DNA of 64,000 nt from an uncultured Paenibacillaceae bacterium (GTDB lineage Bacteria > Bacillota > Bacilli > Aneurinibacillales > Aneurinibacillaceae): the NCBI GenBank assembly GCA_946478845.1, contig CAMLDI010000007.1:1-64000 (forward strand). Direction: 5' to 3'. The notes beneath the pieces were generated by a model. That model had not been told where the DNA came from. It saw only the letters and a program-made list of their open reading frames with translations, and made no database searches. The translations under genes and the position numbers were made by a program. How positions within the stretch are numbered: position 1 is the first letter of the stretch; each line of letters starts with the position of its first letter. This document shows positions 1 through 64,000 of this stretch, in pieces.

Positions 1-139
1 GCAACCAGGCCAAAGCCAAACCCCTGAATAATGCGCATCAAAATGAGGAGAGTGAGGCTGTGGGCGAGGGAACAGCCTAATAGGCAATGACACCTGTGAA
101 AAAAGCTACCCATAATATTCCCCAGGATGATTTAGCCAT
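1..139 (-). pseudogene. Remnant of an MFS transporter N-terminus
   Basis: Read on the minus strand, an ATG at 139 behind a GGAGG site opens MAKSSWGILWVAFFTGVIAY and then stops. In another frame, from about position 80 to the window edge, the reading is LGCSLAHSLTLLILMRIIQG followed by FGFGLV. The second piece is typical of the TM3-TM4 region of major facilitator transporters. In an intact MFS protein about 60 to 70 residues would lie between these pieces, so an internal deletion plus a frame change is inferred. The gene runs off the left edge, so whether the rest is intact is unknown. Confidence 0.55.
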
Positions 140-230
140 GTTCACACCTCCATATATCTAAATATTCGGAATATTATATATGCACAGTGTTTATTATAGA
201 TTGAATAATAAGGAAAAGGAAGAAGCCATT

Positions 231-259
231 AAAAAAGCCGATACCTACGGGGTATCAGC
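231..259 (-). terminator. Rho-independent terminator after dedA-like gene
   Basis: On the minus strand GCTGATACC and GGTATCGGC form a 9-bp stem (one G-T pair) around a 5-base loop, followed by six T. It lies 20 bases past the stop codon of the DedA-family gene. Confidence 0.85.
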
Positions 260-278
260 CATTGAAAATATTCTTCGA

Positions 279-890
279 TTATCTTGCTTTCGCTTTCTCG
301 CTACGGTAAAGAATGAGGCGGGTCGTAAAGGCAATTAACCCTACCAGAATAAACAGGCCAATGGCATATAACATAAAATCATCGATATATTGTACCGCCT
401 TAATCCAACTCTTCCCTAAAAGTTGTCCAAGAGAGATAAAGAGAATGCTCCAAACCAACCCGCCGGTATAGGCATATAAAACGAATTTTCGGAAAGAGAT
501 ATGGGAGATGGCAGCGATGATTGCAGTAATTTGCCTGACTCCTGGAATGAAATAACCGAAGAATATCATCAGTACTCCCCAGCGTTGAAACATGCGTCGG
601 GTAAATTCTATCCGTTCTTCTGTAATATACATGATGGGTCCGAATTTCTTTAAGAAAGGGAGTCCCAGTTTTAAACCGATAAAATAACTAATGGTAATGC
701 CTGTAATTGAGCCGACAAATGAACTTCCCAGAGCCATAACATAGGTCAGGCGACCCTGGCTTACACTGTATCCGATAAAGGTTAACAAAAGTTCATCGGG
801 AATGGGGAGGCCAATAATTCCTCCAGCCAGAGCCAGTATGATACCTATGTATCCATATTGTCCGATAAAAGAATCTAGATTGTGATCCAT
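279..890 (-). CDS. DedA/VTT-family membrane protein
   Basis: A 203-residue polytopic inner-membrane protein of the DedA (SNARE-associated/VTT) family. The family signature is visible: an N-terminal hydrophobic stretch with GGIIGLPIPDE, a central FGYFIPGVRQ motif with the conserved Pro-Gly and Arg, and a C-terminal hydrophobic helix. DedA proteins are linked to proton-motive-force maintenance and lipid-carrier or phospholipid scrambling. The exact substrate here cannot be told. A paralogue of about the same length lies at 39628-40215 with the same motifs. It is monocistronic, with a terminator directly downstream. Start is the ATG at 890. Confidence 0.9.
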   Translation of the reverse strand: MDHNLDSFIGQYGYIGIILALAGGIIGLPIPDELLLTFIGYSVSQGRLTYVMALGSSFVGSITGITISYFIGLKLGLPFLKKFGPIMYITEERIEFTRRMFQRWGVLMIFFGYFIPGVRQITAIIAAISHISFRKFVLYAYTGGLVWSILFISLGQLLGKSWIKAVQYIDDFMLYAIGLFILVGLIAFTTRLILYRSEKAKAR

Positions 891-1112
891 TTATGTCCTC
901 ACTCTTGAATTATTGTGAATACAGTACCCCTTCTAAAAAACCATAGCCGACTTTTTCTTTTCTTAGTATTTGTTATTTTTACCATAGATAACCGTAAAAA
1001 GTTTGATATTTTCTATTATAGGGTAAGGTTGCTACACATTAGACATTGGGGAAAACAGGCAATAAGGAATATAATAAAGGAAATAGGAGTGTTGAAAAAG
1101 GGAGGGGCGACC

Positions 1113-2042
1113 ATGTTACAAATTGCCGATTTGCGCAAAAGTTTTGGCAATCGAGTGGCCGTAAAAGGGGTTTCTTTTCATGTGAACCGTGGAGAATTAT
1201 TTGGATTGTTAGGCCCTAATGGTGCAGGGAAATCCACGGTTATTTCTATGATATGCGGTTTGTTGCAACCTGATGAGGGAGATGTGCTGGTGGATGGCAT
1301 CTCTGTGCTGCAACAACCGGTGAAAGTAAAAGAAAAGATTGGCATTGTTCCCCAGGATATTGCCTTATATGGTGACATGTCTGCCCTGGATAATCTGCTT
1401 TTTTGGGGGCAAATGTATGGTTTAAGTCGAAAAGAAGCAAGAAAGAAAGCAGAAGAAGTGCTGGAAGTGGTAGGCTTATCTGACCGGAAAAAGGACAAGC
1501 TTTCAGGTTTTTCAGGAGGGATGAAGCGGCGCATTAATATAGGGGCAGCCCTTATGCATGAACCTGAATTGTTGATTATGGACGAGCCTACTGTAGGAAT
1601 TGACCCCCAATCAAGAAATCATATTTTAGAAATGGTGAAGTCCTTAAATGGAAAAGGAATGACTGTGATTTATACCAGCCATTACATGGAGGAAGTAGAG
1701 TACCTTTGCTCCCGCATTGCCATTATGGATGAAGGGGACATTATTGCATTAGGCACAAAAGAGGAACTGGTTTCCCGCCTCATTGGTGTGTCTTCCATGG
1801 AGTTAAACGTAGATAGGGTAACCAACAACCTGGTTTCAGAGTTAGAAAACATTCAAGGGGTAACCAGAGTGGCACAGGAAGATGAAACTATTACCATTTT
1901 TAGCGATAATCCCAAAGAGATTTTAGGGGATGTGGTGTTGGCTGCAAAAGGAAAAGGGGTGGCTGTGGTTTCTTTGGAAGTAAAGGAACCTAATTTGGAG
2001 ACCCTGTTCTTAACCATTACAGGCCGGAAACTGCGGGATTAG
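1113..2042 (+). CDS. ABC-2 type exporter ATP-binding protein
   Basis: A 309-residue ATPase of an ABC-2 export system. Walker A is GPNGAGKST near residue 40, the signature is FSGGMKRR, and Walker B is LLIMDEPTVGIDP. About 80 residues follow the ATPase core, as in drug or natamycin/daunorubicin-type exporters. The frame is open far upstream, but the ATG at 1113 follows GGGAGGGG at a suitable distance and gives the usual N-terminus (MLQIADLRKSFG). It is the first gene of an operon with two ABC-2 permeases, a thioredoxin-like protein and a GlcD-type oxidase, all closely spaced on this strand. The exported substrate is not evident. Confidence 0.92.
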   Translation: MLQIADLRKSFGNRVAVKGVSFHVNRGELFGLLGPNGAGKSTVISMICGLLQPDEGDVLVDGISVLQQPVKVKEKIGIVPQDIALYGDMSALDNLLFWGQMYGLSRKEARKKAEEVLEVVGLSDRKKDKLSGFSGGMKRRINIGAALMHEPELLIMDEPTVGIDPQSRNHILEMVKSLNGKGMTVIYTSHYMEEVEYLCSRIAIMDEGDIIALGTKEELVSRLIGVSSMELNVDRVTNNLVSELENIQGVTRVAQEDETITIFSDNPKEILGDVVLAAKGKGVAVVSLEVKEPNLETLFLTITGRKLRD

Positions 2043-2054
2043 GAGGGATGAGAT

Positions 2055-3257
2055 ATGAAAATGTGGCTCATTGCCTGGAAGGATATTCGCCATTATCTTT
2101 CTGATAAGAAAACCCTTCTTTTAATGTTACTCATGCCTGTAATTCTCACCGCCATTTTAGGGTCTGCTTTAAAAGGTATCATGAATGGGGAAGCCCAGAG
2201 TTTTCCTGAAACTACAGTAGCCCTTAGCAATGAAGATATAGGGCCCTTGGGAAAAATGCTGGTGGACGATGTATTGCAAAGCCAGTCATTCAAGGAAAAA
2301 ATACATATAAAAAAAGCCGCCTCTCATCAGGAAGCAGAGAATTGGGTCAAAGAGAAAGAGGCAGATGTAGCTGTCCTCATTCCTGCCGGGTATAGCCAAA
2401 AGGTGGAAGAAGGAAAAACAGGGCAAATTTCCATTGTCACTGATGAAACCAAATCCACCCGGGGGATGATTGTGGAATCCATTGTCATATCCTTTGCTAC
2501 CAGAGCAGATGCGGTTTCCCGTACCATGCACATGGTTTTAACGGATTTAGGGACAACTCAACCTATGGAAATGCAAACCATTGCACCGGAGGTCATGAAG
2601 GATATAGAGAGGATTGCCAGTAATCCGCCCACAGAAGTGACAGGTGGCGCCGTTGGTAAAAAAGCGGTAACAGCCATGCAATATTATGCTGCAGCCATGT
2701 TAGCCATGTTTTTGCTTTTTAATATGATTCAAGGGGCAAAATCCATTTTGCATGAACAAAGCCAGGATACCCTGCCTCGATTACTATCCACACCCACATC
2801 TAAATTGTCCATTATTCTGGGCAAATTTTTGGGGGTGCTGGCCTTCTCTTTGACACAGCTTATTCTCTTTATTTTTGCCACCCATTTTATGTTTGGCGTG
2901 GATTGGGGGAATCAACCCCTGCAGGTGGCTGCTTTAGGAATAGTGTATGGGTTTACTGTATCAGGAATGGCTATTTTCCTTGCTTCTTTATCCCGCCGGG
3001 AACAAGAAGTGGACACCATTGGTTCCATGGGGATTCAGGTTCTCGCCATTCTGGGAGGATCCATGGTGCCATTGGCCATTTTCCCTGATGCCATGCTTTA
3101 TATCTCTAAACTAACGCCCAATTACTGGGCTTTAAATCCTCTTCTGGAAATTATGGCAGGAGCAGAATGGCAGGCCTTGTTCTTGCCCATTCTCATTCTA
3201 TTTGCTTTCGGAGCCATTTTCTTAGTGCTGGGGACCTGGCGCCTGCGGGCAAGGTAG
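2055..3257 (+). CDS. ABC-2 type permease (first of two)
   Basis: A 400-residue permease with the ABC-2/YhgE-like layout: one N-terminal transmembrane helix (LLMLLMPVILTAILG), an extracellular domain of about 170 residues, then about five C-terminal membrane segments. It starts 12 bases after the ATPase gene behind AGGAGGGATGAG. A second permease of the same design follows directly, so the exporter is probably a heterodimer of the two permeases with one ATPase gene. Substrate unknown. Confidence 0.9.
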   Translation: MKMWLIAWKDIRHYLSDKKTLLLMLLMPVILTAILGSALKGIMNGEAQSFPETTVALSNEDIGPLGKMLVDDVLQSQSFKEKIHIKKAASHQEAENWVKEKEADVAVLIPAGYSQKVEEGKTGQISIVTDETKSTRGMIVESIVISFATRADAVSRTMHMVLTDLGTTQPMEMQTIAPEVMKDIERIASNPPTEVTGGAVGKKAVTAMQYYAAAMLAMFLLFNMIQGAKSILHEQSQDTLPRLLSTPTSKLSIILGKFLGVLAFSLTQLILFIFATHFMFGVDWGNQPLQVAALGIVYGFTVSGMAIFLASLSRREQEVDTIGSMGIQVLAILGGSMVPLAIFPDAMLYISKLTPNYWALNPLLEIMAGAEWQALFLPILILFAFGAIFLVLGTWRLRAR

Positions 3258-3274
3258 AGAAAGGGGAGAAAAAA

Positions 3275-4435
3275 ATGAGACAAATGCTGGCGATTTGTTT
3301 TTTTGAATTGAAACGGTTATTAAAAAGGCCTCGTTCCTATTTGATTATGTTTGTTACGCCCCTTGTGTTTACTTTTTTCTTCGGGGGATTGCTTGGCGGA
3401 GAAGGGACCCGTGGGGTGCCCATTGCCCTGGTGGATTTGGACCAGTTCACGGTGTCAAAAAGCCTGATTGAACAATGGAAAAAAGAAAAAATGATGTCCC
3501 TGCAAGTGACGGATTTAGAACAGGCAAAGGAGTTAAGGGAAAACAAAAAAGTCTCCGGGACCATTATCCTTCCGAAAAACCTGCAAGCCCGGCTCCTGGC
3601 AGGGGAAAAAGCTAACCTGGAATTTACCCATAGCCCTGACCTAGCAGTGGCTACAGCCATTCAACAACTCTTGAATAATGGGTTGGCTACAGCAGCTATT
3701 CAAGTGAAGGGCGCACAGGATTGGAGCAATTATAGCAAGGGCAATCTTACCTGGGAGGAAGGGTACACCAAGTTGGCAAAAGAAGTGCCCTCACAGGAGG
3801 AAGTTGTGAAGAAAGATTCCATTGCAACCTCTACTGTAAAAAGCCTGAATCAGGTGTCCCAGAGTGCCGCCGGGTTTTCTATTATGTTCATTATGATTCA
3901 ATTAATGATGGTGACCAGCGTGTTTTTAGATGCCCGCAAAAATGGAGTGTGGGGGAGAATCTTGAGTACCCCTTCCTCACGGGTAAGCATTGTAGGAGGA
4001 TATCTTCTCTCTTTCTTTGTCATGGGCTGGTTTCAATTTGGGGTATTAATGGGGTTAACCAATCTGTTCTTTGGGGTCGTTTGGGGGGATGTAGGGGCAC
4101 TAATCATTCTCGTCTCTGCTTTTCTTCTAAGCACCGTTGGCCTGGGCCTGGCCATTGCGGGATTTGTACGTACCTCAGAACAACAGGCAGCCATCGGGAA
4201 TTTAGTGATTGTTTCCACTTCTATGTTAGGAGGGGTCTTCTGGCCTTTAGAAGTGGTTCCTGCTTTCATGCAGAAAATCGCTCAGTTTGTTCCCCAAACC
4301 TGGGCAATGAAAGGATTCACAGAACTGATGGCCCGGGGAGGAGGAGTAGGGGATATTCTTGGTTCAGTGGCTATCCTTATGGGATTTGCTGTTGTGTTTT
4401 TAGCCATGGGAATTACCCGCATCCGTTATGAATAA
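3275..4435 (+). CDS. ABC-2 type permease (second of two)
   Basis: A 386-residue partner permease with one N-terminal transmembrane helix (SYLIMFVTPLVFTFFFGGLL), a soluble extracellular domain of about 160 residues and five to six C-terminal helices. The ATG at 3275 follows AAGGGGAGAA. The longer open frame upstream overlaps the previous gene and has no ribosome site. Its last 8 bases overlap the thioredoxin-like gene, which suggests translational coupling. Confidence 0.9.
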   Translation: MRQMLAICFFELKRLLKRPRSYLIMFVTPLVFTFFFGGLLGGEGTRGVPIALVDLDQFTVSKSLIEQWKKEKMMSLQVTDLEQAKELRENKKVSGTIILPKNLQARLLAGEKANLEFTHSPDLAVATAIQQLLNNGLATAAIQVKGAQDWSNYSKGNLTWEEGYTKLAKEVPSQEEVVKKDSIATSTVKSLNQVSQSAAGFSIMFIMIQLMMVTSVFLDARKNGVWGRILSTPSSRVSIVGGYLLSFFVMGWFQFGVLMGLTNLFFGVVWGDVGALIILVSAFLLSTVGLGLAIAGFVRTSEQQAAIGNLVIVSTSMLGGVFWPLEVVPAFMQKIAQFVPQTWAMKGFTELMARGGGVGDILGSVAILMGFAVVFLAMGITRIRYE

Positions 4436-4769
4436 AGAAATCGAACATTCAATAGAGGAGAGGAACAAAGGAGAAATTCAATCTGCCCTTGGGGCAAAAG
4501 AAACCTTTGCCCTTTATCTGTATACCCCTTTGTGTGGCACCTGCAAGGTAGGGGAGAAAATGCTTCAGGTGGTGTATGCCATGAATCCTTCCCTCCCTTT
4601 AGTGAAAAGTGATTTAAACTTTTTGCCTGAATTGGCCCAGGAGTGGGAAGTGATGAGTGTTCCTTGCCTGGCGATCATTAAGGAAGGCAAGCTGGAAAAC
4701 AAAGTGTATGCCTTAGGTTCGGTGGTGGATCTAGCAAATCGATTAAAAGGATTGGAAGAGGGGAAATGA
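4428..4769 (+). CDS. Thioredoxin-like protein
   Basis: A 113-residue cytoplasmic thioredoxin-fold protein. The active-site motif is CGTC within LYTPLCGTCKVGEKML (residues about 30 to 45), and a conserved VPCLAII segment carries the cis-Pro. Resembles the YtpP/YbdE-type thioredoxins of Bacillales. It starts inside the end of the permease gene without a strong ribosome site of its own, so coupled translation is likely. Its redox partner is unknown. The next gene, a flavoprotein oxidase, starts two bases after its stop. Confidence 0.85.
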   Translation: MNKEIEHSIEERNKGEIQSALGAKETFALYLYTPLCGTCKVGEKMLQVVYAMNPSLPLVKSDLNFLPELAQEWEVMSVPCLAIIKEGKLENKVYALGSVVDLANRLKGLEEGK

Positions 4770-4770
4770 A

Positions 4771-6135
4771 TTGGCGTTACTTGATGACTTGAAAAAAATC
4801 ATTCCAGCAGAACGAGTGAGCAGTAATGAAACGGTACTCTTTCAACATAGCAAAGATGAATCCTATCACATTGCCCATGATCCTGATGTGGTTGTATTTG
4901 TGGAAACAACAGAGGAGATTAGCCAGATTTTAAAATACGCCAATGAACAGGGGGTTCCTGTTGTTCCTTTTGGTGTAGGGTCCGGGTTAGAAGGGGCGGC
5001 CATTCCAGTGCAGGGCGGGATTGCCCTAGATTTTACCCATATGAATAAGGTCCTTGAAGTACGCCCGGATGATTTTCTGGTACGTGTGCAACCGGGAGTA
5101 ACAAGAGATCAATTAAATAAAGAATTGAAACGGTATGGATTGTTTTTCTCTATTGATCCTGGCGCCGATGCCTCCATTGGGGGTATGTGTGCCACCAATG
5201 CCAGCGGAACCATGGCTGTCCGTTATGGCGTAATGAAAAATCAGGTCAAGGGGCTAGAAGTGGTTTCGGCTAATGGGGAGATTATTCGCACCGGGGGTTT
5301 GTCTGCCAAATCTTCATCAGGATATAACCTGACGGATTTGTTTGTGGGTTCTGAAGGCACCCTGGGGGTTTTTACGGAAATCATTCTTCGTGTCTATGGG
5401 ATTCCCGAGGCAACCATGGCCGTTCGGGCTAGTTTCCCAGGGGTAGAGCAGGCAGTAGATACAGCTTTGGCTATTATGGGTGCCGGGATTCCTGTGGCCC
5501 GCATTGAACTGGTGGATGCTAATGGTATTACCCATGTGAATCGATACAAAGGAGTAGAGTATCCTGCAGCGCCTACCCTTTTCTTAGAGTTCCATGGCAA
5601 TGAGGCAGGCCTGGCTCAGGATGTGGAATTCGCCCAGTCTCTCGCGGCAGAACATGAATGTGTGGAATTTCTTTTTGAAACGGATTCCAAAGCAAGGGCC
5701 ATTCTCTGGGAAGCCAGGCACCACTTTGCCTATTCCTTTATCCATACCTATCAGGGAAGAAAAAAACTGTCTACAGATGTGGTCGTTCCTCTTTCCGAAT
5801 TGCCAGGGGCCATTCGCTTTGCCCATCAACTGTTAGAAGAATCCGGGTTGATTGGAGCGGTGGCAGGGCACGTGGGAGATGGAAACTTCCATACTTTAAT
5901 GATGTTTAATCCGGAAGACCCCAATGAAGTGGAAAAAGTGAATCGCAACAATGAGACAATCGTGGAATTTGCCTTATCCAAAGGGGGAACCAGCACCGGG
6001 GAACATGGGGTTGGCCTGGGCAAAATGAAGTATCAACGCAGGGAACATGGCCAGGCCTACGAGGTGATGGCTGCCATCAAGAAACAATTAGATCCTAAAG
6101 GGATTTTGAACCCAGGGAAACTATTTATGGAATAA
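4771..6135 (+). CDS. glcD: FAD-linked oxidase, GlcD/D-lactate dehydrogenase family
   Basis: A 454-residue flavoprotein of the glycolate oxidase GlcD / D-2-hydroxyacid dehydrogenase type. The N-terminal FAD-binding domain shows PVVPFGVGSGLEGA and the pyrophosphate-binding SIGGMCATNASG. The C-terminal FAD-oxidase domain shows HVGDGNFH and GEHGVGLGK, which hold the metal/substrate histidines. Start is TTG at 4771, two bases after the previous stop, with GGAAGAGGGGAAA as ribosome site. It oxidises a 2-hydroxyacid such as glycolate or D-lactate. No GlcE or GlcF partner is next to it, so the exact substrate and electron acceptor are open. Confidence 0.88.
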   Translation: MALLDDLKKIIPAERVSSNETVLFQHSKDESYHIAHDPDVVVFVETTEEISQILKYANEQGVPVVPFGVGSGLEGAAIPVQGGIALDFTHMNKVLEVRPDDFLVRVQPGVTRDQLNKELKRYGLFFSIDPGADASIGGMCATNASGTMAVRYGVMKNQVKGLEVVSANGEIIRTGGLSAKSSSGYNLTDLFVGSEGTLGVFTEIILRVYGIPEATMAVRASFPGVEQAVDTALAIMGAGIPVARIELVDANGITHVNRYKGVEYPAAPTLFLEFHGNEAGLAQDVEFAQSLAAEHECVEFLFETDSKARAILWEARHHFAYSFIHTYQGRKKLSTDVVVPLSELPGAIRFAHQLLEESGLIGAVAGHVGDGNFHTLMMFNPEDPNEVEKVNRNNETIVEFALSKGGTSTGEHGVGLGKMKYQRREHGQAYEVMAAIKKQLDPKGILNPGKLFME

Positions 6136-6142
6136 GCAACAG

Positions 6143-6184
6143 GCGATTGCTGGCCAGGTAAATGGCTGGCGGTCGCTTTTTTTT
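6143..6184 (+). terminator. Terminator of the exporter-glcD operon
   Basis: A 14-bp stem (GCGATTGCTGGCCA with TGGCTGGCGGTCGC, including G-T pairs) around a 6-base loop is followed by eight T. It begins 8 bases after the glcD stop. Confidence 0.88.
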
Positions 6185-6268
6185 GTGCGTGTATCACGAA
6201 TGTAAATTCTTACATATTTTATCTAGATATTAATCTATGGAGTTTTACATGAAAGGAAGAAAAAAGAG

Positions 6269-6904
6269 GTGACAAATCATCCCCAATGGTTATCACCCCC
6301 ACAGGGGTGCCCATCCATTTTTCCGCAAAATGCCACAGGTACAATTACTGCCACGACAGGAACCATTTTTCGGAACCCTGGTACGGAATTGGTGGTTGCC
6401 TCCATTTTAAATCAAGATCCGGATCGCCCCCACACCGTAACCGTATCTGTTTTGGATTGGCAAAACACATGCAACCCTACAGAATATAGAAAGTTTGCCT
6501 ACTTCTGCGGCAACCTTCTGAATCCTCCTGAAAACGGAAATGGAATGGGCATGATGGGGGACATTACCATTCAAAATGGCCTGGGGCCTTTTGATGCTCC
6601 TCTCGGTTTTTTGCCAATTCTCATCCCCTTTACTTTTACCCTTCCTCCTCTCAGCCAGCTCATCATACATGCCTATCCAACGGATCCAGTCCTTCCACCC
6701 AGCCCTTTATACGAAGTAGCAGCGGTTCATCCAACCGATCCTGTATTTCCATCAGACCCTGTATTTCCAACTGATCCTGTATTACCAACTGACCCTGTCC
6801 GACCAATTATTATAAATACCTGGGGTATTGATGTATTTGGAGCTATTCAAGAGGGGAATACGGTTTTGCATAATGATTTGTTACGAAAGGTTTCTCTTCT
6901 TTAG
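6269..6904 (+). CDS. Unknown PTDPV-repeat protein, copy 1
   Basis: A 211-residue protein I do not recognise. The N-terminal 110 residues form a domain shared with the next gene: GC(S/P)SIFPQN, then TGT(I/V)FRNPGTE, SILNQDP, SVLDWQNTC and KFAY(F/L)CG, with conserved cysteines. The C-terminal part is Pro-rich with a tandem PTDPV-type repeat (consecutive P(S/T)DPVFP or PTDPVLP units), then a final 35-residue conserved block (NTWGIDVFGAIQEGNTVLHN). There is no signal peptide or membrane helix. The start is GTG at 6269, since no in-frame ATG precedes the conserved domain. The predicted beta-rich, repeat-bearing form would suit a spore-surface or cell-surface protein, but that is inference only. 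Confidence 0.75.
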   Translation: MTNHPQWLSPPQGCPSIFPQNATGTITATTGTIFRNPGTELVVASILNQDPDRPHTVTVSVLDWQNTCNPTEYRKFAYFCGNLLNPPENGNGMGMMGDITIQNGLGPFDAPLGFLPILIPFTFTLPPLSQLIIHAYPTDPVLPPSPLYEVAAVHPTDPVFPSDPVFPTDPVLPTDPVRPIIINTWGIDVFGAIQEGNTVLHNDLLRKVSLL

Positions 6905-6918
6905 GAGGTTATAGAAAA

Positions 6919-7548
6919 TTGAATGCAAATCACTTACAAGGCTTTATTGCAACTCAGGGGTGTTCATCCATATTCCCGCAAAATACCGCAGGGAGGATCA
7001 CCCTAACCACAGGGACTGTATTCCGGAACCCGGGTACGGAAACCATTGTCCTTTCGATTCTTAACCAGGATCCAAACCGTTCCCGTACAGTGACAACCTC
7101 TGTTTTAGACTGGCAAAATACATGCAGCCCAACAGAATTTAATAAATTTGCCTACTTATGTGGAGAAATACTGAATTCCAGCCTGGGTCCACCCCCAGAT
7201 ATTCCCCATCCTCCCTTTAGTCCTCCTCCGGGATTCTTTCCTTTTGAAACTCCTTTTACCATCGACATTCCACCACTTAATCAATTGATCATTCATGCCA
7301 TTCCAACGGATCCAATCCTTCCACCCAGCCCGTTATACGAAGTAAAAGTAGCTTATCCAGTTGATCCGATCATACCAGGTACTCCTTTCCATCCAGTTGA
7401 TCCTATCACTCCAGGGGATCCTATAACTCCAGGTGACCCCGTCCTGCCAATCCTGGTAAATTCATGGGGCGTCAATTTTGATGGAATCATTCAAGAAGGA
7501 AATACCATACTGAATCGGCATTTTATCCGTGGGGTTTCGATTTTTTAA
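6919..7548 (+). CDS. Unknown PTDPV-repeat protein, copy 2
   Basis: A 209-residue paralogue of the preceding gene, made by tandem duplication. It keeps the same domain order: CSSIFPQN, TGTVFRNPGTE, SILNQDP, SVLDWQNTC, FAYLCG, PLNQLIIHA, PTDP, LPPSPLYEV, a short degenerate repeat tract (HPVDPITPGDPITPGDPVLP) and the closing NSWGVNFDGIIQEGNT block. The repeat tract has diverged most. Start is TTG at 6919 with AGGAGGT 8 bases upstream; the ATG at 6922 is out of frame. It lies 14 bases after copy 1, so they are co-transcribed. Function unknown. Confidence 0.75.
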   Translation: MNANHLQGFIATQGCSSIFPQNTAGRITLTTGTVFRNPGTETIVLSILNQDPNRSRTVTTSVLDWQNTCSPTEFNKFAYLCGEILNSSLGPPPDIPHPPFSPPPGFFPFETPFTIDIPPLNQLIIHAIPTDPILPPSPLYEVKVAYPVDPIIPGTPFHPVDPITPGDPITPGDPVLPILVNSWGVNFDGIIQEGNTILNRHFIRGVSIF

Positions 7549-7783
7549 GTTAGTTATGATTTACACAGGCGATTTTTAAGAAATAATGTTTTTATTATTT
7601 TTCTAGTATTAATAGTATAGACATTATATGGTAAGTATTGTATGATTTCTAAGGAGTGAATTAATGAACTTTTTATGAACAATTAAATTTTGTAGAAATG
7701 AGAAAAAACAAGTAAAAACCGAATTAATATATTAGAAAATTTAGTATATTCAAGCTATTATAATAAATGGAGGTCAATGGACA

Positions 7784-8080
7784 GTGGAGTACCTAGTAGC
7801 AGGCGTTTCTTCGGCAGTTTTTTTTGTGATGAGTTTTTTAGTATGGAAAAAGAAGAAATTGATTTTTGTGATAGGGCATCAAGAAGGAGCCATTGAAGAC
7901 AAAGAGAAACTGGCAAAATTCATGGGACTATTTTTGCTTTCCATTGGGGGATTTACTTTACTTTCTCCATTCTATCCACAACAATTTTTTGGGTACTTCG
8001 TGTTAGGATTAACCATTTACAGTGTATTGTTTATCGTGTTGTTAAATGTAAAAGGTACGAGAAATCAAGAAAGTTTGTAA
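7784..8080 (+). CDS. DUF3784-like small membrane protein
   Basis: A 98-residue protein with an N-terminal helix, a soluble GHQEGAIEDKEKLAKFMG segment and two further helices, matching the layout of DUF3784 proteins, whose function is unknown. Start is GTG at 7784 with GGAGGT 9 bases upstream. The 235 bases before it are AT-rich and show no gene. It ends just before a convergent terminator. Confidence 0.75.
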   Translation: MEYLVAGVSSAVFFVMSFLVWKKKKLIFVIGHQEGAIEDKEKLAKFMGLFLLSIGGFTLLSPFYPQQFFGYFVLGLTIYSVLFIVLLNVKGTRNQESL

Positions 8081-8087
8081 TAAAGAA

Positions 8088-8119
8088 AAGAAGAACAGCC
8101 TACTGGGGCTGTTCTTCTT
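8088..8119. terminator. Bidirectional terminator
   Basis: A perfect 13-bp inverted repeat, AAGAAGAACAGCC with GGCTGTTCTTCTT, around a 6-base loop lies between two convergent genes. The stop codon of the MFS gene on the minus strand sits inside the hairpin. Confidence 0.8.
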
Positions 8120-9743
8120 GTATGATTGTGTCTGTATTTCTTTCTTTCTTTTTGCGTGTCCTTTTCGGCCCTTCAGAAAGGGTGATTTTCCCGATGAAGG
8201 GAGTTATCAATACGCCAAGGAGAATGAACACTAATCCGAATAAAAATACACTTTGCAATGCATCCACCAGGGAGGATTTAAGGGGTGTAAGAATAACCTG
8301 CTGTACCATTTCCGGGATTTTATTTAATGCTTCCGGATTTAAAAGGGTAGAAAATAATCCCTGGGCATTGGTATCAATCATGGATTCAAACTGGGTAACC
8401 ATGCCATGAGCCTGTGCTGGCAACTTCTCCAATTCAGGTACCATACGCTGGGTTAACAACTTGGAAGATTGGGTATTCATCACCACACCCAGAATGGTCA
8501 TGCCAAAAGTGCCGCCGATTTGCCGGAAAAACTGGCTTGAGGAGGTCACCACCCCAAGTTCTGATTTCGGGAAGGATTCCTGTAAAGCCAGGGTGAGCAG
8601 AGGCATTACCAGACCCATGCCCAAACCTACAATGATCATATAACCCATCGCCATCCATTTGGTTGTATCCATATCCATGGTGGACATAAGGAAGAATCCT
8701 GCACCCATAATCATCATGCCGATGAACACCTGGAGTCTGATTCCAATTTTGCGAACCAGTTGCCCCCCACCGATACTTGCAATAATCATCGAAATCATCA
8801 TAGGGGTCATCACTGTTCCTGATTCCGTTGCACTGACACCAATAATTCCTTGCATGAACAAGGGAACAAACATAATGGCCCCAAACATTCCCACTGCCAT
8901 GAGAAAACCAATGCCATTTAAAACAGTAAAGGTTTTATTTTTAAATAAGGAGAGGGGAAGAATCGGTTCTTCTGCTTTTCTCTCGATCATGACAAACAAT
9001 GTTAACAAAATAGCGGATAAGGCAAATAAGCCAAGAATTTGCCAGGAACCCCAGGCATATTCTGATCCTCCAAAGGTTAAGGCTAAAAGTAAACTGACCA
9101 CACCGCCAGACATGGTCACAACGCCGCCGTAATCAATTTTGGCTACTTTTTTAGCATGTTGCCCATTTAGGCCAATGGAAATAAGAATCATGGCTACAAT
9201 ACCTACTGGCAGGTTAATAAAGAAAATCCAGTGCCAGTCCATAGAATCAACGATCCAACCGCCAACCTGTGGCCCTAAAATGGAAGAAAGGCCGAAGATG
9301 GCACCGAAAACCCCCTGCCATTTTGCCCGTTGGGCACCGGTGAAAATATCCCCAATAATAATCATGGCCATAGGCATCATAATGCCCCCGCCGATTCCCT
9401 GAAGGCCACGGAACCAGATTAATTGTTCCATGGTTTGCGCTGCTCCGCAAAGGGCAGAGCCGATTATGAAAATTAATAACCCGGTGATATAAATCACTTT
9501 ACGTCCCATTAGATCGGCTAATTTTCCCGCTACAGGAACAATGGTGGTTGAAGCCAACATGTACGCTGTGGTTAACCAGGTCATCATGCTTAAACCGCCT
9601 AAATCCCCTACAATGCGAGGCAAGGCTGTCCCTACAATGGTATTATCTAATGCGCCAAAAAGCATGGCTACCATTAAACCTGCAATCAAGATGCCACGAT
9701 GTTTAAGGGGCTCTTGTTCCTGATTTATCTCTATTGCTTTCAA
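8100..9743 (-). CDS. DHA2-family multidrug MFS exporter (EmrB/QacA type)
   Basis: A 547-residue proton-driven exporter with 14 predicted membrane helices. DHA2 motifs are clear: LDNTIVGTALPRIVGDLGG after TM1, GKLADLMGRKV (motif A), RGLQGIGGG in TM4 and GPQVGGWIVDSMDWHWIFFINLP (motif C region). A hydrophilic, Arg/Lys-rich tail ends the protein. The first possible start (GTG at 9752) overlaps the GGAG ribosome site, so TTG at 9743, 8 bases after GCAGGAGT, is preferred. It sits 5 bases after the marR-like gene in the same direction, a common arrangement for drug-responsive control. The drug range cannot be inferred. Confidence 0.9.
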   Translation of the reverse strand: MKAIEINQEQEPLKHRGILIAGLMVAMLFGALDNTIVGTALPRIVGDLGGLSMMTWLTTAYMLASTTIVPVAGKLADLMGRKVIYITGLLIFIIGSALCGAAQTMEQLIWFRGLQGIGGGIMMPMAMIIIGDIFTGAQRAKWQGVFGAIFGLSSILGPQVGGWIVDSMDWHWIFFINLPVGIVAMILISIGLNGQHAKKVAKIDYGGVVTMSGGVVSLLLALTFGGSEYAWGSWQILGLFALSAILLTLFVMIERKAEEPILPLSLFKNKTFTVLNGIGFLMAVGMFGAIMFVPLFMQGIIGVSATESGTVMTPMMISMIIASIGGGQLVRKIGIRLQVFIGMMIMGAGFFLMSTMDMDTTKWMAMGYMIIVGLGMGLVMPLLTLALQESFPKSELGVVTSSSQFFRQIGGTFGMTILGVVMNTQSSKLLTQRMVPELEKLPAQAHGMVTQFESMIDTNAQGLFSTLLNPEALNKIPEMVQQVILTPLKSSLVDALQSVFLFGLVFILLGVLITPFIGKITLSEGPKRTRKKKERNTDTIIQEEQPQ

Positions 9744-9748
9744 AAAAA

Positions 9749-10195
9749 TCACTCCTGCTTTTCTGTCTCTACTATAATGTGGGCTAACTTTTCACTGATG
9801 GTCACCAGGGAGGTGAGTTCATCTTCGTCAAGTTGCCGTAAATAATGAATCAATATTTCTTTTCTTTTTTCCCCTGCTTTTTTCAATACTTTCTTTCCTT
9901 CACTGGAAATTCTAACGAAAACCACACGCCGGTCTTTTGCATCCCGCTCCCGTTCTGCATAGTTGTTTTGTTCCAATCGGTCAATCATAGCCGTTATGGC
10001 ACTTGGTTTTACAGTCATCTTTTCAGCTAATTCCGTCACCATCCAGCGTTCTTTTTTGAAGAGAAGATGGAGAAGAATGAGCTGAGGCGTGGTTAATGGA
10101 AGGGTATTTTTCTCGGCAAATTCGTGCTGTATTTTTCGTGATGTAACATGAAATGCGGTCATTAAACGTTCGGCAAGGGTATCAAAAGAATCCAT
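9749..10195 (-). CDS. MarR-family transcriptional regulator
   Basis: A 148-residue winged-helix regulator. The DNA-binding core is visible: LTTPQLILLHLL, VTELAEKMTVKPSAITAMIDRLEQNNYAERERDAKDRRVVFVRIS with the wing DxRxxxVxxS pattern. Flanking helices would form the dimer interface. It precedes the MFS exporter and probably represses it and itself. The start is uncertain: ATG at 10195 lies 12 bases from GGAGG, while TTG at 10204 lies only 3 bases away. The ATG is chosen. Confidence 0.88.
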   Translation of the reverse strand: MDSFDTLAERLMTAFHVTSRKIQHEFAEKNTLPLTTPQLILLHLLFKKERWMVTELAEKMTVKPSAITAMIDRLEQNNYAERERDAKDRRVVFVRISSEGKKVLKKAGEKRKEILIHYLRQLDEDELTSLVTISEKLAHIIVETEKQE

Positions 10196-10236
10196 TTTAG
10201 CCAAAAACCTCCGTTATACCAATAATTAGCCTATTT

Positions 10237-10258
10237 AATATTTAATAAATAAAATATT
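10237..10258. promoter_or_regulatory. Candidate MarR operator
   Basis: AATATTT and AAATATT form a perfect 7-bp inverted repeat with 8 bases between, 42 bases upstream of the marR-like start. MarR proteins often bind such AT-rich palindromes. The region is AT-rich, so chance is possible. Confidence 0.35.
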
Positions 10259-10313
10259 TCACGTATTTAAATATACAGGATAACTAAACCACCTGTCAAT
10301 GGAAGAGTTTTCT

Positions 10314-11537
10314 CTACAGGTTAGATGCCATAGATTGGTGTATTGTTTTCTTTTGGGTTTCCTGTTTTTCTAATCTGTATAAACGACGGACAATCCACCC
10401 GGTTCCCAATAATACCAGCACAGCGCCAGCTACCAGGGCAGGCCACCCTTTCCAGTGGTAGAAGAAACCAAGATAAAAACTTCCCAGGCTTCCCCCAATA
10501 TAATAGAACAAAAGGTATAAACTGGAGGCACTGGCTTTGGCAAAAGCAGCATGGCGGCTCACCCAGGCACTGGCTGTAGAATGGGCCATAAAAAAACCAA
10601 AGCTGTTGATCAAAAGGCCGCCTATAATCATCCAAAGATTAGGGACCAGGGTGAAGAGAATCCCGAAGGCCATCACAGCTAAGCCGATTCCCATACAGAG
10701 GGAAAGAGGGATCTTTTGCGCCCACCTCCCAGAGAGGCTAGAACTAAGGGTTCCTGACAGGTAAGTAAGAAACAGCATACTAACAAAAGCTGTAGGCAAA
10801 TGAAAAGGAGCGCCACTTAAATGGAAGGTGACAAAGTTATATTCCCCCACAAAAAGAAAAAGGCCAATTCCGCCAATGAAACAGGCATAAAGAAGAATGG
10901 GATTGCGGATATGTTTGGAAAAATCCCCAATAATTTTTCCTGGTTTAAAAGTGGAGGGCTGAAAATTCCGGGAGTTCGGCAATAAAAAAAGGAACAGCAC
11001 TAGGCAAAGGATGCTAATGGCACCCATTGCAAGAAAGGCATTGCGCCATCCTAAATAATCGGTCGCAAAACCACAAATGAGGCGTCCTCCCATTCCCCCA
11101 ATGCTGGTACCGCTGATATACACCCCTATGGCAGTAACCAGGGAGCGGCGGGAAAATTCTTCGCCAATATAGGCAATGGCAATGGAAGGGACTCCTGCAA
11201 GGAAAAATCCTTCCAAAAAGCGGTAGATCAAAAGAGCATGGAAAGAAGGTGTTGAAGCCATCAGAAAAGACATAGCCGTGACACCAATCATGGTCATAAC
11301 CATAATTTTTTTCCGTCCCAGGGCATCAGATAAAGGCCCGAAAAAGAGGAGGGACAACCCCAGGGTGAAGGTGCTTATGGATAAGGACAGGCTGGCTGTG
11401 ACAGGGGAAATGTGAAATTCCTTTGTAAAGATAGGCAATAAAGGCTGGGTAAAATAAAGGTTGGCAAAAACTAAAAAAGCGCCAATACTTAGCGCCAGGG
11501 TCGCCCGCCAAAACTCTCGGCTTCCCGCTTGAATCAT
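10314..11537 (-). CDS. MFS transporter, YnfM-like
   Basis: A 407-residue MFS protein with 12 predicted helices. Features include FANLYFTQPLLPIFTKEF after TM1, GPLSDALGRKK (motif A), and RFLEGFFLAGVPSIAIAYIGEEF in TM4, as in YnfM/arabinose-efflux-like permeases. Start is ATG at 11537 behind GGAGATGA. It is transcribed alone and lies upstream of, and in line with, the marR-mfs pair. Substrate unknown. Confidence 0.87.
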   Translation of the reverse strand: MIQAGSREFWRATLALSIGAFLVFANLYFTQPLLPIFTKEFHISPVTASLSLSISTFTLGLSLLFFGPLSDALGRKKIMVMTMIGVTAMSFLMASTPSFHALLIYRFLEGFFLAGVPSIAIAYIGEEFSRRSLVTAIGVYISGTSIGGMGGRLICGFATDYLGWRNAFLAMGAISILCLVLFLFLLPNSRNFQPSTFKPGKIIGDFSKHIRNPILLYACFIGGIGLFLFVGEYNFVTFHLSGAPFHLPTAFVSMLFLTYLSGTLSSSLSGRWAQKIPLSLCMGIGLAVMAFGILFTLVPNLWMIIGGLLINSFGFFMAHSTASAWVSRHAAFAKASASSLYLLFYYIGGSLGSFYLGFFYHWKGWPALVAGAVLVLLGTGWIVRRLYRLEKQETQKKTIHQSMASNL

Positions 11538-11614
11538 TTTAGGTCATCTCCGTTAAACATAATTTGTTACCCATGTTAACACAAAACCTTTATTTCTGTC
11601 CTTTAAAATAATGG

Positions 11615-11651
11615 AAAAAAGCAGAAGGGGAATAAACCCTCTTCTGCTTTA
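11615..11651 (-). terminator. Terminator of the DUF2512 gene
   Basis: On the minus strand AAAGCAGAAGAGGG and CCCCTTCTGCTTT pair around TTTATT and are followed by a T run. It lies 11 bases past the DUF2512 stop. Confidence 0.8.
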
Positions 11652-11662
11652 AACAGCGAAAG

Positions 11663-12049
11663 TTAAAAATCAGATCTTTCCCGTCTGCGTTTTTCCAAAC
11701 GGTTTTCCAAATAAATATGGAATAAGAATTCTCCGATGGCAATCACTAATGAAGCATAGAGAATGGATGATAAAGTGAAGTAGGTAAGCATTACATAATC
11801 CATAAGCCACAGGGTGGCCAAGGCTATCACAAAATCAGCGGCGCTGGTAATAATATTTCCCGCTCTTGGAAGAATTAATAAATCCCCCAGTAAATAAGAA
11901 ATGACAGCAACCCCAAAACTCAAGATCAATAAATTGGTTAAATTATATCCGCTGATTACATTATCTCCGCCAACAAAAATGAAAGCAATAAGCATAAGGA
12001 CTAAAAAAGCTAAAACCCATTTCACTGCAATATTCAAGATATGACTCAT
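11663..12049 (-). CDS. DUF2512 (YndM-like) membrane protein
   Basis: A 128-residue protein with four hydrophobic helices and the DUF2512 motif (SYLLGDLLILPRAGN), ending in a charged tail. The family is common in spore-forming Bacillales and its function is not known. ATG at 12049 follows GGAGGGATTCAA, so the eight residues upstream in the open frame are left out. A paralogue is at 45144-45515. Confidence 0.85.
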   Translation of the reverse strand: MSHILNIAVKWVLAFLVLMLIAFIFVGGDNVISGYNLTNLLILSFGVAVISYLLGDLLILPRAGNIITSAADFVIALATLWLMDYVMLTYFTLSSILYASLVIAIGEFLFHIYLENRLEKRRRERSDF

Positions 12050-12142
12050 TTGAATCCCTCCTTTCCTGGTCATTCATCTTTAAGATGTGCTTATTACTTT
12101 CGTTCATGCAAGGAATGTTTTTTTTCAATTCCCATGGGGATA

Positions 12143-12331
12143 CTATCCATGAGTGACTTCTTCCTGATAACGGTTAAGAAAGATTTTCCCAATAGACAAG
12201 AACAAGCTTGTTAAGATGGTGCCTGCAAAGGGAATATGCAGACGGAACAACAGGGAGGCGAACCAAAGAAAAAGAAATCCTAGGACAATGTCAATTCCTA
12301 TTGCTTTGCCATGCATGGGCAATGCTTTCAA
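12143..12331 (-). CDS. Small membrane protein, unknown
   Basis: A 62-residue protein with two hydrophobic segments (IDIVLGFLFLWFASLLF and AGTILTSLFLSIGKIFL) and charged ends. Start is TTG at 12331 with GGGAG 4 bases upstream. An internal ATG at 12316 is an alternative. No family is recognised. It lies between DUF2512 and moaD on the same strand. Confidence 0.5.
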   Translation of the reverse strand: MKALPMHGKAIGIDIVLGFLFLWFASLLFRLHIPFAGTILTSLFLSIGKIFLNRYQEEVTHG

Positions 12332-12460
12332 TGGACTCCCTCATTTCATCCTTGATTTTCCTAAGGGTAGGAAGTTGGATGTGGTTAGGGTGTGAGAGGG
12401 AAGGATAAAATATGTTCCCTTCAGCAGGCCAATTATTTGTTTTATTGCAGGTGAATCCCA

Positions 12461-12498
12461 CAAAAATAAAAAGACCAGCCCAATAAATGAGCTGGTCT
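12461..12498 (-). terminator. Terminator of moeB-moaD
   Basis: AGACCAGC and GCTGGTCT form an 8-bp stem with an 11-base loop, and a T-rich tract follows on the minus strand, 16 bases past the moaD stop. Confidence 0.8.
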
Positions 12499-12514
12499 GA
12501 TTGATCTCGTTACT

Positions 12515-12748
12515 TTAGCCTCCACTTATGGCTGGCAGCAATGCCACAACATCACCAGATTGGATAAAATCATCTGGGCCTGCATACCGCTGGTTCACAG
12601 ATGCCATGACCCCAGAAAAGGGGCTCTCCGGATATTGTTCCGAGAGGTTTTTTAACAATTCCCTCACTGTAATGGGGGCATCCGAGTATGTAAGCCGGTC
12701 CTGGCCTATAGACTCTTGAAGTCCAGCAAATAATAAGACAGTGATCAT
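12515..12748 (-). CDS. moaD: MoaD/ThiS-type sulfur carrier protein
   Basis: A 77-residue beta-grasp protein ending in the Gly-Gly needed for adenylation and thiocarboxylation (ALLPAISGG). In the molybdopterin pathway the small subunit of MPT synthase carries sulfur to the precursor. It starts 4 bases after moeB in the same operon, which supports the assignment. The large subunit gene moaE is not in this window. Confidence 0.9.
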   Translation of the reverse strand: MITVLLFAGLQESIGQDRLTYSDAPITVRELLKNLSEQYPESPFSGVMASVNQRYAGPDDFIQSGDVVALLPAISGG

Positions 12749-12752
12749 GGGC

Positions 12753-13511
12753 TTACCCCTCCTTTGTTTCTGTAATCAAATCGCGTTTTTGCTGAAACCG
12801 CTGACTGCAATCAGGGCAGGGAGGCATCCCCTCAAGAGAAACGGTGTATTGCTCCATGGTCAGAGCATTCATGCGCAACAGGCGGTTGGTAAAAAGTTCA
12901 CCCTTACCCGTAATCCACTTTATGGCTTCCATAGCAGCCATGCACCCGGCCATCCCCGATACAGCCCCTAATACAGGAAAGCCTACAGGCTTCCAGGATT
13001 CATCCCCCTTGGGATACATGCAAGACAAACAGGGGGTCTTTCCAGGAACGATGGTCGTTAAGGAAATTTCATAGCCATACATGGCGGCTTCCACCATAGG
13101 TTTTCCCACGTGGATACAGGCCTTGTTCAAGGCATAACGTTCCGGAAAATCATACCGGGCATCAATAACAATGTCCGCCGACTGGATCCATTTTTTTGCT
13201 TTTTTAAATTCAATTCTCTCTGGGTAGGAAACAATCTCCACTTCAGGATTCAACTTGTGGATGCTTTTCACGGCACAGGCCATGCGCTCTTTGCCAACTT
13301 TTTTATCTTTCATTAATATTTGCCGGTTTAAATCAGGGAGGGTAATATCCCCTTCATGGGCAAGAATCAACTTGCCAATTCCTGCTGCAGCCAAATATAG
13401 GGCAGCCGTTCCCCCAAGTCCGCCAACACCTGCAACAAACACGGTGGCCTTTTTTAACTTTTGTTGGCCCTCTTCACCTAATAACTCCAATTGCCGGGCA
13501 TACCGTTCCAT
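12753..13511 (-). CDS. moeB: MoeB/ThiF-type adenylyltransferase
   Basis: A 252-residue E1-like enzyme that adenylates the C-terminal Gly of the sulfur carrier. GVGGLGG (nucleotide-binding loop, about residue 30), DLNRQILM (catalytic Arg region), and two Cys pairs for zinc (CLSC and CPDC) are visible. It has no rhodanese domain, so it is the short bacterial form. Start is ATG at 13511 behind GAGGTG. It forms a two-gene operon with moaD. Confidence 0.9.
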   Translation of the reverse strand: MERYARQLELLGEEGQQKLKKATVFVAGVGGLGGTAALYLAAAGIGKLILAHEGDITLPDLNRQILMKDKKVGKERMACAVKSIHKLNPEVEIVSYPERIEFKKAKKWIQSADIVIDARYDFPERYALNKACIHVGKPMVEAAMYGYEISLTTIVPGKTPCLSCMYPKGDESWKPVGFPVLGAVSGMAGCMAAMEAIKWITGKGELFTNRLLRMNALTMEQYTVSLEGMPPCPDCSQRFQQKRDLITETKEG

Positions 13512-13795
13512 GGTTTCACCTCGATTTGCGTGTTTTTGTTTATTTGTATTTAATTTGTTGATTATTGATTAAATTAATTATAAACAGTGATGATTAGTTA
13601 AATGATAGTACAGGTTGGGGGAGAGTTGAGGAAGGGTGGGAGAAAATCTGACAGGGGAATTAAATTGTTGGGGAGAACATTTAAATATATGTTGAAGAAG
13701 ATATAAATGAAAGTGTAATTCTCTTTTTTTGATATTGTGGTTATTAGATTTACCATTACGTTTCCCCAATGTAATTCAAACCCCTCTACTGATTC

Positions 13796-15504
13796 TTAAT
13801 TTTCCTCAAAAAGGTGCCTTAATCTATGTTGAAGTATTTTGTCTTGTTTAGTAATTTCTAATCCGTAAATATAAGACTTAAAATCATCAAAATAATTTTC
13901 TATTCCCCAATGTTCTTCAATATCTCTAATCAATACATTGATTATACGACACCAGTACCAATGTTCTTCGGTAATTCTCCCTGAAGGGATAGGAAAAAAG
14001 AATTGGTTATCCCTTATGCTTTTTACTACAATATCTCTAATTGGGTTATCTTTAATTGAAATTATTGAGTCTTGAAGTTGTCTTAAATATAGATACTCGT
14101 TGTATGATTTTTGAATAAAACAATCTCTTATTTGATTTACTAATAGATTATAATATTCAACCTTTAAAGCTTTGCTAATAGACTTGACTACTTTTCTTGC
14201 TTCTTCACTTTCAATATGATAATTCCATAAATCAATACCATTTTGATAACTACTCTTTGTTAAATCGATTTTATTAGGAATATTTTTATCTACCAATTTT
14301 ACTATTTCTTCAATACTAATTCCAAAATCAACGGATAATACTTCACACCAAGCAAATGCAGTGTTTAATTTGGATATAATATCATCCAATGGTTCAGTCC
14401 CATTTAGATTTCTAATGTATTCTCTAGCATTTTCAATAATTCTAAGTATTTCCTCTTCTGATGAATAGAAGTTTTTTGGCTTCTCTTCATAGCTATTAAT
14501 AGATTCAATTAAATTAATTATAATTTTTTTAGAATACGTACCCGTTTCATACCATTTTCTTATATGATGAAAAACACTTTTACACATGATATTATCCAAG
14601 GAGTTCTTAAGAATGTAATTATATAAATATTTAATTACTCCACTATCATCGGTTAAATAAAAAGCGTTCCGTAAGTCACTATTAGGTTTTTCAGTATCTA
14701 ATAATCTCATCTTACCTTTATGTTCAATATTAAAGAATACAGTTGCAAAACACATTCGGTAAACGTCATCTCTTGTAAACTTATCAGTAAAAACTTCTTC
14801 ACCCAGAATTTCTATAACCTCTTTAATAAACAGACTGGTTTTTTCAAATGTCCTCAAGTTATTAAATTCAAATTCTTCAGCGATAATTCCTATGACTTTC
14901 CATATCTCTTCACCCAGGATTTTAACAGGTGCTTCATCTGCGTATTCCTCTATTGAATAAGTCCTATCAATGGCTTTTTCCTTATAATTTTTAAAAGTTT
15001 CTTCATCTTCTTCGAGCTGGTCAGTAGCTGCAATTAGAACCGTTTTTATATTTTCTATTTTAGCAAGACTATCAATCAATCCTAATATTTCCTTTATATC
15101 TAGGTCATGATGTTTTTTTTTAAATCATCAAATATAATTATATATGTACCTTTCTTACCTAACTCTTTATACAAAGTTGAATGCAATTTTTCTATAAGAG
15201 GAACTGAAATAGTCAATCCATGAAATTCGATGTTGACATTATTAAATATTTCTCTTACCTTTCTAGAGTATTTTTTAAATTTACCGTTTGGTACACTATC
15301 AACAATCTGAAAATATATTTCTTGTATTATGCTTTCTATATCTTTTTTTCCAAATAAGGATACATAACATGCATCGTAATGTGCATTCTTAAAATCTAAA
15401 ACATATTTTGTCTTCCCAATTCCCCAAGTACCGTCTATAAATACCCTTTGATAACTTGAATCTTTAAAATGATTTAATACTGTAACTATTTCATTTGCTT
15501 TCAT
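13796..15504 (-). pseudogene. KAP-type P-loop NTPase, frame broken at an A9 run
   Basis: Two frames make one protein of about 569 residues. The first piece (15504 to 15100, 134 residues, ATG behind GGAGG) has Walker A GTWGIGKT near residue 25 and ends FDDLKKNIMT, where KAP/P-loop NTPases carry an hhhhDDLE(R/K) Walker B. The second piece (427 residues) begins MIDSLAK and carries an IDRTYSIEEYADEAP block seen after Walker B in this family. The break is a run of nine A (complement of 15113-15121). One extra A would give DDLKKKHHDLDIKEILGLID in one frame. So it is a frameshift mutation, a sequencing error, or slippage that is used on purpose. KAP NTPases include phage-exclusion proteins such as PifA. 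The low GC and the setting support an accessory role. Confidence 0.7.
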
Positions 15505-15653
15505 ATACAGCCTCCAAAATAAAAGTCACTATGGACACTAATAAAAACACTAAAAATGGAAATTAATTCCTTCTAAAATAATATCATAAATTTAGTTGTA
15601 CTAATATACCGTTCCAACAGTGTACAAAGAGGAATCCCCGTTAAGGAATCCCC

Positions 15654-15860
15654 CTAAAAGTCTGACAGTTCCAAGTCGTTTTCTTCATTACCTGTTAAAT
15701 TGAGTTCCGTACATAGGATAATTGGTATATACGGTTGCATCATCTTACTATTGAAATAGTTCCTACCTGATTAAATGTAGGGTAATGCTTTCTAAGCCAT
15801 GCCCTCGATACTTTATTGTTAACAAGGTGAACCGTTCCATAGTTATCCCGTACAAAGGAT
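15654..15860 (-). pseudogene. Minus-strand gene remnants, unknown
   Basis: Between the KAP gene and the MazG-like gene there is no intact gene for about 800 bases. On the minus strand a coherent reading (FVRDNYGTVHLVNNKVSRAW and on) ends at a TGA at 15742-15740. A 29-codon ORF starts at an overlapping ATG at 15743 and ends at 15654 with an acidic tail. These look like the tail of a lost gene plus a coupled small ORF. No family is recognised. Confidence 0.3.
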
Positions 15861-15862
15861 AG

Positions 15863-16102
15863 CAAGCATATGACATAAGAGATGACAATACTATTCTTAT
15901 AAAAATGGAAATATTTGGAGACAGAACTAACAGAGATAGAACAAATAAAATTAATTTTCTTCCACCAGAATGTATAATTGAAGACAGTCCTGTTTTAGTT
16001 GTTAACAAGGAGTTGTTTTTCAATTTTATAGAATTTGAGGAAAAGGAGAAAGAATCATTAATTAAGAAGTTGATGAAAGTATTCAATAAAAATTCATTAT
16101 AA
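15863..16102 (+). pseudogene. C-terminal fragment of an unknown gene
   Basis: An open frame with no ribosome site reads from after a stop at 15860-15862 to 16102. Its 65 residues from the ATG at 15905 are rich in Lys and Glu and end as a normal protein C-terminus would (EEKEKESLIKKLMKVFNKNS). It looks like the tail of a gene whose front has been lost. The following 229 bases to the next gene are AT-rich and show only a promoter-like region. Confidence 0.35.
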
Positions 16103-16331
16103 ATAATAATGTATAATTGTATTGCTTAAAAAGCCTGAATATAAATTGATTTCCTTTAGTTGTTTATTTGTATTATTTATTTATAGGAGGGTTTTTATTT
16201 TTTTGTAAAAAATATTTGTAGAAAAATATCCTTAGAATAACTCTTTAGGGAAATTATGAATCCTTTTTTCAGTACAACAAACCCCTATGAAAAACTGTAA
16301 AATATATACATATACTAAGGAGCGAATTATC

Positions 16332-16658
16332 ATGCCAGTCCACAATAAACTTGTACGAGATAAAATTCCTGAAGTGATTGAAAAAACAGGGAAAAAATAT
16401 AGAATCAGAACCCTGGATGACAATGAATACATCATTGAATTAAAGAAAAAACTGGGTGAAGAAGTTGAGGAATACCTAAATGCTAAAGATGATGCCGAGG
16501 CGGTAGAAGAACTAGCTGATGTGTTAGAACTTATTCATGCTTTAGCCAAAATACATAACAGTACAATTGAAAAAGTAGAGGCTATTCGCATGGAAAAGGC
16601 TAATAAACGAGGAGGATTTCAGGACAAAGTGTTCCTGATTGACGTAGACGATGAGTAA
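16332..16658 (+). CDS. MazG-like nucleotide pyrophosphohydrolase
   Basis: A 108-residue all-alpha NTP pyrophosphatase of the MazG/phosphoribosyl-ATP pyrophosphohydrolase-like group. It shows NKLVRDKIPEVI at the start and the metal-binding EEVEEYL ... EELADVLELI pattern, with EExxE and ExxD spacing. It hydrolyses a nucleoside triphosphate to the monophosphate and PPi; the real substrate is unknown. Start is ATG at 16332 behind AAGGAGCG; the open frame upstream lacks a ribosome site. Its stop overlaps the start of the helicase gene by 8 bases (ATGAGTAA), so the two are co-translated. Confidence 0.85.
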   Translation: MPVHNKLVRDKIPEVIEKTGKKYRIRTLDDNEYIIELKKKLGEEVEEYLNAKDDAEAVEELADVLELIHALAKIHNSTIEKVEAIRMEKANKRGGFQDKVFLIDVDDE

Positions 16659-19086
16659 AATAAAGCTTATCACTGAAGCATTAATCGATGAATTAATTAC
16701 AGCAATTGAACAATCATCATCCATTTATATTTTAACTTCCTTTGTAATGAAATCCGGGGTAGATCTCTTAAAACAAGCATTGAGCAAAGCCATAGAACGT
16801 GGAGCAGAAGTAAAGATTTGTGCTGGGGATTATTTATATGTAACACAGCCGGAAGCTTTAAAAAAGCTTATTGAATTGGATGAAAGAATTGAGGTTCGTT
16901 TATGGAGAAGCAATGGACGTTCCTTTCATCCAAAGGCATACATGTTTCAATATCAGGAGAATGAAGGCTCTTTAATCATTGGTTCTTCTAATTTATCCCA
17001 CTCTGCTTTAACGAATGGTGTGGAGTGGAATTTAGCTATGGATTCAGAGGCTTCAAAGGATACTTTCCAAAGAGCACTCAATCAATTTATGAAGCTGTTT
17101 TTGGATGAGCAAACCATTCCGGTGAATAAAGAAACAATTGTTGGTTATGAGCAACGTTTTGAGAAATATCATCGTGAGAATCCGGATCTTGTTCGGACTT
17201 GGACGAAAAATGAAGAAATTGATTTAATGCTGGTGCAATCCGAAGATAAGGAAGAACCTATAATTATTTATGATAAACATGAATTTTATGGGGGGATTTC
17301 TCCTCGACCATCGCAAGAAGAAGCGCTGAAAGCATTAGAGACGGTTGTAGAAGAGGGCTATGATAAAGCAATGGTTGTAATGGCAACTGGGCTTGGGAAA
17401 ACTTATTTAGCAGGCTTCTTCGCACGAAATTATCAGCGTGTTTTATTTATTGCTCATCGTGAGGAAATTTTATACCAGGCGAAACGGTCATTTCAGCATA
17501 TTATGCCCGATCGTACTTATGGTATTTTTAATGGTACGGATAAAGAGGGAGATGCAGATTGTGTGTTTGCCTCTATTTTTACATTAGCTAATCAGCAGCA
17601 TCTTAAGCGTTTTAAGACGAATACCTTTGATTTAGTTATTATCGATGAATTTCATCATGCTGCAGCAAAAACATATCAGCGAGTTATCGATTATTTTCAA
17701 CCGAAATTCTTATTAGGAATTACAGCAACACCTGATCGGATGGATGGGAAAGATGTATACGGCATTTGTGATGGAAATGTAGCCTATCAAATGCATTTCA
17801 TTGAAGCAATCCAACGTCAGTGGTTAGCACCCTTCCATTATATTGGTGTTTATGATGAAACAGATTATTCTAAAATTACATGGCTTGGTAGTCACTATGA
17901 TGAAGAAGAACTACTTGCTGTGCAATTACAAGAAGATATGGCAGTAAAGGTATTGGATGCCTGGAAGAAATATAAGCAAACCCGCACATTGGCTTTTTGT
18001 TCGTCCATTAAACAGGCTAATTATTTAACAAATTACTTTAAAAATAAAGGAGTCCCAGCGACTAGTCTTCATTCGAGCGGTGGTGAATATAGCCGTTCTG
18101 AGGCCATTAGAATGATTGAGAAGGGCGAGTTAGAAGTGATTTTCACTGTCAACCTTTTTAATGAAGGGGTTGACATTTCTTCTATTGATACATTGCTATT
18201 TGTTCGCCCAACTGAATCCTTAACAGTATTTATACAGCAAGTGGGCCGTGGTCTTCGTTTGTTCCAGGGGAAAGAAGCCTGTACAATTATCGATTTAATT
18301 GGAAACTACCGTAATGCAGATGTGAAACTTAGCTTGTTTGATACTCGCAGTGAAGAGGAACGGGAGAAAAAGGGGAAGTCATTACCACAAGTACCTGATA
18401 ATTGTGTAATTGATTTTCAGGTAGAAGTTATTCAACTTTTAGATGAGTTACGAAAGAAGAAACAACCTCGGAAAGATTATCTTCGTTCAGCTTATTTTGG
18501 TTTAAAAGAAGAACTTGGGAGGCGTCCATCCTATTTAGAATTGCATCTATATGGAAAGGCAAAGAGCTTTGAATACCGTCAGGAGTTTAAATCCTATGTT
18601 GGATTTTTGTATTGGGCAGATGAACTGGATGAGTACGAAAAAGAGGTCTTTAACCAATATGAAATGTGGCTTAGAGAAGTAGAAGGAACAGTGATGACTA
18701 AAAGCTATAAGATGGTTGTTCTTTCTTATATGTTGAGCCGAGGCATAGAAAATTGGTTGAACCCAGTCACTCCTGAAGAAGTAGCGCCATTTTTCCATAA
18801 TTATTTAACAGAAAAAGATTATAGAAAGAGAATTGATTTTTCTGATAAGGGTACAAAAGCCTTATGGGAGTATAATGAAAAGAAAGTTGCAAAGCTTATC
18901 TCAACTATGCCCATGACTAAATGGAGTGGCAGTTCAAATGGTCTTCTTTCATTTAAAGAGGCTGTTTTTAAACCAGAGTTTGAAGTAGCGGAAGAGCATA
19001 AAGAGAAGTTGTTTGAATGGACAAAAGAAATATGTGAGTACCGTTTGCATGCTTATTTTGAGCGGAAGGAGCAAGGTATTCATTAG
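16651..19086 (+). CDS. PLD nuclease-helicase fusion (DUF3427 type)
   Basis: An 811-residue multidomain protein. The N-terminal 170 residues form a phospholipase-D-like nuclease with HxK (FHPKAYMF) and GSSNLS. A superfamily 2 helicase follows at about residues 215 to 560: Walker A MATGLGKT, DEFH box, the TATP motif (GITATPDRMDG) and motif VI (QQVGRGLRL). The C-terminal 250 residues match the DUF3427-type tail. The family is annotated as type III restriction-like or HKD nuclease-helicase and is a plausible anti-phage effector. It is translationally coupled to the MazG-like gene. It is intact and followed by a terminator. Confidence 0.85.
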   Translation: MSKIKLITEALIDELITAIEQSSSIYILTSFVMKSGVDLLKQALSKAIERGAEVKICAGDYLYVTQPEALKKLIELDERIEVRLWRSNGRSFHPKAYMFQYQENEGSLIIGSSNLSHSALTNGVEWNLAMDSEASKDTFQRALNQFMKLFLDEQTIPVNKETIVGYEQRFEKYHRENPDLVRTWTKNEEIDLMLVQSEDKEEPIIIYDKHEFYGGISPRPSQEEALKALETVVEEGYDKAMVVMATGLGKTYLAGFFARNYQRVLFIAHREEILYQAKRSFQHIMPDRTYGIFNGTDKEGDADCVFASIFTLANQQHLKRFKTNTFDLVIIDEFHHAAAKTYQRVIDYFQPKFLLGITATPDRMDGKDVYGICDGNVAYQMHFIEAIQRQWLAPFHYIGVYDETDYSKITWLGSHYDEEELLAVQLQEDMAVKVLDAWKKYKQTRTLAFCSSIKQANYLTNYFKNKGVPATSLHSSGGEYSRSEAIRMIEKGELEVIFTVNLFNEGVDISSIDTLLFVRPTESLTVFIQQVGRGLRLFQGKEACTIIDLIGNYRNADVKLSLFDTRSEEEREKKGKSLPQVPDNCVIDFQVEVIQLLDELRKKKQPRKDYLRSAYFGLKEELGRRPSYLELHLYGKAKSFEYRQEFKSYVGFLYWADELDEYEKEVFNQYEMWLREVEGTVMTKSYKMVVLSYMLSRGIENWLNPVTPEEVAPFFHNYLTEKDYRKRIDFSDKGTKALWEYNEKKVAKLISTMPMTKWSGSSNGLLSFKEAVFKPEFEVAEEHKEKLFEWTKEICEYRLHAYFERKEQGIH

Positions 19087-19114
19087 AGCGTGGTTATAGT
19101 GCCACGCTTTTTTA
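19087..19114 (+). terminator. Terminator of the MazG-helicase operon
   Basis: AGCGTGG and CCACGCT form a 7-bp stem with an 8-base loop, followed by six T, overlapping the helicase stop codon region. A similar hairpin is found at 20621-20647. Confidence 0.82.
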
Positions 19115-19115
19115 T

Positions 19116-19130
19116 TTGTTCATAAATTTA
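19116..19130 (+). repeat. 15-bp direct repeat, left copy
   Basis: TTGTTCATAAATTTA occurs here and again at 20663-20677. The two copies bracket the decayed integrative-element segment, as attachment-site or target-site repeats would. The AT-rich sequence lowers certainty. Confidence 0.5.
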
Positions 19131-19335
19131 TAGGTAACTTTTTTGGTGGCTCAGCTCCTCCGCGATTGAACGTATCCAGGACATCGGTGGTATTTAGTTG
19201 TAAGTGAATGAGAGGGGGAACCCCCCTCTCATTCACCCTGTCTGAGAACAGAACATCCGCGATTTCATCGGGAACCTCTACAAGCTCGTCATGTGTATAC
19301 CACAGGTGAAAATCCCGTAAATTGATTATTGTCAT
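19120..19335 (-). pseudogene. Truncated sigma-like ORF of an integrative element
   Basis: The first 40 residues (MTIINLRDFHLWYTHDELVE and on) match the start of the small sigma-70-like proteins carried by Firmicutes conjugative elements. After about residue 32 the usual Arg/Tyr-rich continuation is missing and an unrelated tail runs to a stop inside the direct repeat. The point of divergence coincides with a 33-base perfect palindrome at 19204-19236. The gene is judged broken. Confidence 0.5.
19204..19236. repeat. 33-base palindrome with 15-bp perfect arms
   Basis: GTGAATGAGAGGGGG (19204-19218) and its exact complement (19222-19236) flank three bases. It is GC-rich against an AT-rich setting, and it lies where the sigma-like reading frame departs from its family. 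Confidence 0.8.
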
Positions 19336-19358
19336 CACTCTCCCGCGTTAAAAGTGAT

Positions 19359-19817
19359 TCAGATTTCAATAATACGCAAATCACGCTCCAATGAGTGAGC
19401 GTAGTCCATTGCGTAAAGGGTTACTCTGTCGGCTTGCCCATCGTAGACCGCGATAACACGTTCAGAAACTCCTACCGTGTATCGGGTAACAGTATACAGA
19501 TAATCCTGCTGGAACTCCTTACTAAGAAACTTAATGCCGTTGCTTTTGGAAATAAGCTGCCAATCAGTTCGATTAAACCGTTCACAATGATCAGGGTGGA
19601 GGATAACTTCCAGAAATATGTCTGGGAACTCCTCGCGCCGTTCGTTCACCAACTGGTAAAAGAGCGTTCCCACACCTTCCTCGAAACCGGTCACGAATGT
19701 CCTGTAACCGTCCTCCAGCGCCGCCCCAATCTCCAGTTTCAGTTCCCGCCTCACATCATCCAGCTTGTCCGTGGGAATTTCCCTATGACTTGCGACACAG
19801 CATGTCTTTTCTGCCAT
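19359..19817 (-). CDS. YpsA/DUF1273-like SLOG-domain protein
   Basis: A 152-residue SLOG (Rossmann-like) protein related to YpsA. It has CCVASHREIP near the start, FVTGFEEGVGT (the nucleotide-binding glycine region) and ERVIAVYDGQ near the end. Such genes are common cargo of Firmicutes conjugative elements next to an XRE regulator, as here. SLOG domains bind nucleotides or related ligands; no activity is assigned. Start is ATG at 19817 with GGAGG upstream. It is divergent from the XRE gene. Confidence 0.7.
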   Translation of the reverse strand: MAEKTCCVASHREIPTDKLDDVRRELKLEIGAALEDGYRTFVTGFEEGVGTLFYQLVNERREEFPDIFLEVILHPDHCERFNRTDWQLISKSNGIKFLSKEFQQDYLYTVTRYTVGVSERVIAVYDGQADRVTLYAMDYAHSLERDLRIIEI

Positions 19818-19840
19818 TTGTATAAACCTCCTTTCTTTAT

Positions 19841-19937
19841 ATGGTATTTCAAACCATACTATCTATTATATTATTGCATACATTACCTTGCGTCAAGAAT
19901 AACAGGGTATACCATACCGTATTTTTGGTTGGTATAC
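19841..19937. promoter_or_regulatory. Operator-like inverted repeats between SLOG and XRE genes
   Basis: The divergent region holds ATGGT(7)ACCAT at 19841-19857, the palindrome GGTATACC at 19906-19913, and a further GGTATAC at 19931-19937. GTATACC and GGTATAC are inverted with 17 bases between. The repeated GGTAT core suggests sites for the neighbouring XRE repressor. Confidence 0.5.
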
Positions 19938-19968
19938 GGAATATAATGATTTAAAAGGGGTGATACCG

Positions 19969-20283
19969 ATGTATGAAGAATTTACACAGAATCGTATTGC
20001 GCAGCTTCGTACGCAATGCAAAGTATCCGCCCGTGAAATGAGCCTTTCACTCGGACAAAACGATACCTACATCAATAAAATTGAAAATCATAAAGCGTTG
20101 CCTTCTCTCCAAGGGCTATTTTATATCTGTGATTATTTACGGATTACGCCGCAGGAGTTTTTTGATGAGGGTACGGAGAATCCGATGGTACTTAAAGAAT
20201 TGTTTGCCGATTTGAAGCGCCTTGATGCGGATGCCATTTCCAGTGTCGCATCCGTTGTGAAAGAGCTTTTGCGTAAGAAGTAA
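19969..20283 (+). CDS. XRE-family helix-turn-helix regulator
   Basis: A 104-residue regulator. The HTH spans about residues 7 to 60 (RIAQLRTQCKVSAREMSLSL, then NDTYINKIENHKALPSLQGLFYICDYL), and a short C-terminal helical part may mediate dimerisation. ATG at 19969 follows AAAGGGG; the GTG at 19960 overlaps that site. It is of the type that controls Firmicutes conjugative elements, and inverted repeats upstream fit autoregulation. Confidence 0.82.
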   Translation: MYEEFTQNRIAQLRTQCKVSAREMSLSLGQNDTYINKIENHKALPSLQGLFYICDYLRITPQEFFDEGTENPMVLKELFADLKRLDADAISSVASVVKELLRKK

Positions 20284-20380
20284 AATCCAACCCACCACCC
20301 CCGCCTCTAGACAAAGTGTCCGAAAGAGAACAGGTCTATTTCTCTAAATTCGGCTTCTTTTCGGGCGGGGCAAGCCATTT

Positions 20381-20595
20381 CTATTTGCTCGACCACTCGT
20401 CTAGCAGCTTGATGATCTGCTCTTTAATCTTCATTTGGGTTTTGTCTTTGCCAAAATAGTTGTTTAGTTCTTCACCAGAAATAATCACATTATCAACTTT
20501 CTTCCTTTTTCTTCTCGGACAAAATACCGTCGATTACATCGCTATTGAACATCCCTATCTGGTCAAGCTCCCACGTTCCCTTTGCCTGCTGGTTA
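20381..20595 (-). pseudogene. Broken integrative-element gene, C-terminal remnant
   Basis: Minus-strand readings in two frames join at an A-rich stretch near 20500. The upstream one reads QAKGTWELDQIGMFNSDVID and on; the downstream one reads VDNVIISGEELNNYFGKDKT and on, ending at a stop at 20381. Both are protein-like and together resemble the tail of one gene that has been frameshifted and truncated. No family is named. Confidence 0.4.
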
Positions 20596-20620
20596 AAAAA
20601 GGGAATTAATCATACATAAA

Positions 20621-20647
20621 AGGGTGGAAAATAGCCACTCTTTTTTT
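20621..20647 (+). terminator. Terminator-like hairpin at the right edge of the remnant
   Basis: AGGGTGG and CCACTCT (one G-T pair) around a 7-base loop are followed by seven T. The form and the bases after it (CTTTTTT(T)ATTTG) resemble the helicase terminator at 19087, which suggests a duplicated junction. No intact plus-strand gene is close upstream. Confidence 0.6.
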
Positions 20648-20662
20648 ATTTGAAAAATTTAA

Positions 20663-20677
20663 TTGTTCATAAATTTA
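20663..20677 (+). repeat. 15-bp direct repeat, right copy
   Basis: Exact copy of the repeat at 19116-19130, closing the decayed element segment of about 1.5 kb. Confidence 0.5.
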
Positions 20678-20759
20678 CCATACGCACAACATATTATGCT
20701 GTTGTTAGATGTTAGAATAAATGCAAATGAAATTCTGATATGTGTTGGAGGTGACTCTG

Positions 20760-21542
20760 TTGATTGAGGAATTATACGGAAAAATATCGTCCAGGGGAAG
20801 CAATTTATCGGATCGACTGGAAGACAAATTGACGGGTGACTTTTTTGGTACTCTCCGTTATCTGCCCTTTGAGGTGGCATTAAAACCAATCCTTTCAGCT
20901 ACTTTGTTCCAGGAGGATGATTCTTCAGAAGCAAAGGCTTTTCTGCAATTATTGGATCAAGTCAAAGGATATGAATATGACTTTAATTTTTGGGTCCGCA
21001 GTGAGTTTGGGGAAATTGATGCCACCTTGGAAACAGACAATTTGTTTATTGGACTTGAAATGAAATACCTGAGTGGTCTTTCATCTGATGATGAAGTGGA
21101 TAACTCATCACTTGAGCAGGAGGAAAGGGAACAGAGCATCAATCAGTTGAGCCGATATTCCGAATATTTAAAAACGATTGCTGAGGGGAAGGAGAAATAC
21201 CTGCTATTTATTGCACCTGTTTCTACGGGAGTTCTAGTTATCGAAAATGTTCATTCTAGAAAATTAATACATAAACCTATAATCCTGGGTCTTTTAAGTT
21301 GGCAAGCCATTTATGAAATCCTGGAAAAATTGGATTGTTCTTTAATGGAAACTTATCAAAGAATGATTATTGAGGACCTGCACCAGCTCCTTATTAAAAA
21401 AGGTTTTCAAACATTTAATGGTTTTATTGGACTTGAAGAATATGAAATTAATCAACAAGGTTACATTTTTTCTGGTAAAGGAGAATGGTTTGATTGGCCA
21501 AGCCAAACAATAAAGGGGGATTTAATGTATGAATTCAAATAA
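20760..21542 (+). CDS. PD-(D/E)XK nuclease-like protein
   Basis: A 260-residue protein with a nuclease core at about residues 75 to 105: GEIDATLETDNLFIGLEMKY gives the D-x(10-11)-E-x-K pattern of PD-(D/E)XK enzymes, followed by a helix region with SINQLSRYSEYLKTI. The rest has no family I recognise. Start is TTG at 20760 behind GGAGGTGA; the GTG at 20742 lies upstream of that site. The end overlaps the next gene by 14 bases. The three genes to 22726 form one operon, probably for defence or DNA processing. Confidence 0.7.
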   Translation: MIEELYGKISSRGSNLSDRLEDKLTGDFFGTLRYLPFEVALKPILSATLFQEDDSSEAKAFLQLLDQVKGYEYDFNFWVRSEFGEIDATLETDNLFIGLEMKYLSGLSSDDEVDNSSLEQEEREQSINQLSRYSEYLKTIAEGKEKYLLFIAPVSTGVLVIENVHSRKLIHKPIILGLLSWQAIYEILEKLDCSLMETYQRMIIEDLHQLLIKKGFQTFNGFIGLEEYEINQQGYIFSGKGEWFDWPSQTIKGDLMYEFK

Positions 21543-22107
21543 TATTGGGTCAAACATCGGTAATGCTGTAAAGGTTCTACAACAAACTTATGAAAACATA
21601 AACCGTTTATTAAATGAGATGGATACTGTTGGAAGTAAGGAAGGATTTATATCAATTACTCCAAAGTTTCTTCGGTGGAAATCTGATGCTGAGCCATCTG
21701 GATGGTTTATTCGAAACTTTATAAAATTGTATCAAAGGAAAGAAGATCCAGATTTAGACAACGAATCTGGATATAAGGATGGCCCAATTTATGGGGTAGA
21801 AGTAAATTTAGAAGAGGATGAACCTCAGATTTACTTAGGAAAATTCATTTTTGAAATGGATCCAGATGTCTGGAGAAGACTCCCTGCTGTTTCAGAACAT
21901 TGGCGATATTATAATCCAACAGTTAGAGAAGATTATATGAAAATAACTCAAGTCGATAATTTGACCATAGCTGTTCCATTAAATGAGAAAAGTAGTAAAA
22001 GCTATAACGGAATTCAAGAGGTTAGGTATACAGGTTTTAATCTTGTTTCATTAGATAGCCGGGAAAAAGTAAAAACGATGATTTTTGATGAGTTAATGAA
22101 ACTATAA
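21529..22107 (+). CDS. Unknown protein in nuclease operon
   Basis: A 192-residue soluble protein with a short N-terminal coiled region (AVKVLQQTYENINRLLNEMD) and a mixed alpha/beta body with many aromatic and acidic residues. No motif or family is recognised. It overlaps the PD-(D/E)XK gene by 14 bases, with a ribosome site (AAAGGGGGAT) inside that gene, so the two products are probably made together. Confidence 0.7.
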   Translation: MNSNNIGSNIGNAVKVLQQTYENINRLLNEMDTVGSKEGFISITPKFLRWKSDAEPSGWFIRNFIKLYQRKEDPDLDNESGYKDGPIYGVEVNLEEDEPQIYLGKFIFEMDPDVWRRLPAVSEHWRYYNPTVREDYMKITQVDNLTIAVPLNEKSSKSYNGIQEVRYTGFNLVSLDSREKVKTMIFDELMKL

Positions 22108-22129
22108 AAAATTATAAGGAGAAGGATTA

Positions 22130-22726
22130 ATGGACCTTATTTTTCAAAAATTTTCATTACAAAATCCAATTTTTCATTCCAAAGCCGATCTAAAAGAAAG
22201 GTTTGCTAGATTCTTAAAAGCAGAAATTCCAGGAAGTGAAGTGGATGAAAGCCCAAGTCTTTCCCGTGTTGATTTGCTTTTAAACAATCAGGGCAATATA
22301 TATGCTTTTTATTTTATGTATAAGACACGTAATTTACAGACTGTACAGGGAAATGAACACTATCATTTAAAAAATCATAGTGCCCAGGATATTAGTAGAT
22401 ATGATTTCCTTAAAGGAATTGAATTAATGGAAAAAACGATTGAGGAAAAGGGTTACACTGGTTATGTGATATTATTAACCAATGAACATCTTTATTGGGA
22501 ACCTTCTAGTAAAGAAGAAGCAGTGGATCAACAATTAAAAATTCATGATCATTCCTTAAAAACTGGAAAAATGAATTGGGGAGAGCATGCATCAGAAGGA
22601 ACAAAAGAAAATCGGGAAAAGCCTATTGTTTTAAAAGGGGCTTATACAATTCGCTGGAAAAACTTCTCTGAGTACCCTGATTTAAAAAATGGCCTTTTTC
22701 GTTATTCAATAGCTAATGTAGAGTAG
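22130..22726 (+). CDS. Restriction-like fold protein with lost catalytic motif
   Basis: A 198-residue protein resembling a widespread uncharacterised family with a VDLL...hExKYKT nuclease core and a later AQD(I/L)xRYDFLKGIE and hLLTNEHLYW block. Here the core reads VDLLLNNQGNIYAFYFMYKT: the usual E-x-K is replaced by Y-x-M, while YKT, HSAQDISRYDFLKGIE and LLTNEHLYWEP are kept. So the fold seems kept and catalysis lost. Start is ATG at 22130 behind AAGGAGAAGG. It closes the three-gene operon and is followed by a terminator. Confidence 0.65.
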   Translation: MDLIFQKFSLQNPIFHSKADLKERFARFLKAEIPGSEVDESPSLSRVDLLLNNQGNIYAFYFMYKTRNLQTVQGNEHYHLKNHSAQDISRYDFLKGIELMEKTIEEKGYTGYVILLTNEHLYWEPSSKEEAVDQQLKIHDHSLKTGKMNWGEHASEGTKENREKPIVLKGAYTIRWKNFSEYPDLKNGLFRYSIANVE

Positions 22727-22756
22727 GTTAATTCTTGTAAATAACAAAATCTTATT

Positions 22757-22793
22757 AGAGCGTAGGTCTTTTTTGACCCCGCTCTTTTTTTTT
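22757..22793 (+). terminator. Terminator of the nuclease operon
   Basis: AGAGCG pairs with CGCTCT and an inner GGTC pairs with GACC; nine T follow. It lies 30 bases past the last stop. Confidence 0.82.
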
Positions 22794-22799
22794 GTCCCT

Positions 22800-22861
22800 T
22801 GTAGCATTCACTTGTATCGCTACACCTGTAGCAAAACGCAACACTGTTGCACCCCGCTACA
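22800..22861 (+). promoter_or_regulatory. Upstream activator array for the acetone operon
   Basis: TGTAGC at 22800 and 22827 and its complement GCTACA at 22819 and 22856 form two inverted pairs. Inside the second pair lies the perfect palindrome GCAACA-C-TGTTGC (22838-22850). The array ends about 35 bases before the sigma-54 promoter, a suitable place for an enhancer-binding protein, most likely the AcoR-type activator at 29444. Confidence 0.65.
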
Positions 22862-22895
22862 ATGGAAAACCCTTTCATTTCAACAATCAAAATGT

Positions 22896-22910
22896 TGGCA
22901 CCGTTCTTGC
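22896..22910 (+). promoter_or_regulatory. Sigma-54 promoter of the acetone carboxylase operon
   Basis: TGGCAC-N5-TTGC matches the -24/-12 consensus for sigma-54 (SigL) with correct spacing. It lies 39 bases before the start codon of the first gene. Confidence 0.88.
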
Positions 22911-22948
22911 TTATTAAGTTAGTAGATAACTGAAAGGAGATGAATCTT

Positions 22949-25087
22949 TTGGCCAGAAGAGCACAAATTCTTGCTATTGATGCAGGCGGTACCATGACAG
23001 ACACATTCATTATTGATGACAAGGGGGATTTCGTTGTAGGGAAGGCACAATCTACACCGGAAGATGAATCCATCGGTCTACTTAACTCAGCGAGGGATGC
23101 ATTAACCTACTGGGACACTACAGTTACTGATGAATTTCCTAATCTTCTCGCTGGGGTGTATTCAGGGACAGCCATGTTAAATCGCTTGGTTTCCCGCAAA
23201 GGGCGTAAGGTAGGGTTAATCGTTAATAAGGGGTTGGAAGATTTCCACCGTATGGGCCGTTCCATCCAATCTTATCTGGGGTACTCTTACTCAGATCGTC
23301 TTCATTTGAACACCCATCGCTATGAACCGCCCATCGTTCCCCGTTCTTTAACCCGTGGGATCACGGAAAGGGTGGACTTATTTGGCAACGTTGTCATTCC
23401 CCTCTATGAACATGAAGTGGAGCCAGCAGTTCAAGAACTGCTAGAGCAAGGGGTGGAAGCCATTGTTATTAGCTTGCTCCAATCCTACAAGTACCCTGAC
23501 CATGAGCGAAAAATTCGCGACATCGCCAATGAAGTGATTCAAAGAACAGGGAAGAAAATTCCCGTGTTTGCATCCGTGGACTATTATCCTGTTCGCAAAG
23601 AGACCCATCGTACCAATACCACCATTATCGAAGCCTATGCAGCAGACCCATCCCGGGAAACTCTGCAAAAAATCAATACAAGCATCAAAGAAAGCGGTGC
23701 CACTTTTGATCTTCGGGTCATGGCCAGCCACGGAGGAACCATTAGTACCCAGGCTAATGAACTGGCAAGAACCCTGGTGTCTGGTCCCATTGGTGGGGTG
23801 GTAGGCGCACGTTATCTAGGCGAATACTTAGGCATCCCCAACATTGCCTGCTCAGACATTGGCGGAACCAGTTTTGATGTGGCCTTGATTACCCAGGGTG
23901 ATTTAAGCATTAATTCCAGTCCGGATATGGCCCGCCTTGTTCTTTCTTTGCCACTGGTAGCCATGGACACCATTGGCGCAGGGGCAGGCAGCTTTGTCCG
24001 CATTGATCCAAACTTTAAATCCATTACCCTTGGTCCAGATAGTGCCGGTTCTAGGGTTGGGGTTTGCTACGAAGAAGGGGGCATTGATACGGTCACCGTA
24101 TCTGACTGCCACGTAGTGCTTGGGTTAATTAACCCTAACAACTTCCTGGGTGGAGAAATCCAGCTGAAACCGGAACGGGCTTATGAAGCCGTTAAAACAC
24201 AGATTGCTGAGCCATTGGGATTAACCGTAGAAGAAGCAGCCTATGGGGTTATCGATTTATTGGAATCCCAGCTGCGGAATTACTTAGAATCTATGATTCT
24301 CGGAAAAGGGTATTCTCCTTCTCAGTATGTATGTTTCTCCTATGGCGGTGGCGGCCCTCTTCATACCGCTGGATATATCAAAGGATTAGGTTTTGAAGAT
24401 GTACTGGTTCCAGCATGGGCTGCCGGGTTCTCCGCTTTTGGCTGCGGGGCGGCAGACTTTGAATACCGTTATGACAAAACCCTGGATCTTAACGTGAATG
24501 ATGGAGCCATGGATGAAGAGAAGTTACAGGCTGGTGACCAATTGCAGGTTGCCTGGGATGAACTCATTGAAAAAGTAGCTGTGGAGTTTGATAAGAATGG
24601 CATTGCACGAAAAAATGTAGATTTCCGCCTGTATTTCCGCATGCAATATCAGGGCCAATTAAATGACTTAGAAATTGAAGCGCCCATTACATCCTTCAGG
24701 GAAACAGAGGATTGGGATGCCCTTGTAAATGCTTTCGAAGAAACCTATACCCGGGTTTATGCCAAAGCAGCCACCTCTCCAGAGTTGGGCTACAGTGTAA
24801 CCGGTGCCATTGTGCGGGGCATTGTAGATGTGGCGAAACCGCGGATTCCGGAAGAGCCACTAACCGGGGAAATCCCACCGGAAGAAGCCTATCTGGGCAA
24901 ACGAAATGTCTATTGGGATGGAAAATACCTTGAAGCCGATATTTGGGAAATGGAAAAATTACAGCCTGGCAACCGCATTGAAGCCTTTGCCATCCTGGAA
25001 TCCCCTGCCACAACTTTTGTTATTCCTCCAGGATTTAAAACCTATTTGGATAAACACCGCATCTTCCATTTGCAAGAAATTGAATAA
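22949..25087 (+). CDS. acxA: Acetone carboxylase beta subunit
   Basis: A 712-residue protein of the hydantoinase A/N-methylhydantoinase family (ATP-dependent), which phosphorylates substrate during acetone carboxylation. It has the ASKHA nucleotide-binding DAGGTMTDTF near the start, SGPIGGVVGARYLGEYLG and DIGGTSFDV in the middle, and SYGGGGPLHTAG further on. Its length, the order with alpha and gamma genes and the CoA transferase downstream fit acetone carboxylase rather than hydantoinase or acetophenone carboxylase. The ATG at 22940 overlaps the AAAGGAGA site, so TTG at 22949 is chosen. It is under the sigma-54 promoter upstream. Confidence 0.9.
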   Translation: MARRAQILAIDAGGTMTDTFIIDDKGDFVVGKAQSTPEDESIGLLNSARDALTYWDTTVTDEFPNLLAGVYSGTAMLNRLVSRKGRKVGLIVNKGLEDFHRMGRSIQSYLGYSYSDRLHLNTHRYEPPIVPRSLTRGITERVDLFGNVVIPLYEHEVEPAVQELLEQGVEAIVISLLQSYKYPDHERKIRDIANEVIQRTGKKIPVFASVDYYPVRKETHRTNTTIIEAYAADPSRETLQKINTSIKESGATFDLRVMASHGGTISTQANELARTLVSGPIGGVVGARYLGEYLGIPNIACSDIGGTSFDVALITQGDLSINSSPDMARLVLSLPLVAMDTIGAGAGSFVRIDPNFKSITLGPDSAGSRVGVCYEEGGIDTVTVSDCHVVLGLINPNNFLGGEIQLKPERAYEAVKTQIAEPLGLTVEEAAYGVIDLLESQLRNYLESMILGKGYSPSQYVCFSYGGGGPLHTAGYIKGLGFEDVLVPAWAAGFSAFGCGAADFEYRYDKTLDLNVNDGAMDEEKLQAGDQLQVAWDELIEKVAVEFDKNGIARKNVDFRLYFRMQYQGQLNDLEIEAPITSFRETEDWDALVNAFEETYTRVYAKAATSPELGYSVTGAIVRGIVDVAKPRIPEEPLTGEIPPEEAYLGKRNVYWDGKYLEADIWEMEKLQPGNRIEAFAILESPATTFVIPPGFKTYLDKHRIFHLQEIE

Positions 25088-25099
25088 GGAGGGAATCAA

Positions 25100-27391
25100 A
25101 TGTCTATCGATCTATCCAAAAAACAACAGGCCCTTTCTCAATTAAAGGGGAATCCCATTGGCTGGGAGGGTAAAACCTTAAAACAAATGCGGCAGGAAAT
25201 GGACCAAGTAAGTCGCACAACAGGCCATTATGCCGGATTAGAAACACTTCCTTTTAAAGAATCTGATCCCATTCGCTATGAGAAGATTTTTGCCAAACTC
25301 CGGGGAGGTGTGGTTCATGCCCGGGAAACCGCGAAAAAAGTGGCTGCATCTCCCATCGTTGAACAAGAAGGGGAATTGTGTTTTACCCTGTATACCCCTG
25401 AAGCGGATTCTGTGGTTACTTCCACAGGGATTATTATCCATGTTGGAACCATGGGTGCGGCTATTAAATACATGATTAACAATGACTATGAAGAAAATCC
25501 AGGAATCGCCGATGGGGATATTTTCTGCAATAACGATTGCCAGATTGGCAATGTCCATCCCTGTGATATTCACACCATTGTCCCGATTTTCTGGGAAGGG
25601 GAACTCATTGGTTGGGTCGGTGGCGTAACCCATGTCATCGATGTAGGGGCCACTTCTCCTGGCAGTATGAGTGTAGGCCCTGTCAGCCGCTATGATGACG
25701 GGTACCAGGTGGCCTGCCGGAAAGTAGGACAGGATGATACCCTGTCTAAAGACTGGTTAATTGAAAGCCAACGTTCCGTTCGCACCACCAAGTACTGGGT
25801 GCTGGATGAAAAAACCCGGATTGCCGGCTGCCATATGATCCGGGATCTGGTATTAAACATTGTCAAAGAAGAAGGGGTGGAAGCTTACAAGCATTTTGTG
25901 CGGGAAGTCATTGAAGATGGGCGCAGGGGCTTTATTAATCAGGTGAAAACCCTGTTAATTCCAGGGAAATACCGCCAGGTGTCTTTCGTAGATGTGCCTT
26001 ATAAAAATCTCAATGTTCCCCCATATGCCCGTTTAGATACCATCATGCATGCGCCAACAGAGGTTACGGTGCATAAAGATGGGAAATTTGAAATCGATTT
26101 CGATGGGGCGAACCGCTGGGGATGGCACAGTTACAATGCAACCCCGGTAGCCATTACAAGCGGTATTTGGGTAATGATGTCTCAGACCCTAATCCCTAAT
26201 GATAGGGTGAATGACGGGGCTTATTATGCCAGCCAATTTGACCTGCCTTACGGTTCCTGGCTCCATCCCGATGACATCCGTACTGCCCACAGTTACTCCT
26301 GGCATTTCCTTGTTTCTGCCTGGAGTCCATTATGGCGTGCCCTAAGCCGAAACTACTTTGCCAGAGGGTATCTGGAAGAAGTGAATGCGGGCAATGCCAA
26401 TACGTCCAACTGGTTGCAAGGCGGAGGGATTAATCAATTTGGCGAAATCCATGCCGTGAATAGCTTTGAATCCAGTGCAGAAGGTGTGGGTGCCAGTGCG
26501 GTGAAAGATGGCATTAGCCATGCGGCAGCCATCTGGAATCCTGAAGGGGATATGGGGGATATGGAAATCTGGGAATTGGCAGAACCCCTTCTCTACCTGG
26601 GCCGCAATATTAAACCCAACACCGCTGGATACGGAAAATACCGTGGGGGTAGCGGGTATGAATCTTTAAGAATGGTGTACGGGGCCAAAGACTGGACCAT
26701 GTACTTTATGGGCAACGGATATATGGCCAGTGACTGTGGCTTAATGGGAGGATACCCTGCCGCATCCGGATACCGTTTTGAAGCCCATGGCACCGACATT
26801 AAGGAACGGATCGAACAACGTTTGCCCATCCCAACGGGGGGCGATTCGGACCCTGATTACCCGGAATATGATGAAAACATGGATGCAAAGGAAATCATCC
26901 GTGACAAACAATCCATTACCACAGAGACGGTCTATGAAAACTATGACCTCTACTTAAACTATTTGCGGGGAGGCCCTGGATTTGGTGATCCCCTGGAGCG
27001 GAAACCTTCCATGATTCAAGATGATTTAAATGAAGGCCATCTTCTCCCACGCTATGCAGAACAAGTATATGGGGCAGTGGTTACCCAGGATGAGAAAGGC
27101 AGTTATCTTGTGGATGAAGAAAAAACCTCCCTTCGTCGGGCCCAAATCAGAAAGGAACGTTTGCAAAAGGCCATTCCAGCCCAACAATGGATGGAATCTG
27201 AACGGGAAAAAATCATCAACAAGGAAGCCTCTGTCCAGGTCCGCCATATGTATGCGGGAAGCTTTGGCTTAAGTGAACAATTCAATGAAGAATTCACTGC
27301 TTTCTGGAACCTTCCAGGGGATTGGAAACTTACCGAAGAGGAACTGGAAGTGCCTGTCTTTGGTGTGAAAATTGACCATAATCAATCTTAA
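25100..27391 (+). CDS. acxB: Acetone carboxylase alpha subunit
   Basis: A 763-residue hydantoinase-B-family subunit. Conserved stretches include CNNDCQIGNVHPCDIHTIVP, with metal-ligand Asp/His residues, and WVGGVTHVIDVG. In the known enzyme the alpha2-beta2-gamma2 complex binds Mn and turns acetone, bicarbonate and ATP into acetoacetate. It starts 12 bases after acxA behind AAGGAGGGAATC. Length agrees with the known alpha subunit of about 770 residues. Confidence 0.9.
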   Translation: MSIDLSKKQQALSQLKGNPIGWEGKTLKQMRQEMDQVSRTTGHYAGLETLPFKESDPIRYEKIFAKLRGGVVHARETAKKVAASPIVEQEGELCFTLYTPEADSVVTSTGIIIHVGTMGAAIKYMINNDYEENPGIADGDIFCNNDCQIGNVHPCDIHTIVPIFWEGELIGWVGGVTHVIDVGATSPGSMSVGPVSRYDDGYQVACRKVGQDDTLSKDWLIESQRSVRTTKYWVLDEKTRIAGCHMIRDLVLNIVKEEGVEAYKHFVREVIEDGRRGFINQVKTLLIPGKYRQVSFVDVPYKNLNVPPYARLDTIMHAPTEVTVHKDGKFEIDFDGANRWGWHSYNATPVAITSGIWVMMSQTLIPNDRVNDGAYYASQFDLPYGSWLHPDDIRTAHSYSWHFLVSAWSPLWRALSRNYFARGYLEEVNAGNANTSNWLQGGGINQFGEIHAVNSFESSAEGVGASAVKDGISHAAAIWNPEGDMGDMEIWELAEPLLYLGRNIKPNTAGYGKYRGGSGYESLRMVYGAKDWTMYFMGNGYMASDCGLMGGYPAASGYRFEAHGTDIKERIEQRLPIPTGGDSDPDYPEYDENMDAKEIIRDKQSITTETVYENYDLYLNYLRGGPGFGDPLERKPSMIQDDLNEGHLLPRYAEQVYGAVVTQDEKGSYLVDEEKTSLRRAQIRKERLQKAIPAQQWMESEREKIINKEASVQVRHMYAGSFGLSEQFNEEFTAFWNLPGDWKLTEEELEVPVFGVKIDHNQS

Positions 27392-27414
27392 TAAGAGACA
27401 AGGGAGGATTTAAG

Positions 27415-27915
27415 ATGGCTGAATATGATCGCCGAACCATAGAGGAATTAATCGATGGCACCATTGATTTCTATAAATTAAAAGATATGCTGTCCAACTT
27501 TAAGGATAAAAACCGCTTTGAAACGTATCTTTCCATTTTACAAGAAAGGGTTCCCTGGAAAGATCCCATCTTGCTCCCTGTTGGCCTGCACCTTTATATC
27601 GTGCAGAAACAGGATGGCTCCCGCATTGTTAAATGTGACTGTGGCCATGAATTCTGTGATGACAAAGACAATTGGAAACTCCATTCCATGATCCATGTAC
27701 GGGATTCAGAGGAAAAAATGGCGGAGATTTATCCGAAATTGTTAGCGCCAGATCCCCAATGGCAGGTGATGCGGGAATATTACTGCCCATCCTGTGCCAC
27801 CCAGCTGGAGGTTGAAGCGGTGACACCATGGTATCCCATTATTAAAGATTTTGAACCGGATATCGATACTTTTTACAGTGAATGGCTGCAACGTCCCCTT
27901 CCCATAGGGGAGTAA
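27415..27915 (+). CDS. acxC: Acetone carboxylase gamma subunit
   Basis: A 166-residue subunit with two Cys pairs of a zinc-binding site (KCDCGHEFC and YYCPSCATQL), like the gamma subunit of about 168 residues in known acetone carboxylases. This gene is what best separates acetone carboxylase from other hydantoinase-like operons. It starts 23 bases after acxB behind GGGAGG. Confidence 0.9.
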   Translation: MAEYDRRTIEELIDGTIDFYKLKDMLSNFKDKNRFETYLSILQERVPWKDPILLPVGLHLYIVQKQDGSRIVKCDCGHEFCDDKDNWKLHSMIHVRDSEEKMAEIYPKLLAPDPQWQVMREYYCPSCATQLEVEAVTPWYPIIKDFEPDIDTFYSEWLQRPLPIGE

Positions 27916-27945
27916 ACATCTTGAAGAGGCTAGGAGGGAAGGTGA

Positions 27946-28644
27946 ATGAAAGGAAAAGTAATCGAATCTTTCGCTGAAGCTGTTGCGGATATTCAGGATG
28001 GCGCCACTTTAATCGTTGGCGGATTCGGCTTATGCGGCATCCCGGAAAAGGCCATTTTAGCTTTACGGGATAAAGGGGTCAAAGATTTAACCATTGTCAG
28101 CAACAATTGTGGGGTAGATGACTGGGGTCTGGGTCTTTTGTTAGGGAACCGACAAATTAAGAAAATGGTTTCTTCTTATGTAGGGGAGAACAAAATTTTT
28201 GAAACCCAATTTTTAAACGGGGAACTGGAGGTGGAATTGGTTCCCCAGGGGACCCTGGCCGAGCGCATTCGTGCCGGGGGTGGGGGAATCCCTGGATTTT
28301 ATACAGCGACTGGCGTGGGAACTCCCATTGCAGAAGGGAAAGAACACAAGGTGTTTGATGGGAAAACCTATCTTCTGGAGAGGGGGATTGTGGGAGATTT
28401 TGCTCTCGTGAAAGCTTGGAAAGCCGATCCTTATGGGAATCTAGTGTTTCGCAAAACGGCACGGAATTTTAATCCTCTGGCTGCCATGGCGGGAAAAATC
28501 ACCATTGCTGAAGTAGAGGAAATGGTTGGCGCAGGCGAGTTAGACCCGGATGAAATTCATACCCCCGGCATTTATGTACAACGGGTATTGGTGGGAACTC
28601 CATACGAAAAACGGATTGAACGTCGTACAGTTATGCAAGCTTAG
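27946..28644 (+). CDS. scoA: CoA transferase subunit A (3-oxoacid type)
   Basis: A 232-residue alpha subunit of a family I CoA transferase. [13 protein letters not shown] and [14 protein letters not shown] are family motifs, and [16 protein letters not shown] follows. With subunit B it would move CoA from succinyl-CoA to the acetoacetate made by acetone carboxylase, giving acetoacetyl-CoA. ATG at 27946 follows AGGAGGG. It lies 30 bases after acxC in the same operon. Confidence 0.9.
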
Positions 28645-28659
28645 GGAGGAGGATTGAAG

Positions 28660-29310
28660 ATGGGCAATAGCCGCCAACGTATTGTTAAACGTGCAGTGGC
28701 AGAAATTCAGGATGGCATGAATGTGAATCTGGGGATTGGTATGCCTACCTTGATTGCCAATGAAATTCCGGAAGATTATCATGTCATGCTGCAATCAGAA
28801 AATGGGTTGCTAGGAATTGGGCCTTACCCTTATGGGGGATTCGAAGACCCTGACCTGATTAATGCGGGAAAGGAAACAGTGACGGCTGTACCAGGGGCTT
28901 CCTATTTTGATAGTGCCGAATCCTTCGCCATGATTCGGGGAGGCCACGTTGATCTGGCAATCCTGGGTGGGATGGAAGTTTCCGAAAAGGGGGATTTGGC
29001 TAACTGGATGATTCCCGGGAAAATGATCAAGGGCATGGGTGGAGCCATGGACCTAGTCCATGGAGCCAAACGTGTGGTGGTTATTATGGAACACGTAAAT
29101 AAATCAGGAGAATCAAAAATTAAAAAGGAATGTACCTTGCCATTAACAGGGCAACAGGTGGTCCACCGTTTGATCACAGATTTAGGGGTGTTTGACTTCA
29201 CTCCTGCAGGCATGGTTCTTGTGGAACTTCAACAAGGAGTAACCATTGAAGAAATCATCCTTAAAACGGAAGCTTCCTTTAAGATTGGTTTGGAAGCGGT
29301 AAGGGGGTAA
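28660..29310 (+). CDS. scoB: CoA transferase subunit B (3-oxoacid type)
   Basis: A 216-residue beta subunit. The catalytic Glu lies in [10 protein letters not shown], with NLGIGMPTL before and [14 protein letters not shown] after. It pairs with scoA. ATG at 28660 is 7 bases after GGAGGAGG; the TTG at 28654 is too close to that site. It is the last gene of the acetone operon before a convergent terminator. Confidence 0.9.
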
Positions 29311-29396
29311 AGTCCGATGGAGATTGTGGGAAATCCTGTCTATGAAATTACAAGAATAATTACAAAGTGGAGAGAAAAAGAAGAAAAGAAATAAAG

Positions 29397-29436
29397 AAAA
29401 GGCTGGAAGATTGGGCAATCGATCCTCCGGCCTTTT
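29397..29436. terminator. Bidirectional terminator after the acetone operon
   Basis: AAAAGGCTGGAAGAT and ATCCTCCGGCCTTTT form a 15-bp stem with G-T pairs. It separates scoB from the convergent activator gene and has A and T tracts on its two sides. Confidence 0.8.
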
Positions 29437-29443
29437 CCCATCT

Positions 29444-31393
29444 TTACTTTATATACATGCTTAAATTATATTTTTTCAATTTCCGGTATAAAGTACTCCT
29501 TGCGATATTGCACTCTCTGGCAATTGCCGATAGATTTCCCTTTTTATCCTTTAAAAAATGATCTAACATTTTTTTCTCTTCTAGTTCTAAGGGAGTTAAA
29601 TGGTCTTTCTTTTTGAAAGTTAACCCTGAAGAGATGGATGGCAAATGGGAAAGGCGTATGGTTCTCTCATCGCAAAAAAGGACACTGTGCTGAATCAAAT
29701 TTTGCATTTCACGAATATTTCCAGGCCAATGATAGTTTTGGAAGAAATCCAGGGTTTCTCTGGCAAAGGAAAGAGTAGGTTTGCTATATTTCTCACAATA
29801 ATCCTGTAGAAAAGAATGGGCCAGCAAAATGATATCCTCTTTTCTTTCCCGCAGAGGGGGGAGGGAAAAAGAAACTACATGGATACGGAAAAATAAATCT
29901 CCACGAAACGTTCCTTCCCTAACCATTTTCTCTAAATCCTTATGGGTCGCTGTGATAATGCGGACATCTACAGGAATGGGTCGGGAAGACCCTAATCGAA
30001 CCACTTCTTTTTCCTGGAGAACCCGAAGCAGATGAACCTGTAAGTCTAAAGGCATTTCTCCGATTTCATCAAGAAAGAGGGTGCCTCCTTGGGCTTCTTC
30101 AAATTTCCCCTTTTTTCCGCCGCTTTTTCCTCCGGTGAAGGTCCCGGCCTCATATCCAAACATTTCACTGGCTATCAAATCGGCAGGAATGGCTCCACAG
30201 TTGACCGCGATAAAAGGATGTTTCTTTCGATTGCTATTCTCATGGATGGCACGGGCAATTCGTTCTTTCCCCGTACCGCTTTCTCCATTTAAAAAGATGG
30301 GAACGTTTACATTTGCAACTTTACTGCATTTATAGAGTAATTCTCTCATGGTTTGTGATTGTCCAATGATGTCTCCCCAGATTATTTGAGGCAGGGAGAG
30401 GTTCTTTTCTACTTTAGGCAAGAGAAGGACTAAATATCCCGCCAATTCATTAGGGGTAAAAATAGGTTCCATGTATACTTTCCAAGGTCGTGAAGGAACG
30501 TCTATTTCATAATTAGAAACGCCCACAGAGCCATTTCTTAAGTGATTCAGCAGCGAGTTCCATTCCTTTGTTTTTTGGATTTCCTCCCAGGATCCGTTAT
30601 TCATTTGAGAGAGTAAGAGGTCGTTGGACTTTACCGGCTGTAACCCTCGATTCAAGATGAGCATTGGGGTATTAGGCCAGCGACTGACTGCTTCCTCAAA
30701 ATGTTTCAACAAATGAAGATGGATTTCTAAATGATTGTTTAATAGTCTTTGTTGGATAGAGTAAGTTCCGCTGATGACTAAACCTAAGCTATGGGGTTGG
30801 GCCTCATGCCATATTCCTGTTAAATCTAATGCACCTAAGACTTCTTTGGTAATAGGGTCAATAATGGGTGCGGAAGAACATGTCCAGGGATGGCATCCCT
30901 CACAAAAATGTTCGGCAGAAAAGACCTGAACAGGCATTTGGGAGACAATGCTGGTTCCAATGGCATTGGTCCCTGCTGTCTTTTCGCTCCAATCGGCACC
31001 TTGCACAAAATTCATCTTTTCCCCTTCCCGTAACACTTGCTTGTCCCCATTTAAATAAATAATGGTTCCATCTTTGTCACATAGGGTTAGCAAATAGCCG
31101 GTTGCATTGGTTTGAAGAGTGAGTTGATCCAGAATGGGTTTTGCGGCATGAATTAATTTGGATTGTTGAATACGTTCATTTAATTGAGCGTCTGAAATGA
31201 GAATTTCTGTTTGTTTTTGATTGGGGTCTACGCCATGGTGGAGGCACCTTTGCCATGATTCGTGAATTAAATTCCTCAGTTTTGTTGCGCTTACATTCTT
31301 GCCTGAAACATATTCCTCCCATACATTTGCTAATTCTCTTGTTTTTATATGCAGGTCTTTGGTGGAAACAATGGACATTTGTGATATAACCAC
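29444..31393 (-). CDS. Sigma-54-dependent activator, AcoR type
   Basis: A 649-residue enhancer-binding protein. The N-terminal half has a GAF-like sensor with AEHFCEGCHPWTCSSAP, typical of AcoR relatives. The AAA+ domain (about 330 to 570) has Walker A GESGTGKE and Walker B GGTLFLDEIGEM; the sigma-54 contact loop reads GTFTGG where GAFTGA is usual. A Fis-type HTH closes the protein (LSAIARECNIARSTLYRKL). GTG at 31393 has GGGAG 9 bases upstream; the earlier GTG at 31402 overlaps it. Position next to the acetone genes and their sigma-54 promoter implies it switches them on in response to acetone or a related signal. Confidence 0.9.
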   Translation of the reverse strand: MVISQMSIVSTKDLHIKTRELANVWEEYVSGKNVSATKLRNLIHESWQRCLHHGVDPNQKQTEILISDAQLNERIQQSKLIHAAKPILDQLTLQTNATGYLLTLCDKDGTIIYLNGDKQVLREGEKMNFVQGADWSEKTAGTNAIGTSIVSQMPVQVFSAEHFCEGCHPWTCSSAPIIDPITKEVLGALDLTGIWHEAQPHSLGLVISGTYSIQQRLLNNHLEIHLHLLKHFEEAVSRWPNTPMLILNRGLQPVKSNDLLLSQMNNGSWEEIQKTKEWNSLLNHLRNGSVGVSNYEIDVPSRPWKVYMEPIFTPNELAGYLVLLLPKVEKNLSLPQIIWGDIIGQSQTMRELLYKCSKVANVNVPIFLNGESGTGKERIARAIHENSNRKKHPFIAVNCGAIPADLIASEMFGYEAGTFTGGKSGGKKGKFEEAQGGTLFLDEIGEMPLDLQVHLLRVLQEKEVVRLGSSRPIPVDVRIITATHKDLEKMVREGTFRGDLFFRIHVVSFSLPPLRERKEDIILLAHSFLQDYCEKYSKPTLSFARETLDFFQNYHWPGNIREMQNLIQHSVLFCDERTIRLSHLPSISSGLTFKKKDHLTPLELEEKKMLDHFLKDKKGNLSAIARECNIARSTLYRKLKKYNLSMYIK

Positions 31394-31484
31394 GCCAGTC
31401 ACTCCCTGAACCGCATTAAATTTAATTTTTAGAATATTATAACATTTTTTATCGAGAAAAGTTGCAAATCGTCATTCTTTCTTT

Positions 31485-31514
31485 TTGAAAATTTTTCGAC
31501 ATAGACTTTATAAG
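31485..31514 (+). promoter_or_regulatory. Possible promoter of the phnG-PHP pair
   Basis: TTGAAA at 31485 and TATAAG at 31509 are 18 bases apart, about 100 bases before the PhnG-like start. The region is AT-rich, so this is only a fair match to a sigma-A promoter. Confidence 0.35.
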
Positions 31515-31617
31515 AATTTCCTGATTTTTAAAATATCTTCATTTCAAATTAATGAAGGCAAAACATTTCAACGGTAAGGTATAAAGAGGAAAATCCTATA
31601 AAGAAGGGGAGATTTTT

Positions 31618-32031
31618 TTGCATACCACATGGAGAATTTCAGTTTTAAGCGGGTTGGCAACGGAAGATATGCTTCCCTGGCGAGACCGAATTCTGCAATT
31701 AAGTGATGTTCAAGTTCATAAATCTTCTCGGATGGGATTCGTCATGAAGAAGGATGAACCAATCCTTATCACAAAATGTAGAGTTATTGTAGATGGACAA
31801 GAAGGATTTGGGATGTCTATGGGTTATGACGTTGATCGGGCCGAGATCCTGGCTCTCCTTGATGCCTTGTTTCAATGTACGGGAGAAAAATGGGATAAGG
31901 TACAAAAGGATCTGCGATTCTGGATAGAGGAATGGGCTCTGGCACAGGAAGAAGCTGAAGAATATCCCTTTCGCTTAATTCTAGGGACAGGGAAGGATTG
32001 GAAAATGATAGATGAAGGGGAGGGCCAATAA
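31618..32031 (+). CDS. phnG: PhnG-like C-P lyase subunit
   Basis: A 137-residue protein resembling PhnG, a small subunit of the carbon-phosphorus lyase core complex (ribose 1-methylphosphonate 5-triphosphate synthase). The best match is the segment ITKCRVIVDGQEGFGMSMGY followed by DVDRAEILALLDALFQ, which aligns in order with the PhnG block around its conserved RxxE(C/I)xLxDALxQ pattern. Start is TTG at 31618, 6 bases after AAGGGGAG. The other core genes (phnH to phnM) are not in the window. The call rests on remembered family features and needs a profile search. Confidence 0.55.
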   Translation: MHTTWRISVLSGLATEDMLPWRDRILQLSDVQVHKSSRMGFVMKKDEPILITKCRVIVDGQEGFGMSMGYDVDRAEILALLDALFQCTGEKWDKVQKDLRFWIEEWALAQEEAEEYPFRLILGTGKDWKMIDEGEGQ

Positions 32032-32915
32032 TGGTGGGTAAAAGGATGGTGATTGATCTTCATTGCCATACGAATAAGTCTGACAATTCTCTTTCTGTCA
32101 GCCAGGTTTTGCATTTGGCTAAAGTAAATGGGGTGACTCATTTGGCCATTACAGATCATAATACCACACGGGGTATTCATGAAGGAATCCGTTTAGGCCG
32201 ACAAATGGGCATAGAAATTATTCCTGGCATTGAAATCTCTGCTTATGATCATAAACGAAAAGTGAAGGCCCATATTCTTGGTTATTATATTGAACCAGGG
32301 CACCCTTCTCTGGAGAAGCTCTGTGAATTTTTGAATGAATCAAGAAAAAACGCCTCCCTGGAAATGATTCAGCGGATTCAGGATACAGGATACCAAATAA
32401 CCTGGGAGCAGGTTAAAAAATATGCCCCCGAAGGAACCGGTGTTTATAAGCAACATATTATGCATGCCCTCAAGGATCAGGGGTATTGTGAAGAGATTTT
32501 TGGGAGGCTTTATTCTACCCTTTTCGCTCCTGGAGAAGATGGCAGGGAAAAAGGCCTGGCCTATGTTCCTATGGAGTATGTAGATGCTGTAGAAGCCATT
32601 CAGGCCATTCGCGCTGCTGGTGGGGTTCCTGTTCTTGCCCATCCAGGCCAGTATAATAATTATGAGGCAATTGAGGAATGGGCAGAAGCAGGCCTGGAGG
32701 GGATTGAACTTTTTAGCCCTTCCCATAATATAAGAGACGAATGGAAGGTACGCTCGCTGGCAAATCAATATCACTTGATGATAACAGGGGGATCAGATTT
32801 TCATGGTCTCTACGGGGATCCAAGGGCTTATCCTGGCCGCAGGCTAGACCTGGGGTATAAAACCATTGAAGACTTAAAGGCGAAAGCGGGTTCTTTAAAG
32901 TTAAAAACAAAATGA
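32031..32915 (+). CDS. PHP-domain phosphoesterase, PhnPP-like
   Basis: A 294-residue PHP-superfamily metal enzyme. Metal ligands are visible: DLHCHTNKSD at the start, TDHNT, PGIEIS, AHPGQYNN and GGSDFHG near the end. PHP proteins of this kind hydrolyse small phosphate esters such as 3',5'-bisnucleotides, or, in the PhnPP group, ribosyl cyclic phosphate from the C-P lyase route. The overlap with the PhnG-like gene (stop TAA, start ATG share a base) favours the second. A 38-codon ORF begins in its stop codon. Confidence 0.8.
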   Translation: MVGKRMVIDLHCHTNKSDNSLSVSQVLHLAKVNGVTHLAITDHNTTRGIHEGIRLGRQMGIEIIPGIEISAYDHKRKVKAHILGYYIEPGHPSLEKLCEFLNESRKNASLEMIQRIQDTGYQITWEQVKKYAPEGTGVYKQHIMHALKDQGYCEEIFGRLYSTLFAPGEDGREKGLAYVPMEYVDAVEAIQAIRAAGGVPVLAHPGQYNNYEAIEEWAEAGLEGIELFSPSHNIRDEWKVRSLANQYHLMITGGSDFHGLYGDPRAYPGRRLDLGYKTIEDLKAKAGSLKLKTK

Positions 32916-33028
32916 GTATTTTAATGAAACTTTTTTTTATTACTGAACCTTACCTTTTGTTAGCTGTGCTTGGAATGATAGCATATACTTGGGCGTTTAT
33001 TATATTGGTGAATATAAAGGTGAAATAA
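32912..33028 (+). CDS. Possible 38-residue membrane peptide
   Basis: An ORF below usual cut-offs starts at an ATG overlapping the PHP stop (ATGA). It reads as one membrane helix (YLLLAVLGMIAYTWAFIILV) with a Lys-containing end. There is no strong ribosome site; coupling would be needed. It could be real or chance. Confidence 0.35.
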   Translation: MSILMKLFFITEPYLLLAVLGMIAYTWAFIILVNIKVK

Positions 33029-33058
33029 TTGTATATTCCAAAACCTTTTGCTACCCAC

Positions 33059-33096
33059 CTCCCTTTTCTTCTTAACGAGGAAGAGGGAGTTTTTTT
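33059..33096 (+). terminator. Terminator after the phnG-PHP operon
   Basis: CTCCCTTTTCTT pairs with AGGAAGAGGGAG (G-T pairs included), then seven T follow. The next 230 bases to the first peptide gene are AT-rich and hold no visible gene. Confidence 0.75.
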
Positions 33097-33324
33097 ATGG
33101 ACATATGGCGAAAGGGGACCCCCAATGGAAGAATGATATCGGAGGTGAAGTTCATGTGTTATTTCAGGGGCCTTAATTAGACTGATCGGGGAATATATTA
33201 AAAAAATATGAAGAATTTTGTCATAAAAGGTCGAATTTAAAACAATCCCTTTAAATCGTCTTAATAGAAAGGACATATTTACTAGGTAATATAGAGATAT
33301 AAAGAAACAAGGAGGTGAACACAT

Positions 33325-33408
33325 ATGTCTGGAATCCTTGGAATTTTATTAGATGTAGTAACTGGTGTGCTAGGTGCAGTACTTGGATTAGTAGGCGGCA
33401 TTTTCTAA
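33325..33408 (+). CDS. Hydrophobic micropeptide 1 (27 residues)
   Basis: A very short gene with a near-ideal ribosome site (AAGGAGGTGA, 6 bases before ATG). The product starts MSGILGILLDVV and ends VLGLVGGIF. It is almost wholly hydrophobic or Gly, with one Asp and no Lys or Arg. It shares its C-terminal LGLVGGI and its leader (AATATAGA(G/A)ATA ... ACAAGGAGGTGAA) with peptide 2. It is followed by its own terminator. No leader peptide or Cys is present. It could be a membrane-active secreted peptide, a leaderless bacteriocin-like product, a toxin or a small spore-membrane peptide. Confidence 0.75.
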   Translation: MSGILGILLDVVTGVLGAVLGLVGGIF

Positions 33409-33465
33409 TTTTATATCCCTAATTTATTCCCCCCTTGCTATATCTCTCTAATCAATACATAGAAT

Positions 33466-33508
33466 CCCTTATGATCGATTACTTTCCCCTCGGTCATAAG
33501 GGTTTTTT
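33466..33508 (+). terminator. Terminator after micropeptide 1
   Basis: CCCTTATGA and TCATAAGGG form a 9-bp stem with a 19-base loop and six T. The same stem recurs at 34008-34045, which shows that the gene plus terminator unit was duplicated. Confidence 0.8.
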
Positions 33509-33711
33509 CTTGGATTTATTTATTTCCAGTTTATCATGTAAAAGAAACAAAATACTGAGCAAAAAGGAATATTTAGACATTTTAACCTAAATAGTTTAAA
33601 AAAAATTAACGATACGGTACAAATATTCATAATTTCATAAAAATTTCTTAATACAATGAACACATTTAGTGGTTAATATAGAAATATCGACAAACAAGGA
33701 GGTGAAAACAA

Positions 33712-33807
33712 ATGTTATCTCTTGGATTAGGACTTGCAGCAGATTTAACTGCATTAGTAAACGGTGTTTTAGGAGTAGTACTTGGGTTAGTAGGTGGCAT
33801 CCTCTAA
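33712..33807 (+). CDS. Hydrophobic micropeptide 2 (31 residues)
   Basis: Paralogue of the other two micropeptides. It starts MLSLGLGLAADLTALVNG and ends LGVVLGLVGGIL. It has one Asp, no basic residue, and a strong ribosome site (CAAGGAGGTGAAAACAA before ATG). It differs from peptide 3 at only a few positions, most of them conservative, while the DNA differs at many third codon positions. That pattern suggests selection on the peptide sequence. Confidence 0.78.
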   Translation: MLSLGLGLAADLTALVNGVLGVVLGLVGGIL

Positions 33808-33866
33808 TTTCAAAAAGCACGGTTACACTCTCAGTAAATCAATATACATAGAAGTAGGTGAAATCA

Positions 33867-33962
33867 ATGTTATCTCTCGGATTATCTCTCGCAGCAGATT
33901 TGACTGCAGTAGTAAACGGCTTATTAAGCACAGTATTAGGATTAGTTGGCGGCATTCTTTAA
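33867..33962 (+). CDS. Hydrophobic micropeptide 3 (31 residues)
   Basis: The third tandem copy starts MLSLGLSLAADLTAVVNG and ends STVLGLVGGIL. Its ribosome site (GTAGGTGAAATCA) is weaker than in copies 1 and 2. It lies 59 bases after peptide 2, so both are probably on one transcript that ends at the terminator at 34008. Confidence 0.76.
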   Translation: MLSLGLSLAADLTAVVNGLLSTVLGLVGGIL

Positions 33963-34007
33963 TTTTATAATTAATTCTTCTTGCTTCCTAAATAACTAAT
34001 AATACAT

Positions 34008-34045
34008 AAAAGCCCTTATGATCTATTAGGTCATAAGGGCTTTTT
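34008..34045 (+). terminator. Terminator after micropeptides 2 and 3
   Basis: AAAAGCCCTTATGA and TCATAAGGGCTTTTT form a 14-bp stem with a 9-base loop; the T run is part of the right arm. Its core matches the terminator after peptide 1. Confidence 0.85.
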
Positions 34046-34158
34046 ACATTCTGCACTTGTATAGTTCACTCGATATGGAATAAAATATAAGCTAGATTTA
34101 GGGATTTGTCGATTGCTGGCAAAGCTTGCAAGTTTTCTACTATACGAGGGGTGACCCT

Positions 34159-34833
34159 ATGAGTCGGTTGGCACGGATTGTTGAGAATAAGTGGGTAAAA
34201 GTTTTTATCCTGATTGCTTTGGTATATGGAATAATTAATAATCTCCTTTATTTCGGTTCTTTTATTATACATAAGGAAGAGCGGGAGCGGCAGGCTGTTT
34301 TAACCCTGGATGGTGATGTACGGAAAAAGGATTTACATGCCAATGAATTAAATCTTAGGAAAAAGAAAAATGACTTGGAAAAAAATAAAGCAACCCTTGA
34401 TGATTTAAAAAAGAAAATTGGTGAAATGGAGAATACAGGGCAAACCTATTTGCTCGAGTACAAGGAAACCGTTGAAAAGTATAATGGGTTGGTCAAAACC
34501 TATGATCCTGCCCAAAAGGATTATGAACAGGCCTATGGGGAATATTTAAATAAAGTTGAAGAATATAATCAGGTACAAGAAGAGTTAAATCAAGTTCGTA
34601 AAGTAACACAAAACTTGTATACCATTCCTTCCTATGTAAAAGAGAAGGCATCTTCTCTAGAAGGGATTTCTTTTGAAAAGTGGAATCCGTTACAATGGAG
34701 CATTTGGGGTTCCATAAAAACCTGGTCTGTGAATCTTTGGACCGAAATTCAATCCTGGACCATTTGGAACCAATTCCAGTCCTGGATTGATGAGATTGTA
34801 AAATTTGTTAAGGAACGTGCGAACCTCTCGTAG
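34159..34833 (+). CDS. Membrane-anchored coiled-coil protein with Trp-rich tail
   Basis: A 224-residue protein I do not recognise. Residues 11 to 35 form a membrane helix (VKVFILIALVYGIINNLLYF). Residues 50 to 155 are a long charged coiled coil (LNLRKKKNDLEKNKATLDDL and on). The last 60 residues are Trp-rich with repeated W-x(3-6)-W spacing (NPLQWSIWGSIKTWSVNLW), likely amphipathic. ATG at 34159 follows GAGGGGTGA. It is 34 bases before a heterodimeric ABC exporter and downstream of the micropeptides. The layout resembles accessory or membrane-fusion proteins of exporters, but homology is not shown. Confidence 0.75.
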   Translation: MSRLARIVENKWVKVFILIALVYGIINNLLYFGSFIIHKEERERQAVLTLDGDVRKKDLHANELNLRKKKNDLEKNKATLDDLKKKIGEMENTGQTYLLEYKETVEKYNGLVKTYDPAQKDYEQAYGEYLNKVEEYNQVQEELNQVRKVTQNLYTIPSYVKEKASSLEGISFEKWNPLQWSIWGSIKTWSVNLWTEIQSWTIWNQFQSWIDEIVKFVKERANLS

Positions 34834-34867
34834 GATCGCATTTTTCTTTACATGGGGATGATGATAT

Positions 34868-36595
34868 ATGTTGAAGCTTATCAGATATTTACGGCCCTTT
34901 ACCTTTACTGTCATTCTGGCTCTCGTCCTTCTCTTTTTTCATTCCCTCTCTGAACTTTTTCTGCCTACCTTAATGGCGGAAATTGTGGATCAGGGGGTGG
35001 TCAACGGAGATACGCCTTTGATTTTGCGATTAGGTGGGTTGATGTTATTAGTGGCTGCAGGGGGAACCCTGGCCAATGTGTTTGCCAGTTATTTTTCCGC
35101 AAAAGTAGCCACAGGTTTTGGCCGGGATTTACGCCGTAAGCTTTTTTCCCATGTGGAGGGCTTTTCTTTGCAGGAGTTTGACCAGTTTGGCACAGCCTCC
35201 CTCATTACCAGGACGACCAATGATATTACTCAAGTGCAACAGGTTCTTATGATGATGCTGCGAATGATGGTAGCGGCACCTATGATGGCCATCGGGGGAA
35301 TTATTATGGCGATCTATCAGGATGCCAAACTATCCCTTGTGATTGTGGCCTCCGTTCCTGTTTTAGTTATTGCTATTTTCATTGTAGCGAAAAAGGGAAT
35401 GCCTCTTTTTCGCGCGATGCAGATTAAATTAGATAAAGTAAATCGGGTGCAAAGGGAAGGGCTCACCGGGATTCGGGTCATTCGCGCCTTTAACCGGATT
35501 GCCCATGAGGAACACCGCTTTAATGAGGCGAACCTTGATTTAACCAATACGGCGATTAAAGTCAATAAAATCATGGCTGCCATAATGCCCTTGATGATGC
35601 TGGTTCTTAACTTCTCCACGATTGCAATCATCTGGTTTGGCAGTATTCGCATTAGCAATGGGGATATGCAAGTAGGTTCCTTGATGGCTTTTTTGCAGTA
35701 TGCGATGCAAATTATGTTTTCATTTATTATGGTTTCGATGATGTTTGTTATGATTCCCCGGGCTGCAGCCTCCGCTGCCCGCATTAATGAAGTATTGTTA
35801 GCCAAACCTGTCATCGTCAATCCTGAACAGGTGAACATTCTCAGACATAAAAATGGAACCGTTGAATTTAAAGATGTGACCTTTAGTTATCCTGGGGCTG
35901 AACGCCCGGCTATAAACCATATTTCTTTCAAGGCTAATCCAGGGGAAATAACCGCCATTATTGGGGGGACAGGTTCTGGGAAGAGTACATTAATTAGCCT
36001 CATCCCTCGTTTCTATGATGTGGATTCAGGTGAGATTTTGGTGGATGGAATTGATGTGCGAGACATGGATCAGGAAACCCTGCGGGCCAAAATTGGATTT
36101 GTTCCTCAACAATCTGTGTTATTTACGGGAACAGTAGCTGATAATATCCGTTATGGTAAAGAAGATGCGACAGATGAAGAAGTGAGGCATGCAGCGGAAG
36201 TGGCTCAGGCCCTGGATTTTGTGAATGAAATGAAAGAGGGATTTGCTTCGCCTATTTCCCAGGGAGCCACCAATTTATCCGGTGGGCAAAAACAGCGCTT
36301 GTCCATCGCCCGTGCCCTGGTACGCAAACCGGAGATTTGTATTTTGGATGATAGTTTTTCCGCATTGGATTTTAAAACCGATGCCAAATTGCGTAAAGCC
36401 CTTCACGCTGAAACCACCCATGCCAGTGTCTTTATTGTGGCCCAGCGGGTGAGTACGGTTATGGACGCGGACCAAATTATCGTTTTAGATGCAGGCCGTA
36501 TTGTGGGTATGGGTACCCATGGGGAATTGCTGGCTACCTGTAAGGTGTATAAAGAAATTGTGTCCTCACAATTGTCAGAGGGGGAGAGCGCATGA
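34868..36595 (+). CDS. Heterodimeric ABC exporter subunit, degenerate site (YfiB-like)
   Basis: A 575-residue half-transporter with six membrane helices and a C-terminal ATPase. Walker A is GGTGSGKST and the signature LSGGQKQR is intact. Walker B ends in ILDDSFSALD (Asp where the catalytic Glu should be) and the H-loop reads VAQRVST (Gln for His). This is typical of the subunit that contributes the non-catalytic site in a heterodimer. Start is ATG at 34868. It overlaps the next gene by 4 bases (ATGA). Confidence 0.9.
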   Translation: MLKLIRYLRPFTFTVILALVLLFFHSLSELFLPTLMAEIVDQGVVNGDTPLILRLGGLMLLVAAGGTLANVFASYFSAKVATGFGRDLRRKLFSHVEGFSLQEFDQFGTASLITRTTNDITQVQQVLMMMLRMMVAAPMMAIGGIIMAIYQDAKLSLVIVASVPVLVIAIFIVAKKGMPLFRAMQIKLDKVNRVQREGLTGIRVIRAFNRIAHEEHRFNEANLDLTNTAIKVNKIMAAIMPLMMLVLNFSTIAIIWFGSIRISNGDMQVGSLMAFLQYAMQIMFSFIMVSMMFVMIPRAAASAARINEVLLAKPVIVNPEQVNILRHKNGTVEFKDVTFSYPGAERPAINHISFKANPGEITAIIGGTGSGKSTLISLIPRFYDVDSGEILVDGIDVRDMDQETLRAKIGFVPQQSVLFTGTVADNIRYGKEDATDEEVRHAAEVAQALDFVNEMKEGFASPISQGATNLSGGQKQRLSIARALVRKPEICILDDSFSALDFKTDAKLRKALHAETTHASVFIVAQRVSTVMDADQIIVLDAGRIVGMGTHGELLATCKVYKEIVSSQLSEGESA

Positions 36596-38457
36596 ATCAC
36601 CAGCAGAGCAGAGGACAACGGCCATCTGGGCCGCCAAAGGGATTCTTTGGGGGTGGGGGGCGCCAGGGGATGGCAGGCATGCCCGTAGATAAAGCCAAAG
36701 ATTTTAAAGGTACGCTGAAACGTCTCTTAGGCTATTTGAGGGCCCATCGCTTTCGCCTTCTTGCCGTTTTTCTTATGACCATCCTTAGTACCTTATTTTC
36801 TATTTTTAGCCCCTTATTGTTGGGGAATGCCACTACAAAAATATTCGAAGGGGTAATGGGAGCCGGGGTGGATTTTCAAGCCATCCTGCAAATTCTCCTT
36901 TTTCTTACCGGGTTATATCTTTTTAGTGCCTTTTTTACCTATGTGCAACAATTAATTATGGCAGGTGTGGCCCAGCGAACCGTTTATGAAATGCGGAAGG
37001 AAATCAATGAAAAACTGTCCCGCTTGCCTCTCCGCTATTTTGATTCCCGTACCCATGGGGAAATTTTAAGCCGAATTACCAATGATGTGGACAATATTAG
37101 CACCACTTTGCAGCAAAGCTTGACCCAATTGATTACATCCATTATTACCCTGGTGGGAGTCATTATTATGATGCTCACCATTAGCCCCTGGCTGACCTTC
37201 ATTACGGTGCTCACCTTGCCCCTTAGTTTTATGGCTATTAAAGGGATTGCGAAACGGTCTCAGAAGCATTTTATTGGACAGCAACGGAATCTGGGAGAAT
37301 TAAATGGACATGTGGAAGAAATGTATACAGGGCACAAAATTGTGAAGGCTTTTGGCCATGAGGAGAAATCTGTGGCCCGTTTCCATGAAATTAATGAACG
37401 GTTGTACCAATCCGGCTGGAAGGCCCAATTTATTTCCGGGATGATTATGCCTGTGATGATGTTTATCGGCAATATTGGCTATGTGTTTATTGCTGTTGTG
37501 GGCGGCATTCTGGTGATGAAAGGCATGATTCGCATCGGGGATATTCAAGCCTTTATCCAATATACAAGGCAGTTTACCCACCCCATCACCCAGACGGCCA
37601 ATATCGCCAATATTATTCAGTCTACAGTGGCTTCTGCCGAGCGTGTTTTTGAAATTTTGGATGAAAAAGAAGAAATCCCTGATGGCAAAGATGCCATTGA
37701 ATTGCATCAACCTCATGGGGATGTGGCCTTCCAAGAGGTTACCTTTAGTTATGAGGAGAAGGTGCCCCTCATTGAAAACTTGAACATAAATGTGAAACAA
37801 GGGCAAAACATTGCCATTGTGGGTCCAACAGGAGCTGGGAAGACCACCCTGGTCAACTTGTTGATGCGCTTTTATGAAATCCAGGGAGGAAAGATTACCA
37901 TCGATGGGGTGGATTTGCGCCAGATTAAAAGAGGAAATCTCCGCACCCTCTTTGGCATGGTGCTCCAGGATACCTGGTTATTCAACGGCACCATCTGGGA
38001 GAACATTGCCTATGGGTGTGAAGGGGCAACCGATGAAGAGGTGGTGAAGGCAGCGAAAGCAGCCAATGCAGATCACTTTATTCGCACCCTTCCTGATGGA
38101 TATGATACGGTTCTCAATGAGGAAGCTTCTAACATTTCTCAAGGGCAAAAGCAATTATTAACCATTGCCCGGGCTTTTCTTTCTGATCCAGCTATTCTCA
38201 TTCTGGATGAAGCCACCAGCAGTGTGGATACACGCACAGAAATTCAAATTCAAAAAGCCATGGCGGAATTGATGAAAGGGCGGACCAGTTTTGTCATTGC
38301 CCATCGTTTATCTACCATTCGGGAAGCAGATACCATTCTGGTGATGAATCATGGCAAAGTCATTGAACAGGGAAGCCATGGAGAACTCATTGCCAGAGGT
38401 GGTTTTTATGCTGAGTTGTACCAAAGCCAGTTTGCTGGACAAAAAGATGTGAGTTAG
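36592..38457 (+). CDS. Heterodimeric ABC exporter subunit, catalytic site (YfiC-like)
   Basis: A 621-residue partner with a Gly/Pro/Arg-rich N-terminal extension of about 40 residues, six membrane helices and an ATPase. Walker A is GPTGAGKTT, Walker B LILDEATSSVD with catalytic Glu, H-loop IAHRLST. The signature is ISQGQKQLL, where LSGGQ would be canonical, so the two sites are asymmetric. With the previous gene it forms a drug- or peptide-type exporter. The gene order suggests it may serve the nearby micropeptides, which is unproven. Confidence 0.9.
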   Translation: MNHQQSRGQRPSGPPKGFFGGGGRQGMAGMPVDKAKDFKGTLKRLLGYLRAHRFRLLAVFLMTILSTLFSIFSPLLLGNATTKIFEGVMGAGVDFQAILQILLFLTGLYLFSAFFTYVQQLIMAGVAQRTVYEMRKEINEKLSRLPLRYFDSRTHGEILSRITNDVDNISTTLQQSLTQLITSIITLVGVIIMMLTISPWLTFITVLTLPLSFMAIKGIAKRSQKHFIGQQRNLGELNGHVEEMYTGHKIVKAFGHEEKSVARFHEINERLYQSGWKAQFISGMIMPVMMFIGNIGYVFIAVVGGILVMKGMIRIGDIQAFIQYTRQFTHPITQTANIANIIQSTVASAERVFEILDEKEEIPDGKDAIELHQPHGDVAFQEVTFSYEEKVPLIENLNINVKQGQNIAIVGPTGAGKTTLVNLLMRFYEIQGGKITIDGVDLRQIKRGNLRTLFGMVLQDTWLFNGTIWENIAYGCEGATDEEVVKAAKAANADHFIRTLPDGYDTVLNEEASNISQGQKQLLTIARAFLSDPAILILDEATSSVDTRTEIQIQKAMAELMKGRTSFVIAHRLSTIREADTILVMNHGKVIEQGSHGELIARGGFYAELYQSQFAGQKDVS

Positions 38458-38541
38458 ATTATCTTACAAAAAATTACAAATTAGAGGCAGATTTTATTAC
38501 TATGAAAGTAGGAGAGGTTCCCTAAAAAAGGGGGGAAGAGA

Positions 38542-39192
38542 ATGGTTGTAGATATGATTAAAAAGGTGATTGGGAACTATATTGATGGTTGTTGGGTTGG
38601 GTCTTTTTTTGGCCAATTCTCGGAACGGATTAATCCCATAAACAATAATGATATCGTTGGCCGTGTTACTCTTTCCACAAGGGAAGATGTAGCGCAAGGG
38701 GTCATTGCCGCATATAAAGCGTTGGTTGGCTGGTCTGCTCATCCCCATTCCCTGCGAAGGGAATATATAAAAAAAGTAGCCATGGTTTTAAGGGAACGGA
38801 TGGATGAAATTCTGGTCACCATGGCCCGTGAAACGGGGAAATCAGTGAAAGATTGCTGGGAGGAAATCGCCAGGGGAATCAGCCTTCTGGAAGCCTCCAT
38901 CTGGGAAGAAACCTCGGAGAGCAATCCTAAAGTCACAGCTTTGCTTCATTCAAGGCACCATTCTCTGGACGAACTTTTAAAGGAAATTGCCTATGAGTTA
39001 CACAGTGGAAATACCATTATTATCAAACCTTCCCTGGAGAAGACGGTAACGGTTGCCAGGATCATGGATTGTTTTGGGTCAGCCCAATTGCCTGACGGTG
39101 TGGTCAATATGGTTAGCGGGTTAGACGCCATTGTAGAAAATGCTCTATACCAGCATAAGAATATTAATGTAAAAGAGATTCCTGCCTTTTAA
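38542..39192 (+). CDS. Aldehyde-dehydrogenase-like fragment without active site
   Basis: A 216-residue protein whose first 110 residues resemble the N-terminus of aldehyde dehydrogenases (NYIDGCWVGSF, INPINNNDIVGRVTLSTRED, MARETGKSVKDCWEE). The segment with PWNFP is replaced, after which ELHSGNTIIIKPSLEKTV and LPDGVVNMVSGLD align with the NAD-binding region. The catalytic Cys and Glu domains are absent. The ribosome site (AAGGGGGGAAGAGA) is strong, so it may still be expressed. It is either a decayed gene or a reused fragment. Confidence 0.6.
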   Translation: MVVDMIKKVIGNYIDGCWVGSFFGQFSERINPINNNDIVGRVTLSTREDVAQGVIAAYKALVGWSAHPHSLRREYIKKVAMVLRERMDEILVTMARETGKSVKDCWEEIARGISLLEASIWEETSESNPKVTALLHSRHHSLDELLKEIAYELHSGNTIIIKPSLEKTVTVARIMDCFGSAQLPDGVVNMVSGLDAIVENALYQHKNINVKEIPAF

Positions 39193-39231
39193 TGGCTAAG
39201 AATCTTTTTTTTTAGAGAAAAAAAGGGACCG

Positions 39232-39600
39232 TTACTTTCTAATGATGACATAAACACATAGTATATGAATGAAAATAAGGATAAGTATCCCTACAGCCCA
39301 CCAAAAAGTAAAATCAGAAAAAACAGAGGAAATAATCATCCCATAACTAATGCCTATTACAATCAAAAAAATTGAAAATGATTTCGTGCCTTTATATTGA
39401 AGGATTTTCTTCCGTCTGTTCCAAATTCCAACAGTTATAAACAACCACCCTACTATAATAAACAAAATTCCGATAATATCAAATACTCCTGGTCCGTGAA
39501 CATCACTAAATTTTATAACAGGGGATTCTTTATCAGGCAATGCAACTAAAAAAACTCCTATAAGTGAAAGTACTGTCCACATTAAAATATTAATTCTCAT
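39232..39600 (-). CDS. Unknown membrane protein
   Basis: A 122-residue protein with four predicted membrane helices (residues about 5-22, 40-60, 75-92, 98-118) and a short outer segment with KESPVIKFSDVHGPGVF. No family is recognised. ATG at 39600 has AGAAGGAGG 11 bases upstream. It lies 27 bases after the second DedA gene on the same strand. Confidence 0.65.
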   Translation of the reverse strand: MRINILMWTVLSLIGVFLVALPDKESPVIKFSDVHGPGVFDIIGILFIIVGWLFITVGIWNRRKKILQYKGTKSFSIFLIVIGISYGMIISSVFSDFTFWWAVGILILIFIHILCVYVIIRK

Positions 39601-39627
39601 GTCTTTAAGTGCCTCCTTCTGAGTGCG

Positions 39628-40215
39628 TCATTTTTTAAAGATGACTTTCCCCAACCAGATGAGGGTGATCGCCAATAGAATCAGCAGGGTAATGTTTCGA
39701 TAATGATGAAAAAGGGCTTCTACTCGGTACCATTCTTTTCCCACGTGTTCTCCCAACAGGATAAAGGTGGTACACCAAACCACAGCTCCCGCATAAGCGA
39801 ACATGGCAAATCGAAGCCAGTTCATCCCGGACACAGCTGCAATAAAGGCAGTGACAGAGCGGAACCCGGGGATGAAATAGCCAAAAAATAATAACAATCC
39901 GCCCCATTTATCAAAGAGGTCATGGATAAAGGAAATCTTTTTTTCGTTGACCCCAATGTAAGATCCGTATTTATGGAGGAAGGGTAACCCCAGAATCGCC
40001 CCTAATAAATAGCTAAGGGTAATACCGAAAATCGCCCCCCCAAAGGAAGTAAGAAGGGACGGGGTAAAATCCATGTGATTCAGGGTAATGTTATAGCCGA
40101 CAAAGGTAAGAAGCACTTCATCCGGGATAGGCAGTCCAATAATTCCTCCTGCCAAACCAAGAAATAAGCCTAAATATTCATAATGAACGATTAATTGACC
40201 AATGATATCCCTCAT
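39628..40215 (-). CDS. DedA/VTT-family membrane protein, second copy
   Basis: A 195-residue DedA-family protein with GGIIGLPIPDEVLLTFVGYN and FGYFIPGFRSVTAFIAAVSG. It is paralogous to the gene at 279-890. ATG at 40215 follows GGGAG; an ATG at 40227 is possible but has no site. Likely roles are membrane homeostasis and lipid-carrier recycling. An unusual palindrome lies 73 bases upstream. Confidence 0.88.
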   Translation of the reverse strand: MRDIIGQLIVHYEYLGLFLGLAGGIIGLPIPDEVLLTFVGYNITLNHMDFTPSLLTSFGGAIFGITLSYLLGAILGLPFLHKYGSYIGVNEKKISFIHDLFDKWGGLLLFFGYFIPGFRSVTAFIAAVSGMNWLRFAMFAYAGAVVWCTTFILLGEHVGKEWYRVEALFHHYRNITLLILLAITLIWLGKVIFKK

Positions 40216-40287
40216 TTTATCTCCCATCTTAAAATTTTCTCTCTATGAAAATAGTATGAGGGGGAATGGACATCCTTGCCTTTTTTT

Positions 40288-40321
40288 GCAGATAAGATTT
40301 TTTAAATTTTATCTTATCTGC
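40288..40321. repeat. Perfect 11-bp inverted repeat upstream of dedA
   Basis: GCAGATAAGAT and ATCTTATCTGC flank 12 bases. Neither strand has a T run after it, so it does not look like a terminator. It may be an operator for the divergent dedA or DUF2935 genes, or the stem of a leader RNA. Confidence 0.6.
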
Positions 40322-40356
40322 ATAAGTACAACTAAGGCTATTCCTGTGCCTAAAGG

Positions 40357-40380
40357 CTTGGCACTAGCCAAGTTTTCTTT
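40357..40380 (+). other. Hairpin with T-rich tail, possible attenuator or sRNA end
   Basis: CTTGGC-ACTA-GCCAAG followed by TTTTCTTT has the form of a short terminator on the plus strand. No plus-strand gene lies just upstream. It could end a small RNA or attenuate the DUF2935 transcript, whose start is 63 bases downstream. Confidence 0.4.
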
Positions 40381-40442
40381 ATCACCCATTCGCCCAGTAG
40401 GCATATGCTAAAGGGAATCTTTTTAATGGGGGAAATGAAATC

Positions 40443-40874
40443 ATGCAGTTTTTTTATGATGAAAAGATGCCATTACGGATTTTAGATGAAGGCCAGTTTT
40501 GGAAAACCCAGGAGAGAGAACATACAGTGGTCATCCGTCAGTTGGTTCCGAACTTAGAGAAAACCTTTGTGGATGCACTGGCAGCGTGGGAGCAATCTTT
40601 TTTGGAAACGGAAGATACCTTTTCTCGTTTCATTGAAACCGTGGTACGGTCTGGTAAGCATATTCCACACGAAGTTCAGGGGCAGATTCGGGAATTAGTG
40701 ACTTTTGCCTTGCACCAGAGTGAGCAATTTACCAGACTCCTGGATCAGTTATTAACGGAAAGTGCCCCTGTGAAGGCGAATCCAGTGGTGCAAACGGTCA
40801 TCCATCATATTCGACGGGAATCTGAGTACTTTATGGGCATTGTGCAGGCATTGCTATCTAAGAAAATATTATAA
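40443..40874 (+). CDS. DUF2935 protein
   Basis: A 143-residue helical protein with EGQFWKTQEREHTVVIRQL and FALHQSEQFTRLLDQLL. It matches one repeat of DUF2935, a ferritin-like helical family of Bacillales that usually has two such repeats; here only one is present. The His and Glu residues in the two helices could bind metal. Start is ATG at 40443 behind GGGGGAAATG. Confidence 0.75.
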   Translation: MQFFYDEKMPLRILDEGQFWKTQEREHTVVIRQLVPNLEKTFVDALAAWEQSFLETEDTFSRFIETVVRSGKHIPHEVQGQIRELVTFALHQSEQFTRLLDQLLTESAPVKANPVVQTVIHHIRRESEYFMGIVQALLSKKIL

Positions 40875-40892
40875 ATAAATGAACAACTATAT

Positions 40893-40943
40893 AAAAACCG
40901 GAACGAGCGAAGATAATGCCAATCAACGCTGTTCCGGTTTTTT
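40893..40943. terminator. Bidirectional terminator
   Basis: AAAACCGGAACGAGCG and CGCTGTTCCGGTTTT form a long stem with one bulge around a 17-base loop, with A and T tracts on both sides, between two convergent genes. Confidence 0.85.
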
Positions 40944-40954
40944 GTTATAATTGG

Positions 40955-41623
40955 TTAGATTTTAGGTAAATCATCTTCATCATCAACATTATAGTCTTCA
41001 AAGAAGGATAAGGGTTTCAATTTCCAAAGCCCTGAGAACATAATGGCAGGAAAATTACAAATCGCAGAATTGTAGTAAGTCACATACTGGTTGTATGTTA
41101 ACTTAGAGTTTGTAATCATATTTTGAGATTCTTCTATTTGATTTAGTATTTTTGCAATGTGGTAATCTGATTTTAATTCTGGATAATTCTCAAAAGTTAC
41201 TTTTAAGTCACTTAGTGATAAAGTATCTGCCCCATTCTTCGGGGGATTAGTACCACCCCGTGAAGCAGAGACGGATTTATGAACATCACTTTCGTGTTGT
41301 AAGAAGTTATGAATCACAGCGTCTGCTTTAGATAAGAGTTTCTTTTCTCTTTTCTTGAAAATAGTGATATTGCTGAGCAAGGATTGGGTGGTAAGTTCCA
41401 GCCGCTTTAAATAATTGAATTCACTAATGATTGAATAAATAATCATTGTGACCAATGAGAGAATCAAAGATATAAGTCCAAAATTATCAGGTAACGTTCC
41501 ATCAGGTTCATTAAAGGGCAACACCATCGTCATTACAAAAAGGTAGAGAATCCAACCAACTAATAATCCAATGAAAAATGAAAGAATTTTTTTTGTATAA
41601 GTCCTCTCTTTAATTACTCTCAT
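40955..41623 (-). CDS. LemA-family membrane protein
   Basis: A 222-residue protein with two N-terminal membrane helices (residues about 12-34 and 48-66), a coiled-coil middle and a C-terminal LemA signature (TYNQYVTYYNSAICNFPAIM followed by LKPLSFF). It is longer at the N-terminus than classical LemA, which has one helix. The function of the family is poorly known. Start is ATG at 41623. Monocistronic. Confidence 0.75.
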   Translation of the reverse strand: MRVIKERTYTKKILSFFIGLLVGWILYLFVMTMVLPFNEPDGTLPDNFGLISLILSLVTMIIYSIISEFNYLKRLELTTQSLLSNITIFKKREKKLLSKADAVIHNFLQHESDVHKSVSASRGGTNPPKNGADTLSLSDLKVTFENYPELKSDYHIAKILNQIEESQNMITNSKLTYNQYVTYYNSAICNFPAIMFSGLWKLKPLSFFEDYNVDDEDDLPKI

Positions 41624-41782
41624 TGAGATTAACCTCTTTTATTTTGAATTTTTTCATCACCATTAGTTTACTGTATCTTTTTTTTTATATATACAGAAAA
41701 AAAGTGGCAATTATATAAAAGGAATTCCCCCATTCTATCCCGAAACCTTTCATGAGACACTGTTAGAAATGGAGGGGTTCTA

Positions 41783-42334
41783 TTGTTCAAACTGGAAGTG
41801 GATCAATCCATCACATTGCGCTTGCTTGAACCCTCTGATGCCAAAGAATTGTTTAAAATAATGGATCAATCCAGGAGTTCCCTGCGCCGCTGGTTGCCCT
41901 GGGTAGATTCCAATGAAACATGGAAGGATACCCGCATGTTTATTGATATTTCCCTAAGGCAGTTGGAACGGGATGAAACCATGCAAATGGGCATCTGGTT
42001 TCAGGAGAAATTGGTGGGTGTCATTGGCTATTACCATATGGACCGGGACAATCGCACGGTTTCCATTGGGTACTGGTTAGGAGAGAACTTTCGAGGCCGG
42101 GGAATTATGACCCGTACCTGCCGTTCCATGGTGAATGCCGCTTTTTTTGAACAGGGGTTTAATCGTGTAGAGATTCGCTGTGCTGCTGGCAATGAGGCTA
42201 GCAAAGGGATTCCTAAACGCCTTGGTTTTGTTTTTGAAGGGCGGGCACGCCAGGCACAACGCCTTTATAATCAATTTGTGGATTTAGAAATTTATTCTGC
42301 ACTGGCTAAAGAGTGGCCAGAAGTGGTAGAATGA
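41783..42334 (+). CDS. GNAT acetyltransferase, RimJ/RimL type
   Basis: A 183-residue N-acetyltransferase. The acetyl-CoA-binding region is IGYWLGENFRGRGIMTRTCR, followed by FNRVEIRCAAGNEASKGIPKRLGF, as in ribosomal-protein-alanine acetyltransferases such as YdaF or RimL. Start is TTG at 41783 behind GGAGGGG. It lies just before the trpS leader but is probably a separate unit. Confidence 0.88.
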   Translation: MFKLEVDQSITLRLLEPSDAKELFKIMDQSRSSLRRWLPWVDSNETWKDTRMFIDISLRQLERDETMQMGIWFQEKLVGVIGYYHMDRDNRTVSIGYWLGENFRGRGIMTRTCRSMVNAAFFEQGFNRVEIRCAAGNEASKGIPKRLGFVFEGRARQAQRLYNQFVDLEIYSALAKEWPEVVE

Positions 42335-42340
42335 TAACAA

Positions 42341-42615
42341 TATGCAATTGCGAGGAAGAAGAAGAGTAGGCAGATCGGAAGACGACAGAGAGCCGGTGGG
42401 TGGTGTGAACCGGTGTCCAACGGGTGCTGAATGGGCTTTGGAGCAGCAAACCGAAAGGAAACCAGTAGGCTTTGCCGTGGAGGTCCCCACGTTATCAAAG
42501 GACACCGTATGTTGGTACGGTTAAAGTGATTTCGGTATGACTATACCGGAATAATAAGGGTGGCACCACGGTCCATTCGTCCCTTTTAAACCAGGGATGA
42601 GTGGGCCTTTTTTAA
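42341..42615 (+). ncRNA. T-box leader of trpS (Trp specifier)
   Basis: A T-box riboswitch. The conserved AGGGTGGCACCACGG element is at 42557-42571. A terminator stem (CATTCGTCCC with GGGATGAGTGG) and a T run follow and end at about 42615. In stem I the specifier region reads CTGAATGGGC, giving the Trp codon TGG at 42432-42434. Uncharged tRNA-Trp would pair with the specifier and the T-box and allow read-through into trpS. Confidence 0.93.
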
Positions 42616-42623
42616 TTTATTAA

Positions 42624-43652
<1,029 letters not shown>

Positions 43653-44444
43653 TTAATAGAGCCCTTTTTCCTGTAAAAAAGAGTGCACGGTTTTGTTAAA
43701 TTTCTGGGGCTGGCACCAGTTGGTAACATGAAGGGAATCGCTGATAATGGCTAGTTGGGCATGAGGGATTAAGTTGATAATTTCTTCCATGAATTTCACT
43801 TCAATGGCCAGGCAGCTTCCTACAATGCCAAGGGTAGGGACATGGATTTTAGGAAGAAAGGCATTATAACAAATTTGATCTAAGGCCAGGCGTTGCCTGG
43901 CCATTTCTGTTCTTCGCATATGCTGGATGATATGATCTAAATGTTCAATTGCCCTGGGCCATGGTTTCAGGGCTTTTCTCGTGGCATAACGAAGGATAAA
44001 TTTAGGCAAATAATGTTCAATGACGTTATGCAGTTCTAAATAAATAAAAAATTCTCCCAGGTTTTTCGGTTTAATGGAACAAAAACTGTCGGAAATGATT
44101 AACCCTTTTACTTTTTCCGGATAAAGGTTGGCAAACAGTTGGATGAGGCATCCTCCATAGGATACTCCGAGAAAAAGGGCAGAAGAAATCTTTAAATGTC
44201 CTAACAATTGTTGCAGATCTTCACACTGGGTTTTTAGGATATCTTTAATAGGCACTGTAAGTTTGCCTGAATTTCCGTTTCCCCGTAAATCAAGGACAAT
44301 GACCCGATGTGTCTTTTGAAAAAAAGGGATTTGGTCGCGAAAAAAGTGGTGTGAACTTCCCAGGCCGTGGACCATAACCAGAGGGATACCTTCGCCATGA
44401 ATCTCATAATAGATGTGTGTATCCTTGATTTCAATCATAGGCAT
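43653..44444 (-). CDS. Alpha/beta-fold hydrolase
   Basis: A 263-residue alpha/beta hydrolase. The nucleophile elbow is GVSYGG (Ser near residue 95), the oxyanion region is MVHGLGSSH, and a late SLHVTN provides the His. The acid is probably the Asp in the segment before IVGS or SDS. Substrate unknown; similar to carboxylesterase or 3-oxoadipate enol-lactonase-like proteins. Start is ATG at 44444 behind GGAGG. Confidence 0.85.
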   Translation of the reverse strand: MPMIEIKDTHIYYEIHGEGIPLVMVHGLGSSHHFFRDQIPFFQKTHRVIVLDLRGNGNSGKLTVPIKDILKTQCEDLQQLLGHLKISSALFLGVSYGGCLIQLFANLYPEKVKGLIISDSFCSIKPKNLGEFFIYLELHNVIEHYLPKFILRYATRKALKPWPRAIEHLDHIIQHMRRTEMARQRLALDQICYNAFLPKIHVPTLGIVGSCLAIEVKFMEEIINLIPHAQLAIISDSLHVTNWCQPQKFNKTVHSFLQEKGLY

Positions 44445-44463
44445 AAATAAAAAGCCTCCTCTT

Positions 44464-44497
44464 TAAGAAAAAGACGTCCTTTGAGAAAAGGACGTCT
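44464..44497 (-). terminator. Terminator of the Gln-rich protein gene
   Basis: AGACGTCCTTT and AAAGGACGTCT form a perfect 11-bp stem with a 4-base loop; on the minus strand a T-rich tract follows. It stands between the Gln-rich gene and the hydrolase gene on the same strand. Confidence 0.82.
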
Positions 44498-44514
44498 CCA
44501 TACTTCTAAAGATT

Positions 44515-45084
<570 letters not shown>

Positions 45085-45143
45085 TTCCTAATTCCTCCTT
45101 TTTTCTTTTGGTACGAAGGTAGTATTTGTGACTACCCGCCCCT

Positions 45144-45515
45144 TTATACTTCACAATGAAAATCAAATTTTTTAGCCAAATGTTGGTGGAAATAGTATTC
45201 GAAAATACAGGTGAGAAAAGCCGTAATAAGGAGGGTTAGGAAAGGAAGGCCTAATGCAAAAAGCCGGGAAATCATGTAGAAACTAAGGGAATTCAGAATG
45301 AAGTCGCCCAAGGTTGCGGGAGCATTTCCCATAATTGGAAGCATAAATAAATCCCCTCCAATATAGGAGAGAATGGCAAGGGTGACGGCCCCGCCAAAGG
45401 AAATTCCCAGCTCTTTTCCGGAAAGCAAGGTAAACATCAGCGTGATGATCCCTAAATAAAAAGCAAATTTTATAAGGATATATATGGTATTGATTTTCAC
45501 ATGTTCCTTCTTCAT
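45144..45515 (-). CDS. DUF2512 (YndM-like) membrane protein, second copy
   Basis: A 123-residue protein with four membrane helices and the motif SYIGGDLFMLPIMGN, paralogous to the gene at 11663. ATG at 45515 lies 8 bases after AAAGGGG. It lies back to back with the 28-residue peptide gene that has a sigma-K-type promoter. A CATAACCTA box about 45 bases upstream looks like a sporulation -10 but lacks a clear -35. Confidence 0.83.
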   Translation of the reverse strand: MKKEHVKINTIYILIKFAFYLGIITLMFTLLSGKELGISFGGAVTLAILSYIGGDLFMLPIMGNAPATLGDFILNSLSFYMISRLFALGLPFLTLLITAFLTCIFEYYFHQHLAKKFDFHCEV

Positions 45516-45630
45516 GAATAATGCCCCTTTCAAGGGATGATATTGTTAGGTTATGTGCATCATCCCTGTCTATCCAAGGCAAATATTTTTACTTTGACCA
45601 TTTTTACCCCTTAATCAGATAAGTACCTAT

Positions 45631-45658
45631 ACCACATTGGACCTTGATTCATATGATA
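45631..45658 (+). promoter_or_regulatory. Sigma-K-type promoter
   Basis: ACC-N16-CATATGATA matches the sigma-K consensus (AC, 16-17 bases, CATAnnnTA) exactly. It lies 32 bases upstream of the 28-residue peptide start, pointing to late mother-cell expression in sporulation. Confidence 0.65.
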
Positions 45659-45690
45659 TAGGGACTTCTCAAACTGAGGGGGTGCACAAT

Positions 45691-45777
45691 ATGGGATTAT
45701 TTGGTGATGGAAGCTTTGATGTGATTCTCGTTCTCTTTATCCTCCTTGTAATCATTGCATGCGTATGCTTTGACTGA
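45691..45777 (+). CDS. YjcZ-like small sporulation peptide (28 residues)
   Basis: A micro-gene encoding a Gly-rich start (MGLFGDGSFDV) and one membrane helix (ILVLFILLVIIACVCF). This resembles the YjcZ family of tiny spore-associated membrane peptides, which have an (A/V)L(I/V)(V/L)LFILL core. The ribosome site is GAGGGGGTG. A sigma-K-type promoter upstream supports production during sporulation. Confidence 0.75.
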   Translation: MGLFGDGSFDVILVLFILLVIIACVCFD

Positions 45778-45810
45778 GGATAAGATGATCTAAAAAGTGC
45801 TTCTTCAAAG

Positions 45811-45851
45811 GAAGATGCCCCTGGTGGTTAGCCTCGGGTTTCTTCTTTTTT
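45811..45851 (+). terminator. Terminator after the small sporulation gene
   Basis: GAAGATGCCC and GGGTTTCTTC pair (one mismatch, one G-T) around a 15-base loop and are followed by six T. Confidence 0.6.
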
Positions 45852-45854
45852 CCT

Positions 45855-46244
45855 TTACTCAGGTGGATAGGGAACCAAATTAGGGATGGCTTTCCGAATT
45901 CCTCCTCTTGGGTCCTGGATGTCACCTGCGTAACGAGGAATAAGGTGGATATGAAGATGCATTACTGTTTGTCCCCCATAATGCCCAACATTGGCGCCAA
46001 TATTGTAGCCCTGAGGGTGGAATTCCTTGTCCAACCATGCTTTTCCCTGATGGACAAGTTGATGGATGGCCTGGATTTCTGCAAGGGTGGCATCAAAATA
46101 GGTGGGAGTATGTCGTTTTGGAATAATTAGCATATGTCCCTTTTGTACGGGATATTTATCATAAAAGGCAAGGGCCAGATCATTTTCTAGAAGAATCTGT
46201 TCTAAAGATAGATGGCAAAAGGGGCAGGGTTGAGTCACAGGCAT
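45855..46244 (-). CDS. HIT-family hydrolase
   Basis: A 129-residue histidine-triad protein. The triad is HLHIHLIP near the C-terminus; an N-terminal CPFC pair and a mid-region His could bind zinc. HIT enzymes cleave nucleotide phosphoramidates or dinucleoside polyphosphates. ATG at 46244 behind AAGGGAGAAC gives the normal start; the 69 upstream residues of open frame are ignored. Confidence 0.88.
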   Translation of the reverse strand: MPVTQPCPFCHLSLEQILLENDLALAFYDKYPVQKGHMLIIPKRHTPTYFDATLAEIQAIHQLVHQGKAWLDKEFHPQGYNIGANVGHYGGQTVMHLHIHLIPRYAGDIQDPRGGIRKAIPNLVPYPPE

Positions 46245-46334
46245 GTTCTCCCTTCCATGGTTTATAACATTTATTTTATCTTCTTCTTTTGGGGGGCACA
46301 ATGAAAGAAGAACCATCGGGAAAGGGGAATGACC

Positions 46335-47036
46335 ATGCTGCGGTTTATTGGTACAGGGAGTGCATTTAATACCCGGTTCGGAAATAATAGTGCTTTTATG
46401 AAAGAAAAAGATCGGTTGCTTCTGGTTGATTGCGGAGGTATGATTTTTCATCGGTTAAAAGAGTTGAGAATTCTCGATGGAATAACCAGGTTGTATATTC
46501 TAATTACCCATCCCCATCCTGACCATGTGGGAAGTTTAGGGGATTTGCTTTTTTATGCTTATTATAAACTGCACATCACTCCCCAGGTGTATTTTCCTAA
46601 AGGGGATTGGCTCGTTCAATTTTTCACAGATATTGGGGTCAGGAAAGATAAGTATCAGCTGTTTACAGGAAAAAAGGCGTTGATTCAAGATTCTCAATTA
46701 GGAGTATTGGAAATCACCTTTCTGCCTGTTAAGCATTCCGATTCCATTCCCTGTTTTGGCTTTGTTTTAAAAAGGGGAGGAAAGACCATTTATTATAGCG
46801 GGGATTCATACGAAATCCCAATGGAGATTCTTAATGCCTTTACAAAAGGGCAAATCTCTGCCCTTTATCAAGATACCAGCGGATTGGATTATGAGGGAAA
46901 TCCCCATTTGTCTTTTTCCAGGTTGGTTTCCCTGATTCCTCCCACGATGAGGAATCAGGTTACCTGTATGCACCTGGATGAAGAATTCCCCCTGAAGCTG
47001 GCCAGGGAAATGGGGTTTCAGATTGGGAGAAGTTAA
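46335..47036 (+). CDS. MBL-fold metallohydrolase
   Basis: A 233-residue metallo-beta-lactamase-fold protein close to the RNase Z/YhfI type. The metal motif is THPHPDHVG, with GTGSAFNTRFGNNSAF at the start, YYSGDSYE in the middle and CMHLDE at the end. ATG at 46335 is 7 bases from AAAGGGG; the ATG at 46329 is too close. It overlaps the convergent mccB gene by four bases. Substrate unknown. Confidence 0.85.
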   Translation: MLRFIGTGSAFNTRFGNNSAFMKEKDRLLLVDCGGMIFHRLKELRILDGITRLYILITHPHPDHVGSLGDLLFYAYYKLHITPQVYFPKGDWLVQFFTDIGVRKDKYQLFTGKKALIQDSQLGVLEITFLPVKHSDSIPCFGFVLKRGGKTIYYSGDSYEIPMEILNAFTKGQISALYQDTSGLDYEGNPHLSFSRLVSLIPPTMRNQVTCMHLDEEFPLKLAREMGFQIGRS

Positions 47037-48172
47037 AGCCTGGATAATCCTTGCTCCAGGTCTTCTATTAAATCTTCTGCGTCTTCAATGCCTACAGAAA
47101 TACGAATCAAGCCAGGGGTAATGCCCAGAAGTTTTCGCCGTTCTTCCGGGATGGATGCATGGGTCATGCGAGCCGGAAGAGAAATTAGGCTTTCCACGGC
47201 GCCCAGGCTTTCTGCCAGGGTGAAATAATGAAGGGAGTCAATGAGTTGCAAGGCTTTCTTCTCCGATTCCAGCGCGAAGGAAATCATGCCCCCGTATCCC
47301 TTTGCCTGCCGGGAAGCTAAGGCATGGTGGGGATGGGAGGGAAGGCCGGGATAAATGACTCTGTTAATGAGGGGATTTTGGGAAAGGAAGTCGGCAATTT
47401 TTTGTGCATTTTTTTCGTGTTCTTCCATGCGCAGGCCCAGGGTTTTATTCCCTCGCAGCAATAACCAGGAATCCTGGGGTCCCAGAATCCCGCCCATGGC
47501 ATTTTGCAGAAAATGAATCTTTTCTGCTAATTCAGGTGTCTTAACCACTACAATTCCTGCCACCACATCACTGTGCCCTCCTAAATATTTTGTAGCGCTA
47601 TGAAGGACAATATGGGCCCCTTTGGCCAGGGGTTGTTGCCAGTATGGGGTGAGGAATGTGTTATCCACAATGAATAAAAGGGAATGGGCTTGTGCTAAGG
47701 CAGCGGTTTCTGCTAAATCCGTTACTTTAAGCAAAGGGTTGGTAGGGCTTTCTACATAGATGCCACGGGTGTTGGCCTGAATGGCTTTTTCTGTTTCAGC
47801 AATGGAGGATGTATCCACAAAGGTGGTTTCAATGCCAAAGCGATGTAAAACCTGATCAACGATTCGATAGGTTCCACCATATACATCATCGGTAAAAATC
47901 AAATGGTCTCCCTTTGAAAAGAGGGAAAGCACCGTAGTGATGGCTGCCATCCCAGAGGAAAAGGCAAACCCTGCTGCCCCGCCTTCTAATTCAGCCATCA
48001 TTTGTTCTAAGGCAGTACGGGTAGGATTGCCTGTGCGAGAATATTCATATCCTCGATGTTGCCCTACCCCATCTTGTTTATAAGTACTGGTCTGGTATAT
48101 GGGAACAGAAACGGCCCCTGTATAGGGGTCTCCCACGATTCCTCCATGGATGAGGCGGGTTTTCCCACGCAT
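47033..48172 (-). CDS. mccB: Cystathionine gamma-lyase
   Basis: A 379-residue PLP enzyme of the Cys/Met-metabolism family. The PLP-binding Lys is in LHSATKYLGGHSDV, with QTSTYKQDGVG and YSRTGNPTR near the N-terminus and ESLGAVESLISLPARMTH near the end. It cleaves cystathionine to Cys, 2-oxobutyrate and ammonia. It starts 3 bases after mccA, and the pair forms the reverse transsulfuration route known from B. subtilis. Confidence 0.92.
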   Translation of the reverse strand: MRGKTRLIHGGIVGDPYTGAVSVPIYQTSTYKQDGVGQHRGYEYSRTGNPTRTALEQMMAELEGGAAGFAFSSGMAAITTVLSLFSKGDHLIFTDDVYGGTYRIVDQVLHRFGIETTFVDTSSIAETEKAIQANTRGIYVESPTNPLLKVTDLAETAALAQAHSLLFIVDNTFLTPYWQQPLAKGAHIVLHSATKYLGGHSDVVAGIVVVKTPELAEKIHFLQNAMGGILGPQDSWLLLRGNKTLGLRMEEHEKNAQKIADFLSQNPLINRVIYPGLPSHPHHALASRQAKGYGGMISFALESEKKALQLIDSLHYFTLAESLGAVESLISLPARMTHASIPEERRKLLGITPGLIRISVGIEDAEDLIEDLEQGLSRL

Positions 48173-48175
48173 GAT

Positions 48176-49090
48176 TTACTCCCCTCCGTAAATTTTTTTG
48201 CTGAAATAGCGTTCGCTGCTATCCGGGAATACCATAACAATCCGGCTTCCTTGAGGCGCCATCTCTTGTTCCATTAAAGCGGCCTGGAGTACTGCACCTG
48301 AGGAGCTGCCTACGAAGATCCCTTCTTTGCGGGCCACTTCTTTTACCATTCTGAAAGCATAATCATCAGGAATGGTGTGAATGGCGTCAAAATAGGATGG
48401 CTCCATATAGGGAGGGATAAATTCCATGCCAATCCCTTCCGTACGATGGGGCCCTTTTTCTCCCCCATTGAGAATAGATCCTTGGGGTTCTACAATCACC
48501 GTTTTGATTGCTGAATCTTTTTCTTTCAGGTAACGAGCGCACCCCATAAAGGTTCCTCCGGTTCCTGCACCTGCAATAAATATATCAATATGCCCATCCA
48601 TCTGGTTCCATATCTCTGGCCCAAGGCTGTGATAATAGGCTTCTGGATTGGCTGGATTTTCGAATTGTAAGGGGGCGTAGGCTTCCGGGATTTCCTGGAC
48701 TAATTGTTTTGCCTTAGCGATGGCCCCAACCATTCCCAATTGGTAGGGGGTATTCACAATTTCTGCCCCAAGGGCTTTCATTAATTCTTGTTTTTCCTGG
48801 CTGAATTGTTCAGGTACAACAAAGATGACACGGAGGTTTCTTCCTATGGCAGCCAGAGCAATCCCAATCCCTGTATTCCCCGCCGTAGGCTCAATTATTG
48901 TGCCTCCTTCTTGCAATTTCCCTTTTTTTAAGGCATCTTCCACCAGATACATGCCTAACCGATCTTTCATGCTTCCTCCCGGGTTATAGCCTTCTAGCTT
49001 GGCAAACAGGCTTATCCCCTTTTTGGCGAAGGAAGTGAGTTCTACCAGTGGTGTATTTCCGATGAACCGATGAATGCTGGCATAAACCAT
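48176..49090 (-). CDS. mccA: Cystathionine beta-synthase-type PLP enzyme
   Basis: A 304-residue cysteine-synthase-family enzyme. The PLP Lys is in NPGGSMKDRLG, the phosphate-binding loop is PTAGNTGIGIALAA, and GAGTGGTFMG is conserved. Next to mccB it is best read as MccA, which makes cystathionine from O-acetylserine and homocysteine. It lacks CBS domains. Start is ATG at 49090 behind GAGGGGATT. Confidence 0.9.
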   Translation of the reverse strand: MVYASIHRFIGNTPLVELTSFAKKGISLFAKLEGYNPGGSMKDRLGMYLVEDALKKGKLQEGGTIIEPTAGNTGIGIALAAIGRNLRVIFVVPEQFSQEKQELMKALGAEIVNTPYQLGMVGAIAKAKQLVQEIPEAYAPLQFENPANPEAYYHSLGPEIWNQMDGHIDIFIAGAGTGGTFMGCARYLKEKDSAIKTVIVEPQGSILNGGEKGPHRTEGIGMEFIPPYMEPSYFDAIHTIPDDYAFRMVKEVARKEGIFVGSSSGAVLQAALMEQEMAPQGSRIVMVFPDSSERYFSKKIYGGE

Positions 49091-49152
49091 CGTAAATCCC
49101 CTCGTTTCTTTATTCCTACCTTACCTTATGGGTTTATTGCCCAAAAGGTGAT

Positions 49153-49192
49153 AAAGAAAATAGGGGCCAGGAGGCTAAGATTAGTTCCTGGC
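49153..49192 (-). terminator. Probable terminator of the GDSL hydrolase gene
   Basis: GCCAGGA and TCCTGGC pair around the stop codon, with a moderately T-rich tract after on the minus strand. The T run is weak. Confidence 0.45.
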
Positions 49193-49822
49193 TCTTAAAG
49201 GTCCATATCCGATTTCTTGTAGGGAGCGGGCAATGGCCTGATGCCCCAGGTTATTGGGGTGCTCCTGGTCGATAAAGAGGAGTTTTTTCCCCTCTTTTTC
49301 AAAGGCACGATAGGTTCGGGCGATGCGTGTGTTTTGATCTTTGGCTTGATTGATGACTTTATTAAAACGGGAAATCCACTTTTTTGCTAAAGGGTCATTG
49401 GGCTTCGGGTTATAGATTTCTAGATAACGCAAAATATAAGGTTCCTTCCCATTGTTTTTGATTTTTTTAATGATTTTATCGATTCTTTGAAAATTGGCAT
49501 CAAAGCGAGTGTACACATTTTTTAAAGGTACTTTATTTCTAACCCCCTGGATTAGATCATTTCCCCCAATGGAGAGGGTGATAATCTGGGATTTCTTAAT
49601 GGCATCTACCAGGGTTTGATTATTCAATAAATCATCCAGTAAATCTTGACTTGTCCATCCGTTTTTCCCTAGGTTCTTCAAGAGCACTTTTTGTTTTAAA
49701 TCATGTTGCAGGTAACGGCGATAAAGAACAGCATAACCATGGTTCAAGAAAGAACCCACTCCGACGGTAATTGAGTCCCCCAGGGCCAGATAATGTAAGG
49801 GTGAGGCAGCAGAAATCTTCAT
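49181..49822 (-). CDS. SGNH/GDSL-family hydrolase
   Basis: A 213-residue esterase-like protein. Block I is LALGDSITVGVGS (nucleophile Ser), block III is SIGGNDLI, and block V is DQEHPNNLGHQ (Asp and His). No signal peptide is seen, so it is probably cytoplasmic. Similar to the YpmR-type lipases of Bacillus. Start is ATG at 49822 with GGAGGTGA close by. It is divergent from the triterpene cyclase gene. Confidence 0.87.
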   Translation of the reverse strand: MKISAASPLHYLALGDSITVGVGSFLNHGYAVLYRRYLQHDLKQKVLLKNLGKNGWTSQDLLDDLLNNQTLVDAIKKSQIITLSIGGNDLIQGVRNKVPLKNVYTRFDANFQRIDKIIKKIKNNGKEPYILRYLEIYNPKPNDPLAKKWISRFNKVINQAKDQNTRIARTYRAFEKEGKKLLFIDQEHPNNLGHQAIARSLQEIGYGPLRARN

Positions 49823-49841
49823 TCACCTCCATTTTAAAAAA

Positions 49842-49867
49842 ATTCTTCATTGTATTTTATGAAGAAT
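49842..49867. promoter_or_regulatory. Inverted repeat between GDSL and cyclase genes
   Basis: ATTCTTCAT and ATGAAGAAT form a perfect 9-bp inverted repeat with 8 bases between. It is placed between two divergent genes, so it may be an operator. Confidence 0.4.
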
Positions 49868-49965
49868 CCATCTATAGGGGTTCCTAATGAAAAGACTACT
49901 TTTCCATTCTGTTTCATATATATCAATAAATCAGTATGGGGAGGGGGGTGGGAGGTTTGAATCCC

Positions 49966-51876
49966 GTGGAGCAGGAGTTGCATCGGCTCCGGTCCATTAT
50001 GCTGCAGAGCCAATTGCCCAATGGGGCCTGGAACTTTTGTTTTGAAAGCGGCATTCTTTCTGATGCGTATATGATAATTCTTCTTCGCTCCCTTGGCTTG
50101 CCTGAAGAGGATTTAATTAACCGACTGAGTGAACGAATCATAAGTCGCCAGGGAAAAAATGGATCCTGGAGGCTTTTTCATGATGAGAAGGAAGGGAATT
50201 TGTCGGCTACCATTGATGCCTATTTTGCCTTGCTTTATGGGGGGAAATGTTCCCCGGGGGAACCCCGGATGGTTGCAGCTCGCAAGTTCATTCTTGAAAA
50301 AGGGGGAATTGGCAAAGCCAATTTATTAACCCGGGTCATGTTGGCTATGACAGGCCAATATAGCTGGAGCCACTTCTTTCACATCCCTATCGAAACCATA
50401 TTGTTGCCTCAGGATTTTCCTGTGAACTTTTTTGATTTTGCAGGTTTTGCCAGAGTGCATATCGCCCCAATTCTCATCTGTTCAGACCGAAATTTCTTTT
50501 TAAAAACGACTCGTACCCCTGATTTATCCCATCTTTATGTGCGCAATCATCCCTATGAATATGAAGAAATCGCATATCGGAAACAGCCCTTGTATTCCCA
50601 ATTTCTCTCTGTTTTTAATTTAATCCATGAAGGAATTCGTGCCCTGGTCGGATTGCCCCACCACATCCATCAAATGGCCCTGCGCCGATTGGAAAAATAT
50701 ATGTTAGAGCGAATTGAGCCGGATGGGACTTTATATAGTTATTTTACAGCCACCTGTTTTATGGTGTTTGCTTTGCGTGCCCTTCATTATCCTGTAGACC
50801 ATCCCGTCATCCAACGGGCTGTACAGGGATTGAAAACTTTCATTTGCCGTGTGGATGCTGACCATATTCATTTGCAAAATTGCACATCAACGGTTTGGGA
50901 TACTGCCTTAATTAGTTATGCATTGCAAGAAGCAGGGGTTTCTCCTACCCATCCTGCCATTGTGAAAGCAGGAAAGTATTTGATGAAAAGGCAACAAAAG
51001 CGGGTAGGGGATTGGAAAATCCATAATCCTAAAGGGATGCCAGGGGGCTGGGGATTTTCTGATAGCAATACGATGAATCCGGATGTGGATGATACGACGG
51101 CGGCTCTGCGTGGGATTTATCCTTATCGCATGGGCAAACAAGGGCCATCTTATTCTGCTACCTGGAAAAAAGGGGTGTCCTGGGTTTTATCCATGCAAAA
51201 TGGGGATGGGGGATGGCCTGCTTTCGAAGTAAATACCGATAAAATATATTTAACCTGGCTTTCCTACCAGGGGATGGAAGGATTCAGCACAGACCCTTCT
51301 ACTGCTGATTTAACAGGGCGTACCTTGGAGTTCTTAGGGAAGAAAACTCCTCTTCATTTAAAAGACAATGTGCCTATGCAACGAGGGTTGCGCTGGCTAT
51401 TTCGCAATCAGGAGAAAAATGGTTCCTGGTATGGGCGCTGGGGAGTGTGTTATATCTATGGAACCTGGGCTGCTTTAACCGGGTTAATGGCTGTAGGGGT
51501 TCCTTCATATGCCCCTGCCATTCAACGGGCAGCTCGCTGGCTGGTTTCTATTCAAAATGAGGATGGTGGCTGGGGGGAATCCTGCCGCAGTGATGTGGAA
51601 AAAAAGTATATTCCTTTAGGGGCCAGTACTTTATCCCAAACGGCCTGGGCAGTGGATGCCCTGCTAGCTGTGCAAAAAAGGAAACCCCAGGAAAACTATC
51701 AAAGGTCTATTTTACGGGGAGTTCATTTTCTCGTGAAAAATGGTCAACGTCATGAGTGGATAGACACCTATCCCACCGGCGCTGGATTGCCAGGAATATT
51801 TTATACCCATTATCATAGTTATCGCTATATCTGGCCTTTATTGGCCTTAAGTCACTTTCATACTGGTGGGGGCTGA
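49966..51876 (+). CDS. sqhC: Squalene-hopene/tetraprenyl-curcumene cyclase
   Basis: A 636-residue prenyltransferase-fold cyclase. The catalytic acid motif is in NPDVDDTTAA (DVDD, the DxDD of squalene-hopene cyclases). Several QW-type repeats are visible, such as QEKNGSWYGRWGVCYIYGTW and QNEDGGWGES. Long stretches recall B. subtilis SqhC, the sporulenol synthase (PGGWGFS, DPSTADLTGR). It would cyclise squalene or a C35 terpene into a hopanoid or sporulenol-like lipid at the membrane. The ATG at 49936 has no ribosome site; GTG at 49966 lies 10 bases after GGAGG and gives the expected N-terminus. Confidence 0.9.
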   Translation: MEQELHRLRSIMLQSQLPNGAWNFCFESGILSDAYMIILLRSLGLPEEDLINRLSERIISRQGKNGSWRLFHDEKEGNLSATIDAYFALLYGGKCSPGEPRMVAARKFILEKGGIGKANLLTRVMLAMTGQYSWSHFFHIPIETILLPQDFPVNFFDFAGFARVHIAPILICSDRNFFLKTTRTPDLSHLYVRNHPYEYEEIAYRKQPLYSQFLSVFNLIHEGIRALVGLPHHIHQMALRRLEKYMLERIEPDGTLYSYFTATCFMVFALRALHYPVDHPVIQRAVQGLKTFICRVDADHIHLQNCTSTVWDTALISYALQEAGVSPTHPAIVKAGKYLMKRQQKRVGDWKIHNPKGMPGGWGFSDSNTMNPDVDDTTAALRGIYPYRMGKQGPSYSATWKKGVSWVLSMQNGDGGWPAFEVNTDKIYLTWLSYQGMEGFSTDPSTADLTGRTLEFLGKKTPLHLKDNVPMQRGLRWLFRNQEKNGSWYGRWGVCYIYGTWAALTGLMAVGVPSYAPAIQRAARWLVSIQNEDGGWGESCRSDVEKKYIPLGASTLSQTAWAVDALLAVQKRKPQENYQRSILRGVHFLVKNGQRHEWIDTYPTGAGLPGIFYTHYHSYRYIWPLLALSHFHTGGG

Positions 51877-51878
51877 TC

Positions 51879-52616
51879 ATGAATGTTTGGTTCCAATTAG
51901 TCAAAATGGAATTGGAAAAAATGAAGGCTTTTCGCTATATTACTTTAGGATTAATTTTTGGAAATTATATAGCGGTCAGCTTTTTTGCCTTTCGAAATCA
52001 TGTGCCAGGTTTTATTCCTACCTGGGTAACTACCCTGTTAATGGGCCATATGTTTTATTTAATTCTTTATTTTTCATTTCGATTTTATTTAGATTATAAA
52101 AAAGGTCATGATTTTTCTTTCTCTGGTTGGCTAGTACTGTCTGCAAACTATGGGGCAGGTGTCCTTTCTTTTACGATTTCCCTGGTATGTACTCTTTTTC
52201 TGGGGTTGGCAAGTTCTTTGATTGTTCCCCAGACGAGTATGAATTGGGCATCTTATTTTCCCAGTGGCATTTATCTTTATTTTCATTTGCTTTTTATTTC
52301 TACTTTTATTGTAGCCTGGTTGATGTTTGGCAGAGCCCTTTATGAGATTGCTAAGAAACGCTCTTCTTTTTATGGGAAATTAGCCATTGTGGGTGTTCTT
52401 GTGTTGCCAAACTGGCTTGTAAAGGAATGGCAAGAAAGCGGCCTTTATTCCTTTTTATTTAATTGGGGCTCTGTTGAACTTTCGGCAATGATGCCAAAAG
52501 GAGGGGCACTTGAAGTATTGCCAACTGCATATATTGGAAATTATGTATATCATATCATCCTCTCCATGATTCTAATCTTATTTTCTGGATGGTTAATGGA
52601 TAAAAAAAGGATTTGA
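51879..52616 (+). CDS. Membrane protein, ABC-transporter associated
   Basis: A 245-residue protein with six predicted membrane helices and an N-terminal cytoplasmic KMELEKMKAFRY, as in the ABC-2/BcrB-like permeases. It starts 2 bases after the cyclase stop, with the ribosome site inside the cyclase end (GGTGGGGGC). It precedes an ABC ATPase and an ABC permease, so it may be a third subunit or a second permease. Confidence 0.8.
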   Translation: MNVWFQLVKMELEKMKAFRYITLGLIFGNYIAVSFFAFRNHVPGFIPTWVTTLLMGHMFYLILYFSFRFYLDYKKGHDFSFSGWLVLSANYGAGVLSFTISLVCTLFLGLASSLIVPQTSMNWASYFPSGIYLYFHLLFISTFIVAWLMFGRALYEIAKKRSSFYGKLAIVGVLVLPNWLVKEWQESGLYSFLFNWGSVELSAMMPKGGALEVLPTAYIGNYVYHIILSMILILFSGWLMDKKRI

Positions 52617-52682
52617 AACTTTTTACTGGAAATTTTCGTAATCAATTGGTGTAATTGTTGCTCTTAAAAAGGAGGAGAATTC

Positions 52683-53618
52683 GTGGCAATAGAACCGATC
52701 TTACAATTAAAAAATGTGAAGAAAAAGATTGGCTCCCGCATGATTATTGATGATATTTCCCTGGATATTTATCCGGGAGAAGTCATGGGTTTATTAGGGC
52801 CCAATGGTTCTGGAAAAACCACCACCATTCGCATGATTGTTGGGCTTCTGTCCATTACTGAAGGGGATATCTTCATAAAAGGGAAAAGTATTACCCATGA
52901 TTTTGAAGAAGCCATTTCCCATGTTGGCGGAATTGTGGAAAATCCTGAAATGTATAAATTTTTGTCAGGATATAAGAATCTGATCCATTATGCCCGGATG
53001 GGACAAAAGATTTCCCGGGAACGAATTGATGAAGTGGTCAAACAGGTAGGAATGGAAAAAAGAATCCACGAGAAAGTAGGCCGATATTCCCTGGGGATGC
53101 GGCAACGCTTAGGGTTAGCCCAGGCATTGCTCCATTCTCCCTCCCTTTTAGTTCTAGATGAACCCACCAATGGCCTAGATCCTGCAGGGATTCGGGAATT
53201 CCGGGAGCATCTGCGGACCCTGGCCCGTGAACATGAAGTTGCTGTGTTAATTTCCAGCCATCTTCTTTCGGAAATGGAATTAACCTGTGACCGTATTGCT
53301 ATTATTCAGGAAGGAAAATTGGTTGGCGTACAAAAAGTTAATGATTTCGTTGAAGTGGAAACCGGCAATGAAGAAATTTCTGTAAACTTTACAGTAGAGC
53401 CCCGGGAAGTGGCCTTTGCCCTGTTAAATGAACGATTCCCCGGGCAAACAGAATGGGTGGAAGGAAATCCCATTGCTGTTGTTATGGATAGAGAGGAAAT
53501 ACCTGATACCGTTGCTTATCTCGTTCAGGAAAAGTTAAAAGTGTATGGTGTAGAAATTGTTACGAAAACCCTGGAAGATAAATTCTTAGAAGTGACAGGG
53601 GGAAATCAAGTTGTCTAA
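52683..53618 (+). CDS. ABC transporter ATP-binding protein
   Basis: A 311-residue ATPase of the BcrA/CcmA-like type. Walker A is GPNGSGKTT, signature YSLGMRQRL, Walker B LLVLDEPTNGLDP, with a C-terminal regulatory part of about 90 residues. Start is GTG at 52683 behind AAAGGAGGAG. It overlaps the permease gene by 8 bases. Confidence 0.9.
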   Translation: MAIEPILQLKNVKKKIGSRMIIDDISLDIYPGEVMGLLGPNGSGKTTTIRMIVGLLSITEGDIFIKGKSITHDFEEAISHVGGIVENPEMYKFLSGYKNLIHYARMGQKISRERIDEVVKQVGMEKRIHEKVGRYSLGMRQRLGLAQALLHSPSLLVLDEPTNGLDPAGIREFREHLRTLAREHEVAVLISSHLLSEMELTCDRIAIIQEGKLVGVQKVNDFVEVETGNEEISVNFTVEPREVAFALLNERFPGQTEWVEGNPIAVVMDREEIPDTVAYLVQEKLKVYGVEIVTKTLEDKFLEVTGGNQVV

Positions 53619-54579
53619 TATGCTGAAATTAATCCAAAACGAGAATATGAAGATTTATAGCCGTATTGGAACCTGGATTATGATATTCCTTCTGATTGCC
53701 GGTATTTCCGCTATGGTAGTAATGGTCAAATATCAGCCTGGATTCCAGGATCCTAATGAGGAAAATTATAAGGCTAATTGGAAGCAAACGCTCCAGGAAC
53801 AAAACCAACAAAATAAAATGATGTTACAAGATCCTCAGGTCCCTGAGGAACAAAAGAAATGGATAGAACAGGATATTAAAATGAATGAATACCGCATTCA
53901 GCATAATCTTTCTCCATATACAGAACAAGGCATTGACACGGTGTTGTTAACCAGTGATTCCTTTATTATGATGGTTACAATCTTCACAATTATTGTGGCC
54001 GGAGGTTCTGTGGCCGGAGAGTTTTCATCAGGGACGATTAAATTATTATTAATTCGCCCTGTGAGCCGGGCGAAAATCCTTTTGTCTAAATATATTGCCA
54101 CCCTGTTGTATGCTCTGTTGTTGATTATCCTTTTGTTCATTACAACCTTCGCTTTGGGAGGGATTTTCTTCGGTTTTTCCGGGTTAGAAAATCCCATCCT
54201 ATATTATGCTGATGGACAAGTCTTGGAGCGCAGTGCCATTGAAATGACCTGGATTAACTTTGGGTTCGGTGCAGTAGAGCTGATTATCTGGGTGACATTA
54301 GCCTTTATGATTTCCAGCGTGTTCCGCAATAGCGCTTTATCTATTGGGCTTTCCATCTTCATTCTCTTTATCTCAATGCCAGTTATGCAATTTCTTATGA
54401 AATATTCCTGGGCAAAGTATTTGATCTTCGCTAATACGGATTTATCCCTTTATTTTAGAGGAACGCCACTTATAGAAGGAATGACCTTGGGCTTTTCTAT
54501 TGCTGTACTGGCTGTTTATTATCTCCTTTTCCAGGCCCTTTCTTTCTACGTCTTTAAGAAGCGGGATGTAGGGGCTTAA
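53611..54579 (+). CDS. ABC-2 permease (BcrB/NosY-like)
   Basis: A 322-residue permease with an N-terminal membrane helix, a soluble Gln/Lys-rich outer domain of about 80 residues (KQTLQEQNQQNKMMLQDPQV), then five helices. GGSVAGEFSSGTIKLLLIRPVSR is typical of ABC-2 permeases. TTG at 53611 is 8 bases after GGGGG; the ATG at 53620 is too far. Whether this exporter handles the cyclase product or an antibiotic is not known. Confidence 0.88.
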   Translation: MSNMLKLIQNENMKIYSRIGTWIMIFLLIAGISAMVVMVKYQPGFQDPNEENYKANWKQTLQEQNQQNKMMLQDPQVPEEQKKWIEQDIKMNEYRIQHNLSPYTEQGIDTVLLTSDSFIMMVTIFTIIVAGGSVAGEFSSGTIKLLLIRPVSRAKILLSKYIATLLYALLLIILLFITTFALGGIFFGFSGLENPILYYADGQVLERSAIEMTWINFGFGAVELIIWVTLAFMISSVFRNSALSIGLSIFILFISMPVMQFLMKYSWAKYLIFANTDLSLYFRGTPLIEGMTLGFSIAVLAVYYLLFQALSFYVFKKRDVGA

Positions 54580-54600
54580 ATAGTATGGACCTATAATAAG

Positions 54601-54625
54601 GACCCTTTCCGAATGAGGAAGGGTC
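54601..54625 (+). terminator. Weak terminator hairpin
   Basis: GACCCTTTCC and GGAAGGGTC pair around GAATGA, 21 bases after the permease stop. The T tract after it is poor, and a stronger terminator follows at 54717. Confidence 0.5.
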
Positions 54626-54716
54626 TTGTAACAAGCTTTCTTCGTCCTTTGTTTCATCCCCAGTAGGGAACCCCAGAAAAAGAAGAAACCAAAGTTGTAA
54701 CCTATTTACTGTCTAA

Positions 54717-54743
54717 GAGACCATCAAGTGATGGTCCCTTTTT
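54717..54743 (+). terminator. Terminator of the cyclase-ABC operon
   Basis: GACCATC-AAGT-GATGGTC is followed by CC and five T. It overlaps the end of the convergent YqeG-like gene. Confidence 0.75.
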
Positions 54744-55221
54744 GTTTATTATTAAAAATTTTCAAAAGCAGTCGTTTAACAAAACGTAAGATACGTGGTC
54801 TTGTATAGGGAGGAGAAACGAAAATGGTATACATGCCAAGACGATTGCCCCCACGAACATCAGAAAAAAAACCATTACCAATCACGGCTGTTTCAGAAGG
54901 TTTCGTGCCCAGTAAATTTAAAGCTTTATGAAATGATTTCTTATTTGGCTTGTTTTGAGAAAAGATCGCTGGAATGCCATTAAGGGATTTGACATGATCT
55001 TCATGAGCTACGTTGCTGTTTGATAAGATGACCACTTTCATATGATGTTCGTCCCTTACTTTATTCAACCAATTTTTTATCTGTTGTGAAATAGTTTCTT
55101 GACCTGTCAATGTGTTTTTAAAATCAATGATAATCCCTTTGATTCCATGTTTTTTTAAAGCTGACAGGTCAATTTCAAAGAGTGTATTATGTTGTAATTT
55201 TGGTGTAAAAACTTTAAACAT
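54724..55221 (-). CDS. YqeG-like HAD protein with lost catalytic residues
   Basis: A 165-residue protein of the YqeG group of HAD phosphatases (motif IIIA). The active-site motif should read DxDNTL; here it is IIDFKNTLTG, with Lys for the second Asp. The late motif GDQxxTDVxGGNRLG reads GNGFFSDVRGGNRLG, with Asn for an acidic Asp. The thiol-like VVILSNS motif II and the Lys region (NKPNKKSF) remain. So the fold is kept and phosphatase activity is probably lost. It is likely a diverged paralogue with a binding role. Start is ATG at 55221. Confidence 0.8.
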   Translation of the reverse strand: MFKVFTPKLQHNTLFEIDLSALKKHGIKGIIIDFKNTLTGQETISQQIKNWLNKVRDEHHMKVVILSNSNVAHEDHVKSLNGIPAIFSQNKPNKKSFHKALNLLGTKPSETAVIGNGFFSDVRGGNRLGMYTIFVSPPYTRPRILRFVKRLLLKIFNNKQKGTIT

Positions 55222-55359
55222 AAATCACCTCATTAAGTGCTTACTTTGACTCTTTTAGTGTGAAAAGCATTGATTATTTCTATACCACCCAATAAGTACA
55301 TAGAATATTGCCTTATTGGCTAACCTGATACTGAATTTTTATAAAAGGAGGAATGCTTT

Positions 55360-55659
55360 ATGCCTTTACTTGAAATTAGTGTTGTTCCTGTAGGTACCAG
55401 TGATTCAAGTTTTAGTTCCTATGTAAATAATGCAGTGCAGACCATTAAGCAAAAAGGATTGAATTTCCAGGTAACTCCCACTTCAACAGTGATTGAAGGT
55501 GATATGAATCAGTTAATGGATGTTGCAAAGGAGATTCATAACAATGCACTTCAACAAGGGGTCGATCGGGTGATTACCAACATTACAATTGATGATCGTA
55601 AGGATAAGCAGTTAAACATGAGCAATCAAGTTAATATTGTTCAACAATCATTACAGTAA
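55360..55659 (+). CDS. MTH1187-family thiamine-binding protein
   Basis: A 99-residue ferredoxin-like protein of the MTH1187/YkoF (UPF0045) family, which binds thiamine-like ligands. LLEISVVPVGTSDSSFSSYV and VTPTSTVIEGDMNQLM are typical. Start is ATG at 55360 behind AAAGGAGG. It lies divergent to the YqeG-like gene. Confidence 0.88.
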   Translation: MPLLEISVVPVGTSDSSFSSYVNNAVQTIKQKGLNFQVTPTSTVIEGDMNQLMDVAKEIHNNALQQGVDRVITNITIDDRKDKQLNMSNQVNIVQQSLQ

Positions 55660-55736
55660 ATTATTCACACAAATACTTCCAATTCATAGGCTGTTGTGGG
55701 GGAAGCCACCATACTTTATGAATGGGAGGATATGCA

Positions 55737-56222
55737 ATGGATTTCATTGGCTGTATAAAAGAAACATTTTCCGGGTTAAAACAACCCGCTTATCATGAAC
55801 TGAAGTCTGCGATCGAGTCCCTTAATTGCAGTAAAGAGAAGGTTTCGTTCTATGCAACTAAACCTGAAAAATTGAGCTATGGGAGAACTGTACTGTTTCT
55901 GACCGATGAACTTGAAGTAGTCCTCATTAACATGCCAGCTAAGGAACAAACTTTACTTCATGACCATGGTGAATCCATCGGTTGCGTCTATGTGGTAGAA
56001 GGTGAGTTGGAAAACCTAGCATTTGCGTTAGAGGAAAATGAAAGGCCTGCCTTTCTTTCAGAAAATAGGGTGAGAGAAGGGGAATTCCTCGAAGTCACAG
56101 AAGGATTGATTCATATTCTAAGGAATTCATCGGAGCAACGATTTTTATCTTTTCATGTGTATTCACCGCCGTTAACAGCAATGAAAAATTATGAGTACAA
56201 GATAGAAAATAGCGTTTATTAG
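55737..56222 (+). CDS. Cysteine dioxygenase-like cupin
   Basis: A 161-residue cupin. Fe ligands are expected in LLHDHGESIG (two His) and in SFHVYSPP (third His), as in type I cysteine dioxygenases, which turn Cys into cysteine sulfinate. ATG at 55737 follows GGGAGG; the ATG at 55722 lies before that site. It is near the sulfonate operon, so a role in sulfur metabolism is plausible. Its own terminator follows. Confidence 0.82.
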   Translation: MDFIGCIKETFSGLKQPAYHELKSAIESLNCSKEKVSFYATKPEKLSYGRTVLFLTDELEVVLINMPAKEQTLLHDHGESIGCVYVVEGELENLAFALEENERPAFLSENRVREGEFLEVTEGLIHILRNSSEQRFLSFHVYSPPLTAMKNYEYKIENSVY

Positions 56223-56237
56223 TTTTATTGTGATTAG

Positions 56238-56264
56238 CCGCATACATAGGTATGCGGTTTTTTT
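56238..56264 (+). terminator. Terminator of the cupin gene
   Basis: A perfect 8-bp stem, CCGCATAC-ATAG-GTATGCGG, is followed by seven T. Confidence 0.92.
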
Positions 56265-56267
56265 GTG

Positions 56268-56296
56268 TTGACGTAATTGGTAAATAGTGATAAATT
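56268..56296 (+). promoter_or_regulatory. Sigma-A promoter of the ssu operon
   Basis: TTGACG and TAAATT are separated by 17 bases, 52 bases before the ssuA start and just past the upstream terminator. Confidence 0.65.
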
Positions 56297-56347
56297 AACA
56301 AAAAACAAAGTAAATAGATATGAATTATGTGCAAAGGGGGAATAGGG

Positions 56348-57295
56348 ATGGCAATCCGAAAGATAGCGATAGTTATTTTATTGATTTTTACCATTTGCGG
56401 GGGAATTTTGGGTTGTTCTACTCAGACTTCATCAGATTCAGCAGAAAAAACCATTAAAATTGGTTATCAGAAGTATGGAACCCTTAATTTGTTGCGAACA
56501 AAAGGGGAACTGGAGAAAAAATTAGAGGGGTATAAAGTGGAGTGGATTTTATTCCCAGCCGGACCCCAGTTGTTAGAGGCATTAAATACGGGAAGCATTG
56601 ATTTTGGCAGTACAGGGGAAGCGCCCCCTATTTTTGCTCAGGCTGCAGGCACGCCTCTGGTTTATGTGGGAGCGGAACCATCTAGCCCGCAAAGTGAAGG
56701 AATTCTTGTGCCAAAGGGGTCGCCCATTAAATCCATCAAAGATTTAAAAGGGAAAAAGGTGGCTTTAAATAAAGGATCTAATGTCCATTATTTATTGGTA
56801 AAAGCATTAGAGTCTGTAGGGCTAAAACTTACTGATATTCATCCAGTGTATTTGCCTCCTGCTGATGCACGCAGTGCCTTTGAAAAAGGAAGTGTAGATG
56901 CCTGGGTCATCTGGGATCCTTTCCTTGCAGCAGCCCAGGATGCAACGGGGGGAACTCTTTTAGCAGATGGCAAAGGCCTGGTTTCCAACCGTGAATTCTA
57001 TCTGGCTTCTCAATCTTTAGTCAAGAATGATGAAAAAGTAATAAAAGCCATTTTTGATGAGATTGCCAAAATCGGGACATGGTCTAAAGATAATCCGGAA
57101 GGGGTCGCCAAAACTTTATCACCTGTCGTAGGCATACCGGAAAAAACCCTGTTGCGGGCTGAGAAGAGAAGAAATTATGGCATCCAAAAAATTGATGCCC
57201 AAATTATTGCTGACCAACAAAAAATTGCAGACACATTTTATGGAGTGGGTTTAATTCCAAAAGCCATTTCTATTAAAGATGCTGTGCAAAAATAA
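56348..57295 (+). CDS. ssuA: Sulfonate-binding lipoprotein
   Basis: A 315-residue solute-binding lipoprotein. A signal peptide with lipobox ILGC ends near residue 23. The NMT1/SsuA-type domain shows IKIGYQKYGTLNLLR, GSIDFGSTGEAPPIFAQAAG and VDAWVIWDPF. It captures aliphatic sulfonates or taurine outside the cell for SsuBC. ATG at 56348 follows GGGGGAATAGGG. First gene of ssuA-D-C-B. Confidence 0.92.
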   Translation: MAIRKIAIVILLIFTICGGILGCSTQTSSDSAEKTIKIGYQKYGTLNLLRTKGELEKKLEGYKVEWILFPAGPQLLEALNTGSIDFGSTGEAPPIFAQAAGTPLVYVGAEPSSPQSEGILVPKGSPIKSIKDLKGKKVALNKGSNVHYLLVKALESVGLKLTDIHPVYLPPADARSAFEKGSVDAWVIWDPFLAAAQDATGGTLLADGKGLVSNREFYLASQSLVKNDEKVIKAIFDEIAKIGTWSKDNPEGVAKTLSPVVGIPEKTLLRAEKRRNYGIQKIDAQIIADQQKIADTFYGVGLIPKAISIKDAVQK

Positions 57296-57313
57296 ATAAG
57301 GGGAGATGGAAAA

Positions 57314-58456
57314 ATGAAGATTTTATGGTTTCTGCCTACACCAGGAGATGGACATTATTTAGGAACTTCTGAAGGGGGCCGTCCTTTAACCCATGGATAT
57401 TTGCAACAAATAGCTAGAGCTGCAGATGAGTTAGGCTATTATGGAATCCTGGTGCCAACAGGGAACTTTTGCGAGGATCCCTGGGTGGTGGCATCTTCCC
57501 TCATTCCAGTAACCAATAAACTGAAGTTTCTTGTGGCCCTGCGTACAGGGGTTTATTCTCCTACGGTGATTGCCCGCAAGGCAGCTACCTTTGACCGTTT
57601 ATCCGGGGGAAGGTTGTTAATCAATGTGGTGGCAGGGGGAGACCCTGTTGAATTAGAAGGGGATGGCATCTTCCTTAACCATGATGAAAGATATGAAGAT
57701 GCAGATGAGTTCTTAACTATTTGGAAATCCCTTCTCGCTGGAGAAGAAGTGAATTTCCATGGGAAATACCGTAAAGTAGAAAACGGAAAACAATTATTTC
57801 CTGCTGTGCAACAGCCTTATCCTCCTCTCTTCTTTGGCGGCTCGTCTAAGGCTGGCCATGAAGTAGCAGCCAAACATGTGGATTATTATTTATCATGGGG
57901 CGAACCCATTGAACAGGTTCGGGAAAAAATCGCTGAAGTGCGCAAATTGGCTGAAGCAAATAACCGCACCGTACGTTTTGGATTGCGTGCCCATATTATT
58001 GTAAGAAAAACAGAAGAAGAAGCCTGGCAGGCTGCTGACCAGTTGATTGAACACCTTGATGATTCTGTGATTGAAGAGGCGCAAAAAGTCCTTTCCCGCT
58101 ATGATTCAGAAGGGCAAAAACGGATGTCTAGCCTGCACCACGGGAATAGGGATGCCTTGAAAATTGGTCCAAATTTATGGGCTGGCATCGGGCTGGTTCG
58201 TGGAGGGGCTGGAACAGCCTTAGTAGGGGACCCTGATTCAATTGTGGCCCGGTTAAAAGAATATGAGGAATTAGGCATTGATACGTTTGTTTTATCCGGC
58301 TATCCCCATTTAGAAGAAGCTTATCGGGTAGCAGAGTTATTATTCCCCCGCCTGGGCATTCAACCATCTTTATCTGCAGAGGGTCCAGTCATTAGCCCTT
58401 TTGTGGGAAAGGTGGCAGCACAATCACCTGAAAAAGTAGGAGGAGGAAAAGGTTAG
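57314..58456 (+). CDS. ssuD: FMNH2-dependent alkanesulfonate monooxygenase
   Basis: A 380-residue flavin-dependent enzyme of the luciferase-like family. It starts [20 protein letters not shown], as SsuD does, and has [15 protein letters not shown] and [19 protein letters not shown]. It splits the C-S bond of alkanesulfonates to release sulfite and an aldehyde. It needs reduced flavin, but no ssuE reductase gene is in the operon. It lies 18 bases after ssuA. Confidence 0.93.
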
Positions 58457-58457
58457 G

Positions 58458-59219
58458 ATGAAAAGAGTTTTGCCCTGGATCATACCCGTGCTTATTTTGC
58501 TTTTTTGGCAATGGGGAGCTTCATGGGGTTGGATTTCTGCAAGAACGTTGCCAGCTCCTTTAGATGTGTTAAAAGCATTTGTTCGCCTTGTAAAAAGCGG
58601 TGAACTCATGGACCATATGAAGGTTAGTTTCGAAAGAGCATTTATTGGGTTCGTTATTGGGGGAGGGATTGGATTTCTGTTAGGGTTGATCAATGGGATG
58701 TCTCCATTGGCTAGCAGGCTCCTGGATTCAACGGTACAAATGATTCGAAATATCCCCCATCTGGCGTTGATTCCCCTTGTGATTCTCTGGTTTGGCGTTG
58801 GGGAAGAAGCAAAAATTTTTCTCGTGGCTCTTGGCGTGATGTTTCCCATTTATATCAATACTTATCATGGCATTCGCCAGGTGGATGGCAGCTATATTGA
58901 AATGGCAAAAGTATATGGATTGAATACATGGGAACTGTTCTGGCACGTGATTCTTCCTGGAGCTCTTCCTTCCATTTTTGTAGGGTTACGCTTTGCTTTA
59001 GGGTTCATGTGGTTAACCTTAATTGTGGCTGAAACCATTGCTGCTAACGCTGGAATTGGCTATATGGCTATGAATGCCCGAGAATTCATGCAAACTGATG
59101 TGGTGGTTTTAGGGATTCTTTTATATGCCTTACTAGGAAAAGGGGCAGACGTGATTGCCCATTTATTAGAAAAATCCTTGTTAAAATGGCACCCTAATTT
59201 CCAAAAAGAGGGGGCTTAG
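58458..59219 (+). CDS. ssuC: Sulfonate ABC transporter permease
   Basis: A 253-residue inner-membrane permease with six helices. The EAA loop is visible near [20 protein letters not shown] followed by [11 protein letters not shown], which contacts the ATPase. It starts one base after the ssuD stop. Confidence 0.93.
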
Positions 59220-59224
59220 GAAAA

Positions 59225-59992
59225 ATGATTTCTTTTCAATTGGAAAATATCCAAAAAAGCTTTGTGAATCATGGTTTATCCCGCAAAGTCATCACAGGCA
59301 TTGATTTACAGGTTGAAGCAGGGGAGTTCGTGGCTATTGTAGGGCGAAGCGGATGCGGTAAAAGTACCCTTCTTCGTTTGATTGCTGGCCTGGAACCTAT
59401 CGATGAAGGAAAAATAGCTTTTAACCAAGAGGATGAAAAAAACAACGGGATCCGGGTGATGTTCCAGGATTCCCGCTTGCTTCCCTGGCGTAAAGTATGG
59501 CAAAATGTAGCCCTTGGTTTAAAAAAGGATGGAAAAATCAATGCTGAACAGGTGCTTGAAGAAGTAGGATTGACTCCATGGAAGAAGGATTGGCCACTGG
59601 TCCTTTCGGGGGGACAAAAGCAACGGGTGGCATTAGCCCGGGCCCTTGTCCATGAACCTGGCCTCCTTTTACTGGATGAACCCCTTGGAGCCCTGGATGC
59701 ATTAACCCGCATTGAAATGCAACAATTAATCGAAAGAATATGGAAACAACGCGCATTTACAGCCTTATTGGTAACACATGATGTAGCAGAGGCAGTAACT
59801 CTGGCAGACCGCATTCTTCTTATTGATGAAGGAAAAATCAAGCTAGATATCCAAGTCAATCTTCCTCGGCCCCGCAAAAGAGGAAGTGCCTCTTTTGCGG
59901 AATTGGAGGCGAAAATTTTGCATGAGTTACTGGGCTTAGAAGATGAAGAGATAGTCCCTCAACCTTTACAACGAGTCACGAGCATTTCCTAA
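59225..59992 (+). CDS. ssuB: Sulfonate ABC transporter ATPase
   Basis: A 255-residue ATPase. Walker A is [10 protein letters not shown]-loop [10 protein letters not shown], signature LSGGQKQRV, Walker [15 protein letters not shown]-loop VTHDVAEA. It starts 5 bases after ssuC. Its last 27 bases overlap the end of the convergent gene on the other strand, and no separate terminator is seen. Confidence 0.93.
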
Positions 59993-60913
59993 CACAAATC
60001 CTTCTAATTCGTTGAGAATCATTAATAGTACAGCGCGAATCTCAAATTCTTTTCGGGTTGTTGGCAATTCCATTTCTTCATATTCTTTGCGCAAAAGGCG
60101 GATGTCCCCGTATAAAACGAGGATGTCCCCTTTTTTGTTTTCTTTTATGAGATCCGATAATTGGGCGAACATGCCTGATAACATAACCCCCTGCACCAGT
60201 ACCTGGTCCACCCTTGATACGAGAGGAAGGATTCGTTCAATATATGCAAAGCGATTTTCTTGAATTTCAAAGTAATGGTATTGCTCCAGTTCTTTCTTAG
60301 ATACATAGTTCTCAATATCAAATAGGGCTGTTTCTTTTCCTTTTTTGATCAGTTGGGCGATGGTTAAGTATTCTGCCCCATCCCATATATAGTTTTCCTG
60401 CTGGAGATGGTTGGACAAGTGATGGAAAAGTGATGCATACTGCTTGTCTAATTCCTGTCTGATGTGGGCCAGCTCTTTGCTGCGATTTGGCATATAAATG
60501 AGGTTCACTAAAAGGGAGACCCCCATCCCTACAGTAAGAAGAAGCACTTCGTTAAGATAGAAGGCGATATTCACCACTTCTGCAGAGTAAAGGTGGATGG
60601 TGACAACAGAACTTATCACAATTCCACGATCCACCTTCGCTAAAAATAGGAGAGGAATGACGATGAGCAATGCCAGGCCAATGACATAAATATGGACATC
60701 TAGCAGGGAGAAAAGAGTAAATCCAATTAATAAGCTAATTTGCGCAGCGGCAAAAAGTTTCCCTGTAACTTTAATCGATTCTTTTCTGGTGGCATGAATG
60801 GCAAGAATCGCAGCGATTCCAGCAAAGGTATATAGTTGCAGATTAAGGCGGTTTGCCAGGTACACAGCAATAAATACAGCGAGTGCTGTTTTAATGGTAC
60901 GTATAAGAATCAT
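59966..60913 (-). CDS. Aromatic acid exporter family protein (YqjA-like)
   Basis: A 315-residue protein with six N-terminal membrane segments (to about residue 140), then a cytoplasmic helical domain of about 170 residues. [20 protein letters not shown] and the [14 protein letters not shown] hinge are typical of the ArAE/DUF939 family (B. subtilis YqjA type). The family is named for aromatic acid export, but its real substrate is unclear. Start is ATG at 60913 behind AGGAGG. Confidence 0.83.
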
Positions 60914-61042
60914 TTGGTAGATCCTCCTGCTGGAAGAGATTTCTTTTCTTTATTGTACCTGAAAATCGACATAATGTACTTGAAAATTGCGCAAATAATC
61001 CTCTACAATACCTATAAGGGTATAGGATAGGGGGTGAAAAAA

Positions 61043-61234
61043 ATGCCAGCTTATGATTTCCGTTGTAATCAGTGTAGCCATGAATACGAGGAAAATGTCC
61101 CCTATTCCAAAAGGGATCAAGTGCAATGTCCCATTTGTGGGAGTACAGATAAGAAGCAAATTTTCAAAGCGGGAACAGTAAAAGGAACGGTTTCAGGTTC
61201 CTCCTGTGGTCCTGCAGGATCTGGCTTCACTTGA
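61043..61234 (+). CDS. FmdB-family zinc ribbon protein
   Basis: A 63-residue protein with two Cys pairs of a zinc ribbon (FRCNQCSHEYE and VQCPICGS) and a Gly/Ser-rich tail. FmdB-type proteins are regarded as small regulators or metal-binding proteins. ATG at 61043 follows GGGGGTGA; the GTG at 61034 overlaps that site. Confidence 0.87.
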   Translation: MPAYDFRCNQCSHEYEENVPYSKRDQVQCPICGSTDKKQIFKAGTVKGTVSGSSCGPAGSGFT

Positions 61235-61273
61235 GCAGGGTAAGAGAATAGGGAACCGTGTGTTTCCTCACAG

Positions 61274-61317
61274 GAAAAAGGCAAGGGTACACGTTCGTGG
61301 TGGCCCTTGCCTTTTTC
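61274..61317. terminator. Strong terminator after the FmdB gene
   Basis: GAAAAAGGCAAGGG and CCCTTGCCTTTTTC form a perfect 14-bp stem with a 16-base loop. The arms carry A5 and T5, so it can act in both directions between convergent genes. Confidence 0.88.
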
Positions 61318-61361
61318 GTTCCTTATCATTACTATCCCAATTCCTATAACTTATAATAACT

Positions 61362-61532
61362 TTACTTTTTTTCATTTCGTTTTATTGGAATAACCGATAC
61401 TATAATCCCAAATAAAATAGCCGGGCCGAAGATTCGAAAAATATGAAAAGCACTCCACTCTGTTATGGAGTTCCAGCTTATCAATAGATTTATCCCAATA
61501 AACAAAAGAGTCGAAAAAATAAAAGTCTTCAC
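61362..61532 (-). CDS. Small membrane protein (56 residues)
   Basis: A short gene downstream of an ABC operon. It starts at GTG 61532 with AGAGGGGTGGAAGG just upstream. It has two hydrophobic segments (FIFSTLLFIGINLLI and AILFGIIVSVIPI) and a basic tail (KRNEKK). No family is recognised. It begins 14 bases after the ATPase gene, so it is probably a small accessory subunit of that transporter. Confidence 0.6.
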   Translation of the reverse strand: MKTFIFSTLLFIGINLLISWNSITEWSAFHIFRIFGPAILFGIIVSVIPIKRNEKK

Positions 61533-61546
61533 CCTTCCACCCCTCT

Positions 61547-62236
61547 TTAATCTGTTTTCAAACTTCCATTCATCTTCATTAGCACATAAGCTTCAAGTTC
61601 ATGTTCAGTAAATTCATTTTTTACTTGATGGATTGTTCCATTTGATAGAATTAGGATCTCATCGCTAATTCTCTGAGCAATAGGGATCATATGGGTAGAG
61701 ATGAGGACAATATGTCCCTCACGAGCATACTCGACCAATTCATCCCGGGTTTGCTGAATATTAATTGGATCTAACGAAACGAGTGGTTCATCTAGCAGTA
61801 GAACTTTCGGTTTAAGAAGAAGAGCAATGGCCAATGCGAGTTGGTGCTTCATACCGTGTGAATAGCTCACAACTAATCTATCGATAAACGAGTTTATCCC
61901 ATTCCGCTTTATATATTCACTCATATCATCAGGATCCATATGAATTTGATTAAGCTTCCTGACAAATTCCAGATTTTCGAATCCCGTTAAATATTCAAGA
62001 AGAATGGGGGTTTCCGGGACATAAGTAACCTCTTGGTAAAAATTTTTTCTGCCTTCAAATTCAACAGAGCCTCTATCAAAAGGTAGATTTCCGGATAATA
62101 TTTTCATCAGTGTCGTTTTCCCCGCTCCGTTTCTCCCCAAAAGACAATAAACTTTTCCTGTTTCCAGCCGGAAGGAAACCCCGTCAAGCACCGCGCTTTT
62201 GTAATGTTTCACAAGACTGTTCACTTCAAATTTCAT
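61547..62236 (-). CDS. ABC transporter ATP-binding protein
   Basis: A 229-residue ATPase. Walker A GRNGAGKTT, signature YSHGMKHQL (a variant of LSGGQ), Walker B LLLDEPLVSLDP. ATG at 62236 follows GGAGATGTAACC. It works with the two membrane proteins upstream in the operon. The substrate is unknown. Confidence 0.88.
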   Translation of the reverse strand: MKFEVNSLVKHYKSAVLDGVSFRLETGKVYCLLGRNGAGKTTLMKILSGNLPFDRGSVEFEGRKNFYQEVTYVPETPILLEYLTGFENLEFVRKLNQIHMDPDDMSEYIKRNGINSFIDRLVVSYSHGMKHQLALAIALLLKPKVLLLDEPLVSLDPINIQQTRDELVEYAREGHIVLISTHMIPIAQRISDEILILSNGTIHQVKNEFTEHELEAYVLMKMNGSLKTD

Positions 62237-62250
62237 GGTTACATCTCCAA

Positions 62251-62802
62251 TCATAATAATTTAGTTGGAAGAACCGGGCTGATATAGGATTCGATAAAGG
62301 AGGCAATTAAGTATAAAAGAACCATCCATATACACAAGAAAGCCTTATTCTTTACTGTATTAATATTAAATATTGTCTTCTTGTAAATCTTATTTATAGC
62401 CCACCTCATGGTAGTTGTGGAGATGACAAAGCACAGAATCATAGCAGCAATTTCAATGAACCCATGTGTGAAAATTAACGACGTAGAGAAGCCAATAGAG
62501 CCTGTATGCATATAGGAATAATAAACTGCACAGGACGTCATGTATATGTTGAACAGCATTAAGAGAAAGGCAAGAATTCCAAAAGAAAGATTGCCTAGAA
62601 TAATATAAACCAGAGCAACCCCAACATTATGCATAAAAATATTGTACCACTGCAGTTTTACCGGGGTAAAACTCTCGCTGTTTTCTATTGGGGCTTGAAG
62701 AAAGATGGAAAGAAAGGTCATTACAATGATTAAAGCCCATATATACAGGGCAATAAGAAAAATGGTTCTGTTTTCTCTTAGAATGTTGAATACCACTCTC
62801 AC
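62251..62802 (-). CDS. SpoIIM/DUF95-like membrane protein
   Basis: A 183-residue protein with five predicted membrane helices. The segment IFTHGFIEIAAMILCF resembles the PHGxFElpA motif of stage II sporulation protein M (DUF95) proteins, many of which pair with ABC subunits. Start is GTG at 62802, 7 bases after AGGAGG; its codon touches the stop of the upstream gene. Probably a transporter subunit rather than true SpoIIM. Confidence 0.65.
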   Translation of the reverse strand: MRVVFNILRENRTIFLIALYIWALIIVMTFLSIFLQAPIENSESFTPVKLQWYNIFMHNVGVALVYIILGNLSFGILAFLLMLFNIYMTSCAVYYSYMHTGSIGFSTSLIFTHGFIEIAAMILCFVISTTTMRWAINKIYKKTIFNINTVKNKAFLCIWMVLLYLIASFIESYISPVLPTKLL

Positions 62803-62803
62803 A

Positions 62804-64000
62804 TCAGATCCTCCTATACTTATTTTGATAATGTTGGATACCATATGTAAATACAAGCAACATCAGGATTGGAACCACTATCTGGATCAAGACATCAGGC
62901 AGAACCTGGAGACGGCTGATCATATAGGTTATGGCAGAAAAGACGGATAGATAAATATATACCAGGTACTTCGAGTAGGAATGAAGAACGTGCAGGTCGA
63001 TTAAACCTTCCAAATGATTTAAAGTCATGACATAAACCGAGATGATGGAATAAAGGAGTAGCAGTCCAAATATGCTTCCCCCCAAAAAATCAAGAATGAA
63101 AGGCAAATTTATAGAAAAATTGCCTAAAGATATGAATAATAACTTATAAATTAAATATTGGAAAAACAAATACTGGGAATAAAGAAACGATATTTTTAAT
63201 GAAGATAATCTATATCTTTTTAAAAGCAATATTTGTTCCGTTCCGTCTTCAACAACAAGAAAGGAGGACACCAAAATTAAGACGGGTGCCAATATAGAAA
63301 TGTATGAATAAAAATCGAACCCAGAGAAGTAATAGGATAACAAGTAGGAAAGAACCAAGGTTACCGCGATTTGATGATTAAATAGTCCGTATTTGCGAAA
63401 AAAATGAAAAAATAAAGAAAGTCCGTAATGAGGAACTTTCCATATCCGATTATCATTAGGTCGTCGACGGACTTCCCGGAAAAGGAGAGGGCTGGTAATC
63501 ATCATGCAAACAATCATGCAAGCAGCCCCTGTGATACTGGATAAAATCAATATCCAGTCGATTTGTAAACCATCCAGTCTGAATGGTATTTGACGAATTG
63601 CTTCCCTCAAAAACAGAGAGGCGTTCTCCCTGTTGTATAAATTCAAAATATACCCGTCAATAAAATATTGTAATGCTTTTGAAATTGAGGGAGTGTAATA
63701 GTAGATCAATAGATACAGCAACGCCCGGAAAAAGGAATCCGAATAAACCGACTGATAAAGTCGGAGCAAATTTAGCAAGTATTTGACGAAATCTACAGTA
63801 ATTCCAAAGAGGGATAGTAAGAAGAGGAGATTTACAATGTCTCTCCCTCCCTCCCAGCCATTAAATACCCACTGAGTCACCAAAAAGGGCAGAAGAACTA
63901 GCGTAATGATGCTCATTGAGACTAAACTCCCGAGGAGAGCATTGCAAATCACCAATCTCTTTTTGATGCGGTAAGACTGATTAGAACGGATGATATAGGA
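62804..64000 (-). CDS. ABC-type permease-like membrane protein, 5' end outside window
   Basis: A hydrophobic protein with at least nine membrane segments. The reading frame stays open to the window edge (SYIIRSNQSYRIKKRLV leads into the first clear helix), so the true start lies beyond 64000. Of what can be seen, about 398 residues belong to it. It is in line with the SpoIIM-like and ATPase genes, with the next gene beginning at its stop (TGATGTG). It is likely the main permease of this ABC system; no family motif is certain. Confidence 0.7.
   Translation of the reverse strand, partial: SYIIRSNQSYRIKKRLVICNALLGSLVSMSIITLVLLPFLVTQWVFNGWEGGRDIVNLLFLLSLFGITVDFVKYLLNLLRLYQSVYSDSFFRALLYLLIYYYTPSISKALQYFIDGYILNLYNRENASLFLREAIRQIPFRLDGLQIDWILILSSITGAACMIVCMMITSPLLFREVRRRPNDNRIWKVPHYGLSLFFHFFRKYGLFNHQIAVTLVLSYLLSYYFSGFDFYSYISILAPVLILVSSFLVVEDGTEQILLLKRYRLSSLKISFLYSQYLFFQYLIYKLLFISLGNFSINLPFILDFLGGSIFGLLLLYSIISVYVMTLNHLEGLIDLHVLHSYSKYLVYIYLSVFSAITYMISRLQVLPDVLIQIVVPILMLLVFTYGIQHYQNKYRRI

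Follow-up and report, generated by a model that had tools for sequence, protein, structure and literature searches.

The window, by which we mean the whole stretch of 64,000 nucleotides analysed here, carries three very short genes for hydrophobic peptides, which lie between a PHP-domain gene (32031-32915) and three larger genes encoding a TM-coiled-coil protein and the two halves of an ABC exporter (Table 1). The frames of 27, 31 and 31 codons were found where they had been predicted from the DNA letters, and each of the three peptides has a single Asp and neither Lys nor Arg. The original prediction had called the peptides near-identical, which holds for copies 2 and 3 (84% identity) but not for copy 1, which is only 59% identical to copy 2 and is a subtype apart from the other two. 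The strong ribosome sites that it described are present at copies 1 and 2 (AAGGAGGTGAA), whereas the site of copy 3 is weaker (AAGTAGGTGAA), and a folding estimate of 0.22-0.38 mean unpaired at the three sites indicates that they are not fully open.

Table 1. Features of the peptide locus and of the genes that follow it (positions in the window).
Feature	Position	Strand	Description
Leader 1 (promoter and 5' untranslated region)	33187-33324	+	123/138 bases identical to the MAG leader
Promoter-like TTGTCA-17-AACAAT in leader 1	33218-33246	+	consensus scan
Ribosome site of gene 1, AAGGAGGTGAA	33309-33319	+	
Peptide gene 1	33325-33408	+	27 aa, subtype B, peptide MSGILGILLDVVTGVLGAVLGLVGGIF
Intrinsic terminator 1	33466-33508	+	stable hairpin and T run
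Leader 2	33513-33711	+	157/195 aligned bases identical to MAG leader 2
Ribosome site of gene 2, AAGGAGGTGAA	33696-33706	+	
Peptide gene 2	33712-33807	+	31 aa, subtype A, peptide MLSLGLGLAADLTALVNGVLGVVLGLVGGIL
Ribosome site of gene 3, AAGTAGGTGAA	33852-33862	+	
Peptide gene 3	33867-33962	+	31 aa, subtype A, second gene of its cassette, peptide MLSLGLSLAADLTAVVNGLLSTVLGLVGGIL
Intrinsic terminator 2	34008-34045	+	symmetrical (A run and T run)
TM-coiled-coil protein, 224 aa	34159-34833	+	TM helix, helical-hairpin coiled coil and Trp-rich tail
Half-transporter of heterodimeric ABC exporter	34868-36595	+	Pfam ABC_membrane and ABC_tran; 90% identical in L001
Second half-transporter	36592-38457	+	91% identical in L001

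A scan of 84,980 species genomes gave 191 stretches that fitted a strict 9-residue pattern, one of which encoded a relative; with a single strict pattern, distant relatives could be missed. This sole relative is a syntenic contig (L001) of an uncultured Paenibacillaceae MAG, with the same flanks as the window (coiled-coil protein 75% identical; ABC proteins as in Table 1) and four peptide genes arranged as two cassettes: 5031-5126 and 5189-5284 followed by a terminator, then 5580-5675 and 5737-5832 followed by another. In the window, the first cassette consists of leader 1, gene 1 and terminator 1 and the second of leader 2, genes 2 and 3 and terminator 2. The earlier claim that leader and terminator are duplicated is thus right in that there are two leader-terminator cassettes, but there are three genes and copies 2 and 3 share one set; the layout is one of two cassettes (2+2 in the MAG, 1+2 in the window) and not of one unit in triplicate. 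Window genes 2 and 3 are the counterparts of MAG genes 3 and 4 in both position and sequence, with 89/96 bases identical between window gene 3 and MAG gene 4. Window gene 1 has the leader of MAG gene 1 but a body like that of MAG gene 2: codons 2-27 of the window gene match codons 6-31 of MAG gene 2 at 62/78 bases, compared to 49/78 for MAG gene 1. The simplest history suggested by these alignments would start from an ancestral 2+2 layout, with leader 1 and gene 2 brought together by a deletion in the window, and an insertion in the MAG could also account for the difference.

Both terminators form stable hairpins when folded (-19.9 and -23.8 kcal/mol) and have counterparts in L001 (5340-5377 and 5871-5906); a simple terminator scanner listed both in L001 and neither in the window. 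Terminator 2 is possibly bidirectional because it is symmetrical, with an A run and a T run. Leader 2 can be aligned with leader 1 near the start codon. Leader 1 contains a promoter-like site at the matching aligned place in the window (TTGTCA-17-AACAAT) and in L001 (TTGTCT-17-TACAAT), and since such sites are as numerous in shuffled DNA, it is only the shared position that carries weight. The full AGGAGGTGA site or a visible terminator is not found in every family member. A sigma-H type promoter, looked for by eye, was rejected due to the wrong spacing. Rfam gave no family near the peptide genes at the gathering score, with nine other matches all below that score, and the idea of a riboswitch or structured leader was discarded in the absence of a credible Rfam match near these genes.

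The codons had been said to differ mainly at third positions, which is moderately true, with 12 synonymous and 9 non-synonymous changes between copies 2 and 3. pN was lower than pS in 21/21 pairs, with ratios of 0.17-0.61 (Nei-Gojobori); these pairs, 15 among the six 31-codon genes and 6 with gene 1 (window and L001), are non-independent. Pooling of the three orthologous pairs gave 23 synonymous changes in 74.3 sites (pS 0.310) and 15 non-synonymous changes in 189.7 sites (pN 0.079), with a Fisher p of 6.6e-6 on rounded counts. These substitution patterns show that the micro-genes are under purifying selection. The two leaders are conserved between the window and the MAG (Table 1) at approximately the level of the nearby coding sequences, where identities were 738/885 for the PHP gene, 546/675 for the coiled-coil gene and 854/1000 for the ABC genes (range, 81-85%). 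Between the PHP stop and leader 1, identity was 41/82 (193 gap columns); it was 35/59 in the spacer between genes 2 and 3 and 81/108 aligned bases (29 gap columns) in the stretch before the 34159 gene. The prediction of duplicated, selectively kept hydrophobic micro-genes is therefore supported by synteny in a second genome and by the synonymous excess, and further backed by leader conservation close to that of coding genes and by additional members in the MAG. It had been exposed to two possible outcomes, a lack of homologues at any synteny and a lack of synonymous bias; homologues were found, and pN was below pS in all pairs compared.

Some smaller features upstream of leader 1 were not seen at the matching place in L001. 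A 38-residue TM-like frame and a terminator hairpin (33059-33089) lie between the PHP gene and leader 1 (32912-33089 together), and just upstream of leader 1 (33141-33180) there is a ribosome-like site, GGAGGTGAA, with an eight-codon frame from ATG to TAG, possibly a relic.

At least three further members are present in the MAG, on three other contigs (C85, C250 and C196), each with a ribosome site. The C85 member is of the MLFG type (MLFGSLLGIVTGLLGKVLGIVGGIGLL), and the edge of this contig appears to hold the end of a further copy; the C250 member is of the same type (MLFGSLLGVVTGLL...), and its contig ends inside the gene; the C196 member (MLSLGLGLALDLSGILGALLGLLGGLLGGLL) has a terminator of its own, with a Clp-type ATPase gene behind it. 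Terminators folded for the C85 and C196 members. A 206-base leader-and-start region of C250 matches C85 at 87% over positions 8-206, and the two may be neighbours that were parted by the assembler at a repeat. A search of the MAG with the leader region picked up C85 and C250; apart from these, C111 had two matches that were short and weak (E 0.33 and 0.61). A start pattern, AGGTGA-N2..9-ATG-YTN-TYN-NNN-NGN, which was designed around the seven MAG starts already known, gave seven matches in the 3.4-Mb MAG, all of them known members, and one in the reversed control; built as it was from known starts, it indicates that there are no extra members of that start type and is not independent confirmation. 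Of the three window genes, 2 and 3 match this pattern and gene 1 does not. It is unspecific outside the MAG, with 35 matches in the 14 other genomes of the order versus 23 in the control orientation, and none of the 27 frames translated out of these 35 belongs to the peptide family. Taken at the sequence level, these copies establish the locus as one site of a multigene family with scattered paralogues.

The family seems to be restricted to a narrow lineage. Profile searches found no genome other than the MAG, both in the family (1/11 genomes, E <= 0.01) and in the order (1/15, E <= 0.05), as did a search of the order with the C85 peptide alone (1/15, E <= 1). At E <= 10, 8/15 genomes of the order gave a match, and the seven besides the MAG lie within frames of 183-1046 aa. 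The samples of 398 genomes each gave two matching genomes: the MAG and a match inside a 757-aa frame for the class (E <= 0.01), the MAG and a match inside a 239-aa frame for the phylum (E <= 0.02), and the MAG and an 81-aa ORF, rejected as unrelated, for the sample of relatives (E <= 0.02). Thus, a relative was confirmed in 0/14 other genomes of the order and in no genome besides the MAG in the three samples (MAG included in each), the class and relatives samples not being independent as they share genomes. There was no match by tblastn in plasmids and phages, and none of 66 pattern stretches in viral contigs was confirmed. A set of 5.8 billion proteins contained two relatives, P0006, a MAG-type gene extended at the N-terminus, and P0007 (31 aa), and none of the C196 type, for which 115 candidates gave no match. 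P0007 and P0002, a homologue of the coiled-coil protein, have a common source with a longest contig of 2393 bases for both, which suggests the same synteny in a third source. The genes had been described as below gene-calling cut-offs, and this is roughly right, but these two relatives did get called, P0007 at 31 aa and P0006 over-extended to 51 aa, and they illustrate how such a gene family can evade annotation.

The three window peptides and three relatives gave no match in NCBIfam at E <= 10, bacteriocin models included, or in Pfam at E <= 1. A seven-peptide profile had no match among PDB sequences at E <= 10, and in PHROGs (E <= 1, three window peptides and two relatives) the only match was a weak one for the C85 peptide (E 0.34). 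We found no paper on these peptides in the open-licence literature, a search with the sequence strings included. With no credible match in NCBIfam, Pfam, PHROGs or PDB sequences, the peptides are assigned to no known family, and they form a new family of a known general kind, the small hydrophobic membrane peptide. A separate observation concerns another genome of the same order (G010; L042, L050, L056 and L061), where AGGTGATAGTATGTTCTTTACA had six matches and four frames encode hydrophobic peptides of 25-29 aa, such as MFFTSIRFVLVIFVLLVIITEGCEN, which itself had no match in NCBIfam at E <= 10.

The peptides are hydrophobic, with GRAVY values of 1.74-2.07 for nine peptides and a whole-peptide hydrophobic moment of 0.18-0.29. 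The side-chain charge is -1 in 8/9 peptides and +1 in that from C85, in agreement with the earlier remark that they are unlike most bacteriocins. From an alignment of 7 rows, AlphaFold2 modelled the gene 2 peptide as a single helix that spans residues 2-30 (mean pLDDT, 89.7), and this prediction supports one hydrophobic helix of sufficient length to cross a membrane. No conserved N-terminal extension is present and the ribosome sites lie directly before the ATG of frames of 27-31 codons, for which the best reading at the sequence level is that the peptides are probably leaderless. The glycine zipper, given in part of PMC12744356 as (G/A/S)xxxGxxxG or GxxxGxxx(G/S/T), was fitted by 9/10 peptides, with MAG gene 1 as the exception, and by 21-57% of residue shuffles. 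Since shuffles often contain the motif and MAG gene 1 does not, the fit is consistent with a zipper but is weak evidence for one.

The conserved neighbours downstream are candidate partners of the peptides through their position only. The coiled-coil protein (mean pLDDT of the fold model, 68.9, with the hairpin near 90) is as narrowly distributed as the peptides, with five homologues and a presence in 1/15 genomes of the order, the MAG. A fold search with this model gave 607 matches, none at E <= 0.001, and generic coiled coils were among the 50 listed. The solved structures nearest to the first half-transporter are 8wcw_A, 9iqe_A and 3qf4_A, and those nearest to the second are 8wcw_B and 3qf4_B, the latter being TM_0288 of TM287/288. 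The exporter genes have an upstream region of their own. At the other MAG loci, no close relative of the coiled-coil or exporter genes was found in the stretches of 5,786, 7,960 and 11,021 bases, and there was only a distant ABC ATPase (approximately 30% identity), which lies about 7 kb away from the C196 gene. Pfam scans of eight neighbour proteins revealed no PH-domain protein.

Our preferred reading, which we hold tentatively and at somewhat less than an even chance, is that the peptides are secreted and membrane active. Each cassette has its own terminator and a conserved leader, with one or two peptide genes and their ribosome sites in between. The peptides would be made in large amounts at a particular growth phase. 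As glycine-zipper-like single helices of 27-31 residues, they could insert into a membrane without processing and pack through faces of small residues into oligomers that would permeabilise or depolarise it. The most likely targets would be competing cells, whose membranes the peptides could reach by export, perhaps with the adjacent ABC pair as exporter. In favour of such a role are the tandem, leaderless peptides with an adjoining heterodimeric ABC exporter and the narrow, paralogue-rich distribution. Against it is the near absence of positive charge, unlike most membrane-permeabilising peptides, and known membrane-active bacterial micro-peptides are mostly cationic or have charged tails. 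A more elaborate version, which we regard as unlikely in its entirety, is that the family may represent a new class of antimicrobials, made of mostly anionic, leaderless, bare glycine-zipper TM helices in A/B-type pairs, encoded in scattered Spo0A-linked cassettes and exported by the adjacent heterodimeric ABC pump, the membrane-anchored coiled-coil protein possibly serving as adaptor or immunity factor.

The peptides may instead stay in the membrane of the producer (vegetative cell, forespore or spore) as small structural or regulatory proteins made when sporulation or stationary phase begins, a reading with a lesser but still considerable probability. The 27-31 residues show neither a leader nor a signal sequence, and no exporter was found around the other MAG loci in the stretches covered; the finding of no coiled-coil relative and only a distant ABC ATPase near these loci slightly lowers the case for secretion and raises that for an internal role. 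A perfect TGTCGAA, which we take to be the core of the Spo0A box (0A-box), precedes three MAG members (at -148, -148 and -196), although C85 and C250 share one duplicated leader, so that these amount to approximately two independent sites, and the motif was sought only after the sequences were seen. The core is incomplete in the conserved leaders of both the window and L001: cassette 1 of each has GTCGAA at -95, and cassette 2 has no more than TCGACA, in reverse, at -25/-24. The window also has a TGGCGAA at -219, outside the conserved leader. Tiny membrane proteins of spore formers are known to be encoded by narrow, multi-copy micro-genes, and another genome of the order does have a different repeated micro-gene for hydrophobic peptides of 25-29 aa, but no small sporulation family in NCBIfam or Pfam matched our peptides.

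It is improbable that the peptides are toxins of type I toxin-antitoxin systems, which would depolarise the producer's own membrane once an antisense RNA is lost. Their size, hydrophobicity and single TM-like helix would fit, as the membrane-associated toxins of this kind (Fst/Ldr, TxpA and Ibs types) are characterised, in the sections of PMC8309996 drawn on here, as hydrophobic proteins of under 60 aa with one TM-like helix. The same sections describe the C-terminal part of the toxins as positively charged, bar three named cases (PMC8309996), and the peptides of the window and the MAG lack such a charged tail. They are also encoded in bicistronic cassettes, and such pairs are unusual for type I toxins. 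A minus-strand promoter-like site is present at a matching place past terminator 2 (34112-34084; L001, 5975-5947), but it points straight into this symmetrical terminator. A further site in L001 (5861-5834) would read antisense over gene 4 but has no listed counterpart in the window, and the numbers of promoter-like sites are close to those in shuffles (6 versus 5.6 in the window and 5 versus 4.8 in L001).

Even less probable, to the point where we give it very little weight, is that the short frames are leader peptides of attenuators, in which translation of a short ORF together with a terminator controls a downstream gene such as the ABC exporter or the Clp-type ATPase. A short ORF and an intrinsic terminator do precede the coiled-coil and ABC genes in the window, and the same arrangement is found before the Clp-type ATPase gene (Clp_N, AAA and AAA_lid_9) in L007/L017. 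However, it is the peptide sequence itself that is conserved and not translation alone, across unlinked paralogues too; two complete cassettes stand in series; and the stretch before the 34159 gene also shows partial conservation. An origin as chance ORFs or as a non-coding repeat can practically be dismissed despite the short, low-complexity translations, given the synonymous excess and given that starts, stops and ribosome sites are conserved between species and among paralogues.

Several known systems resemble parts of this picture. YjcZ-type tiny transmembrane proteins of spore formers are hydrophobic, approximately 25-30 aa long and multi-copy in Bacilli, and their family model is present in the NCBIfam/Pfam libraries. 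Our peptides are alike in size, hydrophobicity, multi-copy state and occurrence in Bacilli but matched no model in NCBIfam or Pfam, loose cut-offs included. Staphylococcal phenol-soluble modulins are leaderless, short helical peptides encoded in operons, with a required ABC exporter encoded elsewhere, and their helix is amphipathic with a charged face. The peptides of the window and the MAG are likewise short, apparently leaderless and predicted to be helical but have at most one charged side chain and the low hydrophobic moment given above, and they have no sequence-family match. Most known leaderless class II bacteriocins are cationic. This group (enterocin DD14, aureocin A53/A70 and garvicin KS types), whose members are translated without a leader according to the portion of PMC7616364 consulted, shares with our locus short, clustered, leaderless peptide genes with a possible exporter nearby, in contrast to which our peptides are mostly anionic, have no PH-domain protein among the eight neighbours scanned and match no family model. 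Membrane depolarisation by glycine-zipper toxins, likely via insertion and assembly into channels, is described in excerpts of PMC12744356. The type VII toxins EsxX, TelE and TspA are alike in having a zipper helix proposed there to insert and oligomerise (PMC12744356), but their zipper is, in the same excerpts, part of a larger secreted protein, whereas here the helix is the whole gene product. The peptides may thus resemble leaderless bacteriocins or type I toxins in the way they work and yet be filed under neither.

A selected, multi-copy hydrophobic helix of nearly pure Gly, Leu and Val would be a minimal natural test of whether a bare glycine-zipper helix can serve as a functional gene product. 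If the peptides act on other cells, they would provide a new antimicrobial scaffold, and if they stay inside, they would be a new family of small membrane proteins for Bacilli.

Some further features were observed in the MAG and in the wider surroundings of the locus. MAG contig C88 (L014) has a 223-residue frame of degenerate, Val/Gly-rich repeats of approximately 11 residues, the start of which looks signal peptide-like by eye. Immediately before the PHP-domain gene of the window, 31618-32031 encodes a small protein with a weak PhnG-like match (NCBIfam E 2e-9, below the cut-off). Downstream of the exporter, a fragmentary aldehyde dehydrogenase (38542-39192) covers the first half of the family models only and resembles a decayed gene, and a T-box leader (Rfam RF00230, 122.6 bits) is found at 42344-42587.
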